From assembly GCA_002010065.2 (NCBI GenBank), contig MTMD02000015.1:98971-162970 (forward strand): DNA of 64,000 bases. The letters run 5' to 3'. Made by a program: the position numbers and the translations under genes. Below the pieces are notes generated by a model, which worked only from the letters and a program-made list of their open reading frames with translations, did not search any database and was not told the DNA's origin. Shown here piece by piece: positions 1 to 64,000 of the stretch (the first letter of the stretch is position 1; every line of letters starts with the position of its first letter). Source of the DNA: Candidatus Pyrohabitans jungbluthii (GTDB taxonomy: Archaea > Hydrothermarchaeota > Hydrothermarchaeia > Hydrothermarchaeales > BMS3B).

Positions 1-1883
1 TCCTTGGGGTCTGGGCTGTGGATAAACTTCGCGCCAATAAGCTGCTCCGCATCCTTTGTTAGGAGGTTGGTGACAACCTCGCTGCCTGTAATGCGCGGCA
101 GTGGATTCACATGCGTTGTTACTCCAAGAGCTACTGCCCAGGTGCCGATGCTGAGCGCCTTTTCTGTGTTGTACTCCGGCGCACTTGCAGCTACAGGAAG
201 GTCTTTTATCGCCACGCCAAGCTTCTCAGCCAGCGCCTTGAGAAGCTGGTTTATCCTCGAGTTATCAACGCAGGAGCCGAAGTGGAGCACTGGCGGGAGA
301 GCCTCTAAGCCGGCGGCCTCACCCAGAGCCTTTAGCACGCGCTGCAGGCGTTCGCCCGCTAGCTTGTAGCCCTCTGGTTTCATAAGCCCTGCCTTTGCGT
401 GTGCGTGAGCCGCGCAGCCGGTAGCGAGCACGAGTATATCCCGCTTGACAAGCTCCTTCGCAAGTTCAACGTGCATAAGGTCGTGGGGCACGCGCGGGTT
501 GTTGCAGCCAACTATAGCGACTGCGCCTTTAATGTCGCCATTTGCTATGCTTTCCACGAGCGGAGCAAGCGGATCCTCACTATTTATCTTGGAGAGTACC
601 TCCAGCAGGGCTTCGACGCTGAAGCCAGCGAGAAGCTCTGTCTTAAACTTCGGGATGTGCACCTTACTCGGGTCTCGCTGCTTGTAGTTCTCTATTGCCC
701 GCCTCACAATCTCTTTAGCTACTTCGTCGGCGCGCTTCTCATCAAACTCTATGTGCTCTGCTCCGGGAATCTTCACTATCGGTGCGGTGGTAATAATCTT
801 GGTATGGAAGCACTGCGCTGCCGGCACGAGGGCAGGGAAGATGCACTGGTAGTCTACAACCATCGCATCTAGGGCGCCGGTGGCAATAACCAGCTCAGAG
901 TTGAGCTCATTGCCCACCTGGGGTATGCCCTGTCTTTCCAGAATTTCATTTCCGGTGCAGCATATCCCAACGACGTTTATCCCCTTAGCTCCGGCTTTTT
1001 TAGCCTCCTCCTGCAGCGCCTCCGCAGCTTCAACTATCTTTTCGCTGAGTATTGGCACGTGCCCGTGGCAGGCTATGTTCACGTAGTCCGCTTCGAGCAC
1101 GCCCATTCCTGCCTCGCTGAATTTGGGTTTAGGTGTGCCAAAGAGCACGTCCTGCAAATCTGTGCTCATATGCAGCCCGTAAAAGCCATCCGCCAAGCCA
1201 GCCTTGATGCACCCCAGGATAAGGTTAACCGGGTCTGCGTCATTGCCCATGCTGGTGCGGTGCATGCCCTCGAGTATTGGGAGCATTCCGCCTTCGGGCA
1301 GAACCCCAAGCTTAGACCACGTCTCAAGGCGCTCCTGCGTAGAGTGCATCTTTATCCATGTCCCGCCGTTCGCATGCGTAGCTCCTATCTCTTCAAGGGC
1401 GCGCATTGCTACCTGCTCCGCAAGCTTATTAACCTCCATGCTCTCCGCGTTGGGTATGCCCAGCATAGTGCCGAGGTTGCGGAGCTTCGCCTCGTCCTTA
1501 ATCTGGTAGGGCGCCTCCCCTCTCGCTGCATGGAGCAGGGTAAGCGCCACGTGCCGAGCATGGTCCACATGCGAGGCAGCGCCGCCCAGAATGTTCCTAA
1601 GCAACCCCCTCGCCACCATCACATCGCCGGTTGCGCCGCACACACCGCGGTCCGCCTTGGCGGTGATTCTGCATGGCCCCATGGCGCAGTTTCTGCAGCT
1701 CAAGCCAGAGAAACAGTAGGGGCACTTGGGCTCCTGCTTGACCACGCGGTCGAAGGCTGTCTCAACACCAGCTTTCCTAGCAATCTCAAACATCTCCAGA
1801 TTTGCAGGATCTATTGTTTTTTCAGAGTCGCTTCTCGCCTCTATTTCCCTCTTCTCCTTAGTAACCAAGCTTTCTACTTTCAA
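1..1883 (-). CDS. cooS: Ni-Fe carbon monoxide dehydrogenase catalytic subunit CooS (3' end outside window)
   Basis: Reversibly oxidises CO to CO2 with low-potential electrons going to ferredoxin; cytoplasmic homodimer. I translated the minus strand: 627 codons are present and the frame is still open at base 1; the family is about 630-640 residues, so only the C-terminal tip is missing. Visible are the cluster cysteines C54, C57, C63, C66, C71 (CPYCFSGLSC, RNCAMGPCRI), the C-cluster His region CHGHVPILSEK, GICCTGNEIL, GCNNPRV, TGCAAHAHAKAGLM and HFGSCVDNSRI. The start is a TTG at 1883-1881 behind GGGAGGTGA. No acetyl-CoA synthase subunit is adjacent, so this looks like a monofunctional CODH. 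The maturation ATPase CooC lies at 35041-35796. Very sure of family. Confidence 0.95.
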   Translation of the reverse strand, partial: MKVESLVTKEKREIEARSDSEKTIDPANLEMFEIARKAGVETAFDRVVKQEPKCPYCFSGLSCRNCAMGPCRITAKADRGVCGATGDVMVARGLLRNILGGAASHVDHARHVALTLLHAARGEAPYQIKDEAKLRNLGTMLGIPNAESMEVNKLAEQVAMRALEEIGATHANGGTWIKMHSTQERLETWSKLGVLPEGGMLPILEGMHRTSMGNDADPVNLILGCIKAGLADGFYGLHMSTDLQDVLFGTPKPKFSEAGMGVLEADYVNIACHGHVPILSEKIVEAAEALQEEAKKAGAKGINVVGICCTGNEILERQGIPQVGNELNSELVIATGALDAMVVDYQCIFPALVPAAQCFHTKIITTAPIVKIPGAEHIEFDEKRADEVAKEIVRRAIENYKQRDPSKVHIPKFKTELLAGFSVEALLEVLSKINSEDPLAPLVESIANGDIKGAVAIVGCNNPRVPHDLMHVELAKELVKRDILVLATGCAAHAHAKAGLMKPEGYKLAGERLQRVLKALGEAAGLEALPPVLHFGSCVDNSRINQLLKALAEKLGVAIKDLPVAASAPEYNTEKALSIGTWAVALGVTTHVNPLPRITGSEVVTNLLTKDAEQLIGAKFIHSPDPK

Positions 1884-1920
1884 TTCCCTTCACCTCCCTC
1901 TAGTTATATTCTACTGGAAA

Positions 1921-1930
1921 CCATAAATAG
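1921..1930 (-). promoter_or_regulatory. TATA-like promoter element of cooS
   Basis: On the minus strand this reads CTATTTATGG, about 43 nt upstream of the TTG start of cooS. That places a transcript start near 1900 and leaves a short leader that carries the ribosome binding site. Inferred from spacing only. Confidence 0.45.
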
Positions 1931-2020
1931 TTTCCCCCCACGTTATGCCCGCCGTAGCCCTGTTTGAAGTCTTCAACACATTTTCTTTAGAATCATGCCA
2001 AGCTATTTAAACTAGGATTT

Positions 2021-2030
2021 TTAAATATAA
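2021..2030 (+). promoter_or_regulatory. TATA-like promoter element of the ferritin-like gene
   Basis: TTAAATATAA inside an AT-rich tract. A transcript start about 26 nt downstream would fall near 2051, directly before the inverted repeat at 2054-2078. Inferred from sequence and spacing. Confidence 0.45.
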
Positions 2031-2053
2031 AGATTGACTGCGGAATATACCTG

Positions 2054-2078
2054 CCCTAAAAAAGCATAGCATTTAGGG
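2054..2078 (+). repeat. Inverted repeat CCCTAAA / TTTAGGG in the ferritin-like gene leader
   Basis: Arms 2054-2060 and 2072-2078 are perfectly complementary (7 bp) around an 11-nt spacer. The right arm runs into the G-rich ribosome binding site (GGGGGAGG) of the gene starting at 2091, and the left arm lies at the predicted transcript start. It could be an operator or an RNA hairpin hiding the ribosome binding site. Confidence 0.5.
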
Positions 2079-2090
2079 GGAGGATAAATT

Positions 2091-2501
2091 ATGGATAGAG
2101 ATAAGATAGTTGAGTTTCTGAATCAGGATTTGAGCGGTGAAATTGAGGCAATTCTCGTTTACATGCGCAACGCTACCATTGCGCTGGGTGAAGCTTGCAA
2201 GGCAGGGCACGATATGGAAGGGATAGCCTTTGACGAGATGAGGCATGCGGAGTGGTTAGCTGACCTCATCGTGGAGCTGGGCGGCAAACCCGCGATGACC
2301 CACCGAGAGCTTGATTTCGGGGGCGATTCTGCGAGAGATTTCGTTCGACGCGTGGTGGAGCTTGAGAAAGAAGCGATTGCCATGTACAAGGAGCACATCG
2401 CTGCGATAGACGATGAGATGGTGAAGGAGAAGCTGCAGCACATCCTTCGCGAAGAAGAGTGGCACCTGGCGGAGTTTGAAGAGCTGTTGGAGGAACTGTA
2501 G
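2091..2501 (+). CDS. Ferritin-like di-iron domain protein
   Basis: A 136-residue all-helical protein of the ferritin/rubrerythrin-like superfamily; such proteins bind a di-iron centre and serve in iron storage or peroxide/oxygen defence. Two helix pairs carry the usual ligands: E17/E19 and E49xxH52 in the first half, E92/E94 and E122xxH125 in the second. No rubredoxin domain or membrane segment follows, so it is a minimal four-helix bundle. The start ATG follows GGGGGAGGATAAATT. It is transcribed divergently from cooS, which suits protection of an oxygen-sensitive metalloenzyme, although that link is inference. The substrate is not determined by sequence. Confidence 0.8.
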   Translation: MDRDKIVEFLNQDLSGEIEAILVYMRNATIALGEACKAGHDMEGIAFDEMRHAEWLADLIVELGGKPAMTHRELDFGGDSARDFVRRVVELEKEAIAMYKEHIAAIDDEMVKEKLQHILREEEWHLAEFEELLEEL

Positions 2502-2542
2502 GGGGACATACAACAGGTTTTATTGTTTAGGAGTTGAATAAT

Positions 2543-3805
2543 TTGTTTAGTAAATCATTACTTCTGGTAATTGTACTTCTAGTGGGGGTATGGGTAACTG
2601 GAATTACTGTGACAAAGCCAGCTAATACAGAAAAGGTGCAGGTAATAGTTGTTTTTAAGGAAAAGCCTGATCCAGCGTTGATAAAGAAACATGGCGGAGC
2701 GGTAAAGTATTCCTACAAAATAATCCCTGGGATAGCTGCAAGCTTACCCAGAAAAGCGGTTGCCGCTCTGGAGAGGAACCCCGCGGTGGCGTACATAGAG
2801 GAGGATGCGATTGTTGCCAAGCCTCCGTGGGCAGAAGGCAAAGAGAAGACTCAGCCTGTAGAGGTTCTGGAGTGGAATGTGGACAGGATAGACGCTGAGC
2901 TTGTATGGGATAGAGATGGAGACTTAGCTATAGACGAAGGAGCAAATGCTGGCTCAGGAATAAAGGTTGCAATTCTGGATACGGGCATAGACAAGGACCA
3001 CCCTGACCTACAGGAGAATATTAAAGGCGGGGTCAACTTCGTTTCAAAGCCCTGGTGGAAGCCTGCTAACCCTGATAAGTGGGACGACGACAACGGGCAT
3101 GGTACCTACGTGGCTGGCATAGTAGCGGCGGTGGATAACGAGATTGGTGTACTCGGCGTGGCGCCAAAAGTCTGGCTCTATGCGGTGAAAGTGCTGGACA
3201 GAACAGGTAGGGGATATGTGAGCGACGTCATTGCTGGTATCGATTGGGCCGTTGAGAATGGAATAGATGTGATATCTATGAGTCTCGGCTCCAGTTCGGA
3301 TTCTCAGGCGCTTCACGATGCTGTTGACAGAGCGTACGCCACTGGCGTTGTTCTTGTTGCATCCGCAGGCAACAGCGGAGACGGCAATCCGGAAACAAAT
3401 GAAGTAGAGTACCCAGCCAAATATTCCAGTGTGATTGCCGTTGCAGCAACCGACGTGCTGGACGGCACCCCTACTTGGAGCGCCGAGGGTGAGGAGGTAG
3501 AGCTATCCGCACCCGGCGTAGAGGTTCGCTCCACTTGGAGAGGTGGAAGATATGAAACGCATAGCGGGACCTCTGCGGCATGTCCCCACGTCTCAGGTAC
3601 TGTGGCTCTAGTGCTTGCCACAAACATAACCGAAATCGCCCCGGACTATGACTACAACAAAAACGGTGCCTGGGAACCTGCTGAAGTTAGAACTTGGCTT
3701 CAAAGCACAGCAGACGACTTAGGCGCAAGTGGCAGAGACAACTTCTACGGCTATGGTCTTGTAGACGCCGAAGAAAGCGCAACAGGGGTGCAGTCGAACC
3801 CCTAG
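2543..3805 (+). CDS. Secreted subtilisin-like serine protease (S8) with I9 propeptide
   Basis: About 420 residues (numbering from the alternative TTG at 2534). An N-terminal hydrophobic segment (about 8-24) acts as signal or anchor. An inhibitor-I9 propeptide follows (about 36-93), then the peptidase S8 domain with catalytic D149 (LDTGIDKDHPD), H189 (NGHGTYVAG), oxyanion N280 (SAGNSG) and S347 (SGTSAACPHVSG). No C-terminal anchor or repeat domain is present. GGAG at 2530-2533 is 9 nt from the TTG at 2543 but abuts the TTG at 2534, so I prefer 2543. Convergent with rpiA, only 5 bp apart. Likely an extracellular housekeeping or nutrient protease. Confidence 0.92.
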   Translation: MFSKSLLLVIVLLVGVWVTGITVTKPANTEKVQVIVVFKEKPDPALIKKHGGAVKYSYKIIPGIAASLPRKAVAALERNPAVAYIEEDAIVAKPPWAEGKEKTQPVEVLEWNVDRIDAELVWDRDGDLAIDEGANAGSGIKVAILDTGIDKDHPDLQENIKGGVNFVSKPWWKPANPDKWDDDNGHGTYVAGIVAAVDNEIGVLGVAPKVWLYAVKVLDRTGRGYVSDVIAGIDWAVENGIDVISMSLGSSSDSQALHDAVDRAYATGVVLVASAGNSGDGNPETNEVEYPAKYSSVIAVAATDVLDGTPTWSAEGEEVELSAPGVEVRSTWRGGRYETHSGTSAACPHVSGTVALVLATNITEIAPDYDYNKNGAWEPAEVRTWLQSTADDLGASGRDNFYGYGLVDAEESATGVQSNP

Positions 3806-3810
3806 GTTTT

Positions 3811-4494
3811 TTACTTTTTGAGTATCCTTACCCCCTCTTTTGTTCCCAGGTGCACTTCGCTCACCATGCTGCTGGTGAAAAGTCCGTTCTCAAGTACGCC
3901 CACTATTTTATTTATCTCAGTCTCCAGCTTCTCTGGCTCAGAGATTTCCCCGAAGTCTGCATCGAGAATATAATTTCCGTTGTCGGTTATTAAGGGGCCA
4001 ACCTTGCCCTTAGCTCGGCGCATGGCAACGCTCTTTACTCCCATTTTTATCAATGCCCGCTCTGCAACGCGCCACGCAAAGGGTAGAACCTCTATGGGCA
4101 CGGGCATGCTCAGCCTTTTGGTAAGCTTGCTTTCGTCCGCTATTACTATGAAGCGCTTGGCATTGCTCGCCACTACTTTTTCCCGGAAGAGCGCACCGCC
4201 GCCGCCCTTAACCAGCTCAAGCTTCTCACTTATCTGGTCAGCGCCATCTATGGCGATGTCCACCTGATCAAACTCCTCGAAGGTAGTTATGGGTATCCCA
4301 AACTCAAGGGCGTGAATTCGCGTATCTACGCTTGTTGGAATTGCCTTTATGCTCAACCCCTCCTCGCGAACCCTATCCCCAAGAGCGCGGATCGCGTAGT
4401 ACGTCGTCGAACCCGTCCCCAAGCCAACGACGTCGCCATCTTTAACTTCTTTCACGGCGCTCTCTGCAGCGATGCGCTTAAGCTTCTCGCTCAT
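3811..4494 (-). CDS. rpiA: Ribose-5-phosphate isomerase A
   Basis: Interconverts ribose 5-phosphate and ribulose 5-phosphate in the cytoplasm for nucleotide and aromatic precursor supply. 227 residues, full length for RpiA. Family motifs seen: GLGTGSTTYYAI near the N-terminus (phosphate loop), DVAIDGADQI, and KGGGGALFREKVVA holding the catalytic acid/base region. Followed on the same strand by nothing, and preceded by a PHP protein whose stop lies 1 nt from this start region, so the two probably share a transcript. Nothing odd in the sequence. Confidence 0.95.
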   Translation of the reverse strand: MSEKLKRIAAESAVKEVKDGDVVGLGTGSTTYYAIRALGDRVREEGLSIKAIPTSVDTRIHALEFGIPITTFEEFDQVDIAIDGADQISEKLELVKGGGGALFREKVVASNAKRFIVIADESKLTKRLSMPVPIEVLPFAWRVAERALIKMGVKSVAMRRAKGKVGPLITDNGNYILDADFGEISEPEKLETEINKIVGVLENGLFTSSMVSEVHLGTKEGVRILKK

Positions 4495-4495
4495 G

Positions 4496-5122
4496 CTACT
4501 CTCTTCTCCCCAGCGTCTTATAAATCTTTGTTTTTATCAGGTTCATAAAGCCGGCGGGTGTGCCGAAGATATCAACTTTGCCTTTTATTATATCCTCCAC
4601 ACTCTCCACCATAACGCCCGCGCTGCCTATCTCAGCATAGGTATGAGCGTCGCTGCCAGCAGTGAACTTAAGCCCATGCTCCAGAGCGAAGCGAAGCGCC
4701 TTGCGATTTGAGCCCTGCATCGCACAGCGGGAGTTGAAAACTTCAATGGCATCGACGTAAGCGTAAAGCTCACTCAGCCCGCGAAGGCGGTAGATGCGGA
4801 AGGGGTCGAAGGGATGAGGCACAGCCACAAAGCCACCCTGAGAGTGGATTTCATCTACCACCTCAAAAAACTCCCTGGATTTAATCTCCTCCTGAAGGAA
4901 GTAACCCAGCACTTCACCACGGTCTGTTCTTATCTCGGCGCCGGCAATAACCACAAAGTCCTCGCTGCTAAGCTTCTTTGCCTCAAGCGCGCCTCGCGCT
5001 GTGCCGTGGTCGGTTATGGCTATGCCGTCCAAGCCTTTAGCTTTTGCTTGTTTTATTATCTCCTCAATCCTCATGCTGGAATCTCTGGAATACACCGAAT
5101 GCACATGAAGGTCAATCCTCAT
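4496..5122 (-). CDS. PHP-domain metal-dependent phosphoesterase
   Basis: 208 residues, a single PHP domain. Metal ligands are visible: HVHS at the N-terminus (DLHVHSVYSRDS), ITDHGT at about 38, HPF in VPHPFDPF and SDAH at about 157. Related proteins are histidinol-phosphatase-like or nucleotide phosphoesterases; the substrate cannot be read from the sequence. It is upstream of and almost touching rpiA, so a phosphorylated sugar or nucleotide substrate is plausible but inferred. Start ATG at 5122. Confidence 0.85.
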   Translation of the reverse strand: MRIDLHVHSVYSRDSSMRIEEIIKQAKAKGLDGIAITDHGTARGALEAKKLSSEDFVVIAGAEIRTDRGEVLGYFLQEEIKSREFFEVVDEIHSQGGFVAVPHPFDPFRIYRLRGLSELYAYVDAIEVFNSRCAMQGSNRKALRFALEHGLKFTAGSDAHTYAEIGSAGVMVESVEDIIKGKVDIFGTPAGFMNLIKTKIYKTLGRRE

Positions 5123-5216
5123 GGAGATTAAATTCGGCGAGGAGTAGATAAAACTTAGCCCCCGTAAGTTTTAACAGGCATTGACTGAGATATAACATAA
5201 CCGCGAGGATGAGGCG

Positions 5217-5435
5217 ATGATGGACGTGGGGATAATCATAGAGAGGCTCAGGGAGAGAAACCGCGAGCTAGAGGCTGAGATTGAGAAAAATCGTGAGATA
5301 ATCACAGCGCTTGAAGATTTCGCCTCCGGGAGCATAAGCCTTGAGGAGCTCAAGAGGGAGCTTCGTGATATAGGTGCACGCTATGGAGATGAGCTCACCT
5401 CGCGAATACTTGAGATGCTTGAGGTGCAAGAATGA
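5217..5435 (+). CDS. Small coiled-coil protein of unknown function
   Basis: 72 residues, charged and helical throughout, with a heptad-like stretch at about 8-35 (RLRERNRELEAEIEKN). Two adjacent ATG codons (5217, 5220) follow GAGGATGAGG. It overlaps the next gene by 4 nt (ATGA), so the two are translationally coupled. I do not recognise a family. It may be a partner or scaffold of the TIM-barrel protein downstream. Confidence 0.6.
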   Translation: MMDVGIIIERLRERNRELEAEIEKNREIITALEDFASGSISLEELKRELRDIGARYGDELTSRILEMLEVQE

Positions 5436-6214
5436 AGCTAGGAGCTATGAACAACCCGGGCGAAGAGGTTACTGCGCAGGTCAGGTTTATCGCCAGCAAT
5501 GGCTTTGAGTTTGTGGAGCTCGCAATTGAGGCGCCTGAAGCTACGCCTGAATTGCTTAAGGAGAAAGAACAGGAGCTCAGAGATATACTCGAGGGCTACA
5601 AGGTTGAAGTGGTGGCGCACCTGCCCTGGTACTTTGAGATTGCCCACCCCTACACCAGAGTAAGAGATGCATTTCTGGAAGAGGTGCACTTGGCGCTTGA
5701 CGTCGCCGCTGCCTTCGACGCCCGCCTCGCTGGGCTGCACCTCCACAGGCTGCCAAAGTTTTTCAGGGAGAAGCAGCTGGAGATGCATATCTCAGCACTT
5801 CACCAGGCGCTTGCCTTTGCAGAGGAGGTTGGGATAAAGCTTTGCATTGAAAACTCAGATCTGCGCAGCTTCCCCGCGGAGAGCGTCGCAAAGGTGCTAG
5901 AAGCTCTGCCCGAGCTTGGACTGGTGCTCGACGTGGGGCATGCACACATAGGCGCAACCAGCGAGGAGGTGCTGAGATTTATTCGCGCCTTTCGTCATCG
6001 CATTGTGCATGTGCATGCCCACGACAACAATCTCAAAGACGACCTCCACCTGCCCATAGGCGCTGGCGCAATAGAGTGGGAGCGCATTTTGCCTGAGCTT
6101 AAAAGCTTTTACAATGGCAGAGTGACGCTGGAAATCCATTCCCGCGATCCAGACTACCTGCTGATAAGCAGGGAGAAGTTTCTGAAACTATGGAATCAAG
6201 AAGCAGCAAAGTAA
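5432..6214 (+). CDS. Sugar phosphate isomerase/epimerase-like TIM-barrel protein
   Basis: 260 residues of the xylose-isomerase-like TIM-barrel / AP-endonuclease family 2 fold. Visible metal-site motifs are VAHLPW, LHLHRLPK, CIENSD, LVLDVGHAH, HVHAHDN and TLEIHS, which match the His/Glu/Asp ligand pattern of that fold. It could be a sugar isomerase or epimerase, or an endonuclease IV-like enzyme; the full nine-ligand endonuclease IV set is not clearly present, so isomerase-like is preferred. Overlaps the coiled-coil gene by 4 nt. The function beyond the fold is unassigned. Confidence 0.78.
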   Translation: MKLGAMNNPGEEVTAQVRFIASNGFEFVELAIEAPEATPELLKEKEQELRDILEGYKVEVVAHLPWYFEIAHPYTRVRDAFLEEVHLALDVAAAFDARLAGLHLHRLPKFFREKQLEMHISALHQALAFAEEVGIKLCIENSDLRSFPAESVAKVLEALPELGLVLDVGHAHIGATSEEVLRFIRAFRHRIVHVHAHDNNLKDDLHLPIGAGAIEWERILPELKSFYNGRVTLEIHSRDPDYLLISREKFLKLWNQEAAK

Positions 6215-6240
6215 TTTTAATTTTATTTATCGACATGAAG

Positions 6241-6268
6241 GTTACCCGGAACTAAAGTTCCGGATGAC
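6241..6268 (+). repeat. Strong hairpin just upstream of tRNA-Leu
   Basis: CCGGAAC (6246-6252), loop TAAA, GTTCCGG (6257-6263) is perfect. Pairing continues outward to 6241/6268 with one mismatch and one G-T pair, giving about 11 base pairs on a 4-nt loop. There is no T-tract after it, so it is not a bacterial-type terminator. It may be part of the tRNA precursor leader or a small RNA. Confidence 0.55.
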
Positions 6269-6293
6269 GAAGCTCCGCTAACGTTAAACCCCC

Positions 6294-6377
6294 GCGGGGG
6301 TACCCGAGAGGCCAAAGGGGGCAGACTTAAGATCTGCTGGCTAAGTGCCTACGTGGGTTCGAATCCCACCCCCCGCA
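6294..6377 (+). tRNA. tRNA-Leu (anticodon UAA)
   Basis: 84-nt class II tRNA. The acceptor stem is GCGGGGG (6294-6300) with CCCCCGC (6370-6376) and discriminator A at 6377. The anticodon stem-loop is GCAGA-CUUAAGA-UCUGC, giving anticodon UAA, which reads the leucine codon UUA. A long variable arm follows, and the T-arm is GUGGG-UUCGAAU-CCCAC. CCA is not encoded. No intron. Confidence 0.95.
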
Positions 6378-6466
6378 TATCCGCATGGTTGGTTTTGAGG
6401 TTTGCTACTCTTAATACCTCGTTTTTGATGCCTACATGTTAGAAGCACTACTCAAGCCAATAAGGG

Positions 6467-6547
6467 ATGTTTGTGGTGAGCGACTCCACGCCATTAATTC
6501 ACCTCGCCAAGATAGGTTGCCTAAACATACTGAAGAGAAGCATGTAA
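6467..6547 (+). pseudogene. Truncated PIN-domain (VapC/DUF3368-like) toxin remnant
   Basis: An ATG at 6467 opens 26 codons and then meets TAA. The peptide contains VVSDSTPLIHLAKIGCLNIL, which matches the N-terminal strand and helix of PIN-domain toxins (usual form VVSDTSPLIALAKIG), including the first catalytic Asp. The remaining roughly 110 residues of a PIN domain are absent, and no partner antitoxin is seen in front. The surrounding stretch 6378-6754 is otherwise AT-rich and non-coding to my reading, consistent with a decayed toxin-antitoxin locus next to a tRNA gene. Confidence 0.6.
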
Positions 6548-6712
6548 TGGCAAGGTAGACAAACCTTTTGCATGGTTTTATTCTAACATTGTGTTGCGAT
6601 ATCAATTTTTCCCGCAGTGCGCTATTCCTCTTCAAAACCTGTCTAAGACTGTTAAATTTGTAGCATGTAGATGGTTGTGCACACGAATACCATTCTGTGC
6701 TTTGAAAGTCAA

Positions 6713-6723
6713 ACTTTATATAC
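6713..6723 (+). promoter_or_regulatory. TATA-like promoter for the small membrane protein and TauE-UspA pair
   Basis: ACTTTATATAC about 37 nt upstream of the GTG start at 6755, with a GGTGGG ribosome binding site between. Inferred from spacing. Confidence 0.45.
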
Positions 6724-6754
6724 TAAAAAATTTAAAATTTAAAAAGGTGGGAAG

Positions 6755-6925
6755 GTGATTGGCGGCTTTTTGGAAACGCTTGCAGAGATAAGCAGCGAAA
6801 ATCCCACGCTTTATGGATTAATAGTGGTGGCGATAATACTGGTAGAGGGGCTGCTCCTTGCGCTGTTTTTGGAGCTGGTGTTCAGGATTTTAGGCATAGA
6901 GGTGAAGGAAATTCCACATCATTAA
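6755..6925 (+). CDS. 56-residue single-span membrane protein next to TauE-UspA
   Basis: GTG start behind GGTGGGAAG; 56 codons then TAA. Residues about 23-45 form one hydrophobic span (YGLIVVAIILVEGLLLALFL), with a short charged C-terminus ending in IPHH. It stops 9 nt before the TauE/SafE-UspA gene, so both are probably one transcript and the peptide may be a small subunit of that transporter. No family recognised. Reading frame and ribosome binding site are good, but coding status rests on context. Confidence 0.65.
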   Translation: MIGGFLETLAEISSENPTLYGLIVVAIILVEGLLLALFLELVFRILGIEVKEIPHH

Positions 6926-6934
6926 GGTGATGCC

Positions 6935-8773
6935 ATGTATTTACCCCTTGCTGAAGTGGAGATAAGCGGCTGGTTGCTCTTGGCGATAGGCTTCTGTGTA
7001 GGCGTGCTCGCCGGCTTCTTTGGTATTGGGGGCGGATTTATTGTCACGCCTGCGCTCAACATCTTCGGCTTTCCAATGGCTTATGCCATAGGCACAGACC
7101 TGTCGCAGATAATGGGCAACTCCATTGTGGCTACTTTTAAACACCGGAAGCTGGGCAACGTCGATCTGCGCCTGGGGTTCTTTATGATTATAGGCACCGC
7201 CATAGGTGTGGAGGTGGGCAAAGAGGTGGTGCTCTACCTGGAGGAGATTGGCAAAGTGGGCAGCGTTGTGAGGTCTATCTATATTCTGCTCCTTGGTGGA
7301 ACGGGCGCCTACATGCTCTTCGACTACTGGAAGTTTAAGAAGGAAGAGGAGGCGGGAGAGGAGAAGAAGGTGGTGACGGAGCGTGTGGGTAGCAAGCTCT
7401 CTGAGATGGTGCACCGAATAAATCTCCCGCCGAAGGTTGCCCTGCCACAGTCGAAAATAAAGTCCATCTCTCTGTGGGCAATTCTGCTGGTGGGCTTCAT
7501 CACCGGTTTTCTCGCCGGCTTCCTCGGCGTTGGCGGCGGATTTATACGCATGCCTGCGATGATATACGCGCTGGGCGTGCCTACAACCATCGCGATAGGC
7601 ACAGATTTGTTCGAGATAATATTCTCCTCTGCCATTGGTGCATTCCTCTATGCCACGGAGGGAAGAGTGGAGATAGTTGCCGCTGCGGTGATGGTGTGCG
7701 GCTCAGCGATAGGGGCGCAGATTGGTGCCTTGGCAACGAGCTATGTGCGCGGTATGAAGATACGCTTCTACTTCGCTTTAACAATACTATTTGCCGCAAT
7801 CAGCGTGGTGATGAAGCAGCTCGCTGTCAGCCTTTCCATTCCTGTGCTTAGCACCTACGCAGGTTACCTCATCCTCTCAGTTGCAGGTTTAATGACCCTG
7901 AACATTACCCTGAGCACAGCCAAGGGTGTAATAGAGGAGAGGGCGGTGTATCCTGCTGTGAAGCGCAGGCTTCGCATACTCCTCGCCACAGGTGGCTCGC
8001 ACCACGCTCTGCGCGCGATTCGCCTAGGCGCGCGACTTGCGAAGGGCTATGGTGCAGAGGTAACGCTGCTGGTGGTTAAGGACCCGAAAGAGGAGATTCC
8101 CGTTGCTGAGGTGCAGCGCAGCGCAGGCAAAGTGCTAAAGGAGCTTGGGGTAAAGGCTGAGCTCACTGTGAGGCATGGCAACCCCGCCAAGGAGATACTT
8201 AAGGCTTCCAAAGAGTACGACCTCCTCGTCATAGGTTCCCACGGAACGCGCAGTATAACAGAACACCTGCTGGGGGACAACGCCACACACATAGTGGAGA
8301 ATATGAAGACCTCAACGCTTGTGGTTAAGCGGAAGGCGGAGGTCACCAAGATTCTCGCCTGTGTTAACCTGCCCCGCTACCGCGAGGCTGTTGTCAGACG
8401 TGCAATAGAGCTTGCAAAGATTCTAAACGTACCTCTTGAGTTCCTGTATGTGCTACCTGAGCCGCTTATATACCCGATACGCCGCCTTCACCTGAGCAGC
8501 GAGGAGATTATGGAGCTTTACCCGGAGAAGCGCGAGGCTGCTGAGGAGATTATCAAGCTCGCTAAGAGCGAGGGTGTTAAAGCAAGCGTCAAATTCAGAG
8601 AGGGCATACCAGAGGAGGAAATACTGCTCGAGAAGCGGGAAATCGGCGCAGACCTCGTGATTCTGGGCGACTCTGGCTGGAGGGGCATACTCGGAGAGCT
8701 AATAGGCTCCCTTTCTGGGCACATAGTAAAGCATGCCCGCGTCTCTGTGCTTGTAGTGCATCGCAAGGCTTGA
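6935..8773 (+). CDS. TauE/SafE-family anion exporter fused to two UspA domains
   Basis: 612 residues. Residues about 10-345 are a TauE/SafE permease, a family linked to export of sulfite or organosulfonates, with two homologous halves marked by FFGIGGGFIVTPAL and FLGVGGGFIRMPAM and by the paired GTDL motifs. Residues about 345-465 and 468-612 are two universal-stress-protein domains with ATP-loop patterns VIGSHGTRSITEHLLGDNAT and LGDSGWRGILGELIGSLSG. The UspA domains face the cytoplasm and may gate transport by nucleotide sensing (inference). The substrate is not proven. The permease begins soon after a 56-residue membrane peptide. Confidence 0.9.
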   Translation: MYLPLAEVEISGWLLLAIGFCVGVLAGFFGIGGGFIVTPALNIFGFPMAYAIGTDLSQIMGNSIVATFKHRKLGNVDLRLGFFMIIGTAIGVEVGKEVVLYLEEIGKVGSVVRSIYILLLGGTGAYMLFDYWKFKKEEEAGEEKKVVTERVGSKLSEMVHRINLPPKVALPQSKIKSISLWAILLVGFITGFLAGFLGVGGGFIRMPAMIYALGVPTTIAIGTDLFEIIFSSAIGAFLYATEGRVEIVAAAVMVCGSAIGAQIGALATSYVRGMKIRFYFALTILFAAISVVMKQLAVSLSIPVLSTYAGYLILSVAGLMTLNITLSTAKGVIEERAVYPAVKRRLRILLATGGSHHALRAIRLGARLAKGYGAEVTLLVVKDPKEEIPVAEVQRSAGKVLKELGVKAELTVRHGNPAKEILKASKEYDLLVIGSHGTRSITEHLLGDNATHIVENMKTSTLVVKRKAEVTKILACVNLPRYREAVVRRAIELAKILNVPLEFLYVLPEPLIYPIRRLHLSSEEIMELYPEKREAAEEIIKLAKSEGVKASVKFREGIPEEEILLEKREIGADLVILGDSGWRGILGELIGSLSGHIVKHARVSVLVVHRKA

Positions 8774-8820
8774 GCTTTTTACCTTGTGAATCTTGAGCAA
8801 AGTAGCGTTGCGGTGATGGA

Positions 8821-9033
8821 ATGTATAAGGATGAGGTTGTCCTACTTCACGACTTTCTTGTGAGGATTAAGGTGTTCCTCGAGAAGGGCGGTGCCTCGCT
8901 GTCCTGCTTTGAGGAGTATGAGAAGAACCCTGTGAGACCATACCATATCCACAGAAAAAAGAAGGAGCATGAAGCAGCACTTTTCCTACTTGCTAAATGC
9001 CTCGAGAGGTTTTTCAGGGAGAATCCCAGGTGA
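8821..9033 (+). CDS. UPF0058 family protein
   Basis: 70 residues matching the small archaeal UPF0058 family: KDEVVLLHDFLVRIKVFL at the start, then PYHIHRKKKEHEAALFLLA, the family's His-rich centre. It is helical; family function is unknown. ATG is preceded by GGTGATGG. It heads a run of three closely packed genes (8821-9734). Confidence 0.8.
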   Translation: MYKDEVVLLHDFLVRIKVFLEKGGASLSCFEEYEKNPVRPYHIHRKKKEHEAALFLLAKCLERFFRENPR

Positions 9034-9039
9034 AGTTTT

Positions 9040-9345
9040 ATGGGCGTGGAGGAAGCGGTTCGCAGCAAGAGCGGGGAGAGTTTTATAGACGTCATAGTAT
9101 CTCCCAACGCCAAGAAGACCGAAATTGCAGGTTATGACGCCTGGAGAAAGAGGCTCTCTGTAAAGGTGGCTGCGAAAGCGAAAGCTGGCGAAGCTAACCG
9201 CGCCCTTATCTCCTTCTTCGCCTCCCTTTTTGGAGTTTCCAAGGGTGATGTTAATATTGTGACGGGAGATAACTCTCGGGAGAAGACCCTGAGAGTAAGA
9301 CTCCCGAGAGATGTGGTGCTAGAAGTTATAGATAGGGAGCTATGA
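9040..9345 (+). CDS. DUF167 / YggU family protein
   Basis: 101 residues with the DUF167 pattern: IDVIVSPNAKKTEI, LSVKVAAKAKAGEANRALI and VNIVTGDNSREKTLRV. Members are small alpha/beta proteins widespread in bacteria and archaea without an established function. It overlaps the following TOPRIM gene by 4 nt, so the two are co-translated. Confidence 0.85.
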   Translation: MGVEEAVRSKSGESFIDVIVSPNAKKTEIAGYDAWRKRLSVKVAAKAKAGEANRALISFFASLFGVSKGDVNIVTGDNSREKTLRVRLPRDVVLEVIDREL

Positions 9346-9734
9346 ACCTGGAAGAGTTTGAGAAGATACTGGAAGAGATAGAAGAGCTGCGCGAGGAGGC
9401 GCTCACTACGCCCATCCTAGTGGAGGGCAAGCGTGACATTCTCGCCCTTGAGAGGCTGGGAATAACCGGTGAGTTTTTCTGCGCATGCAACGGCAAGCCA
9501 CTGTTTGAAACCTGCGAGGAGATAAGCCACGCATACAAGCGGGTTATTTTGCTCGTTGACCTAGACAGCGCGGGCATAGCTATAGGTAAAAAGGTCAAGC
9601 ACTACCTTTCCCAGCTTGGCGTACATGTGGTGGAGAAGCACCGCCTAACGCTGCTGAGGAAGCTGGACACACATCAGGTAGAGCACCTCGCCACCCGCGT
9701 TGAACGGATTAAGAGGGAGCTCTTTCGCTGGTGA
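9342..9734 (+). CDS. TOPRIM-domain protein (UPF0292 / RNase M5-like)
   Basis: 130 residues. A TOPRIM domain is visible with the catalytic Glu in LVEGKRDILAL and the acidic pair in VILLVDLDSAG, as in primases and RNase M5. Archaeal stand-alone TOPRIM proteins of this size are UPF0292; they probably act on RNA or DNA phosphodiester bonds, but the target is unknown. Overlaps the DUF167 gene. Confidence 0.8.
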   Translation: MNLEEFEKILEEIEELREEALTTPILVEGKRDILALERLGITGEFFCACNGKPLFETCEEISHAYKRVILLVDLDSAGIAIGKKVKHYLSQLGVHVVEKHRLTLLRKLDTHQVEHLATRVERIKRELFRW

Positions 9735-9750
9735 GCGACGCTGCACAAAA

Positions 9751-9760
9751 TTTTTATAGG
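9751..9760 (+). promoter_or_regulatory. TATA-like promoter of the aIF5A-agmatinase pair
   Basis: TTTTTATAGG about 48 nt upstream of the aIF5A start. The leader holds GAGAGGAGG as ribosome binding site. Confidence 0.45.
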
Positions 9761-9803
9761 GCTTTCTCTTTAAATCGCACATAAAGCTGAGAGGAGGAAA
9801 AGA

Positions 9804-10199
9804 ATGAGCACAAGAACAGGAGAGGTAAGGGAAATCAAGGTTGGCAAGTATGTGGTCATCGATGGCGAACCTTGCAAGGTAGTGAGCTATACCACTGCGA
9901 AGACAGGCAAGCACGGCCATGCGAAGGCAAACGTTGTTGGTATTGGCATATTTGACGGGGTTAAGCGCACCCTGGTTGCACCTGTGGATGCGAAGGTAGA
10001 GTTTCCAATAATAGACAAGCGCGTGGGACAGGTGCTTGCGATAATGGGCGATACGGTGCAGATAATGGACATGGAGACCTATGAGACCTTTGAAACCAAG
10101 ATGCCTGCACCAGATGATATCGAAGGCGAGCTTAAGGAAGGCGTGGAGGTTGAATACATAGTAGCGATGGAGAGGCGTAAGTTAACGAGGGTGCGCTAA
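9804..10199 (+). CDS. Translation factor aIF5A (hypusine-containing)
   Basis: 131 residues, normal for archaeal IF5A, which helps ribosomes through stalling motifs. The N-terminal SH3-like domain carries the modification loop TGKHGHAK; by analogy with eukaryotic eIF5A the modified lysine is K36. A C-terminal OB-fold follows from about residue 70. One nucleotide separates it from the agmatinase gene, which makes the putrescine needed for polyamine and hypusine formation, so the pairing is functionally coherent. Strong ribosome binding site GAGGAGG. Confidence 0.95.
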
Positions 10200-10200
10200 G

Positions 10201-11079
10201 GTGACTGTTTATTCCCTTCCTTCTACCTTCGGGAGGAGGGAGCTTGGTGTTGAGGAGGCAAGCTACGTCGTAGCTGGCATACCCTTCGACTCCAGTGAGA
10301 GCTACCGTTCTGGCTCGCGGGAGGCTCCGCAGGCGATACGCGAAGCCTCGCGGGAGATCGAGGACTTCGACATGCTTGAGGATTTCGACCTGCTTGAGCT
10401 AGCTATAGCGGACATTGGCGATATAGAGGTCTCCTTCGGGAGCAACGAGGAGACAAGGAAGCGTGTTGTTGAAACTGTGAGGTTTATACGGGATAATCAT
10501 GCTGTGCCCGTACTTTTAGGCGGAGAGCACACTATCTCTGCCTTTGCGATTGAAGCCTTTCCTGAGGACACCCTGTTCTTGAGTTTCGACGCCCACCTGG
10601 ATTTCCGGGAGGATTACATCAACAACCCCTTCTCCCATGCATGTGTGCTTCGCCGTGCTGCGGAGCACTTGGGCTACGAGAACATCCTAGCGGTAGGTGT
10701 GAGAAGCGCATGCAGGGAGGAGCTGGAGGACGCAAAGAGGCTTGGTGTGAGCTTTATACCCTTTGATGAGTGCTACAACCTCGAGGCGCTGGAGAGCAGG
10801 CTGAGAAAGACTGTTGAAGGAAGGAAGGTCTACCTATCCATAGATATGGATGTCTTCGACCCGAAGGATGCTCGCGGAGTTGGCAACCCCGAGCCTCCTG
10901 GCTTCTTTTTCTTTGACTTTCTGCAGATTCTGGATTTTATAAAAGCTTGCAAGCTCGTGGGCTTTGACGTAACCGAGGTAATTCCTCGCTACGATGCTTA
11001 CACGCCAGTGCTTGCAGCCAAGTTGATTTTCAAGGTGCTTGCAAGGTATGAGAAGAGATTAAAAGGCGCTATCCATTGA
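10201..11079 (+). CDS. speB: Agmatinase (ureohydrolase)
   Basis: 292 residues of the arginase/agmatinase family, hydrolysing agmatine to putrescine and urea. Mn-binding motifs are intact: GGEHTIS, SFDAHLDFR and SIDMDVFDP. The start is GTG, one nucleotide after the aIF5A stop. The pairing with aIF5A supports a role in polyamine supply for (deoxy)hypusine. Other ureohydrolases (guanidinobutyrase-like) cannot be fully excluded. Confidence 0.93.
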   Translation: MTVYSLPSTFGRRELGVEEASYVVAGIPFDSSESYRSGSREAPQAIREASREIEDFDMLEDFDLLELAIADIGDIEVSFGSNEETRKRVVETVRFIRDNHAVPVLLGGEHTISAFAIEAFPEDTLFLSFDAHLDFREDYINNPFSHACVLRRAAEHLGYENILAVGVRSACREELEDAKRLGVSFIPFDECYNLEALESRLRKTVEGRKVYLSIDMDVFDPKDARGVGNPEPPGFFFFDFLQILDFIKACKLVGFDVTEVIPRYDAYTPVLAAKLIFKVLARYEKRLKGAIH

Positions 11080-11149
11080 ATTTTAATATAAACAAACCAG
11101 ATGCAGCCTGTAAAATTCCTGTAAATTTATTAATGAAGGCTCTTAAAAA

Positions 11150-11270
11150 ATGAGCCAAATGAAAACCCTTAACGAAATACGCAACGCTGGAATTGAAGCT
11201 ATTGCCGAAGCTATGGTCAAATAGGAATTGTAAGGGAAATTAAGAACATTAGGTCTGATTAATTTTAAAG
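11150..11270 (+). pseudogene. Possible decayed short gene (EIRNAGIEA motif)
   Basis: From ATG 11150, 24 codons read MSQMKTLNEIRNAGIEAIAE and a few more, then TAG. Shifting one base near 11212 lets the reading continue as YGQIGIVREIKNIRSD to a TAA at about 11269. The start resembles small bacterial/archaeal proteins that begin LxEIRxxGIEAL followed by LGPVGMVRFL, often beside nucleotidyltransferase-type toxins. The rest of the gap 11080-11411 shows only AT-rich intergenic sequence. Weak, from memory of a family pattern. Confidence 0.25.
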
Positions 11271-11355
11271 TTTTATACTATTACGCTTGACTCTATAGAT
11301 GTCCAATCTTGCTTACAAAACACCGGAGATGTAGCACCTAGTACTCTGGACAAAA

Positions 11356-11365
11356 TTTTTATACT
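11356..11365 (+). promoter_or_regulatory. TATA-like promoter of the YeiH-kinase pair
   Basis: TTTTTATACT about 51 nt upstream of the start at 11412. Confidence 0.4.
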
Positions 11366-11411
11366 TAAAACTCGTAATGCTTGCTGTCAAAAGTGAAAGC
11401 AGGGAACACAG

Positions 11412-12380
11412 ATGCATAGTGGGGGCTACAGTAATCTCAGGGAGATTGTTAAAGGTGCTTCAGTGGGAATGACACTCGCACTTCTCGCATACGTGGTATC
11501 CACCAACTACCCCTCCCTAGATGCCCTATTCTTGGCTCTCTTTTTTGGCATGGGGGCGAAGGCGATTCTCGGAGAAGGAGCAATAAGCGAGAAAGCCCTA
11601 GATACGAGCATAAGATTCTTTATTCCCTGCGGTATAATACTTTATTCGGCAAACATCCCATTTTACATTTTCGGAATGACAAGCTCTCTCAGAATTGTTG
11701 AAATATTTTGGGTTATGGCATTATATGTTATAGTTATTCTGACTCTGGGCTCAATTTTAAACATGGAAAAGAGGATAACAGCCCTCCTCGCCACAGGCTC
11801 TGCAATATGCGGTGCTTCTGCCATAGCAATTCTCTCCCCTTTAATCAAAGCAAGGCGCGAGGACACGTCGATTGCAATCATGATAATAACCGCCGTGGGT
11901 CTCACTGGTGCAATGGTTTATCCCATACTTAAAGACATCCTGCATCTGAGCGAACTGAGCTATGCCTTTCTGTGTGGAGCAACCCTCCACCAGACAGGTC
12001 TGGTAAAGATAGCAGGCTCCTACGCTGGGGGTGAGGTGATCAGCTCTGCCCTTGCCTTCAAAGGTGTGAGGATAAGCATGATTGCCCTCGCAGCGATAGC
12101 CGTGCCATATTCCCTTGAAAGGAAGCCTGCCTTTCCCCTCTTCATCCTCCCCTTTTTAATCCTCTCCTTTCTATTTTCCTTCGTTGAAAACCTGAAGAGC
12201 GTGGCTACGCTCATATCTCCCTTTGCCACCTTTGCCTTTGCAAGCGCCATGGCGAGCATAGGCTTGAGCGTTGACATGCAGAGTCTCTACAGAGCCAGGC
12301 TTCGCTACCTAAATGTAGCCTACGCTGCGTGGCTCATCGTTTTAATCTCTGTGCTCCTAGGTGAGGGGGTGACGCTATGA
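11412..12380 (+). CDS. YeiH/UPF0324-family membrane transporter (putative sulfate exporter)
   Basis: 322 residues with about 9-10 hydrophobic spans. The family signatures are ATGSAICGASAIAILSP and the following LIKARREDTSIA, plus a later GLTGAMVYPIL and LCGATLHQTGLV. Annotated elsewhere as putative sulfate exporters, but the substrate is not established. Its stop overlaps the start of a histidine kinase by 4 nt, so the kinase and transporter are co-expressed and the kinase may sense a related envelope signal (inference). Confidence 0.85.
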   Translation: MHSGGYSNLREIVKGASVGMTLALLAYVVSTNYPSLDALFLALFFGMGAKAILGEGAISEKALDTSIRFFIPCGIILYSANIPFYIFGMTSSLRIVEIFWVMALYVIVILTLGSILNMEKRITALLATGSAICGASAIAILSPLIKARREDTSIAIMIITAVGLTGAMVYPILKDILHLSELSYAFLCGATLHQTGLVKIAGSYAGGEVISSALAFKGVRISMIALAAIAVPYSLERKPAFPLFILPFLILSFLFSFVENLKSVATLISPFATFAFASAMASIGLSVDMQSLYRARLRYLNVAYAAWLIVLISVLLGEGVTL

Positions 12381-13450
12381 AGCTGAGGCTCTTCCACAAG
12401 ACCTTTATACTCTTCCTCCTCCTCTCCATACTTCCTATTATCGTGGTGGGCACCAGAATAACACTGCTCAACTTCAAAACCCTCAGCCAGATATCTCAGG
12501 AGATGGAAATCCCCCCTGATGTTTTCCAGCCAATGCTTGACAGGACCCTCCAGGAGGGGATAACCTACTCCTTCTATGTGATAATCATCGTAATTATCGT
12601 GGCGATATTCTTTACCGCCAGCATCGTGGGACCGATTGAAAGGCTCAGAGAAGCAACTCTCAGGTTGAGCCACGGTGACTACTCCTACATCCCAGAGGTG
12701 AATACCGGAGACGAGCTCGAAGAACTGGCGGAGGCTTTCAAAGAAATGGCAGAAAAGCTTCAGCAGACAATGAGGGAACTTGAGCTGGCAAACAATCAGA
12801 AGAGGACTTTTCTGGATATAATGTGCCATGACCTTTCCAACTACCTCTCTATAATTGGAGGTTTTACCTCCCTCCTTCAGGAGAGGGAAACTGATGAGAA
12901 TAAAAGGGAAATACTGAATATAATCCACAAAAATGCCAGAAAGATAGAGGAGGTGCTTGAAAATGCAAGGCGGTTTGCAAGACTTGAGAAGGGAACCGCT
13001 CTGCAGATGGAAGAGCGCGACCTAAAGGAAATTCTACTCTCTGTACATGAGGTTTTCTCTCAGAACAATGAGGGGAGTAGAATAAAGCTGAAGCTTCCGG
13101 ATGGCACGATCATAGTTGAGGTGGATGAGCTGATAAAAGATGTATTTCTTAATTTAATCTCAAATGCGCTCAAGTACTCGAGGGATGAGGTGGAGGTGGA
13201 AGCAGAAGATCTGGGAGAATATGTGAGAGTGACGGTAAGAGACCTTGGTCCTGGAATACCCGATGAGCATAAGGAGGCCGTTTTTGAGAGGTTCTGGAGG
13301 TTTGAAAGGAGCGGAGTTAAGGGCACAGGCTTGGGGCTGGCGATAGCAAAAAGCATCGTTAAACTCCACGGGGGGAGGATATGGGTTGAAGATAACCAAC
13401 CCAGGGGTAGCGTCTTTATCGTGGAGCTTCCAAAGCGACAGGGGGAGTAA
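12377..13450 (+). CDS. Membrane sensor histidine kinase with HAMP domain
   Basis: 357 residues. TM1 is about 8-25, a short external loop about 26-63, TM2 about 64-84, HAMP about 85-135. The phospho-acceptor helix has H151 (FLDIMCHDLSNYL), then the ATPase domain with NLISNALKYS (N box), DLGPGIPDEH (G1), and GTGLGLAIAKSI (G2). No response regulator lies nearby, so it is an orphan kinase. The sensing loop is too short for a recognised ligand domain. Overlaps the YeiH-type transporter by 4 nt. Confidence 0.93.
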   Translation: MKLRLFHKTFILFLLLSILPIIVVGTRITLLNFKTLSQISQEMEIPPDVFQPMLDRTLQEGITYSFYVIIIVIIVAIFFTASIVGPIERLREATLRLSHGDYSYIPEVNTGDELEELAEAFKEMAEKLQQTMRELELANNQKRTFLDIMCHDLSNYLSIIGGFTSLLQERETDENKREILNIIHKNARKIEEVLENARRFARLEKGTALQMEERDLKEILLSVHEVFSQNNEGSRIKLKLPDGTIIVEVDELIKDVFLNLISNALKYSRDEVEVEAEDLGEYVRVTVRDLGPGIPDEHKEAVFERFWRFERSGVKGTGLGLAIAKSIVKLHGGRIWVEDNQPRGSVFIVELPKRQGE

Positions 13451-13501
13451 TAGAAAAACTTTTCATTTGTTAAACATTTTTTTAATTGTGGCAGTGATAT
13501 A

Positions 13502-14305
13502 ATGAGAAGGTTAATTCTGCTGGTGGCGGTGCTGGTTTTCCTTTCCGGCTGCACCGCTCAGAAGGATAGCGAAAGTCTGCATGCTGCTCTCGGGGAGGGG
13601 CAGCAGGTGGATATGCCAGAGGTATCACCTGCTGTGGATGTGAAAATAAGTGAGCTTCTTGAGAGGGCGCAGGAGTTCAACAACCACTACGTCAATGTGA
13701 GAGGGAAGGTGCTGGAGAGTGCCAACACCTCTGTGTACACCTACATAAAGCTCAGCGACGGCACCGGAGAGGTGTGGGTGGCTTTGCCAAAACAGAGCGT
13801 TAATGTGGGAGAGGAGATTAGTGTACCAAACGCCTACGTTCAGGTTGACTTCTACAGTGCTACTTTTAACACCACTCTGGACGTGATTCTGCTCGCTGAG
13901 AGGCTGGGAAGCCCAGAGCCCATGCTAGCGGGTACAATTCACAGCACTCTCCCTGCCAGAGAGCCGCCTAAGGTTATAAACGTAACTAAGCTGGAGGACG
14001 GCTACACCGTTGAAGAGCTCTATGAAAAGAGGCAGGAGCTTAACAACAAGGTCGTGAAGCTGCGAGGCGTTGTGGTGAAGGTACTCCCCAACATAATGAG
14101 CAGGACCTGGATTCACGTGCAGGATGGCACAGGCAATGAGAGCGAGGGCACCCATGACATTGTTGTTACCTACACCGGAAGCGAGAAGATATTGCCTGGC
14201 GACGTGGTAATCGTTGAGGGCAGGCTTAGTGCGGACAAGGACATTGGCTCTGGGTACTTCTTTAAGGTGATTATCGAGGACGCGAAAATAGAAAAAGAGG
14301 ATTAG
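13502..14305 (+). CDS. Lipoprotein with two OB-fold domains
   Basis: 267 residues. A lipobox signal ends at Cys17 (VFLSGC). Two related OB-fold-like units follow, each starting with a VNVRGKV/VKLRGVV strand and a shared DGTG element (LSDGTGEVWVALPK at about 80 and VQDGTGNES at about 205), with GDVVIVEGRL near the end. Outside the cytoplasm such OB-folds bind ligands or partner proteins, so a nucleic-acid role is unlikely. Convergent with a haem-motif lipoprotein, whose stop touches this one. Ligand unknown. Confidence 0.75.
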   Translation: MRRLILLVAVLVFLSGCTAQKDSESLHAALGEGQQVDMPEVSPAVDVKISELLERAQEFNNHYVNVRGKVLESANTSVYTYIKLSDGTGEVWVALPKQSVNVGEEISVPNAYVQVDFYSATFNTTLDVILLAERLGSPEPMLAGTIHSTLPAREPPKVINVTKLEDGYTVEELYEKRQELNNKVVKLRGVVVKVLPNIMSRTWIHVQDGTGNESEGTHDIVVTYTGSEKILPGDVVIVEGRLSADKDIGSGYFFKVIIEDAKIEKED

Positions 14306-14995
14306 TCACCTCACAAGAAATATGCTGTGGCACCCTTTAAGGGAGCAGGTGTTTGCTGAGATTACATTTATTGCCTCTTGAGCTCGTGCTGTATCGTTGG
14401 CTGCCAGCGCTTCCTCCAGGTTAACAACGTACTCCTCCTTCATCCTCTCTTCGGTGAGTTCTGGCAGGAACTTCGCCACCATCTGCTTGCTTTCAAAGTA
14501 GTACCTCTTAAACTCAGGGAAGTGTCTTTTCGCTTTTTCGATGTCTCCCTCACGCAGGGCTTTCTTAATCTCGCTGTACTCGTACTCCAGGTTTGCCATG
14601 GCTCCGCCGCTGCGTTGGTGGCATACACTAACGCCGCAGCTACCAGCGATGTTAGAAATCACCTGCTCAGCCTTCGTGAAGTCTCGAGCATGGAGGTGCT
14701 CTCCCAGCATTGTGAGGTCTTCCTCAGCCACCATGAACCTGAGATGCTGCTCCCCAGCTTTTTCCTTTGCCTTCTCATAAACTTGAAGCAAAGCTTTGTA
14801 ATGCTCCTCCGCCGACTTGGCGTCGCCTGCTGCGATAGCCTGCTTTAGCGCAGAGTATTCCTCCTCGAAGCTGCTCTGTATCTCCTTCGCCTCTATAATC
14901 CTCTCCTTCTCAGGCTTAACCTCTTCAGCCGGCTGAGCGCAGCCAGAAAGGAACATTCCGACAAGGAGTAGGGGGATAAGCTTCCTGAGATTCAT
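14306..14995 (-). CDS. Lipoprotein with two CX4CH haem-c-like motifs
   Basis: 229 residues. The ATG at 14995 is preceded by AGGAGGT, so I prefer it to the ATG seven codons earlier. Lipobox Cys19 (MFLSGC) predicts an extracellular lipid-anchored protein. It is highly helical with two internally similar halves, each ending in a CX4CH: C120-GVSV-C125H126 and C217-SLKG-C222H223. The residues in front of each (QVISNIAGS, EAINVISAN) are also alike, so it arose by duplication. CX4CH is a known but uncommon covalent haem-c attachment spacing in multihaem cytochromes, so a dihaem helical-bundle cytochrome is likely. A metal site is an alternative. Confidence 0.7.
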   Translation of the reverse strand: MNLRKLIPLLLVGMFLSGCAQPAEEVKPEKERIIEAKEIQSSFEEEYSALKQAIAAGDAKSAEEHYKALLQVYEKAKEKAGEQHLRFMVAEEDLTMLGEHLHARDFTKAEQVISNIAGSCGVSVCHQRSGGAMANLEYEYSEIKKALREGDIEKAKRHFPEFKRYYFESKQMVAKFLPELTEERMKEEYVVNLEEALAANDTARAQEAINVISANTCSLKGCHSIFLVR

Positions 14996-15191
14996 AGCAT
15001 ACCTCCTAATCATCATCCTACCATATCCCTATCCTAACAATTTTAAACATGGTACAGGCGAGCCCTACCCTTGCGATTTGTAAACCACCAAAATTATCCC
15101 CCTGTAAAAGGAAGTGAAAGGTTATTCGCATTATTATCTCATTATGGGCACATTTAGCACATATTTCATAACCGCGTTGCAAAGGTTTACA

Positions 15192-15209
15192 GAGATATAT
15201 TAAATATCT
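15192..15209 (+). promoter_or_regulatory. TATA-like, near-palindromic promoter element of the cell-wall-binding gene
   Basis: AGATATATTAAATATCT is AT-rich and nearly self-complementary, about 45 nt upstream of the start codon. It could serve as TATA box, operator, or both. The rest of the 15017-15245 gap shows no gene. Confidence 0.35.
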
Positions 15210-15245
15210 AGTGGGTGTAAGTATTACTAAAAAGGAGGTGAGGGA

Positions 15246-16295
15246 TTGTATATGAAAGGACAGGTAATTTCCGCTCTGGTGTTGATTGCGCTGCTGAGCG
15301 CACCTGCGTATGCGTTAGAGAAGACTATAATCCTAGTTTCGGACAATCCCGCGGATCTGGCGATTGCCCAGTCTCTGGGGGAGAAGCTTAACATAGATAT
15401 TGTAATAACTCCCTGGGGCACACTGAGCGACGAGGCGATTGAGAAAATCCAGGCGAGTGGTGCCACGCAGGTGTATGTGATAGGCGGCGAGGTTGCTGTG
15501 CCAGACGTGGAGGTAAAGCTGAATGTCAAGGTGAAGAGGTTCGCAGGCAAGGACAGGCACCACACCTCTGCGCTTGTGGCACAGGAGTGGGGCACCGCTG
15601 AAGAGGTGGTTATTGCCGAGGGCTACGATGAGGAGGGTATTAAAGAAGCGATGGCGAAGGCCAAGGCTAAAGGCGTGCCAATGCTTTTTGTTAAGCCTGG
15701 AGAAGTGCCCGAGGAGGTTGCTCAAGCTATTGAAAAGCTCAAATGCAAGGCTGCGGTAGTGGTGCCAGCGCCCAACATGGTTAAAGAAAGGGTGAGAGCA
15801 AAAATAAGAGAACACGGCGTAGAGGAGATAAACGAGACCGCCGTAAACTTCGAGGAAAGGGCTGCTACGGCTATAGAAGCCGCGGAGGAGGCGATAGCCC
15901 AGGCGGAGGCGAATACCGGTGAGATTACCGATGGAAGGAGTGTGGCAGCGGCGAGACTGGTTGTAAATGCAAAGAAGCATCTTGACAGGGCGAAGGAAGC
16001 CTTCAGCGAAGGTAGCTACGGGGAAGCTTTTGGCTTAGCAGTTGCCGCAAAGGCGCAGGCGGAGGCGGCGATAAAAATCTCCCAGGGCGTAGTGGTCGGA
16101 AATTTCAAGCACGCGGTTGTTAACGCGGAGCAGGAAATTAAAGCGAAAGGCATTGCGAAGGTGAAGGGTGAGATAGATGTGGAGGCAGGGAAACACGGGG
16201 TCAAAATAGGAATGCACAGAGAAATGGAGGTTATGCCAGGCATGGACAACGCCACTGAGAAATATCCCCCTGCAGCACCGCCCATGAAGAGGTGA
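15246..16295 (+). CDS. Secreted protein with cell-wall-binding repeats (PF04122-like) and helical C-terminus
   Basis: 349 residues. Signal peptide about 1-23 (ISALVLIALLSAPAYA). Residues about 26-190 show CW_binding_2-type repeats: IILVSDNPADLAIAQSLGE, then VYVIGGEVAVPDVEV and FAGKDRHHTSALVAQ, the usual VIGG and R-x-G-x-R/H-T pattern. Residues about 200-330 are Ala/Glu-rich helices, likely coiled-coil. In an archaeon the ligand must be S-layer or another surface polymer, not peptidoglycan. AAGGAGGTGA is 6 nt before the TTG at 15246; an ATG lies two codons later. Confidence 0.8.
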   Translation: MYMKGQVISALVLIALLSAPAYALEKTIILVSDNPADLAIAQSLGEKLNIDIVITPWGTLSDEAIEKIQASGATQVYVIGGEVAVPDVEVKLNVKVKRFAGKDRHHTSALVAQEWGTAEEVVIAEGYDEEGIKEAMAKAKAKGVPMLFVKPGEVPEEVAQAIEKLKCKAAVVVPAPNMVKERVRAKIREHGVEEINETAVNFEERAATAIEAAEEAIAQAEANTGEITDGRSVAAARLVVNAKKHLDRAKEAFSEGSYGEAFGLAVAAKAQAEAAIKISQGVVVGNFKHAVVNAEQEIKAKGIAKVKGEIDVEAGKHGVKIGMHREMEVMPGMDNATEKYPPAAPPMKR

Positions 16296-16322
16296 ATTCG
16301 CTTAAAGGGGGGTCCAAGCCCC

Positions 16323-17315
16323 TCATTCCTTTTTGTACATGGCTATACGCTGGGTAAACCTCTCCTCTTTGTAAATCTTATACCCGAATTCCAGCTCTAC
16401 TTGGGCGAGCCTTTCAAAACCTTCGCTGCGCAGCGTTGCGGAGAGCACATCCCTTGAGAACTTCTCATCTGCAATGGGGCGCCAGATTGCAAGCTCCCAT
16501 AAATCCTGGGGGTAGAAGTCCCCGCACTTCTCAGCTTCAATGGGCTCCAGCAGGAGAAGCTTTCCTCCGCGCTGCAGAAGCTCTGCCGCATTTCTGAGCG
16601 CTCCCGTGGCATCTTCCACATACTCGAGCAAAGCGTCCACAATCACCCAGTCACAGCTTTCATTGCGAAGGGGCACAGCATGCTCAACATCGTAGGCGAG
16701 AAAGCTTCCGTAGCTGAGCCACTCCTTCACGCGCCTCAGTATGGTGGTTGAGAGATTGCCACATATCAGCCTGGCGTTGTTGTGCTTTGCCTTTTGCAGA
16801 TAGCTTTTAATCCCGGTGGCTGCATCAAACACAACCTCCCTCATGCGCGGGTTGAGCAAGCTCTCGAAGGCGGCTATACGACGCATCGCAAGCTCGTCGG
16901 GCTCACTCCTCCTCCCCCTGCTATCCTCTGCAGGGATGCTGCGCCTCTCAAAGAGCTCATAAAAGCGCTTCCAGGGCACCACCCTAATCGAGTACCTCAG
17001 CTTCGGCGAGAGTTTCGCAGCCCTGCCACGGTTGTCCAGCTCGAGTTTAAGCTTTTCGCTCGCGGAGGAGAATTCCACCTCAAGCTTATCTCCGCGAGGG
17101 TTAAGCGCTGAGATGCGGTACTCTCTGCCCTTGCCCACTCTCGGCATTATGGCGATGTACACATTGCCCTCGGGAAGCTCTGCTCCGGTGAAGCTACCCA
17201 GCCTCTCGCGGGAGTAGAGCTTCAGAAGCGCATACTCACCTTTGCTGAGCCTCTCCACTCTAACCGGGAGGTGAATCGCCCTCTTTTTACCCCTGCGCAG
17301 CGCAACCAGCGTCAT
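16323..17315 (-). CDS. Methyltransferase-like protein at the end of the PqqD/radical-SAM operon
   Basis: 330 residues. The first half (about 1-130) is a beta-rich region with no family I recognise. The second half has a class I SAM-methyltransferase-like fold: VVFDAATGIKSYL in place of a classic glycine-rich motif I, CDWVIVDALLEYVEDATGAL (motif IV area) and LLQRGGKLLLLEPIE (motif V/VI). The missing GxGxG glycines may mean altered SAM binding. Its start overlaps the FmdE-family gene by 4 nt. Acceptor substrate unknown. It is the last gene of the operon. Confidence 0.6.
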   Translation of the reverse strand: MTLVALRRGKKRAIHLPVRVERLSKGEYALLKLYSRERLGSFTGAELPEGNVYIAIMPRVGKGREYRISALNPRGDKLEVEFSSASEKLKLELDNRGRAAKLSPKLRYSIRVVPWKRFYELFERRSIPAEDSRGRRSEPDELAMRRIAAFESLLNPRMREVVFDAATGIKSYLQKAKHNNARLICGNLSTTILRRVKEWLSYGSFLAYDVEHAVPLRNESCDWVIVDALLEYVEDATGALRNAAELLQRGGKLLLLEPIEAEKCGDFYPQDLWELAIWRPIADEKFSRDVLSATLRSEGFERLAQVELEFGYKIYKEERFTQRIAMYKKE

Positions 17316-18037
17316 ATCTCCACTTTTTCTAGCTCTCGAATCTCAAAATCACCGCTGCAAAGCCTGCACACGCCATTGCTGAGCCTCGTCGCCTCTGTAA
17401 TTTCGTTGCACACCGTGCAGCGCTTCGGCGAGGCTATGTACTGCATATCCAGAGGGTACATGAGCTTCGAGAGGTCAACCTCAACGCGGGTGACAATAAA
17501 AAGCTCAGAGTCGCTCATCCTGTGCCACTTTAATATAAGTTCCCTCTCTATTTTCTGAAGCCGCTTTCGCTCAGCCAGCGCTTTTTCAAGGTCCCCCTTC
17601 GCATAAACGCGATAGAACTGCTCTAGCTGCTTGCCATAGTCGATGTGCTCCTCGTCAACGTCTGGCTTGCACTTAATTCTCAGCGCTTCCCCGGTGGCGA
17701 GGTTTCCGAAGATGGCGGCAAACTTTCCGTGGTCCAAGAAGACCAGCCTACCGCTTCCAAAGCTGCACTGCGTGGCTGCGGCTATACCATCGGCGGCGCA
17801 TGTGAGAATCTCAACTGCCGCCACAAGGTCACGCTTTCTTTTCAGATCAAGCAGGCGCACTGCAAGGTGCCCCATCCTCGTACCTAAGTAGCTGGCGGTG
17901 CATATATGCCCATGCACCTTTGGCACCGTTTCAAGAGCCTCACGCAGCGAGGGGTAGCTTGGCGCGCGCTTCCCATGCCCGCGCTTCCTCATGCTCGGCA
18001 GCAAATCTTCTATTTCAAAGTCTGGAGTATAGCTCAT
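17312..18037 (-). CDS. FmdE-family protein with C-terminal zinc ribbon
   Basis: 241 residues. Residues about 30-130 match the FmdE family (subunit E of formylmethanofuran dehydrogenase and relatives): VHGHICTASYLGTRMG, EILTCAADGIAAATQCSFG and the GNLATGEALRIKC strand. A C-terminal CxxC...CxxC ribbon (CTVCNEI, CRLCSGD) follows at about 208-228. Stand-alone FmdE homologues occur beside radical SAM or molybdo-enzyme genes, but their role is not settled. It overlaps both neighbours by 4 nt. It is not evidence that the complete Fmd/Fwd complex is encoded here. Confidence 0.82.
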   Translation of the reverse strand: MSYTPDFEIEDLLPSMRKRGHGKRAPSYPSLREALETVPKVHGHICTASYLGTRMGHLAVRLLDLKRKRDLVAAVEILTCAADGIAAATQCSFGSGRLVFLDHGKFAAIFGNLATGEALRIKCKPDVDEEHIDYGKQLEQFYRVYAKGDLEKALAERKRLQKIERELILKWHRMSDSELFIVTRVEVDLSKLMYPLDMQYIASPKRCTVCNEITEATRLSNGVCRLCSGDFEIRELEKVEI

Positions 18038-19377
18038 CCTGTAGCCTCCTTTTCTAGGGCTATGCTCCTGAAGGAGCGCCTCTCCACACCGGGGAGGACG
18101 CGCAGCATGGCGGGAGCCTCTCCGGGTGGTGCTACATTGGGTACTTCAACCTTATAAAGCCTCGCGAGGGCGTCGAAGAGCAAAGTTCTGAGCTCATCCT
18201 GCGAGAAGTGAGAGGTTTCAATCACCGGATTGAGGTGGTGGTACTCCCACCAGTTGCATGAGCGCAGCTTTAATCCAAGCTCAGAGGCGTGCCTGAACAG
18301 GTAGGTGTCGGGGTAGGGAGTTTGAACAGCAAACGTAGCCTCGCCTCCCAGCGAGCACACCTCCTCGGCTAAGCGTATGGTAGCCTCCACGCTTTCCCTA
18401 GTGTCCCAGGGGTGCCCTATCATGAAGCCGCATACCGGCGTTATCCCCTCGCGTACAAACTTACGAACTACGTCGAGTAGCCTCTCCAAGGCGATCTCCT
18501 TCTTTATGGCGTCCACCACCTCCTGAGAGCCGCTCTCTATACCGAAGCGCACAACCTCGCAGCCTGCGCTCGCCATGGCTTCAATCAGTTTCTCATCAAC
18601 GTGGTCAAGGCGAAGCTCCGCGTACCACCGCATCCCTAACCTCGACACGAGGGAGCATATCCTGAGGGCGCGTTTCCTGTCGTAGGCGAAGTTGGGGTCT
18701 ATGACGAAGAAGGAGCTCAACCCAAGGCTGCGAAGATGCTCAACTTCGCGAGCCACGCTCTCAGGGGTGCGCATTCTCAGCTTACCGGACATGGCGCGGG
18801 AAGAGCAGTACACGCAGCTGTAGGCGCATCCTCGCGACGTCGCTATTGCGCCTGGCAAAGCGTAGGCTTTCAGGTTGAGCAGGTGCCTCGCGGGTAGAGG
18901 GAGCGCATCCAGGTCGCGAACCCGCCACACGCCGTTGCTCTTCGCTTTGCCTTCGCTGAGGTAGGCGATGCCCTTAACGCTGCGCACGTCTTTGCCCTTC
19001 TCAAGGCGGGACACGAGCTCAGCGAAGGCGAGTTCACCCTCGCCGCGAACCGCAAAGTTAAACCCGTGCCTAAGCACCTCCTCATAGCGAAAGGTGGCGT
19101 GAATCCCGCCTATCGCCACGAGCTTTCCCTGCTCCTTCGCCGCCTCGAGTACCGCAAGCGCATAGGGGTAGTTCTGTGTGTAGCTGGAAACCCCGACAAG
19201 CTCAGCTTCTGCGATGCGCTGCTCAAGCTTCGCTTTCCCCAGGTTAAGGTCAAGAATCTCTACGCGATGCCCTCGCTGCTCAAGCATCGCCGCTATGTAC
19301 GCAAGTCCCAAGGGGGGCATCGCCACCCTCTTCTCCGAGGCGCTGCTGTGGGGAACCTCTACGAGAAGCACATCCAA
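18034..19377 (-). CDS. B12-binding radical SAM enzyme
   Basis: 447 residues. An N-terminal cobalamin-binding (Rossmann-like) domain spans about 1-140 (VSSYTQNYPYALAVLEAAK, AIGGIHATFRYEEVL). The radical SAM core has the cluster motif SRGCAYSCVYCSS at about 183-190. The C-terminus from about 390 is a variable extension. Family members methylate unactivated carbons or rearrange substrates. No substrate can be named. It overlaps the PqqD-like gene upstream by 19 nt and FmdE downstream by 4 nt, implying a functional unit. PqqD-like domains usually present peptide substrates, so a peptide or carrier-bound substrate is possible. Confidence 0.9.
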   Translation of the reverse strand: MDVLLVEVPHSSASEKRVAMPPLGLAYIAAMLEQRGHRVEILDLNLGKAKLEQRIAEAELVGVSSYTQNYPYALAVLEAAKEQGKLVAIGGIHATFRYEEVLRHGFNFAVRGEGELAFAELVSRLEKGKDVRSVKGIAYLSEGKAKSNGVWRVRDLDALPLPARHLLNLKAYALPGAIATSRGCAYSCVYCSSRAMSGKLRMRTPESVAREVEHLRSLGLSSFFVIDPNFAYDRKRALRICSLVSRLGMRWYAELRLDHVDEKLIEAMASAGCEVVRFGIESGSQEVVDAIKKEIALERLLDVVRKFVREGITPVCGFMIGHPWDTRESVEATIRLAEEVCSLGGEATFAVQTPYPDTYLFRHASELGLKLRSCNWWEYHHLNPVIETSHFSQDELRTLLFDALARLYKVEVPNVAPPGEAPAMLRVLPGVERRSFRSIALEKEATG

Positions 19378-19619
19378 GGTACTTCCTCCACAAAGCCCTT
19401 CTCCATCCAGAGCTTCAGCAGCCGCTTAGCCTCTTCGCGGTGCTCTGAAAACTCCCGCTCTATTAACTCCTCAACCTCCTGCATGGTTTTACCGTGCACT
19501 TCTTCCCAGAGTCTCGTCGCAGCTTCGTTGAGCACGTATATGCCATCCCTCGCCATGAGGATAACCCTCTTGCCCTCGCGCTTCCATACCATATTCGCCC
19601 TCGCCAGCCTGTACTCCAT
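19359..19619 (-). CDS. PqqD-like (RiPP recognition element) protein
   Basis: 86 residues with the PqqD pattern: a short beta-hairpin start, VILMARDGIYVLNEAATRLWE, then a winged-helix-type tail (VEELIEREFSEHREE, LKLWMEKGFVEE). PqqD domains bind leader peptides of ribosomally made, modified peptides and hand them to a radical SAM enzyme, here encoded next door. No obvious precursor peptide gene was found within the operon. Similar stand-alone PqqD proteins also accompany radical SAM enzymes with non-peptide roles, so peptide modification is only one option. Confidence 0.8.
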   Translation of the reverse strand: MEYRLARANMVWKREGKRVILMARDGIYVLNEAATRLWEEVHGKTMQEVEELIEREFSEHREEAKRLLKLWMEKGFVEEVPWMCFS

Positions 19620-19620
19620 G

Positions 19621-20313
19621 CTACAACCTCCCCAGTGCGCGGAGCAGCTCCTCTACTCGTGAGCGCTTCACCACGCCTGCTTCGCACGCCGCGCCGCGAA
19701 AGCCCAGTATATCGCTTCCTATGCTAACCGCACGCTCTAGGTGTGGGATGCGGAGCGAGCCCGAGATGCAGGTCTCCATCCCGCGTTCATGGGCGAGGTC
19801 AACAAACTCGCGAAGCCTCTCCACAGAGGCGAAGTCCAGGATGTTTCGCCCGTCCTTTACTGCGGTGTCCAGCATAATAACATCACAGCTTACGTGCTTC
19901 ACAAATTCGAAGGGGTTGGCACTGCCAGTGCGCCAGTAGTCAGCATAGCCAGAGATAATCAGCTTAGCTCCACCACCCTCCTCGGCAAGCGCACGCTTTA
20001 AAGCCCTGGAGAGTTTCTCCGCCTGCTCTGTTGTCTTAACGCCGTAGAAGGAGGCGACAACGTAGTCCACACCTAAACGAGCCACGCCGTATGCAGCCAA
20101 GCTTGCGGTGCCTGGCTTGAAGTCTAGGTCGCCTATGCTCGCCGCAACCTCAATGCGAGGCGGAAGAAGCTCCATCACTTCCTTTATCACCCAGGGCTTG
20201 TTGGCGCCCAGCGTCCCCTCCCCGGGGTTCTTTATGTCGAGAATATCCACGCCGCCTGCTGCCAGAACCTCGCTTGCCTCTTTCTTGTCCTTTATGCTTA
20301 TGAGCACCCTCAT
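19621..20313 (-). CDS. mfnB: (5-formylfuran-3-yl)methyl phosphate synthase MfnB
   Basis: 230 residues, a TIM-barrel aldolase-like enzyme (former DUF556) that condenses two glyceraldehyde 3-phosphates into the furan ring of methanofuran. The active-site pattern is intact: D26 and K28 in ILDIKNPGEG, Lys in ASFYGVKTTEQA, Lys in AKLIISGYADYWR, and Asp/Lys in MLDTAVKDGRNIL. Presence implies that the organism makes methanofuran. It overlaps the upstream unknown by 4 nt and sits 1 nt before the PqqD-like gene, linking that module with methanofuran synthesis. Confidence 0.92.
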   Translation of the reverse strand: MRVLISIKDKKEASEVLAAGGVDILDIKNPGEGTLGANKPWVIKEVMELLPPRIEVAASIGDLDFKPGTASLAAYGVARLGVDYVVASFYGVKTTEQAEKLSRALKRALAEEGGGAKLIISGYADYWRTGSANPFEFVKHVSCDVIMLDTAVKDGRNILDFASVERLREFVDLAHERGMETCISGSLRIPHLERAVSIGSDILGFRGAACEAGVVKRSRVEELLRALGRL

Positions 20314-20825
20314 CTTTCCATCCCCAGCACCGTCAGAGCCTTGCTCACCTCGTAGGCGGTGATGCGCTTGCCCTTCCGCAGCTTCGAGATCTCGGCGCGG
20401 TAACTGCTGTAGTCTTCAGGGGTAAATCTTAGTTTGGGCGTGGAAAAGAGCGCCACCCAGGCGAAGTGGTTGAGAAAGGGCAAAGCTTCAGGCTCGAGAA
20501 GGCTGAGCACGAACGACGCTACTCTAACATCGACGCCGCTCAGGCTAATAAGCTTCCTAAGCGCTTTCTCCGGGGGCAGCGCAAAAGCCTCTTCGGTGGT
20601 GTGCTTGAGTATGTTGGGCTCATTTGCGCTCGCATACGCGGCTAGTGAAGCGTCGACGAAAGCGGCGATACGCACCAACTCAAAGTATGTTAGATACTTT
20701 GGCTCGCGTTCAGCAAGCACACGGGAGATCTTAAGCATGGCTTCCTCTCGCTGGTATGGCCTACTCCCTGCGCTGAAACGCGCCGCAAGGGTACGAAGCT
20801 TCTCTTCGCTTATGTGGTGAAGCAA
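20310..20825 (-). CDS. Unknown 171-residue protein heading the mfnB operon
   Basis: 171 residues, helical. Residues about 95-130 (LSGVDVRVASFVLSLL, then ALPFLNHFAWVALF) recall the helix-hairpin-helix region of DNA glycosylases, but the catalytic loop is not visible, so this is not a firm assignment. First gene of the operon mfnB-pqqD-radical SAM-fmdE-methyltransferase and overlapping mfnB by 4 nt. I do not recognise the family. Divergently transcribed from a small zinc-ribbon gene 47 nt away. Confidence 0.55.
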   Translation of the reverse strand: MLHHISEEKLRTLAARFSAGSRPYQREEAMLKISRVLAEREPKYLTYFELVRIAAFVDASLAAYASANEPNILKHTTEEAFALPPEKALRKLISLSGVDVRVASFVLSLLEPEALPFLNHFAWVALFSTPKLRFTPEDYSSYRAEISKLRKGKRITAYEVSKALTVLGMER

Positions 20826-20840
20826 TTTTGACCCTCGTGA

Positions 20841-20851
20841 AATTTTTATTT
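20841..20851 (+). promoter_or_regulatory. TATA-like element giving a leaderless zinc-ribbon mRNA
   Basis: AATTTTTATTT is centred about 26 nt before the ATG at 20873, the archaeal spacing between TATA box and transcript start, so transcription would begin at the start codon. Confidence 0.45.
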
Positions 20852-20872
20852 AACTCCGCCTCATAACATGCT

Positions 20873-21034
20873 ATGGCAATCTGGAAATGCCCCCGCTGCG
20901 GCGCTACAAAGCAGGTGGTGTGCCCCGTATGCGGCGCGGACAAGCGTGCCGGCGAGACCTGCGATTACTGTGGAAGCGAGTTCTCCTTCACCCTGTGCCC
21001 AAAATGCGGATATGAGCAGAGGCATAGCAGATAA
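20873..21034 (+). CDS. Small double zinc-ribbon protein
   Basis: 53 residues with eight cysteines in four CxxC knuckles: CPRC, CPVC, CDYC and CPKC, each CxxCG-like as in rubredoxin-type zinc ribbons. Two zinc sites are therefore likely. No ribosome binding site is seen, but a TATA box lies at the leaderless distance. It sits between the divergent mfnB operon and the livG gene. It may be a protein- or nucleic-acid-binding accessory. A Cys-rich precursor for the nearby PqqD/radical-SAM pair is possible in principle, though less likely. Confidence 0.7.
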   Translation: MAIWKCPRCGATKQVVCPVCGADKRAGETCDYCGSEFSFTLCPKCGYEQRHSR

Positions 21035-21036
21035 AA

Positions 21037-21046
21037 TTTTTATACG
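21037..21046 (+). promoter_or_regulatory. TATA-like element of leaderless livG
   Basis: TTTTTATACG centred about 26 nt upstream of the ATG at 21068, predicting a leaderless transcript for livG-livF and probably the reductase gene. Confidence 0.5.
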
Positions 21047-21067
21047 TGCTAAGCGAGGATAAGCCCA

Positions 21068-21805
21068 ATGGCGTTGCTTCAGATTCAAGGTATACGCAAG
21101 AGTTTCTCTGGCTTGGTCGCATTGAAGAACGTGAACTTCGAGGTGAGAGAGGGAGAGATTCTTGGCTTAGTCGGCCCCAACGGGGCGGGTAAGTCAACGC
21201 TTATAAACATAATCTCCGGGATATACCGCCCTGACAGCGGTAAGGTGGTGTTCAGGGGCAGGGAGATAACAGGGCTGCCGCCCCACAGGATATGCCGCCT
21301 GGGCATTACCAGAACCTTCCAGAATGTGGAAACCTTTCCGGAGCTCACTGCGTTGGAGAATGTGCTGGTGGGCGCGCTCTTCGGAAAGAGAAATGGCGAC
21401 CGAAGCGAGGCAATGGAAAGAGCTGAAGAAATGCTGCGTTTTGTGGACTTCCCGAGGGAGAAGTTTGAGGTTAAGGTTAGAAATCTCAACGTTGGAGAGC
21501 TTAAAAAGCTCCAGCTAGCTCGTGCCCTTGCAACTGAGCCCAAGCTTCTCCTCCTAGACGAGGTGACAACGGGTTTGAATCCGAAGGAGAGCAAAGATGC
21601 GGTGAAGATGATAAGGAAAATCCGCGATAGTGGGGTTACAATACTCATGGTGGAGCATATAATGAGGATAATCATGGGGGTGAGCGACCGCATAGTGGTG
21701 CTCAACTACGGGGAGAAGATAGCCGAGGGCACACCCCGCGAGGTTGCCAGCGACCAGCGTGTTATTGAATCCTACTTGGGTGAGGCGTACAGTTTTGAGG
21801 GTTAG
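21068..21805 (+). CDS. livG: ABC transporter ATPase, LivG type
   Basis: 245 residues. Walker A GPNGAGKST at about 36-44, Q-loop TFQNVETF, a divergent signature NVGELKKLQLARAL, Walker B LLLLDEVTTGL and H-loop MVEHIMRII. Sequence is closest to the branched-chain amino-acid type subunit LivG. It pairs with livF two nucleotides downstream. No LivH, LivM or LivK permease or binding protein is in the window, so the transported substrate is unknown and it may serve distant permeases or a different membrane complex. Confidence 0.88.
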   Translation: MALLQIQGIRKSFSGLVALKNVNFEVREGEILGLVGPNGAGKSTLINIISGIYRPDSGKVVFRGREITGLPPHRICRLGITRTFQNVETFPELTALENVLVGALFGKRNGDRSEAMERAEEMLRFVDFPREKFEVKVRNLNVGELKKLQLARALATEPKLLLLDEVTTGLNPKESKDAVKMIRKIRDSGVTILMVEHIMRIIMGVSDRIVVLNYGEKIAEGTPREVASDQRVIESYLGEAYSFEG

Positions 21806-21807
21806 AC

Positions 21808-22512
21808 ATGCTACGCGTGGAGAAGGTAAATGCGGCCTACGGCTCACTTCAGGTGCTATGGGATGTGAGCTTCGAGGTAAGAGAGGGAGAGATAGTTACC
21901 ATAATCGGCTCCAACGGTGCGGGTAAGACAACGATAGCGAATGTGATAACGGGCTTGCTAAAGCCACTCTCCGGCAGGGTTACCTTCGACGGCGAGGACA
22001 TAACCAACATGCCCGCGAATGAGCGCGTTAAGCTAGGAATTGCGCTTGTGCCCGAGGGGAGAGAGATATTTCCAAAGATGACGGTGCTGGACAACCTGCT
22101 GCTGGGCGCATACACGGTGAGGAACAAGGGCGAGGTTGAGGAGAGGCTTAAGTGGGTTTACGACATCTTCCCAAAGCTTAAAGAGCGCGAGACCCAGCTG
22201 GCTGGGACACTGAGCGGTGGAGAGCAGCAGATGGTCGCTATAGCTCGAAGCTTAATGGCAAACCCGAAGCTTCTGATTCTGGACGAACCATCTCTTGGCC
22301 TTGCGCCGATAGTTGTGATAAAGGTGTTTGAGATTATAGAGAGGCTCAATCGAGAGGGGGTTACCATACTGCTTTCTGCGCAGAATGTGTACCGCGCCCT
22401 GGAAATATCGTCAAGAGCGTACGTGCTTGAGACGGGCAGAATAACCTTAGAGGGCAGGGGCAAAGAGCTGCTGGAGAATCCGTACGTTAAAGAGGCTTAT
22501 TTAGGAGTTTAG
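21808..22512 (+). CDS. livF: ABC transporter ATPase, LivF type
   Basis: 234 residues. Walker A GSNGAGKTT, signature LSGGEQQMVAIARSL, Walker B LLILDEPSLGLAP, and the LivF-type LSAQNVYRALEIS after the H-loop position. Couples ATP hydrolysis to amino-acid-type uptake with LivG. Starts 2 nt after livG and is followed after 3 nt by the flavoprotein gene, so these three form one transcription unit. Permease partners are absent nearby. Confidence 0.88.
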   Translation: MLRVEKVNAAYGSLQVLWDVSFEVREGEIVTIIGSNGAGKTTIANVITGLLKPLSGRVTFDGEDITNMPANERVKLGIALVPEGREIFPKMTVLDNLLLGAYTVRNKGEVEERLKWVYDIFPKLKERETQLAGTLSGGEQQMVAIARSLMANPKLLILDEPSLGLAPIVVIKVFEIIERLNREGVTILLSAQNVYRALEISSRAYVLETGRITLEGRGKELLENPYVKEAYLGV

Positions 22513-22515
22513 CGG

Positions 22516-23544
22516 ATGCACGAGGTGTGCGTTCTCGGCGCTGGGCCAGCTGGCGCAAGCGCCGCGGCTGAGCTTGAGAGGCTGGGCATAGATTATGTGC
22601 TTATAGATAAGGCGCAGTTCCCTAGGAGCAAGCCCTGCGGAGGCGTTTTGCCATGGCGGGTGGTGGAGGAGCTTCGTTTGCCTCAGGAAGTTATGGAGCG
22701 CCCCCTCAAGGGCTATCGCATATTCTCACCCTCGCTGGAAAAGGTAGAGAGCAGGTTTCCCTCGCAGGGCGCGGCGGTGCGCCGCTCGACCTTTGACGCC
22801 TTCCTGCTCCGCTCGCTTAAGCAGGAGCCAAGGCAAGCGAAGGTCACCTCAGTAAAGGAGGGCGACGATTGCGTTGAGCTAATCGCCGGCAAACGGAGGG
22901 TTAGGGCGAGGTACCTCATCGCCGCCGACGGGGCGAACAGTGTGGCGAGGCGCAGCCTAGGTATAGCATATGGGAAACTTGCCCTTGCGTGCCAGTATCA
23001 CGTTGCCCTTCCAGGTGAAGTAATAGCGGAGCGCATAGGTGAGTGGTTTGAGGTGTACTACTTCTTCTCTTACGGCTACGGGTGGCTAACCCCGCTTCGC
23101 AGCGCTGTTAAGGTCGGGATCGGCGGCCTTGGAAGCGCCTTCTCCCGCCGTGCGCTCGACGCCTTCATTAAAACCTCACCCATAGCAGAGAAGCTGGCTG
23201 GAGGAAAGATTGTCCGCTACGAGGCGCACCGCATACCAATGCAGGGGCCTTCGCCAACGCTTGCGACAAAGCGCGTGCTCTTCGCGGGCGATGCAGGGGG
23301 CTTTGTATTTCCGGGCACAGGAGAGGGGATATACTATGCGATAAGGAGCGGCAAAGCAGCAGCGCAAGCTGTTGCAAAGGCGATGCAGGGCGAGCCCCTT
23401 ACCGAGGCATACAAGAGGGAGACGCACAAAGCGGGGTTGCTCTCCCTGCGGGAAGTGAACTTTCTCGAAGACACCTTAGCGTCGCCACATGAAGCGGAGC
23501 GCTACGTGCGAAGGCTGAAGAAGCTTGCCAGAGGTTTCCAATAA
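22516..23544 (+). CDS. Geranylgeranyl reductase family flavoprotein
   Basis: 342 residues. FAD-binding N-terminus VLGAGPAGASAAAELERLG and acidic end of strand 2 (YVLIDKAQF), then KPCGGVLPWRVVEE, which is the geranylgeranyl-reductase family mark, and the GD motif VLFAGDAGGFVFPGTGEGI. Members reduce isoprenoid double bonds in archaeal membrane lipids or quinone/dolichol tails. This one is shorter than typical bona fide lipid reductases (about 390-400), so the substrate is uncertain. Cotranscribed with orphan LivG/LivF. Confidence 0.82.
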   Translation: MHEVCVLGAGPAGASAAAELERLGIDYVLIDKAQFPRSKPCGGVLPWRVVEELRLPQEVMERPLKGYRIFSPSLEKVESRFPSQGAAVRRSTFDAFLLRSLKQEPRQAKVTSVKEGDDCVELIAGKRRVRARYLIAADGANSVARRSLGIAYGKLALACQYHVALPGEVIAERIGEWFEVYYFFSYGYGWLTPLRSAVKVGIGGLGSAFSRRALDAFIKTSPIAEKLAGGKIVRYEAHRIPMQGPSPTLATKRVLFAGDAGGFVFPGTGEGIYYAIRSGKAAAQAVAKAMQGEPLTEAYKRETHKAGLLSLREVNFLEDTLASPHEAERYVRRLKKLARGFQ

Positions 23545-23594
23545 GTCTTGCAGTAGTCCTCTTTGTGAATGCGCAGAGAACACAGGTGATATTT

Positions 23595-24809
23595 TTGAAA
23601 TTTGAAGAATTGAAACTTAAAGAAGAAGTTGCCAAGGCGATATCTGATTTTGGTTTTTCTGAAACCACTTCGATTCAAGCTAGGGTGATTCCTCCAGCGC
23701 TTGAGGGTAGAGATGTAATAGGCGAGGCTCCCACCGGTTCTGGTAAAACCCTCGCCTTCGCCATACCAATCGCTGAGAAGATTAAGCGTGATGCTGGCGT
23801 TCAGGCGCTGGTTGTAACCCCAACGAGGGAGCTTGCACTTCAGGTTAGCGAGGTCATAGCTAAGACAACGCGCTACCTGCGCATCCGCGTTGCTACAGTG
23901 TATGGCGGCGTAGCTATAGAGCCGCAGATTCGTGAGCTTCGCAGCGCAGGCGTTGTGGTGGGCACACCTGGAAGGCTGCTCGACCACCTGCGCAGAGGCA
24001 CGCTTAAGCTGGGGAAGGTGAAGATACTTGTGCTGGACGAAGCAGACCGCATGCTCGACATGGGTTTCATTGAAGACGTGCAGCGCATAATCCGCCACAC
24101 ACCAAGAGAGAGACAGACGCTTCTCTTCTCAGCGACTATTCCACCGGAAATAAAGCGCCTCGCCTCGCGTTTCATGCGCAGCTACCTCCACATTCGCAAT
24201 GTAGAGGAGGATAAGCCGGAGATTGAGGAGTGCTTCATTGAGGTTCGCGAGGGAGAGAAGTTCCAGCTCCTGCAGGCGCTTCTCGAGGCTGAGAAGCCGG
24301 AGTCAGCGATAATATTCTGCAACACCAAGATCGTTGCCAGCATTGTGGCTGCCAACTTGGCGAAGCATGGAATGAGCGTCGCTGCGATACACGGCGACCT
24401 CTCGCAAGCGAAGCGGGAGAGGGTGATGAACAGCTTCCGCGCCGAGAAGCTCCGCATTCTCGTCGCCACCGATGTGGCAGCTCGCGGTATCGACATACCA
24501 GCAGTGAGCCACATCTTCAACTACGACATTCCAGACAACGGCGACGATTACACCCACAGGATAGGCAGGACTGCACGTGGAGGAGCGAAGGGCAAGGCGT
24601 TCTGCCTGCTCTCGCCGAGTCATCACGACAATATGCGTCGCGTACACAGCGCATTTCCCCACATAGAGCGTAGGGAGTTCGACGCAGAGCTTTCCCGCTA
24701 TCCAGCGCTGGACTATCGCTTGGGCAGGCTTCTTCCCAGGAAGGGGCGGCGAAGCTTCTCCAGATCTTTCCCCAGAAGGCGCGGTGGCAGGGATAAGAAG
24801 CGCAGGTAG
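23595..24809 (+). CDS. DEAD-box RNA helicase
   Basis: About 404 residues from the TTG at 23595, which has GGTGAT 5 nt upstream and starts the conserved FEELKLKEEV Q-motif region; an in-frame GTG at 23565 is an alternative. Motifs seen: Q-motif, I PTGSGKT, II DEAD, III SAT, V ARGIDIP, VI HRIGRTAR. Unwinds RNA in ribosome assembly or mRNA turnover in the cytoplasm. The C-terminus is Arg/Lys-rich (about 390 onward), suitable for RNA binding. Very sure. Confidence 0.95.
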   Translation: MKFEELKLKEEVAKAISDFGFSETTSIQARVIPPALEGRDVIGEAPTGSGKTLAFAIPIAEKIKRDAGVQALVVTPTRELALQVSEVIAKTTRYLRIRVATVYGGVAIEPQIRELRSAGVVVGTPGRLLDHLRRGTLKLGKVKILVLDEADRMLDMGFIEDVQRIIRHTPRERQTLLFSATIPPEIKRLASRFMRSYLHIRNVEEDKPEIEECFIEVREGEKFQLLQALLEAEKPESAIIFCNTKIVASIVAANLAKHGMSVAAIHGDLSQAKRERVMNSFRAEKLRILVATDVAARGIDIPAVSHIFNYDIPDNGDDYTHRIGRTARGGAKGKAFCLLSPSHHDNMRRVHSAFPHIERREFDAELSRYPALDYRLGRLLPRKGRRSFSRSFPRRRGGRDKKRR

Positions 24810-25121
24810 CTACTCCTGACTTACTATCTCAACAATTGCGCTCACTGGTAAGCGTACCTCTTTACCCTTTTCCTCGCCCTTTTCAACTCTGAAAACCGCC
24901 ACTCTGGGCGATGTCCCGTGAAACTCAATTTTCCTTGTAATGTAGTCCTTTTCTTCTCCGCCCTGCCTCACCCTAACCCTGAAGGCAACATCGCGGTAGC
25001 CAGCGATGTATGCGATGTCATCAAAGCCGAAGCTTTCGCCAGCGATGGAGCCGTTCTCGCACAGGAGCATTATCGTCGCGATGTGCTTTCCCTGCTTGAG
25101 GCAGACATCGAGAATGCCCAT
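24810..25121 (-). CDS. Unknown 103-residue protein
   Basis: I place the start at the ATG at 25121 behind AGAGG; the frame extends further upstream but lacks conserved character. Beta-rich, with charged segments (FRVEKGEEKGKEVRLP) and ending VSAIVEIVSQE. No family recognised and no membrane span. Its stop abuts the stop of the DEAD helicase, and it is divergent from the FrhB-like gene. Confidence 0.5.
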   Translation of the reverse strand: MGILDVCLKQGKHIATIMLLCENGSIAGESFGFDDIAYIAGYRDVAFRVRVRQGGEEKDYITRKIEFHGTSPRVAVFRVEKGEEKGKEVRLPVSAIVEIVSQE

Positions 25122-25184
25122 GGTTAAAACCTCTGGGTTTAACAATAATAAAGCAGCTTTTCCACAACACTTGCCCACGGAAAA

Positions 25185-25210
25185 GTTTATATTATATGAT
25201 AAATCATGAT
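25185..25210 (+). promoter_or_regulatory. TATA box and overlapping palindromes before the FrhB-mtd pair
   Basis: GTTTATATTA (25185-25194) is a TATA element; ATGAT-AA-ATCAT (25196-25207) and the perfect 8-bp palindrome ATCATGAT (25203-25210) follow between TATA box and expected transcript start near 25216. This is a good place for a repressor operator. Inferred from position only. Confidence 0.4.
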
Positions 25211-25238
25211 AATTTACCTCTTGTGAGCAGGTGGTATC

Positions 25239-26702
25239 ATGTTGCTCAAGGATTTTCTCAGACCGAGTCTTGAGGCTCTCATCGAGGAGAGCAATGTGAT
25301 TAAGGAGGACAAGCCTCTTAAGAGCTTGGCCTATGTGGGGATGCCCTGCCAGATTCAGGCTGTGAGGAAGGCGCAATTTTTTGAGGTTAAGTCAAAGCAG
25401 GAGTGGCCCCGCAGGATTAAGGTTACCCTCGGGCTCTTCTGTGCGGAGAGCTTCCCCTACCGCGAGCTGGTGAAGCTCGTGGAGAGCAAAGGCATTAGCA
25501 TGGATAAGATAAAGAAGTGGGACATAAAGGGCAAGCTTCTGGGGTACCACGATGAGGGTGTGCTCAAGATACCCCTTAAGGAGGCGAAGAAGTTCGCCCG
25601 TGAAAACTGCCACTACTGCCTTGACTACACCGCTGAGCTCGCGGACATAAGCGTCGGCGCTGTGGGCTCTCCCAAGGGCTGGAATACGGTAATAGCGAGG
25701 ACGCCGCGCGGCTTGGCGATAGTCGAAGGTGCCATACACGAGGGCTACCTCGAGACCAGAGAAGTGGACGAGGGCGATAAAGGTTTAGGGCTGCTGAGGA
25801 AGCTCTCAAAGCGCAAGTTTAAGGGCGCGTGGAAGAACAAGGCGAAGAAAGAGGAGAAGGGCGCCAAGGTAATGCACCTGGATACAACGCATGAGCGCGA
25901 CCTGGAGAAGCTGCTCTCTCTCACCACTGTAGAGCATCGCATAGACGAGCTCATACGCGATGTTGTTGAACCTGGGCTGTGCGTCACCTGCGGCGCATGC
26001 GAGGCGAGCTGTGCAGAGAAGATTATTAAGATAGACGAAGATGGCACGCCCCAGAAGCTGAAAGATTGCGAGTCCACAGACTGCGGGCGATGCTATTCGC
26101 TCTGCCCGCGCACAACACTGCCAATAGATTTAATTGAGGAGCACCTCTTCGGGAGCAGGCGCTACCAGTTTGAGAAGCGCATTCTGGGGCAGTACATCGC
26201 CATATTCTCCTGCCGCGCTGCCAGCGAAGGCATAAGGAAGCGTGGACAGGACGGAGGCGTGGCCACGGCGCTTCTGAAATACATGCTCGACCATGGTATC
26301 GTCGACGCTGCCGTGAGCGTTACCCAGGGTGATAAGCCCTGGTATCCGGTGAACTACGTCTCCACCAGCAGGGAAGACCTTATGAGAAGCGCCGGTACAA
26401 TATACAGCACAGCCCCCACGATAATCGCCGCGAAGCGTGCACTCAAGCAGCACGAAGAGTTCTCCAAGTACTACAGTTTCCTTGTATCGAAAGGCTTTTT
26501 ACCAGAGCTGGCGATCGCTCAGGAAGAGGCGAGCAAGGCCAAGAAGGGCGAGGTTGTAGTGCAGGTTGACGAGGAAGAGCTTAAGCGCAGGCGTGCAAAG
26601 ATAGAGGCGGCGCTTGAGCGCATCTCTAAGCCAGCAGTGAAGATGATGATAGAGCAGGGCAAGCATGAGAAAGCTATAGAGATGCTTGTGAAGGAGAGAT
26701 GA
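25239..26702 (+). CDS. F420-linked FrhB/FqoF-like oxidoreductase with circularly permuted domains
   Basis: 487 residues. Normal FrhB/FqoF order is ferredoxin domain, FrhB_N, FrhB_C. Here FrhB_C comes first (about 28-190: VGMPCQIQAV with C37, LGLFCAESF with C68, C124xxC127, ADISVGAVGSPKGWNTV). Then come two [4Fe-4S] motifs (C248, C251, C254, C258; C277, C282, C285, C289), then FrhB_N (about 335-400: GQDGGVATALL, DKPWYPVNYVSTSRED, SAGTIYST), and a charged tail. The N- and C-terminal ends both lie in the natural linker, as expected for circular permutation. It has its own promoter and ribosome binding site. It overlaps mtd by 4 nt, so it may handle F420H2 and ferredoxin electrons with Mtd. Confidence 0.8.
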   Translation: MLLKDFLRPSLEALIEESNVIKEDKPLKSLAYVGMPCQIQAVRKAQFFEVKSKQEWPRRIKVTLGLFCAESFPYRELVKLVESKGISMDKIKKWDIKGKLLGYHDEGVLKIPLKEAKKFARENCHYCLDYTAELADISVGAVGSPKGWNTVIARTPRGLAIVEGAIHEGYLETREVDEGDKGLGLLRKLSKRKFKGAWKNKAKKEEKGAKVMHLDTTHERDLEKLLSLTTVEHRIDELIRDVVEPGLCVTCGACEASCAEKIIKIDEDGTPQKLKDCESTDCGRCYSLCPRTTLPIDLIEEHLFGSRRYQFEKRILGQYIAIFSCRAASEGIRKRGQDGGVATALLKYMLDHGIVDAAVSVTQGDKPWYPVNYVSTSREDLMRSAGTIYSTAPTIIAAKRALKQHEEFSKYYSFLVSKGFLPELAIAQEEASKAKKGEVVVQVDEEELKRRRAKIEAALERISKPAVKMMIEQGKHEKAIEMLVKER

Positions 26703-27523
26703 GCATGACGAACATAGGAGTGCTTAAAACTGGTAATATTGCCACTTCTCTCGTTTTAGAGCTTTTACTTGACGAGCGGGCAGACCGCGAGGATATTAGC
26801 GTTGAGGTGTTTTCCACAGGTGCAAAGATGCAGGCAGATGATGCGGAGAAGCTTCTCTCCCGCGTTGATCTCGACGCCTACGATTTAATACTGTACACCA
26901 CCCCCAATCCCAGCGCGCCAGGACCAAAGAAGGTGATAGAGGCACTCAAAGGCAAGCGCGCCATTGTAATTGGCGACGCTCCCGGGGTTAAGATGAAGGA
27001 GAAGCTGGAGGAGTATGGCTTAGGGTATATCTTTATCCTTGCGGACTCCATGATAGGGGCAAGGCGGGAGTTTTTAGACGCTACGGAGATGGCGCTCTTC
27101 AATGCGGACATGCTCAAGGTGCTCGCCGCCACGGGTGCGCTCCGCTTAGTGCAGGAAGAAGTGGACGCGGCGATAGCAGCTGTCAGGAATGGTGAGGACT
27201 ATCTGCCCCGCATTGTTGTAAACGCCGCCAAGGCTGTGGCGAGAGGAAGGTTCTCCAACCCATACGCCAAGGCGAAGGCGAGGGCTGCCTACGAGGCGGC
27301 GGCGCTGGTGGGAGAGCTTAATGTTAAGGGGTGCTTCGTCGTCAAGGAGGCGGAGAAGTACATCCCGATAGTAGCCGGTGCCCACGAGCTGCTGCGAAGC
27401 GCAGCCCGGCTGTGCGACGAGGTTAGAGAACTGGAAAAAGCCACAGACGCCCTTGTGAGGACACCCCACGCGAGAAGCGGAGAGGTGCTGAGCAAGACAA
27501 AGCTGCTAGAGAAGCCAGAGTAG
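26699..27523 (+). CDS. mtd: F420-dependent methylenetetrahydromethanopterin dehydrogenase
   Basis: 274 residues. Interconverts methylene- and methenyl-H4MPT with coenzyme F420 in the archaeal C1 branch. Signature beginning IGVLKTGNIATSLVLELLLDERADR, abbreviated here as IGVLKTGNIATS, and later GAKMQADDAEKL, TTPNPSAPGPKKV and GDAPGVKMKEKL match the Mtd family, normal length about 275. The start ATG (26699) overlaps the preceding stop in ATGA; ATG at 26705 is an alternative. Coupled to the permuted F420-linked oxidoreductase. Presence argues for H4MPT-based C1 metabolism. Confidence 0.95.
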   Translation: MSMTNIGVLKTGNIATSLVLELLLDERADREDISVEVFSTGAKMQADDAEKLLSRVDLDAYDLILYTTPNPSAPGPKKVIEALKGKRAIVIGDAPGVKMKEKLEEYGLGYIFILADSMIGARREFLDATEMALFNADMLKVLAATGALRLVQEEVDAAIAAVRNGEDYLPRIVVNAAKAVARGRFSNPYAKAKARAAYEAAALVGELNVKGCFVVKEAEKYIPIVAGAHELLRSAARLCDEVRELEKATDALVRTPHARSGEVLSKTKLLEKPE

Positions 27524-27576
27524 CCACCAAAACCTTTTTTATAAAGTTAATTTGAGATTTATAGTAGGGTAAAGAG

Positions 27577-27855
27577 ATGAGTGCAGTAGTTGAAATAAGC
27601 AAAAAACTCGGGATTCCGGAAAAAGAACTTGTTTTGAAGGGTATTATTTCCTTTATCGAGAAGGAAATCAGACTGTCTGAGGGAGAGATAGCTGACCTTA
27701 GAGAAAAGTATGACGTTGCAACAAAGGAAGAACTCTATGAGAAGATTAAATCCAAAGATATAGAGAGCCATCCCGCCTGGGAGGATTACATAACCTGGAA
27801 GAATAAGGAGAAATACATCGAAGAGCTTAAAGGCTATCTTAAAAACCTCAGGTGA
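27577..27855 (+). CDS. Putative antitoxin of a TumE-type module
   Basis: 92 residues, helical and charged, starting with a short helix-rich region (EISKKLGIPEKELVLKG) and ending in EYIEELKGYLKNLR-like sequence. It lies 4 nt in front of a TumE-type toxin gene, the position of the TumA antitoxin. I do not recognise a DNA-binding domain with certainty. TATA-like CTTTTTATAAAG lies about 45 nt upstream. Confidence 0.6.
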   Translation: MSAVVEISKKLGIPEKELVLKGIISFIEKEIRLSEGEIADLREKYDVATKEELYEKIKSKDIESHPAWEDYITWKNKEKYIEELKGYLKNLR

Positions 27856-27859
27856 TTCA

Positions 27860-28246
27860 TTGTCCCTCCTCGAAATTTATCTAAAACTCAAACGCAGGGC
27901 TGAAAGAGATTATCCAGATATTGTAAAATCCACGAAATTGATGGGAGGGAAGAGTAATCTTCCGAACAAGCTCCGTATTTATTTCTTAGATGACAGTTTT
28001 CTTGATATCTGGCTCACCCTTGACGGTGACTATTCATACCACTGGGAGAGCACCCTGCAGACCGGGTTGATTCATCGCTGGGATAATGCCCCTGACCATC
28101 CCGAAATTACCACATTCCCCAAACATTTTCACGAAGGTGCAAAAGAGAACGTTAAAGAGAGCCACATCAGTGAAGACCCCGAAAAGGCTTTCTCTGAAAT
28201 ATTGGATTTTATAAGGACGAAATTAAAAGGTGTGGAGCAGGGCTAA
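27860..28246 (+). CDS. TumE-family (DUF6516) putative toxin
   Basis: 128 residues. Pattern of the TumE/DUF6516 family: YFLDDSFLDIWLTLDGDYSY, HWESTLQTGLIHRWDNAPDH, then PEITTFPKHFHEG and a final ES segment. TumE proteins are toxins of toxin-antitoxin modules with an antitoxin gene directly upstream, as here. The start is TTG behind AGGTGATTCA. The mechanism is not clear from sequence. Convergent with UPF0216, whose stop touches this one's. Confidence 0.78.
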   Translation: MSLLEIYLKLKRRAERDYPDIVKSTKLMGGKSNLPNKLRIYFLDDSFLDIWLTLDGDYSYHWESTLQTGLIHRWDNAPDHPEITTFPKHFHEGAKENVKESHISEDPEKAFSEILDFIRTKLKGVEQG

Positions 28247-28660
28247 TTAATCCAGCGCAGTTGTGAACATATACTGCGTCGTCGTGGGGAGCTCTCTGCG
28301 GAGTATGCGAATCTCCGGCTTGTATATAAAAAGCTCCTCACCCTCGCAGCTTTTTTCAAGAATCTTAGCCACAGCGATGCATTCCGCTCTGCCCGCGATT
28401 CGAGCAGTGCCCTTTCCAAACCTGTCGCTGCTCAGCTCTATATAAATCGGCAAACGTAGTGCGCCGTGAAGGTGCTCAGGCACAAGCTTGGCAAGCTTCT
28501 CAAGCTCCGCCCGCTTGAAACGGTGAAGCTCGCCGTCGCGAAGCCTTATCGCCGGCTTTTCCTCGCGAAGAAGTTCGCGCAGGCTGCGCTTCTCTATTGC
28601 TAAATGACGGTTGAGCGCTCGTATCTGCTTGGCGAGGATGCGAAAGGTTCTGTCTTCCAT
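28247..28660 (-). CDS. UPF0216 family protein
   Basis: 137 residues. UPF0216 archaeal family signature: RLRDGELHRFKRAELEKLA, LRLPIYIELSSD and a C-terminal RRELPTTTQYMFTT. Function of the family is unknown. Helical N-terminus, mixed C-terminus, no membrane segment. It is followed, head to head across about 85 bp, by nothing on this strand except the CAP gene farther left. Confidence 0.85.
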   Translation of the reverse strand: MEDRTFRILAKQIRALNRHLAIEKRSLRELLREEKPAIRLRDGELHRFKRAELEKLAKLVPEHLHGALRLPIYIELSSDRFGKGTARIAGRAECIAVAKILEKSCEGEELFIYKPEIRILRRELPTTTQYMFTTALD

Positions 28661-28744
28661 GTCTTTAGCCTCAGGGGTAACAAAGGGCAGGTTTAGTATA
28701 AATAGGATGGCTATCTACTGGTTGCTGGGGGGTTCCTATAAATT

Positions 28745-29272
28745 TCATAGCACCTCGTCAGGGAGCAGCGGCACGGTATCCCAGTAGAGCGCCGCCTCGT
28801 CGCCGCTCATGCACCGCCAATGCTTCTCTCCACCCGCTGCGAGGAAAACGCAGATCTCGCCAGCGCATGCCAGGGCACCGCGCTCGTGCTCTGGATAGAG
28901 CAGGACGTAGCGATGCCCCCTGCTCCCTCGCCAAGAGAGCAGGGCTTCGCTGGCGTTGCCTCCACCTGCGTAGAGGTTTTCCGCTATGCTTGAGTAAGGT
29001 ATGCCGTACTCGCTGGCGTAGTGGCTCACGCAGTAGCCTTCCGGCGTAACGTGGTCGAAATAGCCTCTCGTCAGCATGTCCTGCGCTCTGAACTTCGCCA
29101 GACGGTAAAAGCGGGAGTCCCAGGCTATCTCGCCTCTGCCGTAGCTTTCGCGGAAAGCGTTTATCTCTTCAAAAGCCCTGAGCTCCTCCTGAGTTGGACG
29201 CACACTAACATAATACTTCCCTGCTGCAGAGGCTAAAGCGAGGATGACAAGCAGGGCGAAGATTCGTTTCAT
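28745..29272 (-). CDS. Secreted CAP/SCP-domain protein
   Basis: 175 residues. An N-terminal hydrophobic segment (FALLVILALASA) works as a signal or anchor. Residues about 35-150 are a CAP domain: FEEINAFRESYG, LAKFRAQDM, GYFDHVTPEGYCV, IAENLYAG and HRYVLLYPEH, giving His, Glu and His ligands of the CAP cavity. CAP proteins are extracellular and have diverse roles. A conserved Cys pair (CAGEIC) may form a disulfide. No partner gene. Confidence 0.85.
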   Translation of the reverse strand: MKRIFALLVILALASAAGKYYVSVRPTQEELRAFEEINAFRESYGRGEIAWDSRFYRLAKFRAQDMLTRGYFDHVTPEGYCVSHYASEYGIPYSSIAENLYAGGGNASEALLSWRGSRGHRYVLLYPEHERGALACAGEICVFLAAGGEKHWRCMSGDEAALYWDTVPLLPDEVL

Positions 29273-29375
29273 AAAACATAGAAGGAGGTATTAACGTGAA
29301 CTACTCCAGTGGCAATGAAGCTATTTTTGCATAGGCAATACTAAAACTCGTCCACAAAATAAGAGAATGTAAGTT

Positions 29376-29391
29376 GAAAAAGTTAAAAAAA
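29376..29391 (-). terminator. T-rich terminator after the ATP synthase operon
   Basis: On the minus strand, GCTTTTTTTAACTTTTTC starts 7 nt after the atpD stop codon: two T-runs as expected for archaeal transcription termination. No hairpin is needed. Confidence 0.55.
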
Positions 29392-29398
29392 GCTACCC

Positions 29399-30046
29399 TC
29401 ACCTCGCCTCCATAATCGCCTTGATGCGCTTGAGTTTGAAGAAGTTCTCCCTCTCCATCTCGTCCAAGCGCATCTTTATGTACTTCACAGTAGCTTCAAG
29501 GCGGGGGATGAGCACATTCTCCAGCGCATTAACGCGACGCTTTGTGCTCTCTATCTCCTTGGCGAGGAGCTTTATGCTGCGCTCCACCTCAGCAAGCTGA
29601 ACTACAGCAGCGAGAGCTTCTTCGAATCGCGCCGCGGCTTCGTCCAGCTGCGAGGTGGTGTCCGCCAAGCCGTAGCCACGTTCAATAACAGAGCGCGATG
29701 TCTCCTGGAGCTCCAGCACTGGCACGCGCACGCCCATGATGCTCCGCGTGTAGGTCTCTATCCCAGGTGTCTCCTTGGCGGCGTAGGCACACTGGGTAAC
29801 CTTCATCACACCCATGCTCGCCTGAGCCAATATTAAGGCGTTGAAGGCTTCGCGGAGCCTGGCTTCTGCCTGGCGCCGCGCTCCCTTCGCCTCTTCCAAA
29901 ATATTGAAAAACTCCATTATAAGGGCGTCGCGCTTCTCCTTGAGCAGACGGTGTCCCTTCTTGGCGAGCTTCACCTTAGTCTTGAGCTTCAACAGCTCCA
30001 TTCGCGTCGGGTTGACGCCCTCTATAAGGTCTGCCATCGTCGCCAC
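29399..30046 (-). CDS. atpD: A-type ATP synthase subunit D
   Basis: 215 residues, a long antiparallel coiled coil forming the central rotor shaft of the A1 part. Signature [20 protein letters not shown] and the C-terminal [19 protein letters not shown] match the family. It begins 1 nt after the atpB stop and ends the operon. Full length. Confidence 0.95.
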
Positions 30047-30047
30047 C

Positions 30048-31445
30048 CTAACTGCTGCGATACTTGGGGTGGTACTTCTGGATGAACTCGTCCTTAATGC
30101 GCTTGAGCTCGCGCTCTGGCAGAATGCTCAGCAGATCCCAGCCGATCTCCAGGGTGCGCTCTATATCGCGGTCCTCGTCCCTGCCCTGTGCCACGAACTC
30201 GCGCTCAAAACGATCCGCGAACTCCAGGTACTTCTTATCCTTCTCTGTCAGAGCTTCCTCACCTACCACCGCCACGAGGTCGCGCAGATCTCTGCCCTCA
30301 GCGTAGGCGCTGTATAACTGGTCGCTCACGTTGGCATGGTCTTCGCGGGTTCTGCCCTTGCCAATACCGCCCTTCATTAAGCGCGAAAGCGAAGGCAGCA
30401 CGTCCACGGGTGGGTAGATACCCTTGCGGTAAAGCTCACGAGACAAGACGATCTGTCCCTCGGTGATGTAACCTGTGAGGTCAGGTATTGGGTGGGTTAT
30501 ATCATCGTCCGGCATGGTTAATATAGGCATCTGAGTTATTGAGCCCTTGCTTCCAGCTACTCTGCCAGCGCGCTCGTAGATCGTGGCCAGGTCGGTGTAC
30601 ATGTAGCCGGGGTAGCCTCTTCGTCCGGGCACCTCACCGCGAGCGGCGGCTATTTCGCGCAAAGCCTCGCAGTAGTTAGTCATATCTGTGAGGATAACCA
30701 GAACGTGCATTCCCTGCTCGTACGCAAAGTACTCCGCCGTGGTTAGAGCCATTCTCGGCGTAATTATTCGCTCAATCGCGGGGTCGTCGGCGAGGTTGAG
30801 AAACGCTGTAACCTTCTCCAGCGCGCCGGTGCGCTCGAAGTCGCGCATGAAAAAGCTTGCCTCCTCATAGGTTATACCCATCGCCGCGAACACCACTGCG
30901 AACTCTTCCTCCTCGCCAAGAACTCGTGCCTGTCTCGCAATCTGAGCCGCGAGTTCATTGTGGGGCAAGCCTGAACCTGAGAAGATGGGCAGCTTCTGCC
31001 CGCGCACAAGGGTGTTCATCCCGTCTATGGTGGAGATACCCGTCTGTATGAAGTCCCTGGGGAACTCCCTTGCCGCGGGATTTATCGGGTAACCGTGGAT
31101 ATCCAGCTCGTCCTCGGGTATTATCTCAGGTCCCTTATCTATTGGTCTGCCAGTACCATCGAATATCCTGCCCAGCATGTCCATGCTCACGGGCAGCTTC
31201 ACAGTCTCGCCAGTGAAGCGCACCTTTGTCTTTGAGGTGTCTATTCCGCGGGTGCCCTCGAATACCTGCACCACTGCCTTGCCCATGTGAGCTTCAAGCA
31301 CCTGACCGCGGCGCTTCTCCCCGAGGGGGGTCTCAATCTCAACCACTTCGCCGTAGCCCACGCCCTCTACGCCTTCAACAACCATGAGGGGGCCCGCAAC
31401 CTCGGTTACTGAGGTATACTCCTTAATCGTGCTCTTCGCCACCAT
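30048..31445 (-). CDS. atpB: A-type ATP synthase subunit B (non-catalytic)
   Basis: 465 residues. Regulatory nucleotide-binding subunit of the A1 hexamer. It lacks a Walker A ([18 protein letters not shown] stands where a P-loop would be), as normal for subunit B. Other landmarks are PASREFPRD-like [18 protein letters not shown] and the conserved [13 protein letters not shown] near 345. One nucleotide lies between it and atpA's stop. Full length. Confidence 0.97.
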
Positions 31446-33212
31446 TTACCTGACCTCCTCCTTAGCCACGAGGGCTTCTATCTGAGCCTTCATCTTGCTC
31501 CGTATCTCTGCTATCGCCTCGTCCACCTTCTCTTCGGGCACATACTTCAGGCGGGCGATGTCGTCCTTAACCTCGAGCTCAGCTATCTCCTTCGCGGCCA
31601 CGCCTCTTGAAACGGCGTCCGTAGCCATGTCATAAAACTCCAGCATGACTTCAAGCATCTTGTACTGCTTGCTGGCGCTGCAGTAGGTGTCAACGTCGTG
31701 GAAGGCGTTCTGCTGCAGGAAGTCTTCGCGTATAACTCGCGCGCCTTCCAGCACGATGCGCTCCTTTTCGGGCAAAGCATCGGGACCCACGAGCTGCACA
31801 ATCTCCTGAAGCTCAGCCTCCTTCTGGAGCAGCGCCATCGCCTTGTTTCTCAGGTCAAGCCAGTTCTCGCCCACATTGTCTTTCCACCAGGTGGAGATGC
31901 TGTCAAGGTAGAGCGAATAGCTGCGCAGCCAGTTTATCGCCGGGAAGTGCCTGCGGTCAGCGAGGCTCGCGTCCAGCGCCCAGAACACCTTGGTTATGCG
32001 CAGCGTGTTTTGGGTCACGGGTTCAGAGAAATCGCCACCGGGCGGGGAAACAGCACCTATGACGGTTAAGCTACCTATGCGTTCATTGCTTCCTAATGTT
32101 ATAACCCTGCCCGCGCGCTCATAGAAGTTAGCCAAGCGAGAGGCGAGGTAAGCGGGATAACCTTCTTCGCCGGGCATCTCTTCAAGTCTGCCCGAGATTT
32201 CTCTCATAGCCTCTGCCCATCGCGAGGTGGAGTCCGCCATTAGCGCAACGCTATAGCCCATATCGCGGTAGTACTCGCCCAGGGTTATGCCTGTGTAAAC
32301 GCTCGCATCTCTGGCTGCGACAGGCATGTTGCTGGTGTTTGCGATAAGCACAGTGCGCTCCATTAATGGCTTGCCAGTCTTTGGATCTTCAAGGTGGGGG
32401 AACTCCTCAAGCACTTCCGTCATCTCATTCCCGCGCTCACCGCAGCCTATGTAGATGAACACGTGGGCATCGCTCCACTTCGCCAGCTGGTGCCCCATCA
32501 CAGTCTTGCCCGCGCCGAAGGGTCCGGGTATAGAGGCGGTGCCACCCTTGGCAACTGGGAAGAAGGTATCGATAATGCGCTGACCCGAGAGGAGGGGCTC
32601 GCTTGGATCAAGCTTCTCCTTATATGGCCTGCCCCTGCGCACAGGCCAGCGCTGCATCAGCTTAACTTCCTTCTCGCCCTGGTCAGTTTTAATCACGGCG
32701 ATTGTCTCTTCCACGGTGTACTTGCCAGCATCCGCGATCTCCACAACCTCGCCGCTTATCCCGGGCGGCACCATTATCTTATGCATTATAAGCTCAGTCT
32801 CGGGCACCTCGCCCAGGAAGTCGCCCTCAACCACGCGGTCGCCCTTCTTGACGAGCGGAGTAAAGTCCCACTTCTTCTTCCTATCCAAGCTGGGCACATC
32901 CACGCCGCGCTTGATGAAGGTGCCAGTCTCGTCCCTTATAACCTCCAGGGGGCGCTGCACACCATCGTACATCTGCTTCAGTATTCCCGGACCCAGCTCA
33001 ACGCTAAGCTGGGCACCCGTTCCCTGGACGGGCTCGCCCGGCTTCAAGCCAGCGGTCTCCTCATAAACCTGAATCGTCGCCCTATCACCTTCGAGTTCTA
33101 TAATCTCTCCCATGAGCCTCTCTTCACCTACTCGCACGACCTCGTACATCATGCTTCCGCGCATTCCCTCAGCAACCACCACAGGACCGGCGATTTTGAT
33201 TATTTTTCCCAT
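31446..33212 (-). CDS. atpA: A-type ATP synthase subunit A (catalytic)
   Basis: 588 residues. Catalytic subunit hydrolysing or making ATP at the membrane-attached A1 head. Walker [14 protein letters not shown] near 235, Walker B region [20 protein letters not shown], and the A-type non-homologous insert at about 110-190 with [17 protein letters not shown]. No intein. Spacing to atpF is 20 nt. Complete. Confidence 0.97.
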
Positions 33213-33232
33213 AATCTACCACCTCATGACCA

Positions 33233-33553
33233 TTATTCTATCTTTATATCCACGCCCACGGCGCGGCGCACAAGCTCCTTAAGCGGGTCCACCTTCTTCT
33301 CTATGGGCCCAGCTTTGTCAGGTATCTCCACCAGAAGCGGAAAGCTCCTCTTTTCCAGCAGTTTCTCCACGTCGCCGCGTATCTTGTCCACCAGACGCTC
33401 TGTTATGATCACAAGCCCCACATTTTCCTTCTTGACCACCTCACGCAGCCTCTCCAGCGCCTCCTCAGGCGAGTTTACGGCATAGCCCTCCTTAACTCCA
33501 GCCAGGCGAAATCCAACAACGGTGTCAAAGTCTGCGATAACGCTTATCTTCAT
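33233..33553 (-). CDS. atpF: A-type ATP synthase subunit F
   Basis: 106 residues with a Rossmann-like fold (ISVIADFDTVVGFRLAGVKE and VGLVIITERLVDKI). Part of the central stalk with subunit D. Directly follows atpE (8 nt), although subunit C normally stands between E and F. Confidence 0.92.
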   Translation of the reverse strand: MKISVIADFDTVVGFRLAGVKEGYAVNSPEEALERLREVVKKENVGLVIITERLVDKIRGDVEKLLEKRSFPLLVEIPDKAGPIEKKVDPLKELVRRAVGVDIKIE

Positions 33554-33561
33554 TGCACCAC

Positions 33562-34179
33562 CTACTTGAAGAGCACCTTCGCTACACTGCTTCGAAGCTC
33601 TGCGCTTATGCGCTCTAAGCGAGTTTCAAAGGTATTGTCCACCTCTGCCTTGCCGTCCTTGCTTCGAACCACCACTCCGCCTATGCTGGAGATGGTGTCC
33701 TTGGCTAGGGTAACCTTCACCTTCGCTTCTTTGGATATCTCCTGGAGGAACGACTTGGAGAGTATCTTTTTGTCCTCCTTTCTTCCGAGTATCTCCACAT
33801 CGCCACCTATTGTTTCTATAGCCTCCAAAATAAGCTTTTTGAGAATCTCGGGATAGCGCTCCTCCTTCGCCACGTCGGCGAGAGCCTTCTCAGCGCGGGA
33901 GAATGCCTCCTTAATAACCTCCTCCTTGGCGTCGAGGAGAGCCTTCCTTGCCCTGAGCTTTGCATTTGCAACTATCCTGGCGCGCTCCTGCTCAGCCTCA
34001 CGCTTTCCGCGGGAGATTATCTCCGCCTTCTTGGCTTTCGCCTTCGCCTCAGCCTCGCTTCTTATCTCCGCTGCCTGCGCTTTAGCCTCGTTGAGTATTC
34101 TTTCTACCTCAGCCTTGGCATCCTCCTCAATTTTGGCGATAATCTTCTCGACCTTCTCTTTCTGAACGGCGATCGCCAT
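33562..34179 (-). CDS. atpE: A-type ATP synthase subunit E
   Basis: About 205 residues from the ATG at 34179, which follows GAGGAGG; an upstream in-frame start at 34227 overlaps atpH and lacks support. N-terminal half is a long helix (KVEKIIAKIEEDAKAEVERIL), abbreviated; C-terminal half is a mixed domain ending SSVAKVLFK. Peripheral stalk partner of subunit H. The next gene is atpF, so no atpC is present. Confidence 0.92.
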   Translation of the reverse strand: MAIAVQKEKVEKIIAKIEEDAKAEVERILNEAKAQAAEIRSEAEAKAKAKKAEIISRGKREAEQERARIVANAKLRARKALLDAKEEVIKEAFSRAEKALADVAKEERYPEILKKLILEAIETIGGDVEILGRKEDKKILSKSFLQEISKEAKVKVTLAKDTISSIGGVVVRSKDGKAEVDNTFETRLERISAELRSSVAKVLFK

Positions 34180-34204
34180 AACACAAAACCTCCTCTCGGG
34201 TGAG

Positions 34205-34519
34205 CTACTCTCCAAGCACCTGGGCAACTATCAGCTCAACAGCCTTATTAACGCGTCTCTTTGCTTTTTTCTTCTCTTCCTCGGCCTTCTTCTCGCTTTC
34301 CGCGATAATCTTCTCAGCCTCTTTCTCACCCTCTTTTCTTGCAGCCTCTATCTCCTTCTTAACCTCTTCCCTGGCTTCTGCCTCAGCATCCTCTATAAGC
34401 TTCCTCGCCTTCTCCCTCTCCTCTTCCACAAGCTTCTTGGCATCCTCTTCCGCCTTTTTAATCATCTCCTCAGCCCTTTGCTCCGCCTTTTGTATCTCGG
34501 CTATGGCTTCGATAACCAT
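34205..34519 (-). CDS. atpH: A-type ATP synthase subunit H
   Basis: 104 residues, a right-handed coiled coil of E/K/A-rich heptads (IAEIQKAEQRAEEMIKKAEED) forming the peripheral stalk with subunit E. First gene of the operon; start ATG behind AAAGAGGTGAAAGG. In the usual archaeal order the next genes would be I and K, but here subunit E follows. Promoter likely lies near 34670-34685 on this strand (AAATTTAAATAA). Confidence 0.9.
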   Translation of the reverse strand: MVIEAIAEIQKAEQRAEEMIKKAEEDAKKLVEEEREKARKLIEDAEAEAREEVKKEIEAARKEGEKEAEKIIAESEKKAEEEKKKAKRRVNKAVELIVAQVLGE

Positions 34520-34735
34520 CCTTTCACCTCTTTAAAGTCTTGGTCAGCTCCCCCCTCACACTGAAAAGAACCCTTCAGAAGGCTCTCCCGATATACGCCA
34601 CCTACGCACATGCCATAACCTCTTTAAAAGAAATTTCCAACTCACAAGCCATTCCAGTGGTGGGCAGTTGTATTATTTAAATTTTTCGATGGTTCCGGTT
34701 TTTTGGTCTCCTTCCGGCACGCACCCAAACCAAAA

Positions 34736-34747
34736 GGTTTTTATACT
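34736..34747 (+). promoter_or_regulatory. TATA-like promoter of the 82-residue gene
   Basis: GGTTTTTATACTG about 42 nt upstream of the ATG at 34784, on the strand opposite the ATP synthase operon. Confidence 0.45.
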
Positions 34748-34783
34748 GGGACTGGGGAAGAATCTTTTCAGGAGGTTGTGGGA

Positions 34784-35032
34784 ATGTATTATGTGAATGG
34801 GTTAGAGTATCTTGGGAGAGATGTGGTAATTCGCGGAAGGACAATGAAAGGCGTCGAAGCGAAGCGCTTTGTGACGATTAAGAAGACTGACAGGATGCCC
34901 ACCAAGGAGGAGGTTCTGCAGTGGGCGAGGGAGTGGAAGCCCAAAGATAACGCAAAGCTCAAAAAAGTGTGGGTAATGCAGATGGAAGGCAACAAGTGGC
35001 GCAAGGTCATGGATGTGATCAACTTAGAATAA
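34784..35032 (+). CDS. Small conserved-looking protein, function unknown
   Basis: 82 residues from the ATG at 34784 with AGGAGGT 8 nt upstream; an earlier in-frame GTG at 34703 gives a non-conserved extension and lies before the promoter. Contains YYVNGLEYLGRDVVIRGRTM and a basic middle, ending KWRKVMDVINLE. No cysteine cluster or membrane span. I do not recognise a family. Confidence 0.65.
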   Translation: MYYVNGLEYLGRDVVIRGRTMKGVEAKRFVTIKKTDRMPTKEEVLQWAREWKPKDNAKLKKVWVMQMEGNKWRKVMDVINLE

Positions 35033-35040
35033 TAAGGCGG

Positions 35041-35796
35041 CTATCTTCCAGCCAGCTCTTCTATTTTTTCTGAAAGCTGGACTATCTTTTTGAGGGCGGG
35101 GGATTCTGTTTTTATGTCTATTAGAGGAATATTTTTAATGTCCGCCTCCACCACAGCTTTGTCGTAGGGTATAGCTTCGAGCACCTCGATGTCCAGCTCC
35201 TGCTTAATAAAATCCTTCTGCTCCTCGCTTGCCACTTTGTTTGCAACTGCATAAACCTGCCTCACACCTATCTCCCGGGAGAGCTTAGCAAGGCGGTTCG
35301 CCATTGTTATTGCCTTCGCCCCAGGCTCAACCACCACAAGCATGAGGTCGAAATTCTCAGCGACGCTCCTGCCCAGATGCTCCACCCCCGCCTCGGTGTC
35401 CAGTATAAGCAACTCCCTGCGCTTTAGCACGAGATGGCGGAGGATCGCCTTGAGGAAGGTGTTCTCAGGGCAGAGGCACCCCTGTCCAGCTTCCTCCACG
35501 GTGCCCATTACGAGCAGCCTTATACCGTCTCTGACGGCGGAGAAGCGCTCTGGGATGTCATCCACGCGAGGGTTGAGGTTGTACATCCCGGGTGCTATAA
35601 CTGCGCGCTCGTTTATCAGCTCTTTCAGCTGCGAAATCGGCGTGGGGTTCTCAACACCTATCGCTGAGTGAAGGTTCATACTGGGGTCGGCATCCACCGC
35701 AATGACGCTGTAGCCGCGCTCCGCAAACAGCCTCGCCAAAGTTCCTGAAATAGTGGTCTTTCCCACGCCTCCCTTTCCAGAAATAACTATCTTCAT
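35041..35796 (-). CDS. cooC: CODH maturation ATPase CooC
   Basis: 251 residues, P-loop ATPase of the MinD/CooC family that inserts nickel into the C-cluster of CooS. Deviant Walker A GKGGVGKTTISGTL at about 8-21, DADPSMNLH switch region, and the CxC motif CLCPEN (about 113-117) required for metal binding and dimerisation. It supports that the cooS at 1-1883 is functional. Not adjacent to cooS, and followed by a thrombospondin-type-3 membrane protein gene. Confidence 0.92.
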   Translation of the reverse strand: MKIVISGKGGVGKTTISGTLARLFAERGYSVIAVDADPSMNLHSAIGVENPTPISQLKELINERAVIAPGMYNLNPRVDDIPERFSAVRDGIRLLVMGTVEEAGQGCLCPENTFLKAILRHLVLKRRELLILDTEAGVEHLGRSVAENFDLMLVVVEPGAKAITMANRLAKLSREIGVRQVYAVANKVASEEQKDFIKQELDIEVLEAIPYDKAVVEADIKNIPLIDIKTESPALKKIVQLSEKIEELAGR

Positions 35797-35800
35797 CTCA

Positions 35801-36211
35801 CTACCTCAGCAGCTTCTCTGCCTCTTCCAGCTTTTTGCTAAGTTCAGTGTATGCCTCAAGGGAGAGCTTACCCGCGACGTAATCTTGGTAAATCTGAGAG
35901 CGCCTCTCCTCAAGGCTTGCGGGGGTGTCCCTCACCAGCGGATCCGTGCCTATCTCCGCCTCCAGCTCATCGGTTATACCATCGCCATCGCTATCTGAAA
36001 TCAGAGGCTGCTCCGCCAGAGGTTCAGGGAAGGTTTCAAAAGGTTGAGCTTCAATCGCCTCTGCTCCGCTCTGGCTTTCGCTTCCGGGGGGCTTGTAGAG
36101 GATCGCATAGGCTAAGCTAGATATAATCATAATTCCCACGCCAAACAGCGCAGCCACCTGTGGATTAATCAGTGGCTTCTTTTTCTCCTTCCGGCGTCGC
36201 CTCTTTGCCAT
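35801..36211 (-). CDS. Membrane-anchored protein with a calcium-binding thrombospondin type 3-like motif
   Basis: 136 residues. Highly basic N-terminus (KRRRRKEKKK) then one membrane span at about 19-42 (VAALFGVGIMIISSLAYAIL), an acidic linker, then a Ca-loop DSDGDGITDELEAEIGTDPL at about 84-103 typical of thrombospondin type 3 and EF-hand-like repeats. C-terminal helix is charged. Topology: short cytosolic end, external Ca-binding part. Four nucleotides separate it from cooC. Role unknown. Confidence 0.7.
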   Translation of the reverse strand: MAKRRRRKEKKKPLINPQVAALFGVGIMIISSLAYAILYKPPGSESQSGAEAIEAQPFETFPEPLAEQPLISDSDGDGITDELEAEIGTDPLVRDTPASLEERRSQIYQDYVAGKLSLEAYTELSKKLEEAEKLLR

Positions 36212-36274
36212 GCCTTAAAAAACTCGCCTAACAACAGCCTCAAAATTGAAATACCCCGAGGTAAAGATTACCCT

Positions 36275-37021
36275 ATGAAGGAGAAGAGGCTCGCGAAGGA
36301 GCTCTTCGACAAGCGTGCTGAGGGCTATGCAAAGGGGTGCTTTGCCAGCGAGGAGCACGTCGAAGCTATGCTACTGGCTGCTGAGCCAGAGGCTACGCAG
36401 CTTGCCCTGGACGTAGCCTGCGGTCACGGTTTTCTTACAGAGGCGCTTGCCACGAGGACAAAGCTCGCTGCCGGCATAGACCTCGCCAGTGAGATGCTGC
36501 CAAAGCAAGGCAAGGCCTGCTACCTGGTTGGCGACGCAGAATACCTGCCCTTCCGCGAGGAGAGCCTTGATCTCATTGTTTGCAGGTTTTCTTTTCACCA
36601 CTTTCCCTCGCCCGAGCATGCGCTAGCTGAGATACATCGCGTGCTCAAGCAAGGCGGCACGCTTGTACTCGCCGACGGGATAAGCTCAGAGCTGGAGGAA
36701 AAGTCGCACTACCTCAACCAGGTGGAGAAGCTTCGCGACCCATCGCATGTGAAGCTTTACAAGAAGTCAGAACTGCTCCGCATGCTGGTTGAAGGCGGGT
36801 TTGTCATAGCAAAGGTATTTCACTGGGAGCTGCATCAGGAGCTGGAGGACTGGCTTTCCAGGGCGGCTGGAGATGAGAGCTTAAAAGCTCGCCTCAGGGA
36901 GATTATGAGAAGAGAGCTTGAGGAGAACCGCACAGGCCTAATCTTCTGGGAGGATGGAGGTAAAACCTATTTCGCCTACCAGACGGTTATTATAACTGCA
37001 ACAAAGCAATTTTTGAAGTGA
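36275..37021 (+). CDS. SAM-dependent methyltransferase (class I)
   Basis: 248 residues. Motif I LDVACGHGFLTEAL at about 47-60, motif II GIDLASEML, motif IV DLIVCRFSFHHFPSPE, and motif post-I VLADGI. This is the ubiquinone/menaquinone methyltransferase-like small-molecule type (DUF/UbiE-like fold). The acceptor is not predictable. The downstream zinc-binding protein starts within 25 nt. Confidence 0.85.
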   Translation: MKEKRLAKELFDKRAEGYAKGCFASEEHVEAMLLAAEPEATQLALDVACGHGFLTEALATRTKLAAGIDLASEMLPKQGKACYLVGDAEYLPFREESLDLIVCRFSFHHFPSPEHALAEIHRVLKQGGTLVLADGISSELEEKSHYLNQVEKLRDPSHVKLYKKSELLRMLVEGGFVIAKVFHWELHQELEDWLSRAAGDESLKARLREIMRRELEENRTGLIFWEDGGKTYFAYQTVIITATKQFLK

Positions 37022-37042
37022 AAATTGCGCATATTTTTAGCC

Positions 37043-37330
37043 ATGGTTTACGAGAGGAAGTTTGAGGTAATCGAGGAGCTTCGCTGTGTGCACTGCGGTA
37101 AGAAGTTCATCCAGGACGTTATCTGGAACCGGGACTTCAGAATAAGGGCGAGAAAGACGCCGCTGGCAAGCGAAGAGTTCTCGCAACTCTGCCCTGAGCA
37201 CAGGTTTGAATTCTACGCGGGTGAGATAGCCTATGCTTACACCCGGAGAATAATCTACGACCGCGACGTGGAGAAGATGGGAGTTGGCTTAGAGCGACTG
37301 TGGGATTTTATTCGGCGTACGAGGGGATAG
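37043..37330 (+). CDS. Small zinc-binding protein, function unknown
   Basis: About 95 residues from the ATG at 37043; a TTG at 37025 is an alternative. Contains CVHCGKKF and a later LCPEH, giving a possible Cys3His zinc site. No family recognised. Follows the methyltransferase closely and is probably cotranscribed. Confidence 0.55.
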   Translation: MVYERKFEVIEELRCVHCGKKFIQDVIWNRDFRIRARKTPLASEEFSQLCPEHRFEFYAGEIAYAYTRRIIYDRDVEKMGVGLERLWDFIRRTRG

Positions 37331-37435
37331 AGCGCAATTGGGTATAAATCTGAAAAACCGGTTTGGACTTTTCTAATATCCAGATGCAGATGGGTTAGCG
37401 CACAAACATGTATTACTTTTGGAAATTACGGAAGA

Positions 37436-37446
37436 CTATTTATATT
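37436..37446 (+). promoter_or_regulatory. TATA-like promoter of the secreted protein at 37491
   Basis: CTATTTATATT about 50 nt before the start, with GGGAGGTGA as ribosome binding site in the leader. Confidence 0.45.
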
Positions 37447-37490
37447 ACTAGTGTTCATACATAAATGTTAGGGAAAGGGAGGTGAAATAA

Positions 37491-37862
37491 ATGAGAGGGA
37501 TGATTATTTTAGTAGTCCTATTGACAACATTAGCTGCTTCTGCTTCAGCTTTCACAGTAACTAAATGGAAGACCAAAGAACTCTCCGTGGCAGGAAATGT
37601 AACCTTTACATCATCCATTAGTGCTACAGACGGAGAAACTATTACAATCAACATAACGAACACCACAGCCACTATCAGCAACGTGGTACTGAAAAAAGCC
37701 ACGCCTAAGCCTAAAAATTCCGCTGCGTATATCAATAACACAGTTATTGCTGGAGATGGAAAAAGCGTGAGCCTAGAGGTCAACAATGCCGGAAAGAAGA
37801 CACTCCACCTGTGGCTCTACCTTAACACGGGCGAGCATGTTGGTGTAAACGTCCATTTCTAA
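37491..37862 (+). CDS. Small secreted Thr/Asn-rich beta protein
   Basis: 123 residues. Signal peptide about 1-20 (MIILVVLLTTLAASASA). The mature part is rich in Thr, Asn and Val with many NXS/T sites (for example NVT, NTT), typical of archaeal surface glycoproteins and immunoglobulin-like beta folds. No recognised domain. Single-gene transcript: own TATA box and a T-rich stretch after the stop. Confidence 0.65.
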   Translation: MRGMIILVVLLTTLAASASAFTVTKWKTKELSVAGNVTFTSSISATDGETITINITNTTATISNVVLKKATPKPKNSAAYINNTVIAGDGKSVSLEVNNAGKKTLHLWLYLNTGEHVGVNVHF

Positions 37863-37867
37863 AATTC

Positions 37868-37882
37868 TCTCTTTTTTTATTT
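37868..37882 (+). terminator. T-rich terminator after the secreted-protein gene
   Basis: CTCTCTTTTTTTATTTTG directly after the stop codon, a typical archaeal T-tract termination signal. Confidence 0.45.
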
Positions 37883-37997
37883 TGTTCATAAAAGGTACTG
37901 AAAGCCCCTAAGGAGCACGCCTGAGCCATCACAAAAGCCTGCTTTAAGCAACAAAATTATGGTGGTATTATCAATGTTAGGTTTTGGGCTGCAGTGT

Positions 37998-38228
37998 ATG
38001 AAGAAACTCAGATATATAATCTCAGACCCGGAAATCTGCCATGGGAAACCTGTTTTTAAGGGCACCAGAGTTCTTGTCTCAGACGTGCTGGACCTGCTCG
38101 CTGCTGGAAAGGATGTGGAGGAAATCCTACAGGAGTATCCTCAGCTCAATGAGAAGATGGTAAGGGAAGCCTTAGAGTATGCTGCAATGCTGGTGAAGAG
38201 GGAGCATGTCATTGAAGTTTCTGCTTGA
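37998..38228 (+). CDS. DUF433 antitoxin
   Basis: About 76 residues from the ATG at 37998; the earlier in-frame start at 37959 adds a non-conserved tail. DUF433 hallmark: IISDPEICHGKPVFKGTRVL then LLAAGKDVEEILQEYPQL. This winged-helix-like fold acts as antitoxin and DNA-binding regulator. Overlaps the toxin start by 23 nt. Confidence 0.82.
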   Translation: MKKLRYIISDPEICHGKPVFKGTRVLVSDVLDLLAAGKDVEEILQEYPQLNEKMVREALEYAAMLVKREHVIEVSA

Positions 38229-38547
38229 TGAGAACATCCCCAGCTCTGTGTTTAAATTTCTGAAGATAAGGGGATACAAGGCGTTTTATGTTCCAAAGGG
38301 TGCTAAAGATAGAGATGTTGCAGAACTCGCAAAAAGGGAAAAAGCTGTGCTGGTTACGAGAGACTACGATTTTGCAAATATACTGCTCTACCCACCTCAG
38401 GAGTTCCACGGCATAATAATACTGAAGGTCCACCCTCCAGTGGCAGAGAAACTGATAAGCTCTATGAAAAGTGTGCTGAAAGCCACAGAAGATTTCAGAG
38501 GTAAAGTCTTTGTTGTGCTGGAGGACAGGATTAGAGTTTTAGAGTAG
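38206..38547 (+). CDS. DUF5615 PIN-like toxin (VapC-type)
   Basis: 113 residues. PIN-like DUF5615 pattern: FLLDENIPSSVFKFLK with the first Asp, then KDRDVAELAKREKAVLVTRDYDF with the acidic cluster DYDF. These are probable RNases paired with DUF433 antitoxins, as here. ATG at 38206 overlaps the antitoxin; the frame is intact, so the module is likely functional. Confidence 0.82.
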   Translation: MSLKFLLDENIPSSVFKFLKIRGYKAFYVPKGAKDRDVAELAKREKAVLVTRDYDFANILLYPPQEFHGIIILKVHPPVAEKLISSMKSVLKATEDFRGKVFVVLEDRIRVLE

Positions 38548-38572
38548 TTTCCGAATTTGAAATGTTAAGGCA

Positions 38573-38645
38573 AGCCCCGAGGGGGATTTGAACCCCCGAC
38601 CTGCTGATTACAAGTCAGCCGCTCTTCCAGCTGAGCTACCGGGGC
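38573..38645 (-). tRNA. tRNA-Thr (anticodon UGU)
   Basis: 73-nt minus-strand tRNA. Acceptor GCCCCGG with UCGGGGC (one G-U), D-arm, anticodon stem-loop GCUGA-CUUGUAA-UCAGC with anticodon UGU, T-arm GGGGG-UUCAAAU-CCCCC, discriminator U, common in archaeal tRNA-Thr. CCA not encoded. Confidence 0.95.
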
Positions 38646-38699
38646 ATCACCTGAATTTAAAAAGCAAACATTGCAAACTATTTCTGAATCTGTCAATCT

Positions 38700-39134
38700 C
38701 TAATGTTCTGGAACCTCAACAGTAATCTCGGCGATCAGCTTTTGTTCCGGGCTTCGGAGCAGGGCAACAAAGTCGCGGGGAAGCTCTCGTGCAGAGTGGC
38801 TTGCGCCCACCATGAGCGTTCTTCCGCAGGTGAAGGTGCTCTTCCTCACCACTATATCTCTCGCGTCTGTGAAGCTCAGCTTTTCATGCCCACGCCCGTG
38901 TATCGTCACCTCTCTATCACCTGCCTTTAGCACAAGGGTTATCACCGCATTGCTGTTCCTCGCCAGGCGCTTGAATCGCTCTGGAAAGTCCGCTAAGGCT
39001 TTGTCCGCAGCGACGCCTACAATGCAGTCGCCTCTCGGCGAAAGCTCCTCATCCTTTGTAATCTCAAGGGTGGTGCGGTGCTCTGCAAGGATGTTCTCAT
39101 GACCTCTGGCTAAGACTATAACTTTTTCAATCAT
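38700..39134 (-). CDS. DUF371 family protein
   Basis: About 144 residues from the ATG at 39134 (the ATG seven codons earlier has less support). DUF371 archaeal pattern: ARGHENILAEHRTTLEI, RGDCIVGVAAD, GRGHEKLSFTDARDIVVRKS. Function unknown. Divergent from the zinc-finger gene at 39178, 40 nt away. No membrane span. Confidence 0.82.
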   Translation of the reverse strand: MIEKVIVLARGHENILAEHRTTLEITKDEELSPRGDCIVGVAADKALADFPERFKRLARNSNAVITLVLKAGDREVTIHGRGHEKLSFTDARDIVVRKSTFTCGRTLMVGASHSARELPRDFVALLRSPEQKLIAEITVEVPEH

Positions 39135-39177
39135 TAGCCTACAAATTAAATACACAAAATAAAAATCTGGTGGTGCG

Positions 39178-39735
39178 ATGTACTACTGCGAGGGTTGCGG
39201 CAGAGAGACGGAGCATGAGATAGTAAAGCAGCGGGGCAGTGAGTTTCTACTCAGGTGCAGCGAATGCGGACATGTTCACCTCATCACAGACAAGCCTCGC
39301 TTAAAGGAGGTAAGCGTGATAATAAGCAGATACGAAACCAGCGAGCGCAAGATGATAACGTTTCCCGCAGAAGAGGAGGTTGGTATAGGCGATGAGGTGG
39401 TGGTGGAGGGAGAGCCTGCACGGATTACTGCGATAGACACAGAGAGCGGGAGGAGGGTTAAGAAGGCGAAGCTCGAGGATATAAAAACCCTGTGGTGCAT
39501 CTCCCTAGCTATACCTGTGAGAGTGAAGTACTCGCTCCACTTTCGCGGTATCACCACCTCTGGCGAAATACACACAAGCAGGGAGCGGGTTTTCAGCGTG
39601 GGTGAGGTTGTGGTTACGCCCAGGGAAACCTTCGTAATCGAGAAAATTAAAACAAAAGATAGGATGCTTAAGCGGGGCTCGGCGTATGCGGAGGAGATAG
39701 TGAGAATCTATGGCAAGAAAAAGCTACGAAGATAA
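39178..39735 (+). CDS. HVO_0476-family zinc-finger protein
   Basis: 185 residues. N-terminal zinc knuckles YYCEGCGRETEHE and LLRCSECGHVHLI, then a beta-rich C-terminal region seen across euryarchaea (HVO_0476 family). Role unknown; maybe RNA or protein binding. Overlaps the start of pcm by 26 nt, suggesting coupled translation. Confidence 0.85.
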   Translation: MYYCEGCGRETEHEIVKQRGSEFLLRCSECGHVHLITDKPRLKEVSVIISRYETSERKMITFPAEEEVGIGDEVVVEGEPARITAIDTESGRRVKKAKLEDIKTLWCISLAIPVRVKYSLHFRGITTSGEIHTSRERVFSVGEVVVTPRETFVIEKIKTKDRMLKRGSAYAEEIVRIYGKKKLRR

Positions 39736-40366
39736 GCGCCGCGAGATGGTGGAGAGGCTTGTGAGCTATGGCTACCTCAGGAGTGAGAGGGTAATTCTAG
39801 CTATGCTGCGCGTGCCAAGGCACGAGTTTGTGCCAGAAGATAAGAAGGAGTACGCCTACTCCGACGAACCCCTGCCGATAGGTGAGGGGCAGACCATAAG
39901 CGCCCCTCACATGATAGCGATAATGTGCGAAGCTCTTGAGATTGAGCGTGATCACAAGGTACTGGAGATTGGCACCGGCTCCGGCTACCATGCCTGTGTT
40001 GTAAGCTTAATCGCAGACAAAGGGGAAGTCTACTCCGTGGAGAGACATGCGAAGCTTGCAGAGGAGGCAAAGAGGAACATCGCCCGCGCCGGGTGCTGCG
40101 GCAGGATTACCATAGTAGTGGGCGACGGCACCAAGGGTTACGAGGAAAAGGCACCCTACGACAGAATCTACGTTACCGCGGGTGCGCCACGCGTCCCGCC
40201 GCCTCTGCTAATGCAGCTCAAGATAGGGGGTAAGCTTTTAATTCCCATCGGCTCCAAGCTTGGTCAGGAGCTAATGAGGATAACACGGGTAGGCGAAGAT
40301 GAATACAGGGAAGAAAACCTGGGTGGCTGCGTTTTTGTGCCCCTGGTGGGGGAATACGGGTGGTAA
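39710..40366 (+). CDS. pcm: Protein-L-isoaspartate O-methyltransferase
   Basis: 218 residues. Repairs isoaspartyl damage in proteins using SAM. Motifs: ISAPHMIAIMCEAL, LEIGTGSGYHACVV (motif I), VYSVERH, DRIYVTAGAPRVPPPLL and GGKLLIPIGS. The start ATG (39710) lies inside the preceding gene. Followed convergently by a DtxR-type regulator with zero spacing. Full length. Confidence 0.95.
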   Translation: MARKSYEDKRREMVERLVSYGYLRSERVILAMLRVPRHEFVPEDKKEYAYSDEPLPIGEGQTISAPHMIAIMCEALEIERDHKVLEIGTGSGYHACVVSLIADKGEVYSVERHAKLAEEAKRNIARAGCCGRITIVVGDGTKGYEEKAPYDRIYVTAGAPRVPPPLLMQLKIGGKLLIPIGSKLGQELMRITRVGEDEYREENLGGCVFVPLVGEYGW

Positions 40367-40795
40367 TCACTCCTTCTCGCAGCACTCTCCTCTAGGGATG
40401 GGCTTGCCGTGGGGACACTGCCTGGGATGCCCCAGCTTTATGCACACCGCCTCGGCGATAGCTTCGCTAATGTGGTGCTCCAGAGCGCACGCATGCTCAT
40501 GAACATCGCTGTTTAATTCCATATCCAGTAGCTCAGTTAGCAGAAGCTCAGCCAGGCGATGGCTCCGTATAACCTGCCTTGCTAGCGCCTCACCCTTCTC
40601 CGTAAGCTGGATTCCCACCCGTGGCTCATACTCAACGAGGCCAAGCTTTTCCATCTTCTTGAGCATTTCCACAGCGCTCGGCGGTGCAATTTTGAGGCTC
40701 TCTGCGATTTCATTGATCTTCGCGTACTCCTTGCCCTCTTCCTTGAGGAAGATCCACAGCGTCTCCAGATACTCCTCCATGCTTTCTGAAATCAT
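40367..40795 (-). CDS. DtxR-family metal-dependent regulator
   Basis: 142 residues. Winged-helix N-terminus (IAESLKIAPPSAVEMLKKME) and a dimerisation/metal domain with SHRLAELLLTELLDM, EHHISEAIAEAV and CPHGKPIP. Binds Fe or Mn as co-repressor. It overlaps the DtxR-FeoA gene by 4 nt, so the feo operon holds two such regulators. Confidence 0.9.
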   Translation of the reverse strand: MISESMEEYLETLWIFLKEEGKEYAKINEIAESLKIAPPSAVEMLKKMEKLGLVEYEPRVGIQLTEKGEALARQVIRSHRLAELLLTELLDMELNSDVHEHACALEHHISEAIAEAVCIKLGHPRQCPHGKPIPRGECCEKE

Positions 40796-41466
40796 GTCCC
40801 CAACCTCTTAACATATATCTGCCTGGCAATCTCCTCGTCTATTGCGAGGTCGGTTTCGCCTACCCTTATGACGAAAGCAGGGCGCTTCTGGTGAAGCCTC
40901 AGCGTGCTGCCTGGAATTATCCCCATGCTTCCAAGGCGGTCAAGCGTAGCATGACTCTTTGGAGTTATAAAGACTATCTTCGCCTGACTTCCAACCTCCA
41001 GCTCGGTGAGGGGAAGCACCAAGGGTGAAAGCTCCCTCCTGAACTTTGCACAGCACTCACCTCGTGGGATGGGCTTGCCATGGGGGCAGGTAGGAGGATG
41101 CCCCAAAAATGTGCACACGCTCTCTGTAACCTCTGGGCTAAGTAGGTGCTCAAACTCGCACGCATGGCTTTCTGCCAGGCTCTCGCTAACCTCCAGCACA
41201 TCGCTGAGGAGGCGCTCCGCCAGGCGATGCCTCCTTACTATTTCTCGCGCAATAGCTTCGCCCTCGCCTGTGAGCTCTATCTCCTCGCCTCGGAGGGTGA
41301 TCAGACCATGCTTTACCATGTAATCCACAACTTGCCTTGCGTCATCTTCCTTTGTAAATTCAAGCAGGTCAGAGAGGGAGCTTTTACCCCCCTCTTTAAG
41401 CGTCCATATCTCCTCGAGAAGCTCTTCCACGCGCTTCCCGTGACGGTGGCGATGCTCAGCTCTCAT
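40792..41466 (-). CDS. DtxR-family regulator with FeoA-type SH3 domain
   Basis: 224 residues. An N-terminal winged helix (about 15-75), a metal/dimerisation domain with HACEFEHLLSPEVTE and CPHGKPIPRGECC, then an SH3-like FeoA domain at about 145-220 (LGSMGIIPGSTLRL, VRVGETDLAID-like end). Combines iron sensing with a FeoA-like domain. Adjacent to feoB via the zinc-ribbon gene, so it probably governs the operon. Full length. Confidence 0.9.
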   Translation of the reverse strand: MRAEHRHRHGKRVEELLEEIWTLKEGGKSSLSDLLEFTKEDDARQVVDYMVKHGLITLRGEEIELTGEGEAIAREIVRRHRLAERLLSDVLEVSESLAESHACEFEHLLSPEVTESVCTFLGHPPTCPHGKPIPRGECCAKFRRELSPLVLPLTELEVGSQAKIVFITPKSHATLDRLGSMGIIPGSTLRLHQKRPAFVIRVGETDLAIDEEIARQIYVKRLGT

Positions 41467-41635
41467 CTCTTCTCCTCCATATCCGCTTTATCAGCTTTAA
41501 TATTTTTGATTCTCCGGCAAGGGTGTAACCGCACCTGGGACAGCACTTTAGCGAGCAGCTCTTAGTGTGGAGCGGGCACGCTCTGCAGGCTTCGCGAGCC
41601 TCATCGAATTCGTAGCCGCAGAGAGGGCACTTCAT
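41456..41635 (-). CDS. Small zinc-ribbon protein between feoB and dtxR-feoA
   Basis: 59 residues with ATG at 41635, overlapping the feoB stop by 4 nt and the next start by 11 nt. Cysteine layout CPLC, CRAC, CSLKCCPRC suggests two zinc or Fe-S sites in a tiny protein, with a basic tail (KLIKRIWRRRDE). Its position in an iron-uptake operon is like FeoC, which is also small and may carry a metal cluster, but the sequences are not obviously alike. Longer upstream starts only read through feoB in another frame. Confidence 0.65.
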   Translation of the reverse strand: MKCPLCGYEFDEAREACRACPLHTKSCSLKCCPRCGYTLAGESKILKLIKRIWRRRDES

Positions 41636-43599
41636 AGGCTCACCCCGAAGTGGCGGAGCAGGAAGTTGACCGCGGCACCTACAATAAAGGCGAAGGGGAA
41701 GATGAAGCTCACCATGACGAGAGCCACGCGCAGTCCGCGCTCCTTGATTATTATCAGGAAGTTGGCTATGCAGGGCACGAAGAGGGTTATCGTAACCAGC
41801 GCCACCACTATCTGCACTGGCGAGAGCATTCCCGCCTCGGCAAGGGCGAATAAGCCAGCGGCGCCATAATCGCGGCGCAGGAAGCCAACGATGAAGGCGT
41901 CGGTGGCCTCGCTGGGCAGGCCGAGCAGGCTCACTACCACAGGCGAGGCGAAGCTCCGAATTGCCGCGAGAGCGCCCAGCTTGTCCAGAGTGAAGAGGAG
42001 CAGCGTGCCCAAGATGAAGAGGGGCACAGCCTCGCGCAGGTACCACTCCATCCTGGCGAGGGTTTTGGCTACGATGTTCCCAAGCTGAGGAATGCGCAGG
42101 GGAGGTATTTCAAGTATAAAATCGGTGCTCTCACCCTTTACTAAGCGCGCCGCTAGGAAACCCACGAGCAACATTACCAGCACCACCACGCTTGCCCAGA
42201 TCAGCACTGCCTTCGCAGATAAGCTTGCGAGCATCCCCAGGATAACGCCCAGCTGAGCAGAGCAGGGCACCGCGAGAGCTAAGAGGAGCGTCGCTATTAT
42301 GCGCTCCTTCCTAGTCTCCAGGATGCGCGTTGTGAGCGTCGCCATTGTGTCGCAGCCCAGACCGAGAATCATAGGCAGCACAGCCTTGCCGTTTAACCCG
42401 ATAACCTTAAAAATCCGGTTGGTCATTATGGCTAACCTCGGAAGGTAGCCCGAGTCCTCGAGAATACCGAAGGCTATGAAGAAGGTACCCACTATCGGCA
42501 GGATTATGGCTATCGCATAAGTGAGAGCCATTGTTATAATGCCGAACTCACCCACCAGCAGCTCCTGAATCAGGGGGAATGGTACAGTAGCCGTGACCAC
42601 GCGCTCCGCGAAGGGGTTAATGTACTTCTCGAAGAGCACTCCCTCAAAGAAGTCCACCAGCGTACCCGCGCCGAATACGCCCACGAATTCATACATCGCT
42701 ATGAGCACCAGGATGAGGAAAGGTATGCCATAGACGGGGTGCATTGTAAGCGTGCCCAGCTTGGCGAGCATTGACCCGCCCTTTGGCGCGCTCTTTCTAA
42801 CAACGCTGGCGACGATCTCGTCCACAACGCGAAGACGGTCGCGGTTTATCGCATAGTGCAGACTTCCACCTACCTTGCGCAACGCTGCGCTGCGAATCTT
42901 TTCTATCGCAGCTATCTTTTCCACAGGAAGCGAGGCATAAAGCCAAGAAGCGAGACTCTCGTCACCAGCTACAAGCATCGCCGCGAGGGCGCGCCTGGAA
43001 ATTCTCGCCTCTGGAAGAAGAGAAGCGATTCTCCCTATCGCATCTTCAATCTCGGGGGAGTACCTGAAGGAGTAGGGAGAGCGCCTAGCCTCAGATATGG
43101 TTTTAACCAGCTTCCCCAGGCCTTTCTTCTGCGTCGCTATCGTCGAGATTACAGGTACGCGGAAGATCTCGCTTAGCTTGGCCTTATCTATGCTTATCCC
43201 CCTGCTCCTTGCCTCGTCCTCCATGTTGAGCACTATTATGAAAGGCAAGCCCATTTCAGCGAGCTGAAGGGTTATAAGCAGCCCTCGGCGCAGGTTCTTT
43301 GAGTCTATAACCTGCACCACTGCGCTTAAATCCTCGTTGAGCAGGATATCTCTGGTAACCCGCTCGTCCTCGCTCATGGGTATTAAATCGTTCACGCCTG
43401 GAGTATCGATTATCAGCGTTTCATTATCGAAGCTCGCCGTGCCCTGAGATATCTCTACCGTCGTACCGGGGTAGTTGCTCACAGTCACATACTTCCCGGT
43501 GAGAAAACCGAAGATTACGCTCTTACCCACATTGGGGTTCCCTACAAGCGCTACTCTGCGAGAAGCCTTTGCAATGCTCTTGCTCTCATGGCAGTGCAT
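41632..43599 (-). CDS. feoB: Ferrous iron transporter FeoB
   Basis: 655 residues. N-terminal G domain: G1 GNPNVGKS, G3 DTPG, and LNMEDE where FeoB typically has NMxD in place of NKxD. Membrane part with two Gate domains and about 9-10 spans (AIILPIVGTFFIAFGILED, GLGCDTMATLTTRIL). Uses GTP to drive Fe(II) uptake. Start ATG 43599 sits just after a perfect DtxR-like palindrome. First gene of the feo operon. Confidence 0.96.
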   Translation of the reverse strand: MHCHESKSIAKASRRVALVGNPNVGKSVIFGFLTGKYVTVSNYPGTTVEISQGTASFDNETLIIDTPGVNDLIPMSEDERVTRDILLNEDLSAVVQVIDSKNLRRGLLITLQLAEMGLPFIIVLNMEDEARSRGISIDKAKLSEIFRVPVISTIATQKKGLGKLVKTISEARRSPYSFRYSPEIEDAIGRIASLLPEARISRRALAAMLVAGDESLASWLYASLPVEKIAAIEKIRSAALRKVGGSLHYAINRDRLRVVDEIVASVVRKSAPKGGSMLAKLGTLTMHPVYGIPFLILVLIAMYEFVGVFGAGTLVDFFEGVLFEKYINPFAERVVTATVPFPLIQELLVGEFGIITMALTYAIAIILPIVGTFFIAFGILEDSGYLPRLAIMTNRIFKVIGLNGKAVLPMILGLGCDTMATLTTRILETRKERIIATLLLALAVPCSAQLGVILGMLASLSAKAVLIWASVVVLVMLLVGFLAARLVKGESTDFILEIPPLRIPQLGNIVAKTLARMEWYLREAVPLFILGTLLLFTLDKLGALAAIRSFASPVVVSLLGLPSEATDAFIVGFLRRDYGAAGLFALAEAGMLSPVQIVVALVTITLFVPCIANFLIIIKERGLRVALVMVSFIFPFAFIVGAAVNFLLRHFGVSL

Positions 43600-43608
43600 G
43601 CTATCACC

Positions 43609-43626
43609 AATTAGGTTCGCCTAATT
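43609..43626 (-). promoter_or_regulatory. DtxR/IdeR-like iron-responsive operator of the feo operon
   Basis: AATTAGG-TTCG-CCTAATT is a perfect inverted repeat with 7-bp arms, with TTAGG half sites like the DtxR/IdeR consensus. It lies 10-27 nt upstream of the feoB ATG. A T-rich element (TTTTTTTACA on the minus strand, about 43645-43655) is placed as TATA box, so the palindrome overlaps the transcript start. The operon encodes two DtxR proteins that could bind it. Confidence 0.75.
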
Positions 43627-43700
43627 TTGGGCGCATAACGTGTAAAAAAATTCCAAAACAGTTACCGACGCTGCACCTTCTAAATTATCAAAGGAGGGGT

Positions 43701-45176
43701 ATGCAGCGTCTCCAGCCCAAGAGATGGCTCTCGGGAGACGAGGTGAGGAAGAGTCTCGGCAACCTCATCTACGATGGAGTATTTTCCCAGGCGATGGCGG
43801 TGCTTGCCGGCGGCCCGATACTGGCGGCGTACGCCTTAGCCTTGGGTGCTGACAACTCCTACATAGGCTTAATAGCCGCCCTATCATTCTTCGCCGAATT
43901 TGTGCAGCTGCCAGCGATTTACCTGGTGGAGAGGCTGAAGAAGCGCAAGTACATAGTCATCGCTTTTTCCTTCGCTTCAAGGCTGTTCATTGCGCTGATA
44001 GCGGCCCTACCCCTGCTGCCTGTGAACACGCTGAACGCCCTGCTCCTCTTCCTTGCAGCTCACTACCTCTTAGCCAAGGTTTCCAACACCGCGTGGAACT
44101 CCTGGATGCGCGATCTCGTACCCATTGAAATAAGGGGCATGTTCTACGCACGCAGGATGAGGCTCAGTCTGGCTCTCTCTGCCACACTCGCAATAGCCGC
44201 GGGCTTCTTCCTTGACCGCCTGGGCACAGTAGAGGCTTATTCCTTTGTTTTCCTGCTCGCCTTCCTGCTGGGCGTGCTCTCCACATTCTTCGTCTCTCGT
44301 ATAGAGGAGCCTCAGATGTACAGTAGCAGGTTCTCCTTCCGGGTAATCTTGGAGCCATTCGCAGAGAGAAACTTCCGCAACCTGGTGTACTTCGTCGCCC
44401 TGTGGAGCCTCGCCTCAAACATGGTTCTCCCCTTCCTCGCGGTTTACATGTTCAAGGTGCTGAATCTAAGCGTTGCCATCGTTATGATTCTGAACGTCGT
44501 CAGCCAGCTCACCAGCATATACTTCCTGCGTTTTCTGGGTGAGATAAGTGACGCCTACGGCAACAAGCCTTTGCTGGCGATAGCGGGCAGCGTGTTCTCC
44601 TTGAGCATATTCCTGTGGACATTCTCCACCATGCCGGGGACGCACGCGCTCACGCTCCCCCTCATCTTCATACTCCATATCTTCCTGGGCTTTGCAGTGG
44701 CAAGCATAAACCTGTGCTCTGCCAACATAGCGGCAAAGCTCTCCCCACCCGAGAGGTCAACGAGCTACCTGGCAACGCTGGCGCTGGTAACTGCGCTCTT
44801 CTCTGGTTTGGGCGCGTTAATCTCTGGTAGGATGCTGGACTTCTTTGTGGAGCGCAGGCTATCGCTGGTGATACAGTGGTTCGAGCCCGAGCGCGAAGTG
44901 GACATAGAGGTGATGGACTTCACGGGCTACGACTTCCACTTCTTAATCGCCTTCTTCATAACCCTCTTTGCCCTTCACCGCCTCGCCTTTGTGCGCGAAG
45001 CTGGAGAGGCGCCCACACGAGTGGTCAGAAATGAGCTCATGAGCATGGTGCGCCGCGACCTCCGCGGCATAGCCACCGTCGGAGGTGTGCACCTGCTCAG
45101 CCCGCGCATAATATATGCCCCCATACTGAGCTACACCCAGAAAATAAGGAGAAGGCGGAAATACTACGGGGGGTAA
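43701..45176 (+). CDS. MFS transporter
   Basis: 491 residues from the ATG at 43701, directly behind AGGAGGGGT; the frame runs further upstream through the feoB leader but has no protein support. About 12 hydrophobic spans, with an intracellular loop between spans 2 and 3 carrying a basic motif VERLKKRKY. A soluble C-terminal tail of about 60 residues follows (ELMSMVRRDLRGI). Substrate unknown. Divergent from feoB. Confidence 0.85.
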   Translation: MQRLQPKRWLSGDEVRKSLGNLIYDGVFSQAMAVLAGGPILAAYALALGADNSYIGLIAALSFFAEFVQLPAIYLVERLKKRKYIVIAFSFASRLFIALIAALPLLPVNTLNALLLFLAAHYLLAKVSNTAWNSWMRDLVPIEIRGMFYARRMRLSLALSATLAIAAGFFLDRLGTVEAYSFVFLLAFLLGVLSTFFVSRIEEPQMYSSRFSFRVILEPFAERNFRNLVYFVALWSLASNMVLPFLAVYMFKVLNLSVAIVMILNVVSQLTSIYFLRFLGEISDAYGNKPLLAIAGSVFSLSIFLWTFSTMPGTHALTLPLIFILHIFLGFAVASINLCSANIAAKLSPPERSTSYLATLALVTALFSGLGALISGRMLDFFVERRLSLVIQWFEPEREVDIEVMDFTGYDFHFLIAFFITLFALHRLAFVREAGEAPTRVVRNELMSMVRRDLRGIATVGGVHLLSPRIIYAPILSYTQKIRRRRKYYGG

Positions 45177-45180
45177 GAAA

Positions 45181-45219
45181 AAGACGGCAGTTAGGAAATC
45201 TGCGCCCAGCTGCCATCTT
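45181..45219 (+). repeat. Imperfect 10-bp hairpin after the MFS gene
   Basis: AAGACGGCAG (45181-45190) pairs with CTGCCATCTT (45210-45219) with one mismatch around a 19-nt loop. It starts 5 nt after the stop codon. It may be an RNA 3' end structure. The rest of the 45220-45381 gap shows a TATA-like sequence (CATATATAAATG) and no gene. Confidence 0.4.
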
Positions 45220-45381
45220 ACTTAGGATATACTACTCCCACGTGCATATATAAATGTTCTGGATAGAATTGCTAACCGGGCTATATGGAATAATTAGCCA
45301 GATTAACAGTGGCTCAGTGTAGGGACACAAGCGACGCTAGAGGTTTAGGTTTATTAACGAGCAGGAGGGTAAGAAAGGGTA

Positions 45382-46485
45382 ATGAAAGCAGGAATAATAC
45401 TCCTCCTAAGCTACGCCTCGGCGATGATGAGTTCCATCTTCATGCCGAATTACTCTCAAGCTCTTGGGGCGAGCAGCTTTGAGATTGGCATAATAGGCAC
45501 AGCCTATGGCATTGCCATATTCCTCTCCTCCTACCTATTCGGCAGGGCTTCTGACATGCGGGACAGGAAGAGCTTTGTGCTTTTGGGCTTAGGCTTAGCG
45601 GCTATCGCCTATTTGATGCAGATACTCGCCTTTGACCCCACCTCGCTGATGCTCATCCGAGCCTTCGTGGGCTTCACCATGGGAATCTTTACCCCACCCC
45701 TCATCGCCTACACCTACGACGCTGGCGAGAAGCTTGGGAGCCTAGCTGCATTCGGCTCCCTGGGCTGGGCTTTCGGAAGCCTGCTCGCTGGCGTCGTGGC
45801 TAAAACGGGGGAGGTTTACCTACCTGAAAACCTTTTCATGCCCTATTGGCTCGTCTTTGCCCTTTGCGCTGCGCTCTTCCTCGCCTCCTTCGCCATAGCG
45901 CTTACTCTGCCCAATGTGAAAACGTCTAGGGTAGAGGTGCCCCTCTTTCCCTTGGATTTGATAAAAAGAAACTACCACATCTACCTCCCCAATTTATTGC
46001 GCCACTCAGGTGCCTTTGCCATATGGATAATCTTTCCCCTCTACCTGGCGCAACTCGGGGCGAGCAAGCTCTGGATAGGCGTAATATATTTCGTCAATAC
46101 CTTTGCCCAGTTCTTCATAATGCGCCGGCTGAACTACAGCTCGCCGGCTAAGCTGGTGGAGCTTGGCTTGGTGCTGAGCATGGTGGTGTTCTTCTCCTAC
46201 ACTTTAACCAAGAGCTACCTGGCAGTGCTCCCAATTCAGGTGTTTCTCGCCCTCTCCTACTCCATGCTCTACGTGGGTTCGCTGCGCTACCTTGCGGAGA
46301 ACAACCCTGAGACTGCGACGAGCGTTGGCCTGCTCGGCTCCTTCATCAGCATATCCATGGCAGCCGGACCCTTCCTTGGAGGCGCAATCTCCCATGCGTA
46401 CGGCTACCACGCTGCGATGTACCTCGCCTCAGCGCTCACCTTAGTTGCCCTCTTGATAAAGAAAAGCAGGAGAGGTGAGCCATGA
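45382..46485 (+). CDS. MFS transporter
   Basis: 367 residues, about 11-12 spans. Motif A-like loop after span 2 (LFGRASDMRDRKSFV). A sugar/drug-type MFS by general appearance; substrate unknown. It overlaps the CPBP protease start by 4 nt, so both are co-translated. Start ATG at 45382 follows AGGAGGGTAAGAAAGGG. Smaller than the first MFS and not closely similar by eye. Confidence 0.85.
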   Translation: MKAGIILLLSYASAMMSSIFMPNYSQALGASSFEIGIIGTAYGIAIFLSSYLFGRASDMRDRKSFVLLGLGLAAIAYLMQILAFDPTSLMLIRAFVGFTMGIFTPPLIAYTYDAGEKLGSLAAFGSLGWAFGSLLAGVVAKTGEVYLPENLFMPYWLVFALCAALFLASFAIALTLPNVKTSRVEVPLFPLDLIKRNYHIYLPNLLRHSGAFAIWIIFPLYLAQLGASKLWIGVIYFVNTFAQFFIMRRLNYSSPAKLVELGLVLSMVVFFSYTLTKSYLAVLPIQVFLALSYSMLYVGSLRYLAENNPETATSVGLLGSFISISMAAGPFLGGAISHAYGYHAAMYLASALTLVALLIKKSRRGEP

Positions 46486-46919
46486 GCTTTGTGCCCTTCG
46501 CCGTAGGCGTTGGTACCTTCATGGCAAATTACCTTCTTCTCTCAGCCCTCTTCTCAGCTTTCCCCGAGCTTATAGAGCACACCTTTCCGGCTGAGCCATG
46601 GTGGACCTCGCTTAATCCTCTCCTCCTCAACCTCTACGTAGGCATCGCGGCGCCAGTGATGGAGGAGATTATTTTCCGCGGTTTTCTCCTGGAAAGGCTT
46701 CGCAGGAGGATAAACCAAAGCGCAGCGCTTCTTGCTTCGAGTGCAGCCTTTGGGGCATACCACCTCCTCTTCGGCTGGGGCTGGTTTAAGGCGGTTGACA
46801 TGACTCTCGTGGGCATGATCTTTGGCGCCGTCTACCTGCGCTACCGCTTGGCTGGAAGCATCGCAAGTCACATAGCTAACAACGCAGCGAGCATCCTCGC
46901 AACCCTAGCATTAGCTTAG
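46482..46919 (+). CDS. CPBP-family intramembrane glutamic protease
   Basis: 145 residues. CPBP (Rce1-like) motifs in order: EEIIFRGFLLERLRR, AAFGAYHLLFGW and ASHIANNAAS, which supply the Glu pair and two His of the family. Four predicted spans. Such proteins process prenylated or secreted proteins or peptides, or serve in bacteriocin immunity. Coupled to the upstream MFS transporter, which hints at an exporter-protease pair (inference). Complete. Confidence 0.85.
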   Translation: MSFVPFAVGVGTFMANYLLLSALFSAFPELIEHTFPAEPWWTSLNPLLLNLYVGIAAPVMEEIIFRGFLLERLRRRINQSAALLASSAAFGAYHLLFGWGWFKAVDMTLVGMIFGAVYLRYRLAGSIASHIANNAASILATLALA

Positions 46920-47576
46920 TATGAACCTGAGCTTTATCGCCTTGTAGGGGCACTCCTCCACACACGCCCAGCACAGCGAACATTCGTGCAGTTCTCTGCC
47001 ATGAGCCACGTCCAAGTTCATCTCACACACGCGGTTACAGCGCTCGCAGGTGGTGCACTCCTCGCCAATACGGAGGCGGAATACCGCTAACTTACCCAAG
47101 AGGCTAAACCACCCGCCGAGAGGGCAGAAGGAGGTGCAGAACACTCTGCCATACACGAGGCTGCTAAGCACTATGGCAAAAAGTCCGCCCAGTGCGACGT
47201 AGCGGGGCGTAATCTCACTTGCGAAACTTAACCCAGTGGTGGTGGAGTAGTAGAGCAGCAGTGCCACTGCTGCAAGGATGACATACTTCAAGCGCTTGTC
47301 CACATTGGCTCTTCTCCTGCTCATAGGCGCAAGAAAGTTGAAAACTGCAGCAAGAGGGCAAAGCCACCCGCAGAACACACGGCCAAAACTCAGCCCCAGA
47401 AACACGCTCGCTAAAAGGAGCACCTTCATCTCCGCGGAGTAAACCTGGAAGAAGGCACCCTCAACCTTAAAAAAATCACTGAAGTAGTGCCCGAAAGCAG
47501 CAAATCCATCGGTAACGTACATCACACTTACCACAAGTACAAAGGTTAAAAACAGCCGCCTTACGTCCTGTATCAT
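46911..47576 (-). CDS. NapH/NosR-type membrane ferredoxin
   Basis: 221 residues. Five predicted spans with two cytoplasmic CxxxCP motifs (CGWLCPL and CTSFCPLG), then two ferredoxin [4Fe-4S] motifs CTTCERCNRVCEMNLD and CSLCWACVEECPYK. NapH-type proteins move electrons between quinols and soluble carriers. No partner enzyme is nearby, so the acceptor is unknown. It converges with the CPBP gene, overlapping by 9 nt. Confidence 0.88.
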   Translation of the reverse strand: MIQDVRRLFLTFVLVVSVMYVTDGFAAFGHYFSDFFKVEGAFFQVYSAEMKVLLLASVFLGLSFGRVFCGWLCPLAAVFNFLAPMSRRRANVDKRLKYVILAAVALLLYYSTTTGLSFASEITPRYVALGGLFAIVLSSLVYGRVFCTSFCPLGGWFSLLGKLAVFRLRIGEECTTCERCNRVCEMNLDVAHGRELHECSLCWACVEECPYKAIKLRFILS

Positions 47577-47680
47577 GGGCTCCGCCTTTTATATTGTTAA
47601 CCTTGCTACAGAAGGGGGCTCTGCCCCATCTCTATACCCCCGATTTAGGGAGAATACCAATATAAAAGTAAGTGGTAATT

Positions 47681-48526
47681 ATGCTTCCCGATGTTCAAAC
47701 CCGAGCGCCTGAGATAAGGATGCCCCTCTCGCGAGTGGGGGTGAACAACGTCCGCAAGCTGCTTAGAGTTAGACGCGGCGAGGGAAAGCGCGACATTGTG
47801 CTCCTCGCTAACTTTGAGTGCTATGTGGACCTGCCCAGCTTTCAGAAGGGTACTCACATGTCCAGAAACCTGGAGGCGATAAATGAGATTATAGAGAAAG
47901 CCTCTGAGAAGCCAGTGTACAAGCTCGAGGAGCTGTGCAGTGATGTGGTGCTGGAGATTCTCCGCCGCCACAGCTACGCCAGCGTAAGCGAGGTTTCAAT
48001 GGAGAGCAATCTCATGGTCCATCGCAGATCGCCTCTTGGCAGAGCTACGCAGGACTTCGTGAAGCTAATTGCAAAGGCAAAGGCGGAGCGCAGCAATGGG
48101 GTTACCCTCACCCGGGAGGTGGGCGCCGAGATTCAGGGCATCATATTCCACTTCGCAGGCGAAAGCGAGGGCAAGATGTGCACCCAGCGCGCAAAGGCGA
48201 GGCTGAGCATATCTACGCGTGGGGATGAGTACGTACCCCTCGAAGACATCTTGGACATCCTCGAGGCATCGCTGAGCGCAAAGGCATACGGAGCGCTGAG
48301 CAGGGAGGAGGAGAGCATAGTGCTCTCTCAGGCATGTGCCTCTCCCCGCTCTCCCCGCGAGGTTGTGGGTGCGATACTCGCGGGTGTTAAGGAGAAGTTC
48401 CCGAAGCTCAGCGAGGATGCACGCATAGCAGCGCAGTGCACAGCTCAGGAGCCGCTCTTCACCTTTAAAAGCATCGCGAGGGTAGAGCTGAGTTTTGGAG
48501 AGCTTAAGGGTTCCACATGGGCATAG
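47681..48526 (+). CDS. mptA: GTP cyclohydrolase MptA (methanopterin pathway)
   Basis: 281 residues from ATG 47681 (GTG at 47672 possible). Converts GTP to 7,8-dihydroneopterin 2',3'-cyclic phosphate, first step of methanopterin synthesis. Signature LPDVQTRAPEIRMPLSRVGV, FECYVDLPSFQKGTHMSRN, LMVHRRSPLGRATQDFVKL match the family, slightly shorter than the usual about 310. Overlaps the helicase by 10 nt. With mfnB and mtd this shows an H4MPT-based C1 system. Confidence 0.92.
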   Translation: MLPDVQTRAPEIRMPLSRVGVNNVRKLLRVRRGEGKRDIVLLANFECYVDLPSFQKGTHMSRNLEAINEIIEKASEKPVYKLEELCSDVVLEILRRHSYASVSEVSMESNLMVHRRSPLGRATQDFVKLIAKAKAERSNGVTLTREVGAEIQGIIFHFAGESEGKMCTQRAKARLSISTRGDEYVPLEDILDILEASLSAKAYGALSREEESIVLSQACASPRSPREVVGAILAGVKEKFPKLSEDARIAAQCTAQEPLFTFKSIARVELSFGELKGSTWA

Positions 48527-50946
48527 CGGTAATCTTCGCCTCAAGCAAGCGCAGCCTCAGGCTGTGGGTTCACTCGAATAAGAAACGCATTCTCGAGGGA
48601 GAAATCAAACTCAGGCAGGGCAAGGTGCACCACCTCCTTTCTCAAAAGCTTCGCAACCCCATGCCACGCAAGGCTCTGGTGAAGCTTCTCTCCTCTGTAG
48701 AATGCGTTATCCCTCGCGGCTCTGAGCCCTTCGTGAGAGAAGCCCTTGCCGAGGCGGGGATAACCTTCAGGGAGGCTGAGCTGTGCATTCCCTGCCTCCA
48801 CAGGGGCAAGCTCAGCTTTTTGAACGCCGATGCGGTGCTCCTCCACGGCAGGCGCGCCTGCGCTGAGTGCGCAGCAGAAGAGCTCAAAAGAGAGCTCAGC
48901 TTCAGGGGCTACTCTGGAAAAACGTTTAAGAGGTTTCTGAAGCTGCTTCTGCGCTACCGCGACTTTGAGCGAGTGGTTAAAATTCTGGATGCGAGGGTGG
49001 ACGTTACAAGCGAGGAGCTGAGCCTCTACGACGTTATCGAGGGGGCGCAAAGCACCGGACGGAGCGTGGCGAGCCTTGAGATTGACCCCGAGTTTAAGAA
49101 GCTCCTGCTCAGGCGGGGTATAAAAAGGCTCATGCCAGTGCAGGAGATGGCGCTTAAGAGCGGTCTCCTCGAGGGCAAAAACCTTCTGGTTGTAAGCGCC
49201 ACAGCCTCTGGCAAAACCCTCATAGGCGAACTCGCAGGCATTGAGCGCGCCCTGAAAGATGAGCGCTTCCTGTTTCTCGTACCTCTAGTGGCGATAGCCA
49301 ACCAGAAGTACCAAGACTTCAAGGTTTACGAGGAGCTTGGCCTGCGTGTGGCTATTCGCGTTGGGATGAGCAGAATCCGGGAAAGCGAAGAGCTTGTGGT
49401 GGTGGACAGCGATTTGAGCGAGGCGAACATTATCGTGGGAACATACGAGGGTATAGATGCGCTGCTCAGGCGCGGTCACAAAGGGGAACTTGGGAGGGTG
49501 GGCGTAGTAGTTATAGATGAACTCCACATGCTGAGCGAGGAGGAGCGGGGCGCTGAGATAGATGGTCTTATCGCCAGGCTTCGCGGGGCTTTTCCTGGGG
49601 CGCAGCTCATCTGCTTATCCGCGACGATAGGCAACGCTTCCCAGCTGGCTGAGCACTACTCCCTTAAACCTGTAATTTATACCTCCCGTCCAGTACCCTT
49701 AGAGAGGCACCTCATCTTCCTGCGCAGTGAAGCGGAGAAGCGCCAAGCAATAGTGAAGCTTGTTAGAAAGGAGAGTGAAAGCGTCTCATCCAAGGGATTC
49801 AGAGGGCAGAGTATAGTATTCACCAACTCCCGCTTTAAGGCAGCCAGCCTGGCAGCCTTCCTCAGGAACCGCGGGATTCGTGCACAGAGCTACCATGCTG
49901 GCTTAACCTATGCCCAGAGGAAGCGGATAGAGGAAGCGTTCCTTCGTGGAGAACTCGAATGCGTGGTAACCACCGCTGCTCTCGGTGCAGGCGTGGATTT
50001 TCCAGCTTCGCAGGTCATCTTTGAGACGCTGAGCATGGGCAACCGCTGGCTCAGCGTAGCTGAGTTCCACCAGATGCTCGGCAGGGCTGGGAGACCAGGA
50101 TACCACGACCGCGGCAAGGTGGTGCTTCTTGCTGAGCAGGGCAGAAAGCTGCTTTCAAGCAGAGAAAGCGAGGAAGAGGTAGCGATTACGCTTCTAAGCG
50201 GAAGCGTGGAGAGTGTAGAGGTCGTAGCGGAAGATGAAGAGCTCATGGCTCAGGTGCTGGCTAACCTCTGCACCTTTGAAAGCTACGAAGACGCTGAGAA
50301 GGCCAGCAAGGCTATGTTCTGCTACGGAGGTGAGTTTGAGCACTGGTTGAGCAGGCTCGAGGCTCTTGGCCTTGTCTACGAGGGCAAACCCACGAAGCTC
50401 GGAAGAATTGCTGCGGAGCACTTCCTTCTCCCTGGGGAGGCAAGGATGATAGCTGACAGCGCAGCGACGCCACCCTTGGAGCTTCTTTCAAAGTTGCTGC
50501 CCTTTACCAACGCCTACATTTCGCCCACGCTCAAGTCGAGGCTGGAGGAAAGCTATCACACGGCGGTAAGCGCGAGGTACTTCGATGCCGTGGGCATAAT
50601 CTTTGAGGAGCCGAAGCGGGAGTTTGAGGAGGTGCTGAATCTGGTAAAAGATGATTTCCTCGCGTGCAAGTGCAAGGCTTTCCCCTACTGCGAGCATCCG
50701 TCGCAGGAGCTTTCGAAGAAGGTGGTGCTTCTCAGAAAGGCTGGGAGAAGCTCAAAGGACATAGCCAGAGCGCTGAGCGTTTATAAAATGCTCGTGTACT
50801 CGGGCGATATTTTCAACTGGCTGGAGAGTGCTGTGAGAAAGCTCGAGGCGATGGAGAGGATATACCTGCTTAGAGGCGAGAGGAGGAATGCAAAGCTCGC
50901 GAGAGAGCTCAGGCTTAGTGTGGAGGTGCCAGCAGGTAGGGGCTGA
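48517..50946 (+). CDS. DUF5814-containing DEAD/DEAH (Ski2-like) helicase
   Basis: 809 residues. N-terminal DUF5814 region with zinc motif CIPCLHRGK and CAECAAEEL at about 90-125. Helicase domain with SATASGKT (I), DELH (II), LSATIG (III), QMLGRAGRPGY (VI). C-terminal Cys cluster DDFLACKCKAFPYCEHP at about 710-726. Euryarchaeal helicase of the Ski2 group, possibly for RNA or DNA repair. Overlaps mptA. Complete. Confidence 0.92.
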   Translation: MGIAVIFASSKRSLRLWVHSNKKRILEGEIKLRQGKVHHLLSQKLRNPMPRKALVKLLSSVECVIPRGSEPFVREALAEAGITFREAELCIPCLHRGKLSFLNADAVLLHGRRACAECAAEELKRELSFRGYSGKTFKRFLKLLLRYRDFERVVKILDARVDVTSEELSLYDVIEGAQSTGRSVASLEIDPEFKKLLLRRGIKRLMPVQEMALKSGLLEGKNLLVVSATASGKTLIGELAGIERALKDERFLFLVPLVAIANQKYQDFKVYEELGLRVAIRVGMSRIRESEELVVVDSDLSEANIIVGTYEGIDALLRRGHKGELGRVGVVVIDELHMLSEEERGAEIDGLIARLRGAFPGAQLICLSATIGNASQLAEHYSLKPVIYTSRPVPLERHLIFLRSEAEKRQAIVKLVRKESESVSSKGFRGQSIVFTNSRFKAASLAAFLRNRGIRAQSYHAGLTYAQRKRIEEAFLRGELECVVTTAALGAGVDFPASQVIFETLSMGNRWLSVAEFHQMLGRAGRPGYHDRGKVVLLAEQGRKLLSSRESEEEVAITLLSGSVESVEVVAEDEELMAQVLANLCTFESYEDAEKASKAMFCYGGEFEHWLSRLEALGLVYEGKPTKLGRIAAEHFLLPGEARMIADSAATPPLELLSKLLPFTNAYISPTLKSRLEESYHTAVSARYFDAVGIIFEEPKREFEEVLNLVKDDFLACKCKAFPYCEHPSQELSKKVVLLRKAGRSSKDIARALSVYKMLVYSGDIFNWLESAVRKLEAMERIYLLRGERRNAKLARELRLSVEVPAGRG

Positions 50947-51074
50947 AAAGTTTCCATGTATGTGGAGAAACGTTATGCATTTATTTCTTCATATAACGAT
51001 ACCTTTAGTGAGAATTATAAGGATTGCTAATTAGATTTATCATCATAATTTGGCTTATTGGCAGGAGATAGAGA

Positions 51075-51632
51075 ATGAAAATCCTCATCACAGGCAAGCC
51101 CGGCTGCGGAAAAACCACACTCTTGGCACGCGTTGCTGAGCAGCTTGGTAGCCGAGCAGGTGGAATGATTACCCGAGAAATTAGAGAAGGTAGAAAGAGG
51201 GTGGGCTTCTCTGTGGAGAATCTCTTGACCAAAGAGAGCGCCACCTTTGCGCATGTGGATTTTCCAAAGGCGAAGCGCGTTGGTAAGTACGGCGTGGACG
51301 TGGCTGCGCTGGAGCGGGTTGGGGTTAGAGCGATAGAGCAGGCTCTCAGTGAGTGCGAGGTTGTGCTCATAGACGAGATAGCGCCCATGGAGCTTTACAG
51401 CGAGGCGTTTATTAAAGTGGTTGAAAAAGCCTTCTCCTCGCCCAAGAGCGTTGTGGCAAGCATTCATCTAAAATCAAGGCACCCGCTCATAACTTCTTTG
51501 AAGTCGAGAAATGACGTTATTATATATACGATAGACGAAGAGAATAGGGATGAGGTGTTCAGAAAGGTGATGGAGGTGCTCAGGAATGAAGGGGAGGATA
51601 GTGGCATTCAGGCAGAGCAGGCGGGTGGTTGA
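51075..51632 (+). CDS. THEP1-type nucleoside triphosphatase
   Basis: 185 residues. Walker A GKPGCGKTTLL, Walker B VVLIDEIAPMELYS and the THEP1-type downstream segment (VVASIHLKSRHPLI) match archaeal/eukaryotic cancer-related NTPase THEP1. Hydrolyses NTPs; biological role unclear. Overlaps the eL33 gene start by 47 nt. Own start ATG after GGAGATAGAGA. Confidence 0.88.
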   Translation: MKILITGKPGCGKTTLLARVAEQLGSRAGGMITREIREGRKRVGFSVENLLTKESATFAHVDFPKAKRVGKYGVDVAALERVGVRAIEQALSECEVVLIDEIAPMELYSEAFIKVVEKAFSSPKSVVASIHLKSRHPLITSLKSRNDVIIYTIDEENRDEVFRKVMEVLRNEGEDSGIQAEQAGG

Positions 51633-51834
51633 CCCTCGCTATGGCATAGTCAAGCCCTACCAGGATGGGAATTACTTGGGCAAGAAGGTGGTGTATACAA
51701 CGCCAACGGGCAGACGAATCGTAGGGAAGGTGTGGAAGCATCACGGCGATGCCCTGCTGGTGCGCTTCTCTCGAGGCTTGCCGGGGCAGGCGCTGGGAAG
51801 CGAGGTGGAGTTCTTCCCAGCAATAAAATCCTAA
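51586..51834 (+). CDS. Large ribosomal subunit protein eL33 (L35Ae)
   Basis: 82 residues. L35Ae fold: RIVAFRQSRRVVDPRYGIVK, LGKKVVYTTPTGRRIVGKV, WKHHGDALLVRFSRGLPGQAL and end EVEFFPA. Basic with beta barrel, binds 23S rRNA. Starts within the NTPase gene (47-nt overlap, different frame). Convergent with the kinase gene by 4 nt. Complete. Confidence 0.88.
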   Translation: MKGRIVAFRQSRRVVDPRYGIVKPYQDGNYLGKKVVYTTPTGRRIVGKVWKHHGDALLVRFSRGLPGQALGSEVEFFPAIKS

Positions 51835-52415
51835 ACATTTAATATACTGTCGAGCGCAGCATATAGCTCTTCCAGTGTACCGTTATTCTCTATGCGGTAA
51901 TCCGCAAGCTTCGCTAACTCAGCTATCCTCTTCTCCGTCTCTGCGCTGTCGTTCTTCAAAAACTCCTCATAGCTTATAGTAGCCTCTCCCTTCTCTCCTC
52001 TTTTAACCGCGCGCTGGTAGCGCACCTCCTGGGAGGCGTAGATGTATATCAGCACACTATTTTCGAAACTCCTTATCATCTCCACCTCCTCGGGATAGCG
52101 CACCCCGTCCACAATCACAACCTGAGCCTCACTTGCTAAGATATCCCGCTTCAGCGCCCATGCGATAACTCCATCGCCGAACTCTCTACGCAGCGCAGAG
52201 CCGAGAGCTATGAAATTCTCCCTCTTCAGCTCAAGGTTCAGCCTCTGCAGAATATCCTTGAGCACATCTGAGAAACGGAAAACTCTGCCGTCGTATTTCT
52301 CAGCTATGTACCTGCTTGCCTCGCTTTTCCCGGATCCTATCTTACCCATTATCCCTATTACAACCCTCTTGCCTATCTTCACCACCTCTGCAGGGGTTAG
52401 CTTTTTATTGCACAT
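51831..52415 (-). CDS. P-loop kinase-like ATPase (dephospho-CoA-kinase-like)
   Basis: About 194 residues from the ATG at 52415. Walker A GIMGKIGSGKSEAS, later VVIVDGVRYPEEVEMIRS and EVRYQRAVKRGE lid-like basic stretch. Resembles archaeal dephospho-CoA-kinase-like or nucleotide-kinase-like AAA proteins; the substrate is not clear. Longer in-frame starts extend across the divergent gene's promoter. Divergent from the membrane protein at 52433. Confidence 0.75.
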   Translation of the reverse strand: MCNKKLTPAEVVKIGKRVVIGIMGKIGSGKSEASRYIAEKYDGRVFRFSDVLKDILQRLNLELKRENFIALGSALRREFGDGVIAWALKRDILASEAQVVIVDGVRYPEEVEMIRSFENSVLIYIYASQEVRYQRAVKRGEKGEATISYEEFLKNDSAETEKRIAELAKLADYRIENNGTLEELYAALDSILNV

Positions 52416-52432
52416 CCTAATAAATATATGCG

Positions 52433-53041
52433 ATGAACCTCCTCTTGACAGTTGGAGCCGGTATAGCTGCACTGTTTTTGGTTAGTGTTGTGATAGTTTT
52501 CCTCAGCTCCTGGATTCTGGGACGTTCGCGGGGATACTCAGCTTACGCCAGCCCTGCCCAGCATTACTCACGCCATGAGGAGTTTGAGGAGCTTGAGGAC
52601 TCGCCTGTGAGAAGTGCAAAAAGCTACGCTGCAGAGGAAACACCTCAGACTAATGCCATGGACAACAGCCTGATACAGGAGATTCTTTCTGTTGAGCTGC
52701 CCGACGAGGTGCCTTCGAGTACGCATGCTAGTGTGCAGACCCCTCTTAAAGCTGAGGAGCCTCCCAAGAACCCCCTCGTATCCCTCATAGAGGAGTTTGA
52801 TTTTTCCGACGATGGCGGTGGCGCCTCGGATATAGCTACCGAAGCACCGGAGGATGAAACATTCAAGGAGCTTCTGGGTGAGGATGAGGAGGTATCAGCA
52901 CCTGAGATCATAGAAGTTGAAAAAAGGAGTTACACAAGCTATCCCGACTGTTTTGGAAACGATTTTAAAAATTGTAGTAGAGACTGCGGCTTTGCAGAGG
53001 AATGCAAACGCACCGTTGAAATTCTGGGGGAGTTTATTTAA
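52433..53041 (+). CDS. Single-span membrane protein with acidic linker and Cys-rich C-terminus
   Basis: 202 residues. One N-terminal span (about 2-26), a low-complexity acidic/Pro linker (about 40-160), then a Cys-rich tail: C-x7-C-x3-C-x5-C (CFGNDFKNCSRDCGFAEEC). The four cysteines likely bind a metal or Fe-S cluster. No family recognised. Overlaps the end of the following minus-strand gene by 8 nt. Confidence 0.65.
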   Translation: MNLLLTVGAGIAALFLVSVVIVFLSSWILGRSRGYSAYASPAQHYSRHEEFEELEDSPVRSAKSYAAEETPQTNAMDNSLIQEILSVELPDEVPSSTHASVQTPLKAEEPPKNPLVSLIEEFDFSDDGGGASDIATEAPEDETFKELLGEDEEVSAPEIIEVEKRSYTSYPDCFGNDFKNCSRDCGFAEECKRTVEILGEFI

Positions 53042-53219
53042 ATTTGCTCAGCCTGCGCCTTATCGCTTCAAGCTCCTCCCGCGAGAGCTTTGTTCCATAC
53101 TTGAGCTCCCTTAACTCCTGCTTGAGTTCTGTGGAGATATAAAAGAGGAGGATGTTAAAGAATAAGCTGAGAAGCAGAAGTGCTCCCAAGACTACTGCAG
53201 TAGCTCCCCCTTCAATCAT
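53034..53219 (-). CDS. Small single-span membrane protein
   Basis: 61 residues. One span at about 7-30 (AVVLGALLLLSLFFNILLFY), then a charged helical tail (ELKQELRELKYGTKLSREE), coiled-coil-like. No family recognised. Convergent with the Cys-rich membrane protein. Confidence 0.55.
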   Translation of the reverse strand: MIEGGATAVVLGALLLLSLFFNILLFYISTELKQELRELKYGTKLSREELEAIRRRLSKFK

Positions 53220-53283
53220 GCTTATAATTTTACATAGGTATATAAAAGAATGATGTTTACAGAGATGTCACAGTTGGGTGTCA

Positions 53284-54132
53284 CTACACGATCATGGACT
53301 CGAGACGACGAATGCGCTCCGCCGTGGGGGGATGCGTTGAGAAAAGCGCAAGCAAGGCATCGCCACGGAGGGGGTTGACTATGAACATGTGCGCCGTCGA
53401 AGGATTGGCGTCGCGAAGTGGCATTCTGGCAACGCCGTACTCCAGCTTGCGCAGGGCATTTGCCAGCGCCCAGGGCTTCTTTGTTATCCTCGCCCCGGTT
53501 TCGTCCGCAAGGTATTCTCTTGTGCGGGAGATTGCTAGCTGGATTATAAGCGCCGCTATGGGTGCTAGAATCGCCAGAACGAGGACACCTATATAGTGGG
53601 CTGCACCCTCTCTATCGCGTCCACCAACGCCGAAAATCGCAACCCACCTCGCCCAGGTGGCGAGCATTGTGATGACGCCAGCGATTGTGGCGGCGATTGT
53701 GCTTATGAGGGTATCGCGGTTTTTGATGTGCGCCAGCTCGTGGGCGAGCACACCCTCAAGCTCCTCTTCGCTGAGGAGGTCGAGTATCCCAGTGGTTACC
53801 GCCACCGCCGCATGCTTGGGGTCTCTGCCTGTCGCAAAGGCATTGGGCGTAGCCGTGGGGATTATGTACACCCGAGGCTTTGGCAGCCTTGCCTTCATGG
53901 CCAGGTTCTCCACAATGCGGTGAAGCCTTGGCGCCTCGCTGGGTGACACCTCCTTTGCTCGGTACATCGCCAGAACGATCTTGTCGCTGTACCAGTAGGC
54001 AGAGAAGTTCATGACCACCGCGAAGATGAAGGCGAGTATCATGCCCCCTACGCCTGCGATGGCTCTGCCTATGATAACCAAGAGCCCGGTGAGGAGCGCA
54101 AGCAGCAATGTGGTTCTTATCATACCGCCCAT
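53284..54132 (-). CDS. htpX: HtpX-type membrane zinc metalloprotease
   Basis: 282 residues from the ATG at 54132, with GGTGG upstream; a TTG at 54156 would precede the expected transcript start. M48 family: spans at about 6-24, 24-45, 145-170, 180-205; zinc motif [10 protein letters not shown], third ligand ADETGAR downstream. Cytoplasmic-face quality control of misfolded membrane proteins. TATA-like GGTTTATATA at 54175-54182. Confidence 0.93.
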
Positions 54133-54189
54133 TCTACCACCGAGTTTTCTAACCAAAGGTTACCATAATCAAAGGTTTATATAATGCAG

Positions 54190-54714
54190 CTAAGGGCTGA
54201 AAAACTTCTCGCTCCAGTCGATTTTCCCGGGCTTAAACTCCTCCCCATCGCCTGCAACAATCTTATCTATCCTCTCCACCACCTCTTCAGGCGTTAGCTC
54301 AGAGGTATCCACCTCGTAAACTTCGCTGTGCACCTCAAGGCTCTCTATCAAGCAAACATCCAGCGCCTCAGCTTCTAGATTTTCCTGTATTTTCCTCTCT
54401 GCAAAGCCCTTCTTCTTTAGCCTCTTTCTCAGCACCTCCGGAGAAGTGCGCAGCACAACCACCGTAGCATTGCTGAAGGGAAGGAGATGCGCCAGATGTC
54501 CCTCGATGACCACATCACCTGAAGCAAGGTTCTTAATCTTCTCGAAGAGTTTCTCCACGTCCACCTCCACACTATCTCGCTCTACGTCGTAGCCAGCCGC
54601 AGCCTCGTGGGCAAATTTATTTACCTCAATCAGCTTAATGCCATGTTTTTTGCAGAAAAGCCCTGCCACAGTGCTCTTACCTGTGCCCGGCGTGCCAGTG
54701 ATAATCAGAATCAT
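54190..54714 (-). CDS. AK6/Fap7-type adenylate kinase-like protein
   Basis: 174 residues. P-loop GTPGTGKSTVAGLF at the start, VVIEGHLAHLLP strand, LRTSPEVLRKRLKKKGF lid. Eukaryotic counterpart Fap7/AK6 assists small-subunit ribosome maturation, and an archaeal equivalent is plausible. Its start overlaps the HTH gene by 4 nt. Complete. Confidence 0.88.
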   Translation of the reverse strand: MILIITGTPGTGKSTVAGLFCKKHGIKLIEVNKFAHEAAAGYDVERDSVEVDVEKLFEKIKNLASGDVVIEGHLAHLLPFSNATVVVLRTSPEVLRKRLKKKGFAERKIQENLEAEALDVCLIESLEVHSEVYEVDTSELTPEEVVERIDKIVAGDGEEFKPGKIDWSEKFFSP

Positions 54715-55286
54715 TTTTCGCTCTCTTCGCCTCCAGTGCGCCTGAAGCCGAGAGCCTCAAGATCGCGGTAAATCATTGTGCGCGAGACACCGAAGACCTC
54801 TGCCACGCGGGCGACGTTTATAACTGACGGGTCATTGTTCAGAAGCTCAAGGGCGCGCTTTATGCGCTCCCTTCGAATCTCCGCGTCTTTAACCTCCTCC
54901 AGATCCTCCTCGTTTATCGCCACGATCATGGTGGTGTAAACCCTGCCGGGGAGGGGTGTGTCTATGGTCTTTGTGTACACGCTGACTATTTCCCCACGCT
55001 TATTCTCAAGGAAGGAGTTTATCAAGCTTGCAGCCTTTGCAACGGAGTGTTCCCTTGAGTATCCCCTCACATTAACACCAATAACCTCTTTCTTTCTTGG
55101 CTCGCTTCCATTAATCGCAAGGGTTATGTTAACACTCGCCCCCGAGACACCGAGGTTTATTTCATACTCAGCGCTGGTTATTACCCCATCCACCTTTTTG
55201 AGTTCCTCATTTATGCTCTCAACCGCTTTGTCAAGGGCACTGCCAACGTCGTTGCCCGTTGCGGTCTTGCTTATAATTTTCATCAA
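54711..55286 (-). CDS. Helix-turn-helix protein of archaeal type
   Basis: 191 residues. N-terminal beta-rich ligand-like region (to about 140), C-terminal HTH at about 155-182 (VARVAEVFGVSRTMIYRDLEALG), like those of FIS/resolvase-type HTH. The combination occurs in archaeal conserved hypotheticals whose N-terminal part has the DUF555/DUF2551-like repeated-strand look; I do not assign one. Overlaps the kinase by 4 nt. May regulate the neighbours (inference). Confidence 0.7.
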   Translation of the reverse strand: MMKIISKTATGNDVGSALDKAVESINEELKKVDGVITSAEYEINLGVSGASVNITLAINGSEPRKKEVIGVNVRGYSREHSVAKAASLINSFLENKRGEIVSVYTKTIDTPLPGRVYTTMIVAINEEDLEEVKDAEIRRERIKRALELLNNDPSVINVARVAEVFGVSRTMIYRDLEALGFRRTGGEESEK

Positions 55287-55330
55287 AGAAAATTGAACAG
55301 CTCAGATATAAATAGATTTACCTATAGCTC

Positions 55331-55942
55331 TTATAGCTCTCCAGTAATGCGGAAGTGGAGCTTTGCAAAATTTGCAAGCGCTTCCCTGCCATGCCTTCTT
55401 ATCAGCTCTCTCGCAGCATCTTTAACATGCGTACTACCCCTGGGCAGCGTAAGCCCTGCCTTGCGGGAGAGCATCTCCTGCTTGCGAAGGAACTCCGCCC
55501 TCGCCAGAAGGGCAGCGGCTGCCACATGCACCAAACTTTCAGCGCGCTCTTCAAAAACCAGCTTCTCTGCAAGCTTCACATCCAAGTGAGATAGCACCAC
55601 ATCTGGCGAAGCGAACCTGTCTACCACCACCTTGCCTGGGGAGCATCTCTCTTCTATTTGCTTCACCGCCTGTGCATGCATCCAGCCCAGAATCTCGTTG
55701 AGGTTGTAGCGACCGCCTGTTGCGCGGTGCAGCGCATTGTAGCGCGTGGGCGAGAGCCTGACAATCACATGGGGGAACTTCTTAACCTCCTTTTCAAGGG
55801 CAAATATTCTCTGGATACTCATCTTTTTAGGATCACGGAGGTTGAGTCTGCGAAGCGCCTCAGCGTCACCGCAAACGCAGGCTACGACAACATAGCCAAA
55901 GTAGTCCCCCTTTCCAGCTTCGTCACAGCCTGCGACTATCAT
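55331..55942 (-). CDS. RNase HIII-like ribonuclease H
   Basis: 203 residues. GCDEAGKGDYFGYVVVA with the catalytic DE, VVVDRFA with the third acid and HVAAAALLARAEFLRKQE with the fourth, as in RNase HII/HIII. YNLNEILGWMHAQAV and GDYFG resemble RNase HIII, which is uncommon in archaea. The bacterial TBP-like N-terminal domain is missing. Cuts RNA in RNA-DNA hybrids. Overlaps the ligase by 4 nt. Confidence 0.82.
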   Translation of the reverse strand: MIVAGCDEAGKGDYFGYVVVACVCGDAEALRRLNLRDPKKMSIQRIFALEKEVKKFPHVIVRLSPTRYNALHRATGGRYNLNEILGWMHAQAVKQIEERCSPGKVVVDRFASPDVVLSHLDVKLAEKLVFEERAESLVHVAAAALLARAEFLRKQEMLSRKAGLTLPRGSTHVKDAARELIRRHGREALANFAKLHFRITGEL

Positions 55943-57612
55943 TTCCCTGCCCTCTGCTGCTCGTACAGCTCGCGAATCCTCTGCACTGTATCTGCCTCGT
56001 CGGGCGACTTGTCATCACGGATTCTTACCACGCGCGGAAAGCGCAGCGCAAATCCGCTGTTGTAGTTGGGGGAGCGCTGGATCTCCTGATAGGCGACTTC
56101 CACAACGACGCTTGGCTTCAGCCTGACCTCGCCAGCTTCCTCGTACTCAATCAGCGGCTTAAGGCGGCGGGTGAACTCCTCCAGCTGCTCCTCGGTTATG
56201 CCCGTGCCCACTCTACCCACGGTGAGAAGCTCCCCGGTGTCCTCATCGCGGGCAGCGAGAATGTAGCTGCTCAGCCAGCCCGCGCGCTTTCCTGTGCCCC
56301 AGAGGGCACCGGTGATCACCAGGTCAAGCGTCTCCATCACCGGCTTTATTTTGTACATGTAGCCAACGCGGGCACCTGGTATGTAGGGTGCCTTTAAGTT
56401 TTTAATCATCATGCCCTCGTGACCTTGGGCAAGGGCACGGGAGTAGAACTCGTGAGCCTCCTTGACGTTGCTGGTAACCAGCTGCTCGGCAAGCTCAAAC
56501 TTGCCCTTTTCCTCCTGAATTATGCCACGCAAAGCTTCACGGCGCTTCTCAAAGGGCAAGTCTATCATCACCTCCCCCTCAAGGTAAAGGATGTCGAAGA
56601 GGTATGTCTCGAAAGGTATTTCTGCAATCATCTTCTCAACATCATACTTCCTCCTGAAGCGGCGGAGGATGTCCTGAAAGGCGCGGGGGCGTCGCGTCTT
56701 AGGGTCAACAGCCACTGCCTCGCCCTCGACTATTGCTTCCCTTGCCTTTATGGCACGGGCAGCGCGCTTGGCAATGTCGGGCAGTGCGTTGGTCACATTC
56801 TCCAGACGCCGGGAGAATATCTTAACATCTCCGCCGCGCTTGTGAATCTGCACCCTCGCGCCGTCGTACTTTATCTCCAGCGCCGCCTTTCCAAGCTCCT
56901 GGAAGACCTTCTCTATACTTGGCGCAATCTGGGCAAGCATGGGCTTGATCGGTCTGCCCACCTCCATCTTTATCTTGCTCAGCCCCTCCTCGCCCTCGCG
57001 CTTCGCAACCTTCGCCACAATCCCAAAGTCGTTAGCCACCATGTAAGCGCGCTCCACCACGGCGACACTAACATTGAACGCCTGCGCAATCGCATCCCTA
57101 AGCAAGCCCTCCGCAACTCCAACGCGGAGTTCGCCGAGCACTGTTCGCACTATGTACTTCCCCTCCTTGGGGGAAGCACTGGCTAAAAGGTCCGTCAGGA
57201 TGCGAATCTTCTTATCCTGCGACCCCTTGCCACTGACTTGGGCTATTTTCTTAAAAGCCTCGTAGACCTGACGAACGCTCAACTTTCTTGCAAAAAGGGT
57301 AAGCTGCACCTTCTTTGCTAGAAGCTGCTCCACAGCCTCGCCCACGTCGCCTGCCTTGGCGACGACGTTTTTAACTTCGCCCGCGCTAACGCCGCTGACG
57401 AAGGCAACCGCCTCGTAGAGCAGGCTCGGTCCCACTCCAAGCTCCATCTCGCTCCATTCCGGAAATACCTCTCCGATTAGTAGGCTCGGAGTTATGTCCA
57501 GAAGGTCATCAGGCACGCTCTTAAGGAACTCGGCTACAATTTTTGTTTTTTCCAGCTTGCTGGTCGTTGCTTCGAGATTTTCATAAACAGAAACAAGCCT
57601 AGCATACTCCAT
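55939..57612 (-). CDS. lig: ATP-dependent DNA ligase
   Basis: 557 residues. Nucleotidyl-transfer Lys in LEIKYDGARVQIHK (motif I), motif III FSRRLENVTN, motif IV IVEGEAVAVD, motif V HEGMMIKNLKAPYIPG, and OB-fold end (VVEVAYQEIQRSPNY). Full length for archaeal replicative ligase. Overlaps RNase HIII, so Okazaki-fragment maturation genes are paired. Nothing odd. Confidence 0.96.
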   Translation of the reverse strand: MEYARLVSVYENLEATTSKLEKTKIVAEFLKSVPDDLLDITPSLLIGEVFPEWSEMELGVGPSLLYEAVAFVSGVSAGEVKNVVAKAGDVGEAVEQLLAKKVQLTLFARKLSVRQVYEAFKKIAQVSGKGSQDKKIRILTDLLASASPKEGKYIVRTVLGELRVGVAEGLLRDAIAQAFNVSVAVVERAYMVANDFGIVAKVAKREGEEGLSKIKMEVGRPIKPMLAQIAPSIEKVFQELGKAALEIKYDGARVQIHKRGGDVKIFSRRLENVTNALPDIAKRAARAIKAREAIVEGEAVAVDPKTRRPRAFQDILRRFRRKYDVEKMIAEIPFETYLFDILYLEGEVMIDLPFEKRREALRGIIQEEKGKFELAEQLVTSNVKEAHEFYSRALAQGHEGMMIKNLKAPYIPGARVGYMYKIKPVMETLDLVITGALWGTGKRAGWLSSYILAARDEDTGELLTVGRVGTGITEEQLEEFTRRLKPLIEYEEAGEVRLKPSVVVEVAYQEIQRSPNYNSGFALRFPRVVRIRDDKSPDEADTVQRIRELYEQQRAGK

Positions 57613-57746
57613 GATTCAAATTCGCCCCCATGCAATATTAGCTTTTCTGATGGAGAGCAATGCCACGTGGTTAACATGCACATTTACTTCCCAGACAAAA
57701 TTTAAATAACGGTATTATCCATTATCATGCGAAAGGAGGCGATAGT

Positions 57747-58220
57747 ATAGCGCTGACCCACGTGGATGATAAGGGTGTGAAGATGGTTGAAATCTCTGCG
57801 AAGCCCGAGGTGAAGCGCGTCGCCAGGGCGAGGGGCAAGATAATACTTCGCGAGGAAACAGTCAGAAGAATTAAAGAGGGTAAGGTGGAGAAGGGCAACG
57901 TGCTCACAACTGCGCAAATAGCTGCTACGCTGGCGGTGAAGCGAACCTCTGAGCTTATTCCCATGTGCCATCCCCTGCCAATCACAGGCGTGAGGGTTGA
58001 GTTTGAGTTTCACACCAACGCGATTGAAGCGATGGTTGAGGTCACCACCGTCGCAAAAACTGGTGTGGAGATGGAAGCTGTTACCGGCGTGAGCGTCGCC
58101 CTGCTCACCATTTGGGACATGGTTAAGGCAATTGAGAAGGACGAGCAAGGGCAATATCCGGTCACGCGGATAACTGATATTTACGTGGAGGAAAAGATAA
58201 AGGAGGCTCTACATGAGTGA
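57747..58220 (+). CDS. moaC: Cyclic pyranopterin monophosphate synthase MoaC
   Basis: MoaC makes cyclic pyranopterin monophosphate in molybdenum/tungsten cofactor synthesis. Motifs: [39 protein letters not shown] and [15 protein letters not shown]. About 157 residues. Conserved N-terminal LTHVDDKG starts before the first canonical codon: GTG at 57762 would cut it. An in-frame ATA at 57747 lies 7 nt after AGGAGG (57734-57739) and gives the family N-terminus. The GTG at 57762 is the safe alternative. Confidence 0.85.
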
Positions 58221-58755
58221 GACGACAAGAAAACACCGCGAGGAGGCACCGCAGAGTGTAAAGGCAGCGGTTATCACAATCTCAGACTCCAAGTTCGAGT
58301 ACCTGTGGACAAAGGACGAGAAGCTGGAAGAAACAGAAGATGTTTCTGGCAAACTGATAGTGGATGCCCTTAAAAAGGCGGGGCATGAGGTTGTTTTCTA
58401 CACCATAATACCAGACCACGCGGGTTTGATTGCCGAAATGGTGGACTACATCATCGACCGCTACTCGCCAGAAGCTATAATAACCACGGGTGGCACTGGG
58501 ATAGGCCCCCGTGATGTTACCATCGAAGCCCTGCAGAGCCTCTACGAGAAGAGTTTAGAGGGCTTTGGCGAGCTTTTCAGGCAGCGCAGTTTCGCGGAGA
58601 TAGGGAGCGCGGCTATGCTATCGCGGGCGAGCTGCGGGGTTATATCTGGGACGATTGTGTTCTCCCTCCCAGGTTCTCCAAATGCCTGCAAGCTTGGCAT
58701 TGAGCTTATTCTCAGCGAGCTCACGCACTTAGTGAAGCACGCGAGAGGTGGCTAG
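58213..58755 (+). CDS. moaB: Molybdenum cofactor protein MoaB
   Basis: 180 residues. MoaB/MogA family: [15 protein letters not shown] start, [18 protein letters not shown] and [19 protein letters not shown]. Adenylates molybdopterin before metal insertion. Overlaps moaC by 8 nt. Complete. Confidence 0.92.
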
Positions 58756-58756
58756 C

Positions 58757-59551
58757 TTGAGAGTAATAAGCGTTGTCTCTGCGAGGAGCGACTCAGGCAA
58801 GACGACGGTTATTGAACACCTGGTGGCGGAGCTAAGAAAGCGGGGCTATCGCGTGGCGACGATTAAGCACATCCCGAAGGCGAACTTCACCGTAGATAAG
58901 GAGGGTAGCGATACCTGGAAGCATGCGCGCGCTGGCGCTAGCGTGGTGGTCGGGCTCAGCCCAAACGAGGCTGCGTTTATAGTTAAAACCGACGAGGAGC
59001 TGAGTGTAGCCGAGGTGCTTGAAAAATTGCGAAGCTTCGGCAGCTTCGACTTTGTGTTAATCGAAGGCTTCAGGAAGGAGAGCTACCCCAAAATAGTCGC
59101 AGCTTCCAGTGAGGAGGATGCGCGCTCGCTAATCGACCAAACCACAATTGCGGTGAGCGGTGTGCTCGCCGGTTCTGACGAGGGTGTAGAGCTGGGCGTG
59201 CCCGTGATAGACGCCACAACGCAGGTGGAGAAGCTAGCGGACCTACTGGAGAGCGAGGAGATTAAGCTCAGGAGCATAACTGCGAAGCTTCCCGGGCTAA
59301 ACTGTAAGGAGTGCGGCAGTGATAGCTGCGCCGACATGGCGAGGCGAATCCTTCGAGGTGAGCGCAGCCTTGAAGACTGCGTGGTGCTGAGCGCGGGAAA
59401 AAGGGCCGAGATTAAAATCTCTGGCAGAGATGTGCCCATGGGGAGCTTCGTCCAGGACTTGGTGCGTAGTGTGGTGCTGGGAATAGTGTCAACGCTGAAG
59501 AAGGCGAATGCCGAAGAGGGCGATATTGTGGAGATAAAGGTGCGGGTTTAG
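58757..59551 (+). CDS. mobB: MobB-like GTP-binding protein with C-terminal 4Fe-4S-type motif
   Basis: 264 residues from the TTG at 58757, behind GAGAGGTGG; a GTG at 58748 is an alternative. MobB acts in molybdopterin guanine dinucleotide synthesis. P-loop region ISVVSARSDSGKTTV has Ala instead of the first Gly of GxxxxGKT, and IEGFRKESYPKI matches MobB. From about residue 178, LNCKECGSDSCADMARRIL and LEDC give four cysteines of a 4Fe-4S-type domain, an uncommon fusion. Overlaps moaB slightly. Stop abuts moaA. Confidence 0.83.
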   Translation: MRVISVVSARSDSGKTTVIEHLVAELRKRGYRVATIKHIPKANFTVDKEGSDTWKHARAGASVVVGLSPNEAAFIVKTDEELSVAEVLEKLRSFGSFDFVLIEGFRKESYPKIVAASSEEDARSLIDQTTIAVSGVLAGSDEGVELGVPVIDATTQVEKLADLLESEEIKLRSITAKLPGLNCKECGSDSCADMARRILRGERSLEDCVVLSAGKRAEIKISGRDVPMGSFVQDLVRSVVLGIVSTLKKANAEEGDIVEIKVRV

Positions 59552-60499
59552 ATGATTCGCGATAGTTACGGCAGGCCCATAACGAGCATGCGCATAAGCA
59601 TTACCCAGAGGTGTAACTTCCGCTGCCGCTACTGCCACCACGAGGGTATAACAGAAACCTCGCTGTATGAGATGACACCCCAAGAGATTCGCCGCATCGT
59701 CTCGCTTGGGGCGCGCTTTGGAGTGCGCAAGGTCAAACTCACGGGGGGAGAGCCTCTCGTTCGTGAAGATGTGGTTGAAATCGTGGAAGAAGTTTCGAAA
59801 GTTAAGGGTATAGAAGACCTTTCCATGACCACCAACGCCTATTACCTTGCGGACTACGCCCAGGAGTTAAAGCACGCTGGACTGGACAGGGTGAACATTA
59901 GCTTAGACACCCTTAGGCGAGAGGTATTCAGCTGGATTACCCGCGGGGGCGACCTTAGTAGGGTTATAGCAGGCGTTGAGGCGGCGATCGACGCAGGGTT
60001 AACGCCGGTGAAGATAAACATGGTGGTGATGCGCGGGGTTAACGACGACGAGATAGGCAGGATGATTTCTGAGTTCTCTCGCGATGATGTTGTTCTCCAG
60101 CTTATTGAACTGGTTGCAAGCGACCGCGAGTTCTTCCAGCGCTACTTCTATGACCTAGACGCCTTTGAGGAAGAGCTTGCAAAGCGCGCTATAGAGGTGC
60201 ATGAGCGCAGGTTCATGCACGGGCGCAGGCAGTACCAGCTCAATGGAGCAAGGGTAGAGGTTATCAAGCCGATGCACAACTCGCGATTCTGCGCCCACTG
60301 CACCCGCCTGCGAGTCACCGCTGACGGCAAGTTCAAGCCATGCTTGATGCGCAGCGACAACCTGGTGGACTTCCTCACGCCAATGCGGCAAGGCGCCAGC
60401 GACGAGGAGCTTGAGAAGCTTTTTAAGGAGGCGGTGCTGCGAAGGGTGCCATTCTTCAGGGAGAGTGGAGATGGAGAAGAAGGTAAGGGAGAAGCTTAA
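59552..60499 (+). CDS. moaA: GTP 3',8-cyclase MoaA
   Basis: 315 residues. Radical SAM enzyme for the first step of Moco synthesis. N-terminal cluster CNFRCRYCHHEG, then LTGGEPLVREDVV, and C-terminal second cluster FCAHCTRLRVTADGKFKPCL. Together with moaC and moaB this gives most of the pathway; large and small subunits of molybdopterin synthase (moaD, moaE) are not in the window. Starts directly after mobB. Confidence 0.95.
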   Translation: MIRDSYGRPITSMRISITQRCNFRCRYCHHEGITETSLYEMTPQEIRRIVSLGARFGVRKVKLTGGEPLVREDVVEIVEEVSKVKGIEDLSMTTNAYYLADYAQELKHAGLDRVNISLDTLRREVFSWITRGGDLSRVIAGVEAAIDAGLTPVKINMVVMRGVNDDEIGRMISEFSRDDVVLQLIELVASDREFFQRYFYDLDAFEEELAKRAIEVHERRFMHGRRQYQLNGARVEVIKPMHNSRFCAHCTRLRVTADGKFKPCLMRSDNLVDFLTPMRQGASDEELEKLFKEAVLRRVPFFRESGDGEEGKGEA

Positions 60500-60581
60500 G
60501 GAGCTGTTTGTTGAAGAGACGCGAGTGAATAGATGGGCGCGGGAATACGCACAGGAAAATGGCGCCCAGCGAAAACATTAG
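60471..60581 (+). CDS. Possible 36-residue peptide overlapping the end of moaA
   Basis: ATG 60471 opens inside moaA (overlap 29 nt) and reads MEKKVREKLKELFVEETRVN followed by a further 16 residues to TAG at 60579-60581. Charged and helical. It is preceded by GGGAGAGTGGAG, a fair ribosome binding site. Could be a small cotranscribed peptide or chance frame. Confidence 0.3.
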   Translation: MEKKVREKLKELFVEETRVNRWAREYAQENGAQRKH

Positions 60582-60689
60582 TTAAATTTTTAGCACCCTG
60601 CGACAAAAACTACTTTTGCGCATCCGAAATAAAAAGTACTAAGAGAGGTTTGCAGAGTTTGGGGTCGTGTTTTATGAGTGATTTACTGA

Positions 60690-60702
60690 GGTATTTTTAA
60701 AT
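60690..60702 (+). promoter_or_regulatory. TATA-like element of the interrupted gene
   Basis: TTTTTAAATATT lies about 26 nt upstream of the ATG at 60721, predicting a leaderless transcript starting exactly there. Confidence 0.35.
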
Positions 60703-60720
60703 ATTATTTCATTTAGAAAT

Positions 60721-61074
60721 ATGCTTGATGACTTTAAGAAAGACGTTTAAAAAATTAGTGAGATGGCTATGGAATTATGCTCAAATCCCTGCATAATTAT
60801 TCCAGATAACAGAGGATACTATACCACATATGACAAAGCTATACCATATCAAAATCAAAACACTAGCCGGAAGATTCCTGCATACACCTTCCATATATAT
60901 CTTAAAAATTCAGATGAAATGAGATATGTTATTTGGACAAGCTATAAAAATCCGATAATACTGAGGAATTTGCTATTTGCTCTGCTTGTTGGTCTTTTTG
61001 TACAGGCTATTGGTATTCTTATTGAAAAAAGAGAGGAATATATACAAATGGTCAAACGTCTTATCATTCGGTAA
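60721..61074 (+). pseudogene. AT-rich membrane protein gene with an internal TAA
   Basis: From the leaderless-position ATG at 60721 the frame reads nine residues (MLDDFKKDV), then TAA at 60748-60750, then continues without stop to 61074: KISEMAMEL, then 90 residues with a final hydrophobic span (NLLFALLVGLFVQAIGILI). Either a nonsense mutation inactivated it, or translation begins at the ATG at 60763 giving 103 residues. The AT content is much above the neighbours, which suggests foreign origin. No family recognised. 60582-60720 and 61075-61192 hold nothing else I recognise. Confidence 0.45.
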
Positions 61075-61192
61075 TAACAAAGTTACGCCGTTAAACACCA
61101 TATTTTGTGTTTTTTAGACCATATATTGAGAAGAGTTCTACGATGTAAATAACACGGTAATCCTTTTAAGCATCTCAAATATTATTACCACC

Positions 61193-61852
61193 ATGCGAGT
61201 GGCTGCGGTAATCCCTGTGTACAACGAGGAAAAGACCATCGAATTTCTGGTGAGGCGCACCCTGAAATTTGTTGACAAGGTAGTGGTGGTAGACGACGGC
61301 TCCAGCGATGCCAGCGCGGCTAGAGCGAGGGCTGCAGGGGCGCAGGTGATATCCCTGGGGAAAAACACGGGCAAAGCGAATGCGCTTCGTGAGGGTTTTA
61401 AGGCGGTTCGCGACTACGATGTGGTTGTAACGCTGGATGGAGACCTACAGCACTCCCCCGGTGAGATTCCTGCGCTTCTTGAGTGCATTCAGAAGGGTAA
61501 CGACCTATGCATTGGAAGCAGGTTCCTCTCGGGCAGCGAGGGAATGCCTCTCCAGCGCAGGCTTTCCAACAGGCTAACCTCATTGATTATAAGCATGTTA
61601 GCAGGGAAACGCATAAGCGACCCGCAGAGCGGCTTCCGCGCCATCCGCGGTGATAAGCTAGCGCAGCTTGAGCTCAGAGCAGAGCGCTACGCCATAGAGC
61701 ATGTGATGATACTGGAGGCGGCGAGAAAGGGTTTCAAGATTGGAGAGGTGCCCATATCAACTATATACGGCGAGGAGAAGTCCTACATTCACCCTCTCAA
61801 GGACACGCTTCGTGTTGTATACTACATTCTACGCTTTCTGGTGAGGGGTTAG
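61193..61852 (+). CDS. Glycosyltransferase family 2 (dolichol-phosphate mannosyltransferase-like)
   Basis: 219 residues. GT-A fold: AVIPVYNEEKTIE, VVVVDDGSSDASA, VVVTLDGDLQHSP with the DXD-type motif, and SGFRAIRGDKLAQL. Probably moves a sugar from a nucleotide donor to a lipid carrier for archaeal protein glycosylation; no C-terminal membrane span. Two nucleotides before the deacetylase gene. Confidence 0.88.
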   Translation: MRVAAVIPVYNEEKTIEFLVRRTLKFVDKVVVVDDGSSDASAARARAAGAQVISLGKNTGKANALREGFKAVRDYDVVVTLDGDLQHSPGEIPALLECIQKGNDLCIGSRFLSGSEGMPLQRRLSNRLTSLIISMLAGKRISDPQSGFRAIRGDKLAQLELRAERYAIEHVMILEAARKGFKIGEVPISTIYGEEKSYIHPLKDTLRVVYYILRFLVRG

Positions 61853-61854
61853 CC

Positions 61855-62856
61855 ATGATAGTTTACTCCGACGCGTACCTTCGCCACGATAATGCCTCGC
61901 ATCCCGAGAACGCCGCAAGGCTTAAAGCAATAATGGATTACCTAAAGGAAAAGCTTGAGAGGCTTGACATAACCGAGCCACGCAGAGCAACGCGCAACCA
62001 GGTGTGTGCAGTGCACAGCGAAGAGCACTACGAGTTTATTCGCACGCTCAGCGAAGCTGGAGGCGGAAGCATCGGCTTAGACACCTACGTCACCCCTCAT
62101 AGCCTTGAGGTTGCGTTGTTGGCTGCAGGAGGTGCGATTACCGCCGTTGAACTGGCTATGCAAAAAGGCTATGCCTTCGCTCTCGTTAGGCCTCCGGGAC
62201 ATCACGCAACCCGTAGCGAAGCTATGGGCTTTTGCCTTTTCAACAACATAGCAATTGCAGCGCGCTACGCGCTCTCGCAGGGCATGGCAAGGCGAGTGTT
62301 AATCCTCGACACCGACGTTCACCACGGCAATGGCACGCAGGATATATTTTACTCTAGCGCAGAGGTGCTCTTTATCTCACTCCACCAGCATCCCCTATAC
62401 CCTGGAACTGGCTACGTGGAAGAACTCGGCGAGGGCGAAGGCCGGGGATTCACAGTAAACATCCCCTTGCCTCCGGGTACAGGTGACGAGAGCTACCTGC
62501 GCGCTATCGAGGAGATTGTCCTACCGATAGCGGAGCAGTTCTCCCCTCAGCTAGTGCTTGTTTCGGCAGGTTATGACACAGCCAAGGAGGACCCCCTCGG
62601 TGGCATGCTCTTAAGCCAGAGAAGCTACTATGAGATTGGGAGACGGGTAAAAGCGTTGGCAAAGCCAATCGCTTTCACCCTCGAAGGAGGCTACAGCTTG
62701 AGCGCCCTTGCGAGAGGGGTGTACTCAACCCTTGCGGGACTCTTTGGTCTAGATATGAAGGAGGCGCGCAGGGAGGAGGCGCTACTGGTTAAGGCGGAGG
62801 TGGAAAAGAGGCTAAGGGAGTACAGACGCGTGCTCAGGGATTACTGGGAGGTTTAG
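61855..62856 (+). CDS. Histone deacetylase family hydrolase
   Basis: 333 residues. Zn-amidohydrolase motifs: RPPGHHAT, DTDVHHGNGTQDIFY, and YDTAKEDPLGGM with the metal-binding Asp. Complete. May act on acetyl-lysine in chromatin proteins (Alba or histone-like) or on acetylpolyamines. Stop overlaps the sensor kinase stop by 4 nt on the opposite strand. Confidence 0.92.
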   Translation: MIVYSDAYLRHDNASHPENAARLKAIMDYLKEKLERLDITEPRRATRNQVCAVHSEEHYEFIRTLSEAGGGSIGLDTYVTPHSLEVALLAAGGAITAVELAMQKGYAFALVRPPGHHATRSEAMGFCLFNNIAIAARYALSQGMARRVLILDTDVHHGNGTQDIFYSSAEVLFISLHQHPLYPGTGYVEELGEGEGRGFTVNIPLPPGTGDESYLRAIEEIVLPIAEQFSPQLVLVSAGYDTAKEDPLGGMLLSQRSYYEIGRRVKALAKPIAFTLEGGYSLSALARGVYSTLAGLFGLDMKEARREEALLVKAEVEKRLREYRRVLRDYWEV

Positions 62857-63740
62857 CTCCCCTTACCTTTTGGCAGCTTCACCACAAACACCGCGCCTTT
62901 CGGCGAGTTGTCTTCCACCCAGACCTTGCCTCCGTGCATCTCCACTATCCTCTTAACTATAGCCAAGCCCAGACCTGTGCCCTTCACCCCACGCTTCTCC
63001 TTGCGCTTGAAGCGCTCAAATATGAGATCCTTGAACTCATCCGGTACACCCTCACCAAAGTCTTTTACTTTTACAATGTAGTTCTCCCCATCATCCTCTA
63101 TTTCAATGATTACCTTTTTTCCTTCCTTTGCGTACTTTATGGTGTTGCTCATGAGGTTGGCAAACACATCGTAAAGCAGGGGGCTGGCTTTAATGGGCAG
63201 GCTACCCTTTGATTTATACTCCACTTTCATTCCAGCTTCTTTCAGCATGGGTTTGAAATCTTCCATAATCTCTCTGATTACCTTGTCAAGGTCAATATCC
63301 TTAAACTCAAGCTTAATACTCTCTAGTTTAGCCAGTTTCGTGGCATCCTCTATTATTTCCAGAAGCTTCCTCACGGCACGTTTCATGGCGAGGAGGTCTT
63401 CCCTCTCGCTTCCCTTGGCATCCTCGAGCAGAAGATCTATATAATTATCTATAACACCCGCAGGGTTGAGCAGGTCGTGGCGGAGTATATCCAGAAAGAG
63501 TTTTTTAATACGATTCGCCTCCTCAACCTGAACCCTAAGCTTGCGTTCCTGGAGGAATTCATAGCCCACGAATATCATCAGGGGAACCAAAAGGAGGATA
63601 ATGGCATGAGCCGCTGGGTCCTCCATAAAATCCTCATAAAAGCCCTCCTTACGTATCAGTACCTCATATCCCCAGTAGAGGAGATTAATTAGTATTCCCA
63701 TGCTCATCAGAAAGATTCCATAAGCATACTCTTTTTTCAT
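62853..63740 (-). CDS. Membrane sensor histidine kinase
   Basis: 295 residues. Two spans (about 8-25 and 44-61), tiny loop between them, then phospho-acceptor H88 in FLDILRHDLLNPAGV, N box NLMSNTIKYA, G1 DFGEGVPDEF, G2 GTGLGLAIVKRI. No sensor domain or HAMP. No response regulator nearby. Its H-box HDLxN and the last residues WVEDNSPKGAVF resemble the kinase at 12377, so they belong to one family. Confidence 0.93.
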   Translation of the reverse strand: MKKEYAYGIFLMSMGILINLLYWGYEVLIRKEGFYEDFMEDPAAHAIILLLVPLMIFVGYEFLQERKLRVQVEEANRIKKLFLDILRHDLLNPAGVIDNYIDLLLEDAKGSEREDLLAMKRAVRKLLEIIEDATKLAKLESIKLEFKDIDLDKVIREIMEDFKPMLKEAGMKVEYKSKGSLPIKASPLLYDVFANLMSNTIKYAKEGKKVIIEIEDDGENYIVKVKDFGEGVPDEFKDLIFERFKRKEKRGVKGTGLGLAIVKRIVEMHGGKVWVEDNSPKGAVFVVKLPKGKGS

Positions 63741-63947
63741 GCTTTCCCCTTCATATAGTCTTCTAACTCCTACTTAAATATAGCGCTCTTTTTAGGTTGT
63801 CGCCAAATTTATCACATTCTACTAAGCCCACTTTGTATCTTGATTTCCTCGAAAGTTTCTGGTATTCCACACAGAATATCTAAAAATACTGCCAAGTTAC
63901 CCTCATATAAAGCTGGACAAAGAGGGAAAGAGGAAATTTTAAATTTA

Positions 63948-64000
63948 TCCCGGCGGCCGGATTTGAACCAGCAACCTAGGGATCTACAGTCCCCCGCTCT
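63948..64000 (-). tRNA. tRNA-Tyr (anticodon GUA), 5' end outside window
   Basis: Minus-strand tRNA cut by the window edge. Anticodon stem-loop GGGGA-CUGUAGA-UCCCU with anticodon GUA, T-arm GCUGG-UUCAAAU-CCGGC, acceptor 3' half CGCCGGG, discriminator A at 63948. The D-arm and 5' acceptor are beyond base 64000. The gap 63741-63947 before it shows no gene. Confidence 0.9.

Follow-up and report, generated by a model that had tools for sequence, protein, structure and literature searches.

Directly upstream of mtd in the genome of Candidatus Pyrohabitans jungbluthii (Hydrothermarchaeia) lies a gene whose product carries the two halves of an FrhB-type flavoprotein in reversed order, raising the question of whether it encodes a working enzyme and, if so, how this enzyme is linked to the F420 used by Mtd. 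We analysed this gene within a 64,000-nucleotide stretch of DNA (hereafter, the window) from a genome that is 99.95% complete (Table 1). We consider it likely that the protein is an FAD- and [4Fe-4S]-containing F420 oxidoreductase from an old, permuted branch of the FrhB family, which links the F420 of Mtd with a partner at the level of ferredoxin.

Table 1. Features of the flavoprotein locus, numbered from the first nucleotide of the window.
Feature	Position	Strand	Basis or remark
TATA-like element TTTATATTA	about 25186..25194	+	sequence
Putative operator, 17-bp direct repeat ATGATAA-ATC-ATGATAA	25196..25212	+	invariant in the family
Ribosome-binding site AGGTGG, 4 bases 5' of the ATG	25229..25234	+	sequence
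Permuted FrhB-family flavoprotein ORF, 487 aa (FrhB_C / ferredoxin / FrhB_N / tail)	25239..26702	+	
FrhB_FdhB_C half, aa 28-178	25320..25772	+	Pfam E 3e-46
2[4Fe-4S] ferredoxin domain, ~aa 242-292	25962..26114	+	E about 1e-4, under the Pfam cut-offs; all eight Cys present
FrhB_FdhB_N half, aa 323-395	26205..26423	+	Pfam E 1e-23
C-terminal helical tail, about aa 430-487	26526..26699	+	homologous to the C-termini of an FwdG-like ferredoxin and KorB in Hydrothermarchaeia
mtd	26699..27523	+	ATGA overlap with the flavoprotein gene

The sequence-only reading of this locus had proposed the domain order FrhB_C, ferredoxin, FrhB_N, and the placement of the Pfam models confirms it, with the FrhB_C and FrhB_N halves (PF04422 and PF04432) scoring 157 and 84 bits against cut-offs of 23 and 22, respectively. 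The ferredoxin domain between them contains its cysteines at positions 248/251/254/258 and 277/282/285/289. In an alignment with FrhB of M. barkeri (6qgr_B), residues 312-403 of the window protein correspond to residues 3-94 and residues 29-199 to residues 100-272. The halves are thus swapped, and both new ends fall, as had been claimed, in the short linker between FrhB_N and FrhB_C. About 27 extra residues precede FrhB_C and about 83 follow FrhB_N; in most permuted homologues outside the family, the termini lie close to the linker itself. The ferredoxin-FrhB_N stretch aligns without a break to residues 11-173 of 8riu_B, the CODH-bound F420 reductase, so that the parent protein was likely arranged as ferredoxin, FrhB_N, FrhB_C, with the cut lying between FrhB_N and FrhB_C. 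Since the open frame exceeds the ORF by only four codons, no upstream part of the gene is missing.

Both halves carry the elements of an FrhB-type active site. In FrhB of M. marburgensis, the FAD loops comprise residues 23-30 (QDGG), 71-77 and 131-138, and the cluster ligands are C104, C134, C192 and C195; these positions map to QDGG, GTIYS, GLFCAES and C37, C68, C124 and C127 of the window protein. The FrhB_C half accordingly holds the four [4Fe-4S] ligands, invariant in 49 homologues except for one undetermined residue at position 124, as well as the isoalloxazine loop GLFCAES and the KGK motif of the F420 loop. The FrhB_N half provides the FAD pyrophosphate motif QDGG (residues 337-340) and the FAD loop GTIYS (residues 386-390), with QDGG and GTxY kept across the 49 homologues; Lys75 of the FrhB loop is replaced by Ile388, as it is in 12 of the 49. 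Structure prediction, previously suggested as a check, returned a fairly confident full-length model (pLDDT 83, pTM 0.79). The ferredoxin-FrhB_N part modelled alone (residues 237-487) reached a pLDDT of 69 and a pTM of 0.49, a loss of confidence that is expected if this part needs the other half. In comparisons with sequential aligners (Foldseek and VIA-align), which covered mainly the FrhB_C side and are blind to a permuted overlay, the FrhB_C half of the model matched FrhB structures with a Z score of 14.9 and 2.5 Å over 195 residues; together with the ferredoxin domain, it matched ElpB (8rvu_E) with a Z score of 12.9 and 4.7 Å over 227 residues. Taken together, the conserved motifs and the confidence of the model suggest that the two reversed halves fold into a single FrhB-like FAD/F420 site.

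A domain order that looks unusual at first might point to an assembly artefact or to a pseudogene joining two genes. However, the flavoprotein with this order and tail is present in eight members of the family (G000-G007; 63-97% identity, with one copy ending together with its contig at residue 460), which represent three genera and different metagenome projects, and the core order is found in more than 100 other archaeal genomes. Moreover, the gene is under strong purifying selection, with all domains similarly constrained (against three sister species, dN/dS is 0.06-0.08 over its full length and about 0.11 in the tail). The seven further genomes and these dN/dS values exclude the misassembly or frameshift that the sequence-only reading had named as its own refuter, leaving its view of an intact, functional gene in place and an artefact practically out of the question. 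An intact gene could still encode a protein whose FrhB_C and FrhB_N halves pair between two chains, forming a domain-swapped dimer, or whose halves each serve another protein, given that they lie far apart at the ends of a long chain with N- and C-terminal extensions. Yet the FAD and cluster residues are all kept in both halves, the constraint is similar on all domains and both halves are confidently modelled within a single chain. We therefore consider such pairing unlikely and note that, even if it occurred, it would leave the chemistry the same.

The permuted order is by no means confined to this locus. A search of archaeal genomes for the domain order and its neighbours, as had been recommended, found it across the Hydrothermarchaeia, in one Archaeoglobaceae MAG and in 19 of 20 Methanobacteriota genera, with 125 of the 151 genomes of this group carrying it. 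Glutamate synthase clusters account for many of the Methanobacteriota loci inspected. In the phylum of Archaeoglobus, the permuted order was detected in 1 of 392 genomes at a strict cut-off with the best five candidates per genome scored, a setting under which distant ones may be missed. The window's genome itself encodes two further permuted paralogues, both tail-less, one located 5' of porC, porD, porA and porB and the other by NapG, NapH and multihaem cytochrome genes. The idea of a permutation unique to the window locus was therefore discarded. The genomic surroundings of permuted frhB genes vary further. In many Methanobacteriaceae (Methanobrevibacter and relatives; L121-L162), the gene lies away from glutamate synthase, beside an M42 aminopeptidase gene, and in Candidatus Methanovirga (L148) it adjoins thiG and a radical SAM gene. 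The third paralogue of the window's genome (L063 3812-11358, G000:C2; also L141 and L152) forms a cluster with molybdopterin oxidoreductase, NapG, NapH and multihaem cytochrome genes, perhaps constituting an F420H2-linked respiratory unit.

For the glutamate synthase subunit of M. marburgensis, the legend to Fig. 9 in Mills et al. (eLife 2013;2:e00218) already mentioned swapped halves. Furthermore, FdhB has been described as FrhB with a C-terminal ferredoxin and Fsr-N as FrhB with an N-terminal ferredoxin (Susanti and Mukhopadhyay, 2012). Thus, the ring FrhB_N, FrhB_C, ferredoxin exists in all three rotations, represented by FdhB, FpoF/Fsr-N and the permuted group, and the earlier assumption that known FrhB, FqoF and FpoF proteins follow the order ferredoxin, FrhB_N, FrhB_C does not hold in general. 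In a concatenated tree with the halves re-ordered canonically, built without seven mostly long-branched canonical rows, 30 permuted and 24 canonical proteins were split on one branch (98/96). A first quick tree that included those seven rows required two changes, with its starred branches forcing no more than one. The ferredoxin-FrhB_N half alone recovered the permuted group (96/93); the FrhB_C half alone neither recovered nor rejected it (p_AU 0.18). A fusion of two unrelated genes is not supported by these two half-trees. The permuted proteins likely share a single ancient origin. Tandem duplication followed by trimming, as put forward in the sequence-only reading, is plausible and fits one origin, but the event is old and not specific to the window's genome. 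Two canonical ferredoxin-FrhB genes stand in tandem in Lokiarchaeota CP070831 (L164 5524-8160), the kind of layout that trimming could turn into a permuted gene.

The promoter, ribosome-binding site and mtd overlap previously ascribed to the gene are all present (Table 1). In each of the seven family genomes in which the contig extends further, mtd comes directly after permuted frhB, and the two overlapping genes would be co-transcribed; glutamate synthase genes are absent beside the window flavoprotein. The same adjacency occurs in two genomes of another family, f6 (G014 and G019), whose copies are tail-less, and a test of whether these two mtd-linked groups arose together gave a p_AU of 0.13. 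In families f3, f4, f8, f9 and f10, mtd has no frhB-type neighbour of any kind, indicating that Mtd does not require permuted FrhB. Just 3' of the TATA-like box, the 17-bp repeat is invariant in the family, with drifting flanks. Only four sites in the whole genome match it with at most two mismatches: those 5' of frhB-mtd, frhB-por and fwd, plus a fourth close to an Orc1/Cdc6-like gene. The copies before frhB-por and fwd (G000:C1:54328 and G000:C8:81224) differ at two positions, but each version is conserved in the family, and eight family genomes share an identical fwd version, ATGAAAAATCATGACAA. The fourth match (G000:C2:159052) lies between genes whose translations are Orc1/Cdc6-like and HerA-like and may be due to chance. 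Neither the kor operon nor the Nap cluster nor the f6 mtd operons yielded a copy of the element. Its distribution suggests that the repeat may act as a shared operator, through which these operons would be co-regulated.

Outside the family, permuted proteins lack the tail, a module of about 50 residues. The same module ends an FwdG-like 2[4Fe-4S] ferredoxin of the fwd operon and KorB. The sequence-only reading had noted neither this module nor the upstream repeat. Profile comparisons with hhalign scored 57 for FrhB-FwdG, 45 for FrhB-KorB and 37 for FwdG-KorB, compared to maxima of 17-18 in 200 column shuffles each. At E <= 0.001, 22 of the 23 Hydrothermarchaeia genomes carried the tail, and 1 of 127 other archaea gave a partial match. 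The window's genome contains exactly three bearers, counted with a search profile that included the KorB rows; KorB matches independent of this profile gave E values of 1.3e-4 and 7.2e-4, in addition to the hhalign comparison. Searches of Pfam and the PDB returned no credible match to the tail, and an engineered repeat protein was set aside as a match of composition. Its helices are modelled with moderate confidence (pLDDT 63-72). We suggest that the tail probably docks the flavoprotein to a partner to which the FwdG-like and KorB subunits are likewise bound.

A short helical segment of this kind might instead mediate self-association, just as the CODH-zeta F420 reductase forms a homodimer interface through its C-terminal extension. 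The presence of the same tail on three different C1/2-oxoacid enzymes is easier to understand if they share a partner, but this argument is not decisive, and oligomerisation stays a credible, if less favoured, explanation. Going beyond docking as such, the tail could be the tag of an undescribed archaeal supercomplex that gathers formylmethanofuran dehydrogenase (through its FwdG-like subunit), a 2-oxoacid:ferredoxin oxidoreductase (through KorB) and the Mtd-linked FrhB on a common partner and moves electrons among C1 metabolism, F420 and 2-oxoacids without free ferredoxin, with one regulator controlling mtd, fwd and por through the 10-bp-spaced repeat, a scenario that we advance as speculation and rate as rather doubtful. 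As to the enzyme itself, its usual annotation would make it a subunit of an F420-reducing [NiFe] hydrogenase, in keeping with the fact that its best named families are FrhB models and that such a beta subunit has been reported in the JdFR genomes (Carr et al., 2019; PMC6775978). However, it reaches only 237.7 bits with the equivalog model TIGR03289 (cut-off 331.5), and its neighbour, conserved across the family, is mtd. Moreover, no FrhA above the cut-off is present in the window's genome, whose sole [NiFe] hydrogenase is HysAB-like, lies on another contig and scores 161 bits as FrhA against a cut-off of 392. A role as hydrogenase subunit is thus highly improbable, and the 'F420-reducing hydrogenase beta subunit' of the JdFR genomes probably also belongs to the permuted or CODH-type family and does not point to an Frh hydrogenase.

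As an F420 oxidoreductase, the flavoprotein would exchange hydride between F420(H2) and its FAD, which would split the hydride into single electrons and pass them via the cluster of the FrhB_C half and the two ferredoxin-type clusters, three [4Fe-4S] clusters in all, to a ferredoxin-level partner. Co-transcribed with mtd, it would most likely keep the F420 pool of Mtd in contact with the low-potential electron flow of the Wood-Ljungdahl pathway, either by oxidising F420H2 produced by Mtd or, during CO2 fixation, by using electrons that CODH, Kor or Por place on ferredoxin to reduce the F420 that Mtd needs. Both partner and redox direction are presumptive, and the direction may be set by the reductive or oxidative sense of the pathway. 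For the Hydrothermarchaeota, CO oxidation and sulfate reduction have been proposed (Carr et al., 2019; PMC6775978). In the literature consulted, we found no biochemistry of a purified permuted FrhB member. A search for HdrA-type partners with Pyr_redox_2 pointed weakly to one candidate, a frame of 1223 aa on contig 8. Canonical FrhB genes of the window's genome lie beside cdhA and beside methyltransferase genes, and since the one hydrogenase of this genome is not Frh, the FrhB family probably serves as an F420 port for several enzymes, by analogy with CODH and Fwd of Ca. Ethanoperedens and with ElpB-Hdr-Fmd. The gene adjoining cdhA (L251 5789-9385, G000:C2) encodes a canonical ferredoxin-FrhB protein that resembles the zeta subunit of Ca. 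Ethanoperedens CODH. The other locus (L237 5709-10778, G000:C14) places canonical FrhB by MtaA-like, corrinoid protein and AcsV-like genes and possibly functions in F420-linked corrinoid activation.

The permutation itself is mentioned in one figure legend, but in the literature that we found, its extent and likely single ancient origin seem to be undescribed: nearly all genera of the Methanobacteriota carry it, as do three or more paralogues in the Hydrothermarchaeia. FpoF, FdhB and the permuted group provide a clear case of natural circular permutation in a multi-cofactor enzyme. The label 'F420-reducing hydrogenase beta subunit' for such genes leads to doubtful hydrogenase claims, for instance in the Hydrothermarchaeota. 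If our readings of the shared tail and upstream element are true, they offer a handle on how F420, formylmethanofuran and 2-oxoacid metabolism are wired in an uncultured archaeon.

Several known systems share the three modules of the window protein. FpoF/FqoF, Fsr-N and the CODH-zeta and FwdI proteins of Ca. Ethanoperedens (8RIU, 8RJA) also have the same cofactors, but their order is ferredoxin, FrhB_N, FrhB_C, and the window protein stays below the cut-offs of the FpoF and FqoF family models (138 vs 444 and 136 vs 475 bits); in Ca. Ethanoperedens, F420 reduction by CODH and Fwd has been shown biochemically. FdhB and ElpB contain the modules in the order FrhB_N, FrhB_C, ferredoxin, and in the case of ElpB, F420H2 oxidation feeds Hdr-Fmd supercomplexes. 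Closer in architecture are the POR-linked permuted FrhB proteins of the Hydrothermarchaeia and one Archaeoglobaceae MAG, one of them encoded in the window's genome (L002/L062), which share order, modules and a similar upstream element. They differ in their neighbours (porC, porD, porA, porB), lack the tail and show 37-42% identity, and some, such as L062, have lost ferredoxin cysteines. A POR-linked FrhB6, of whichever domain order, has been described in ANME-1 (Chadwick et al., 2022). The F420-dependent glutamate synthase subunit of the Methanobacteriota (M. marburgensis ADL58239; FGltS(II)-alpha of Susanti and Mukhopadhyay) likewise has the same order and falls on the same side of the tree (98/96), but it is surrounded by glutamate synthase genes, has no tail and shares roughly 31-40% identity with the window protein. 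While the domain order itself is already known, the mtd operon, the shared tail and the shared upstream element are new here.
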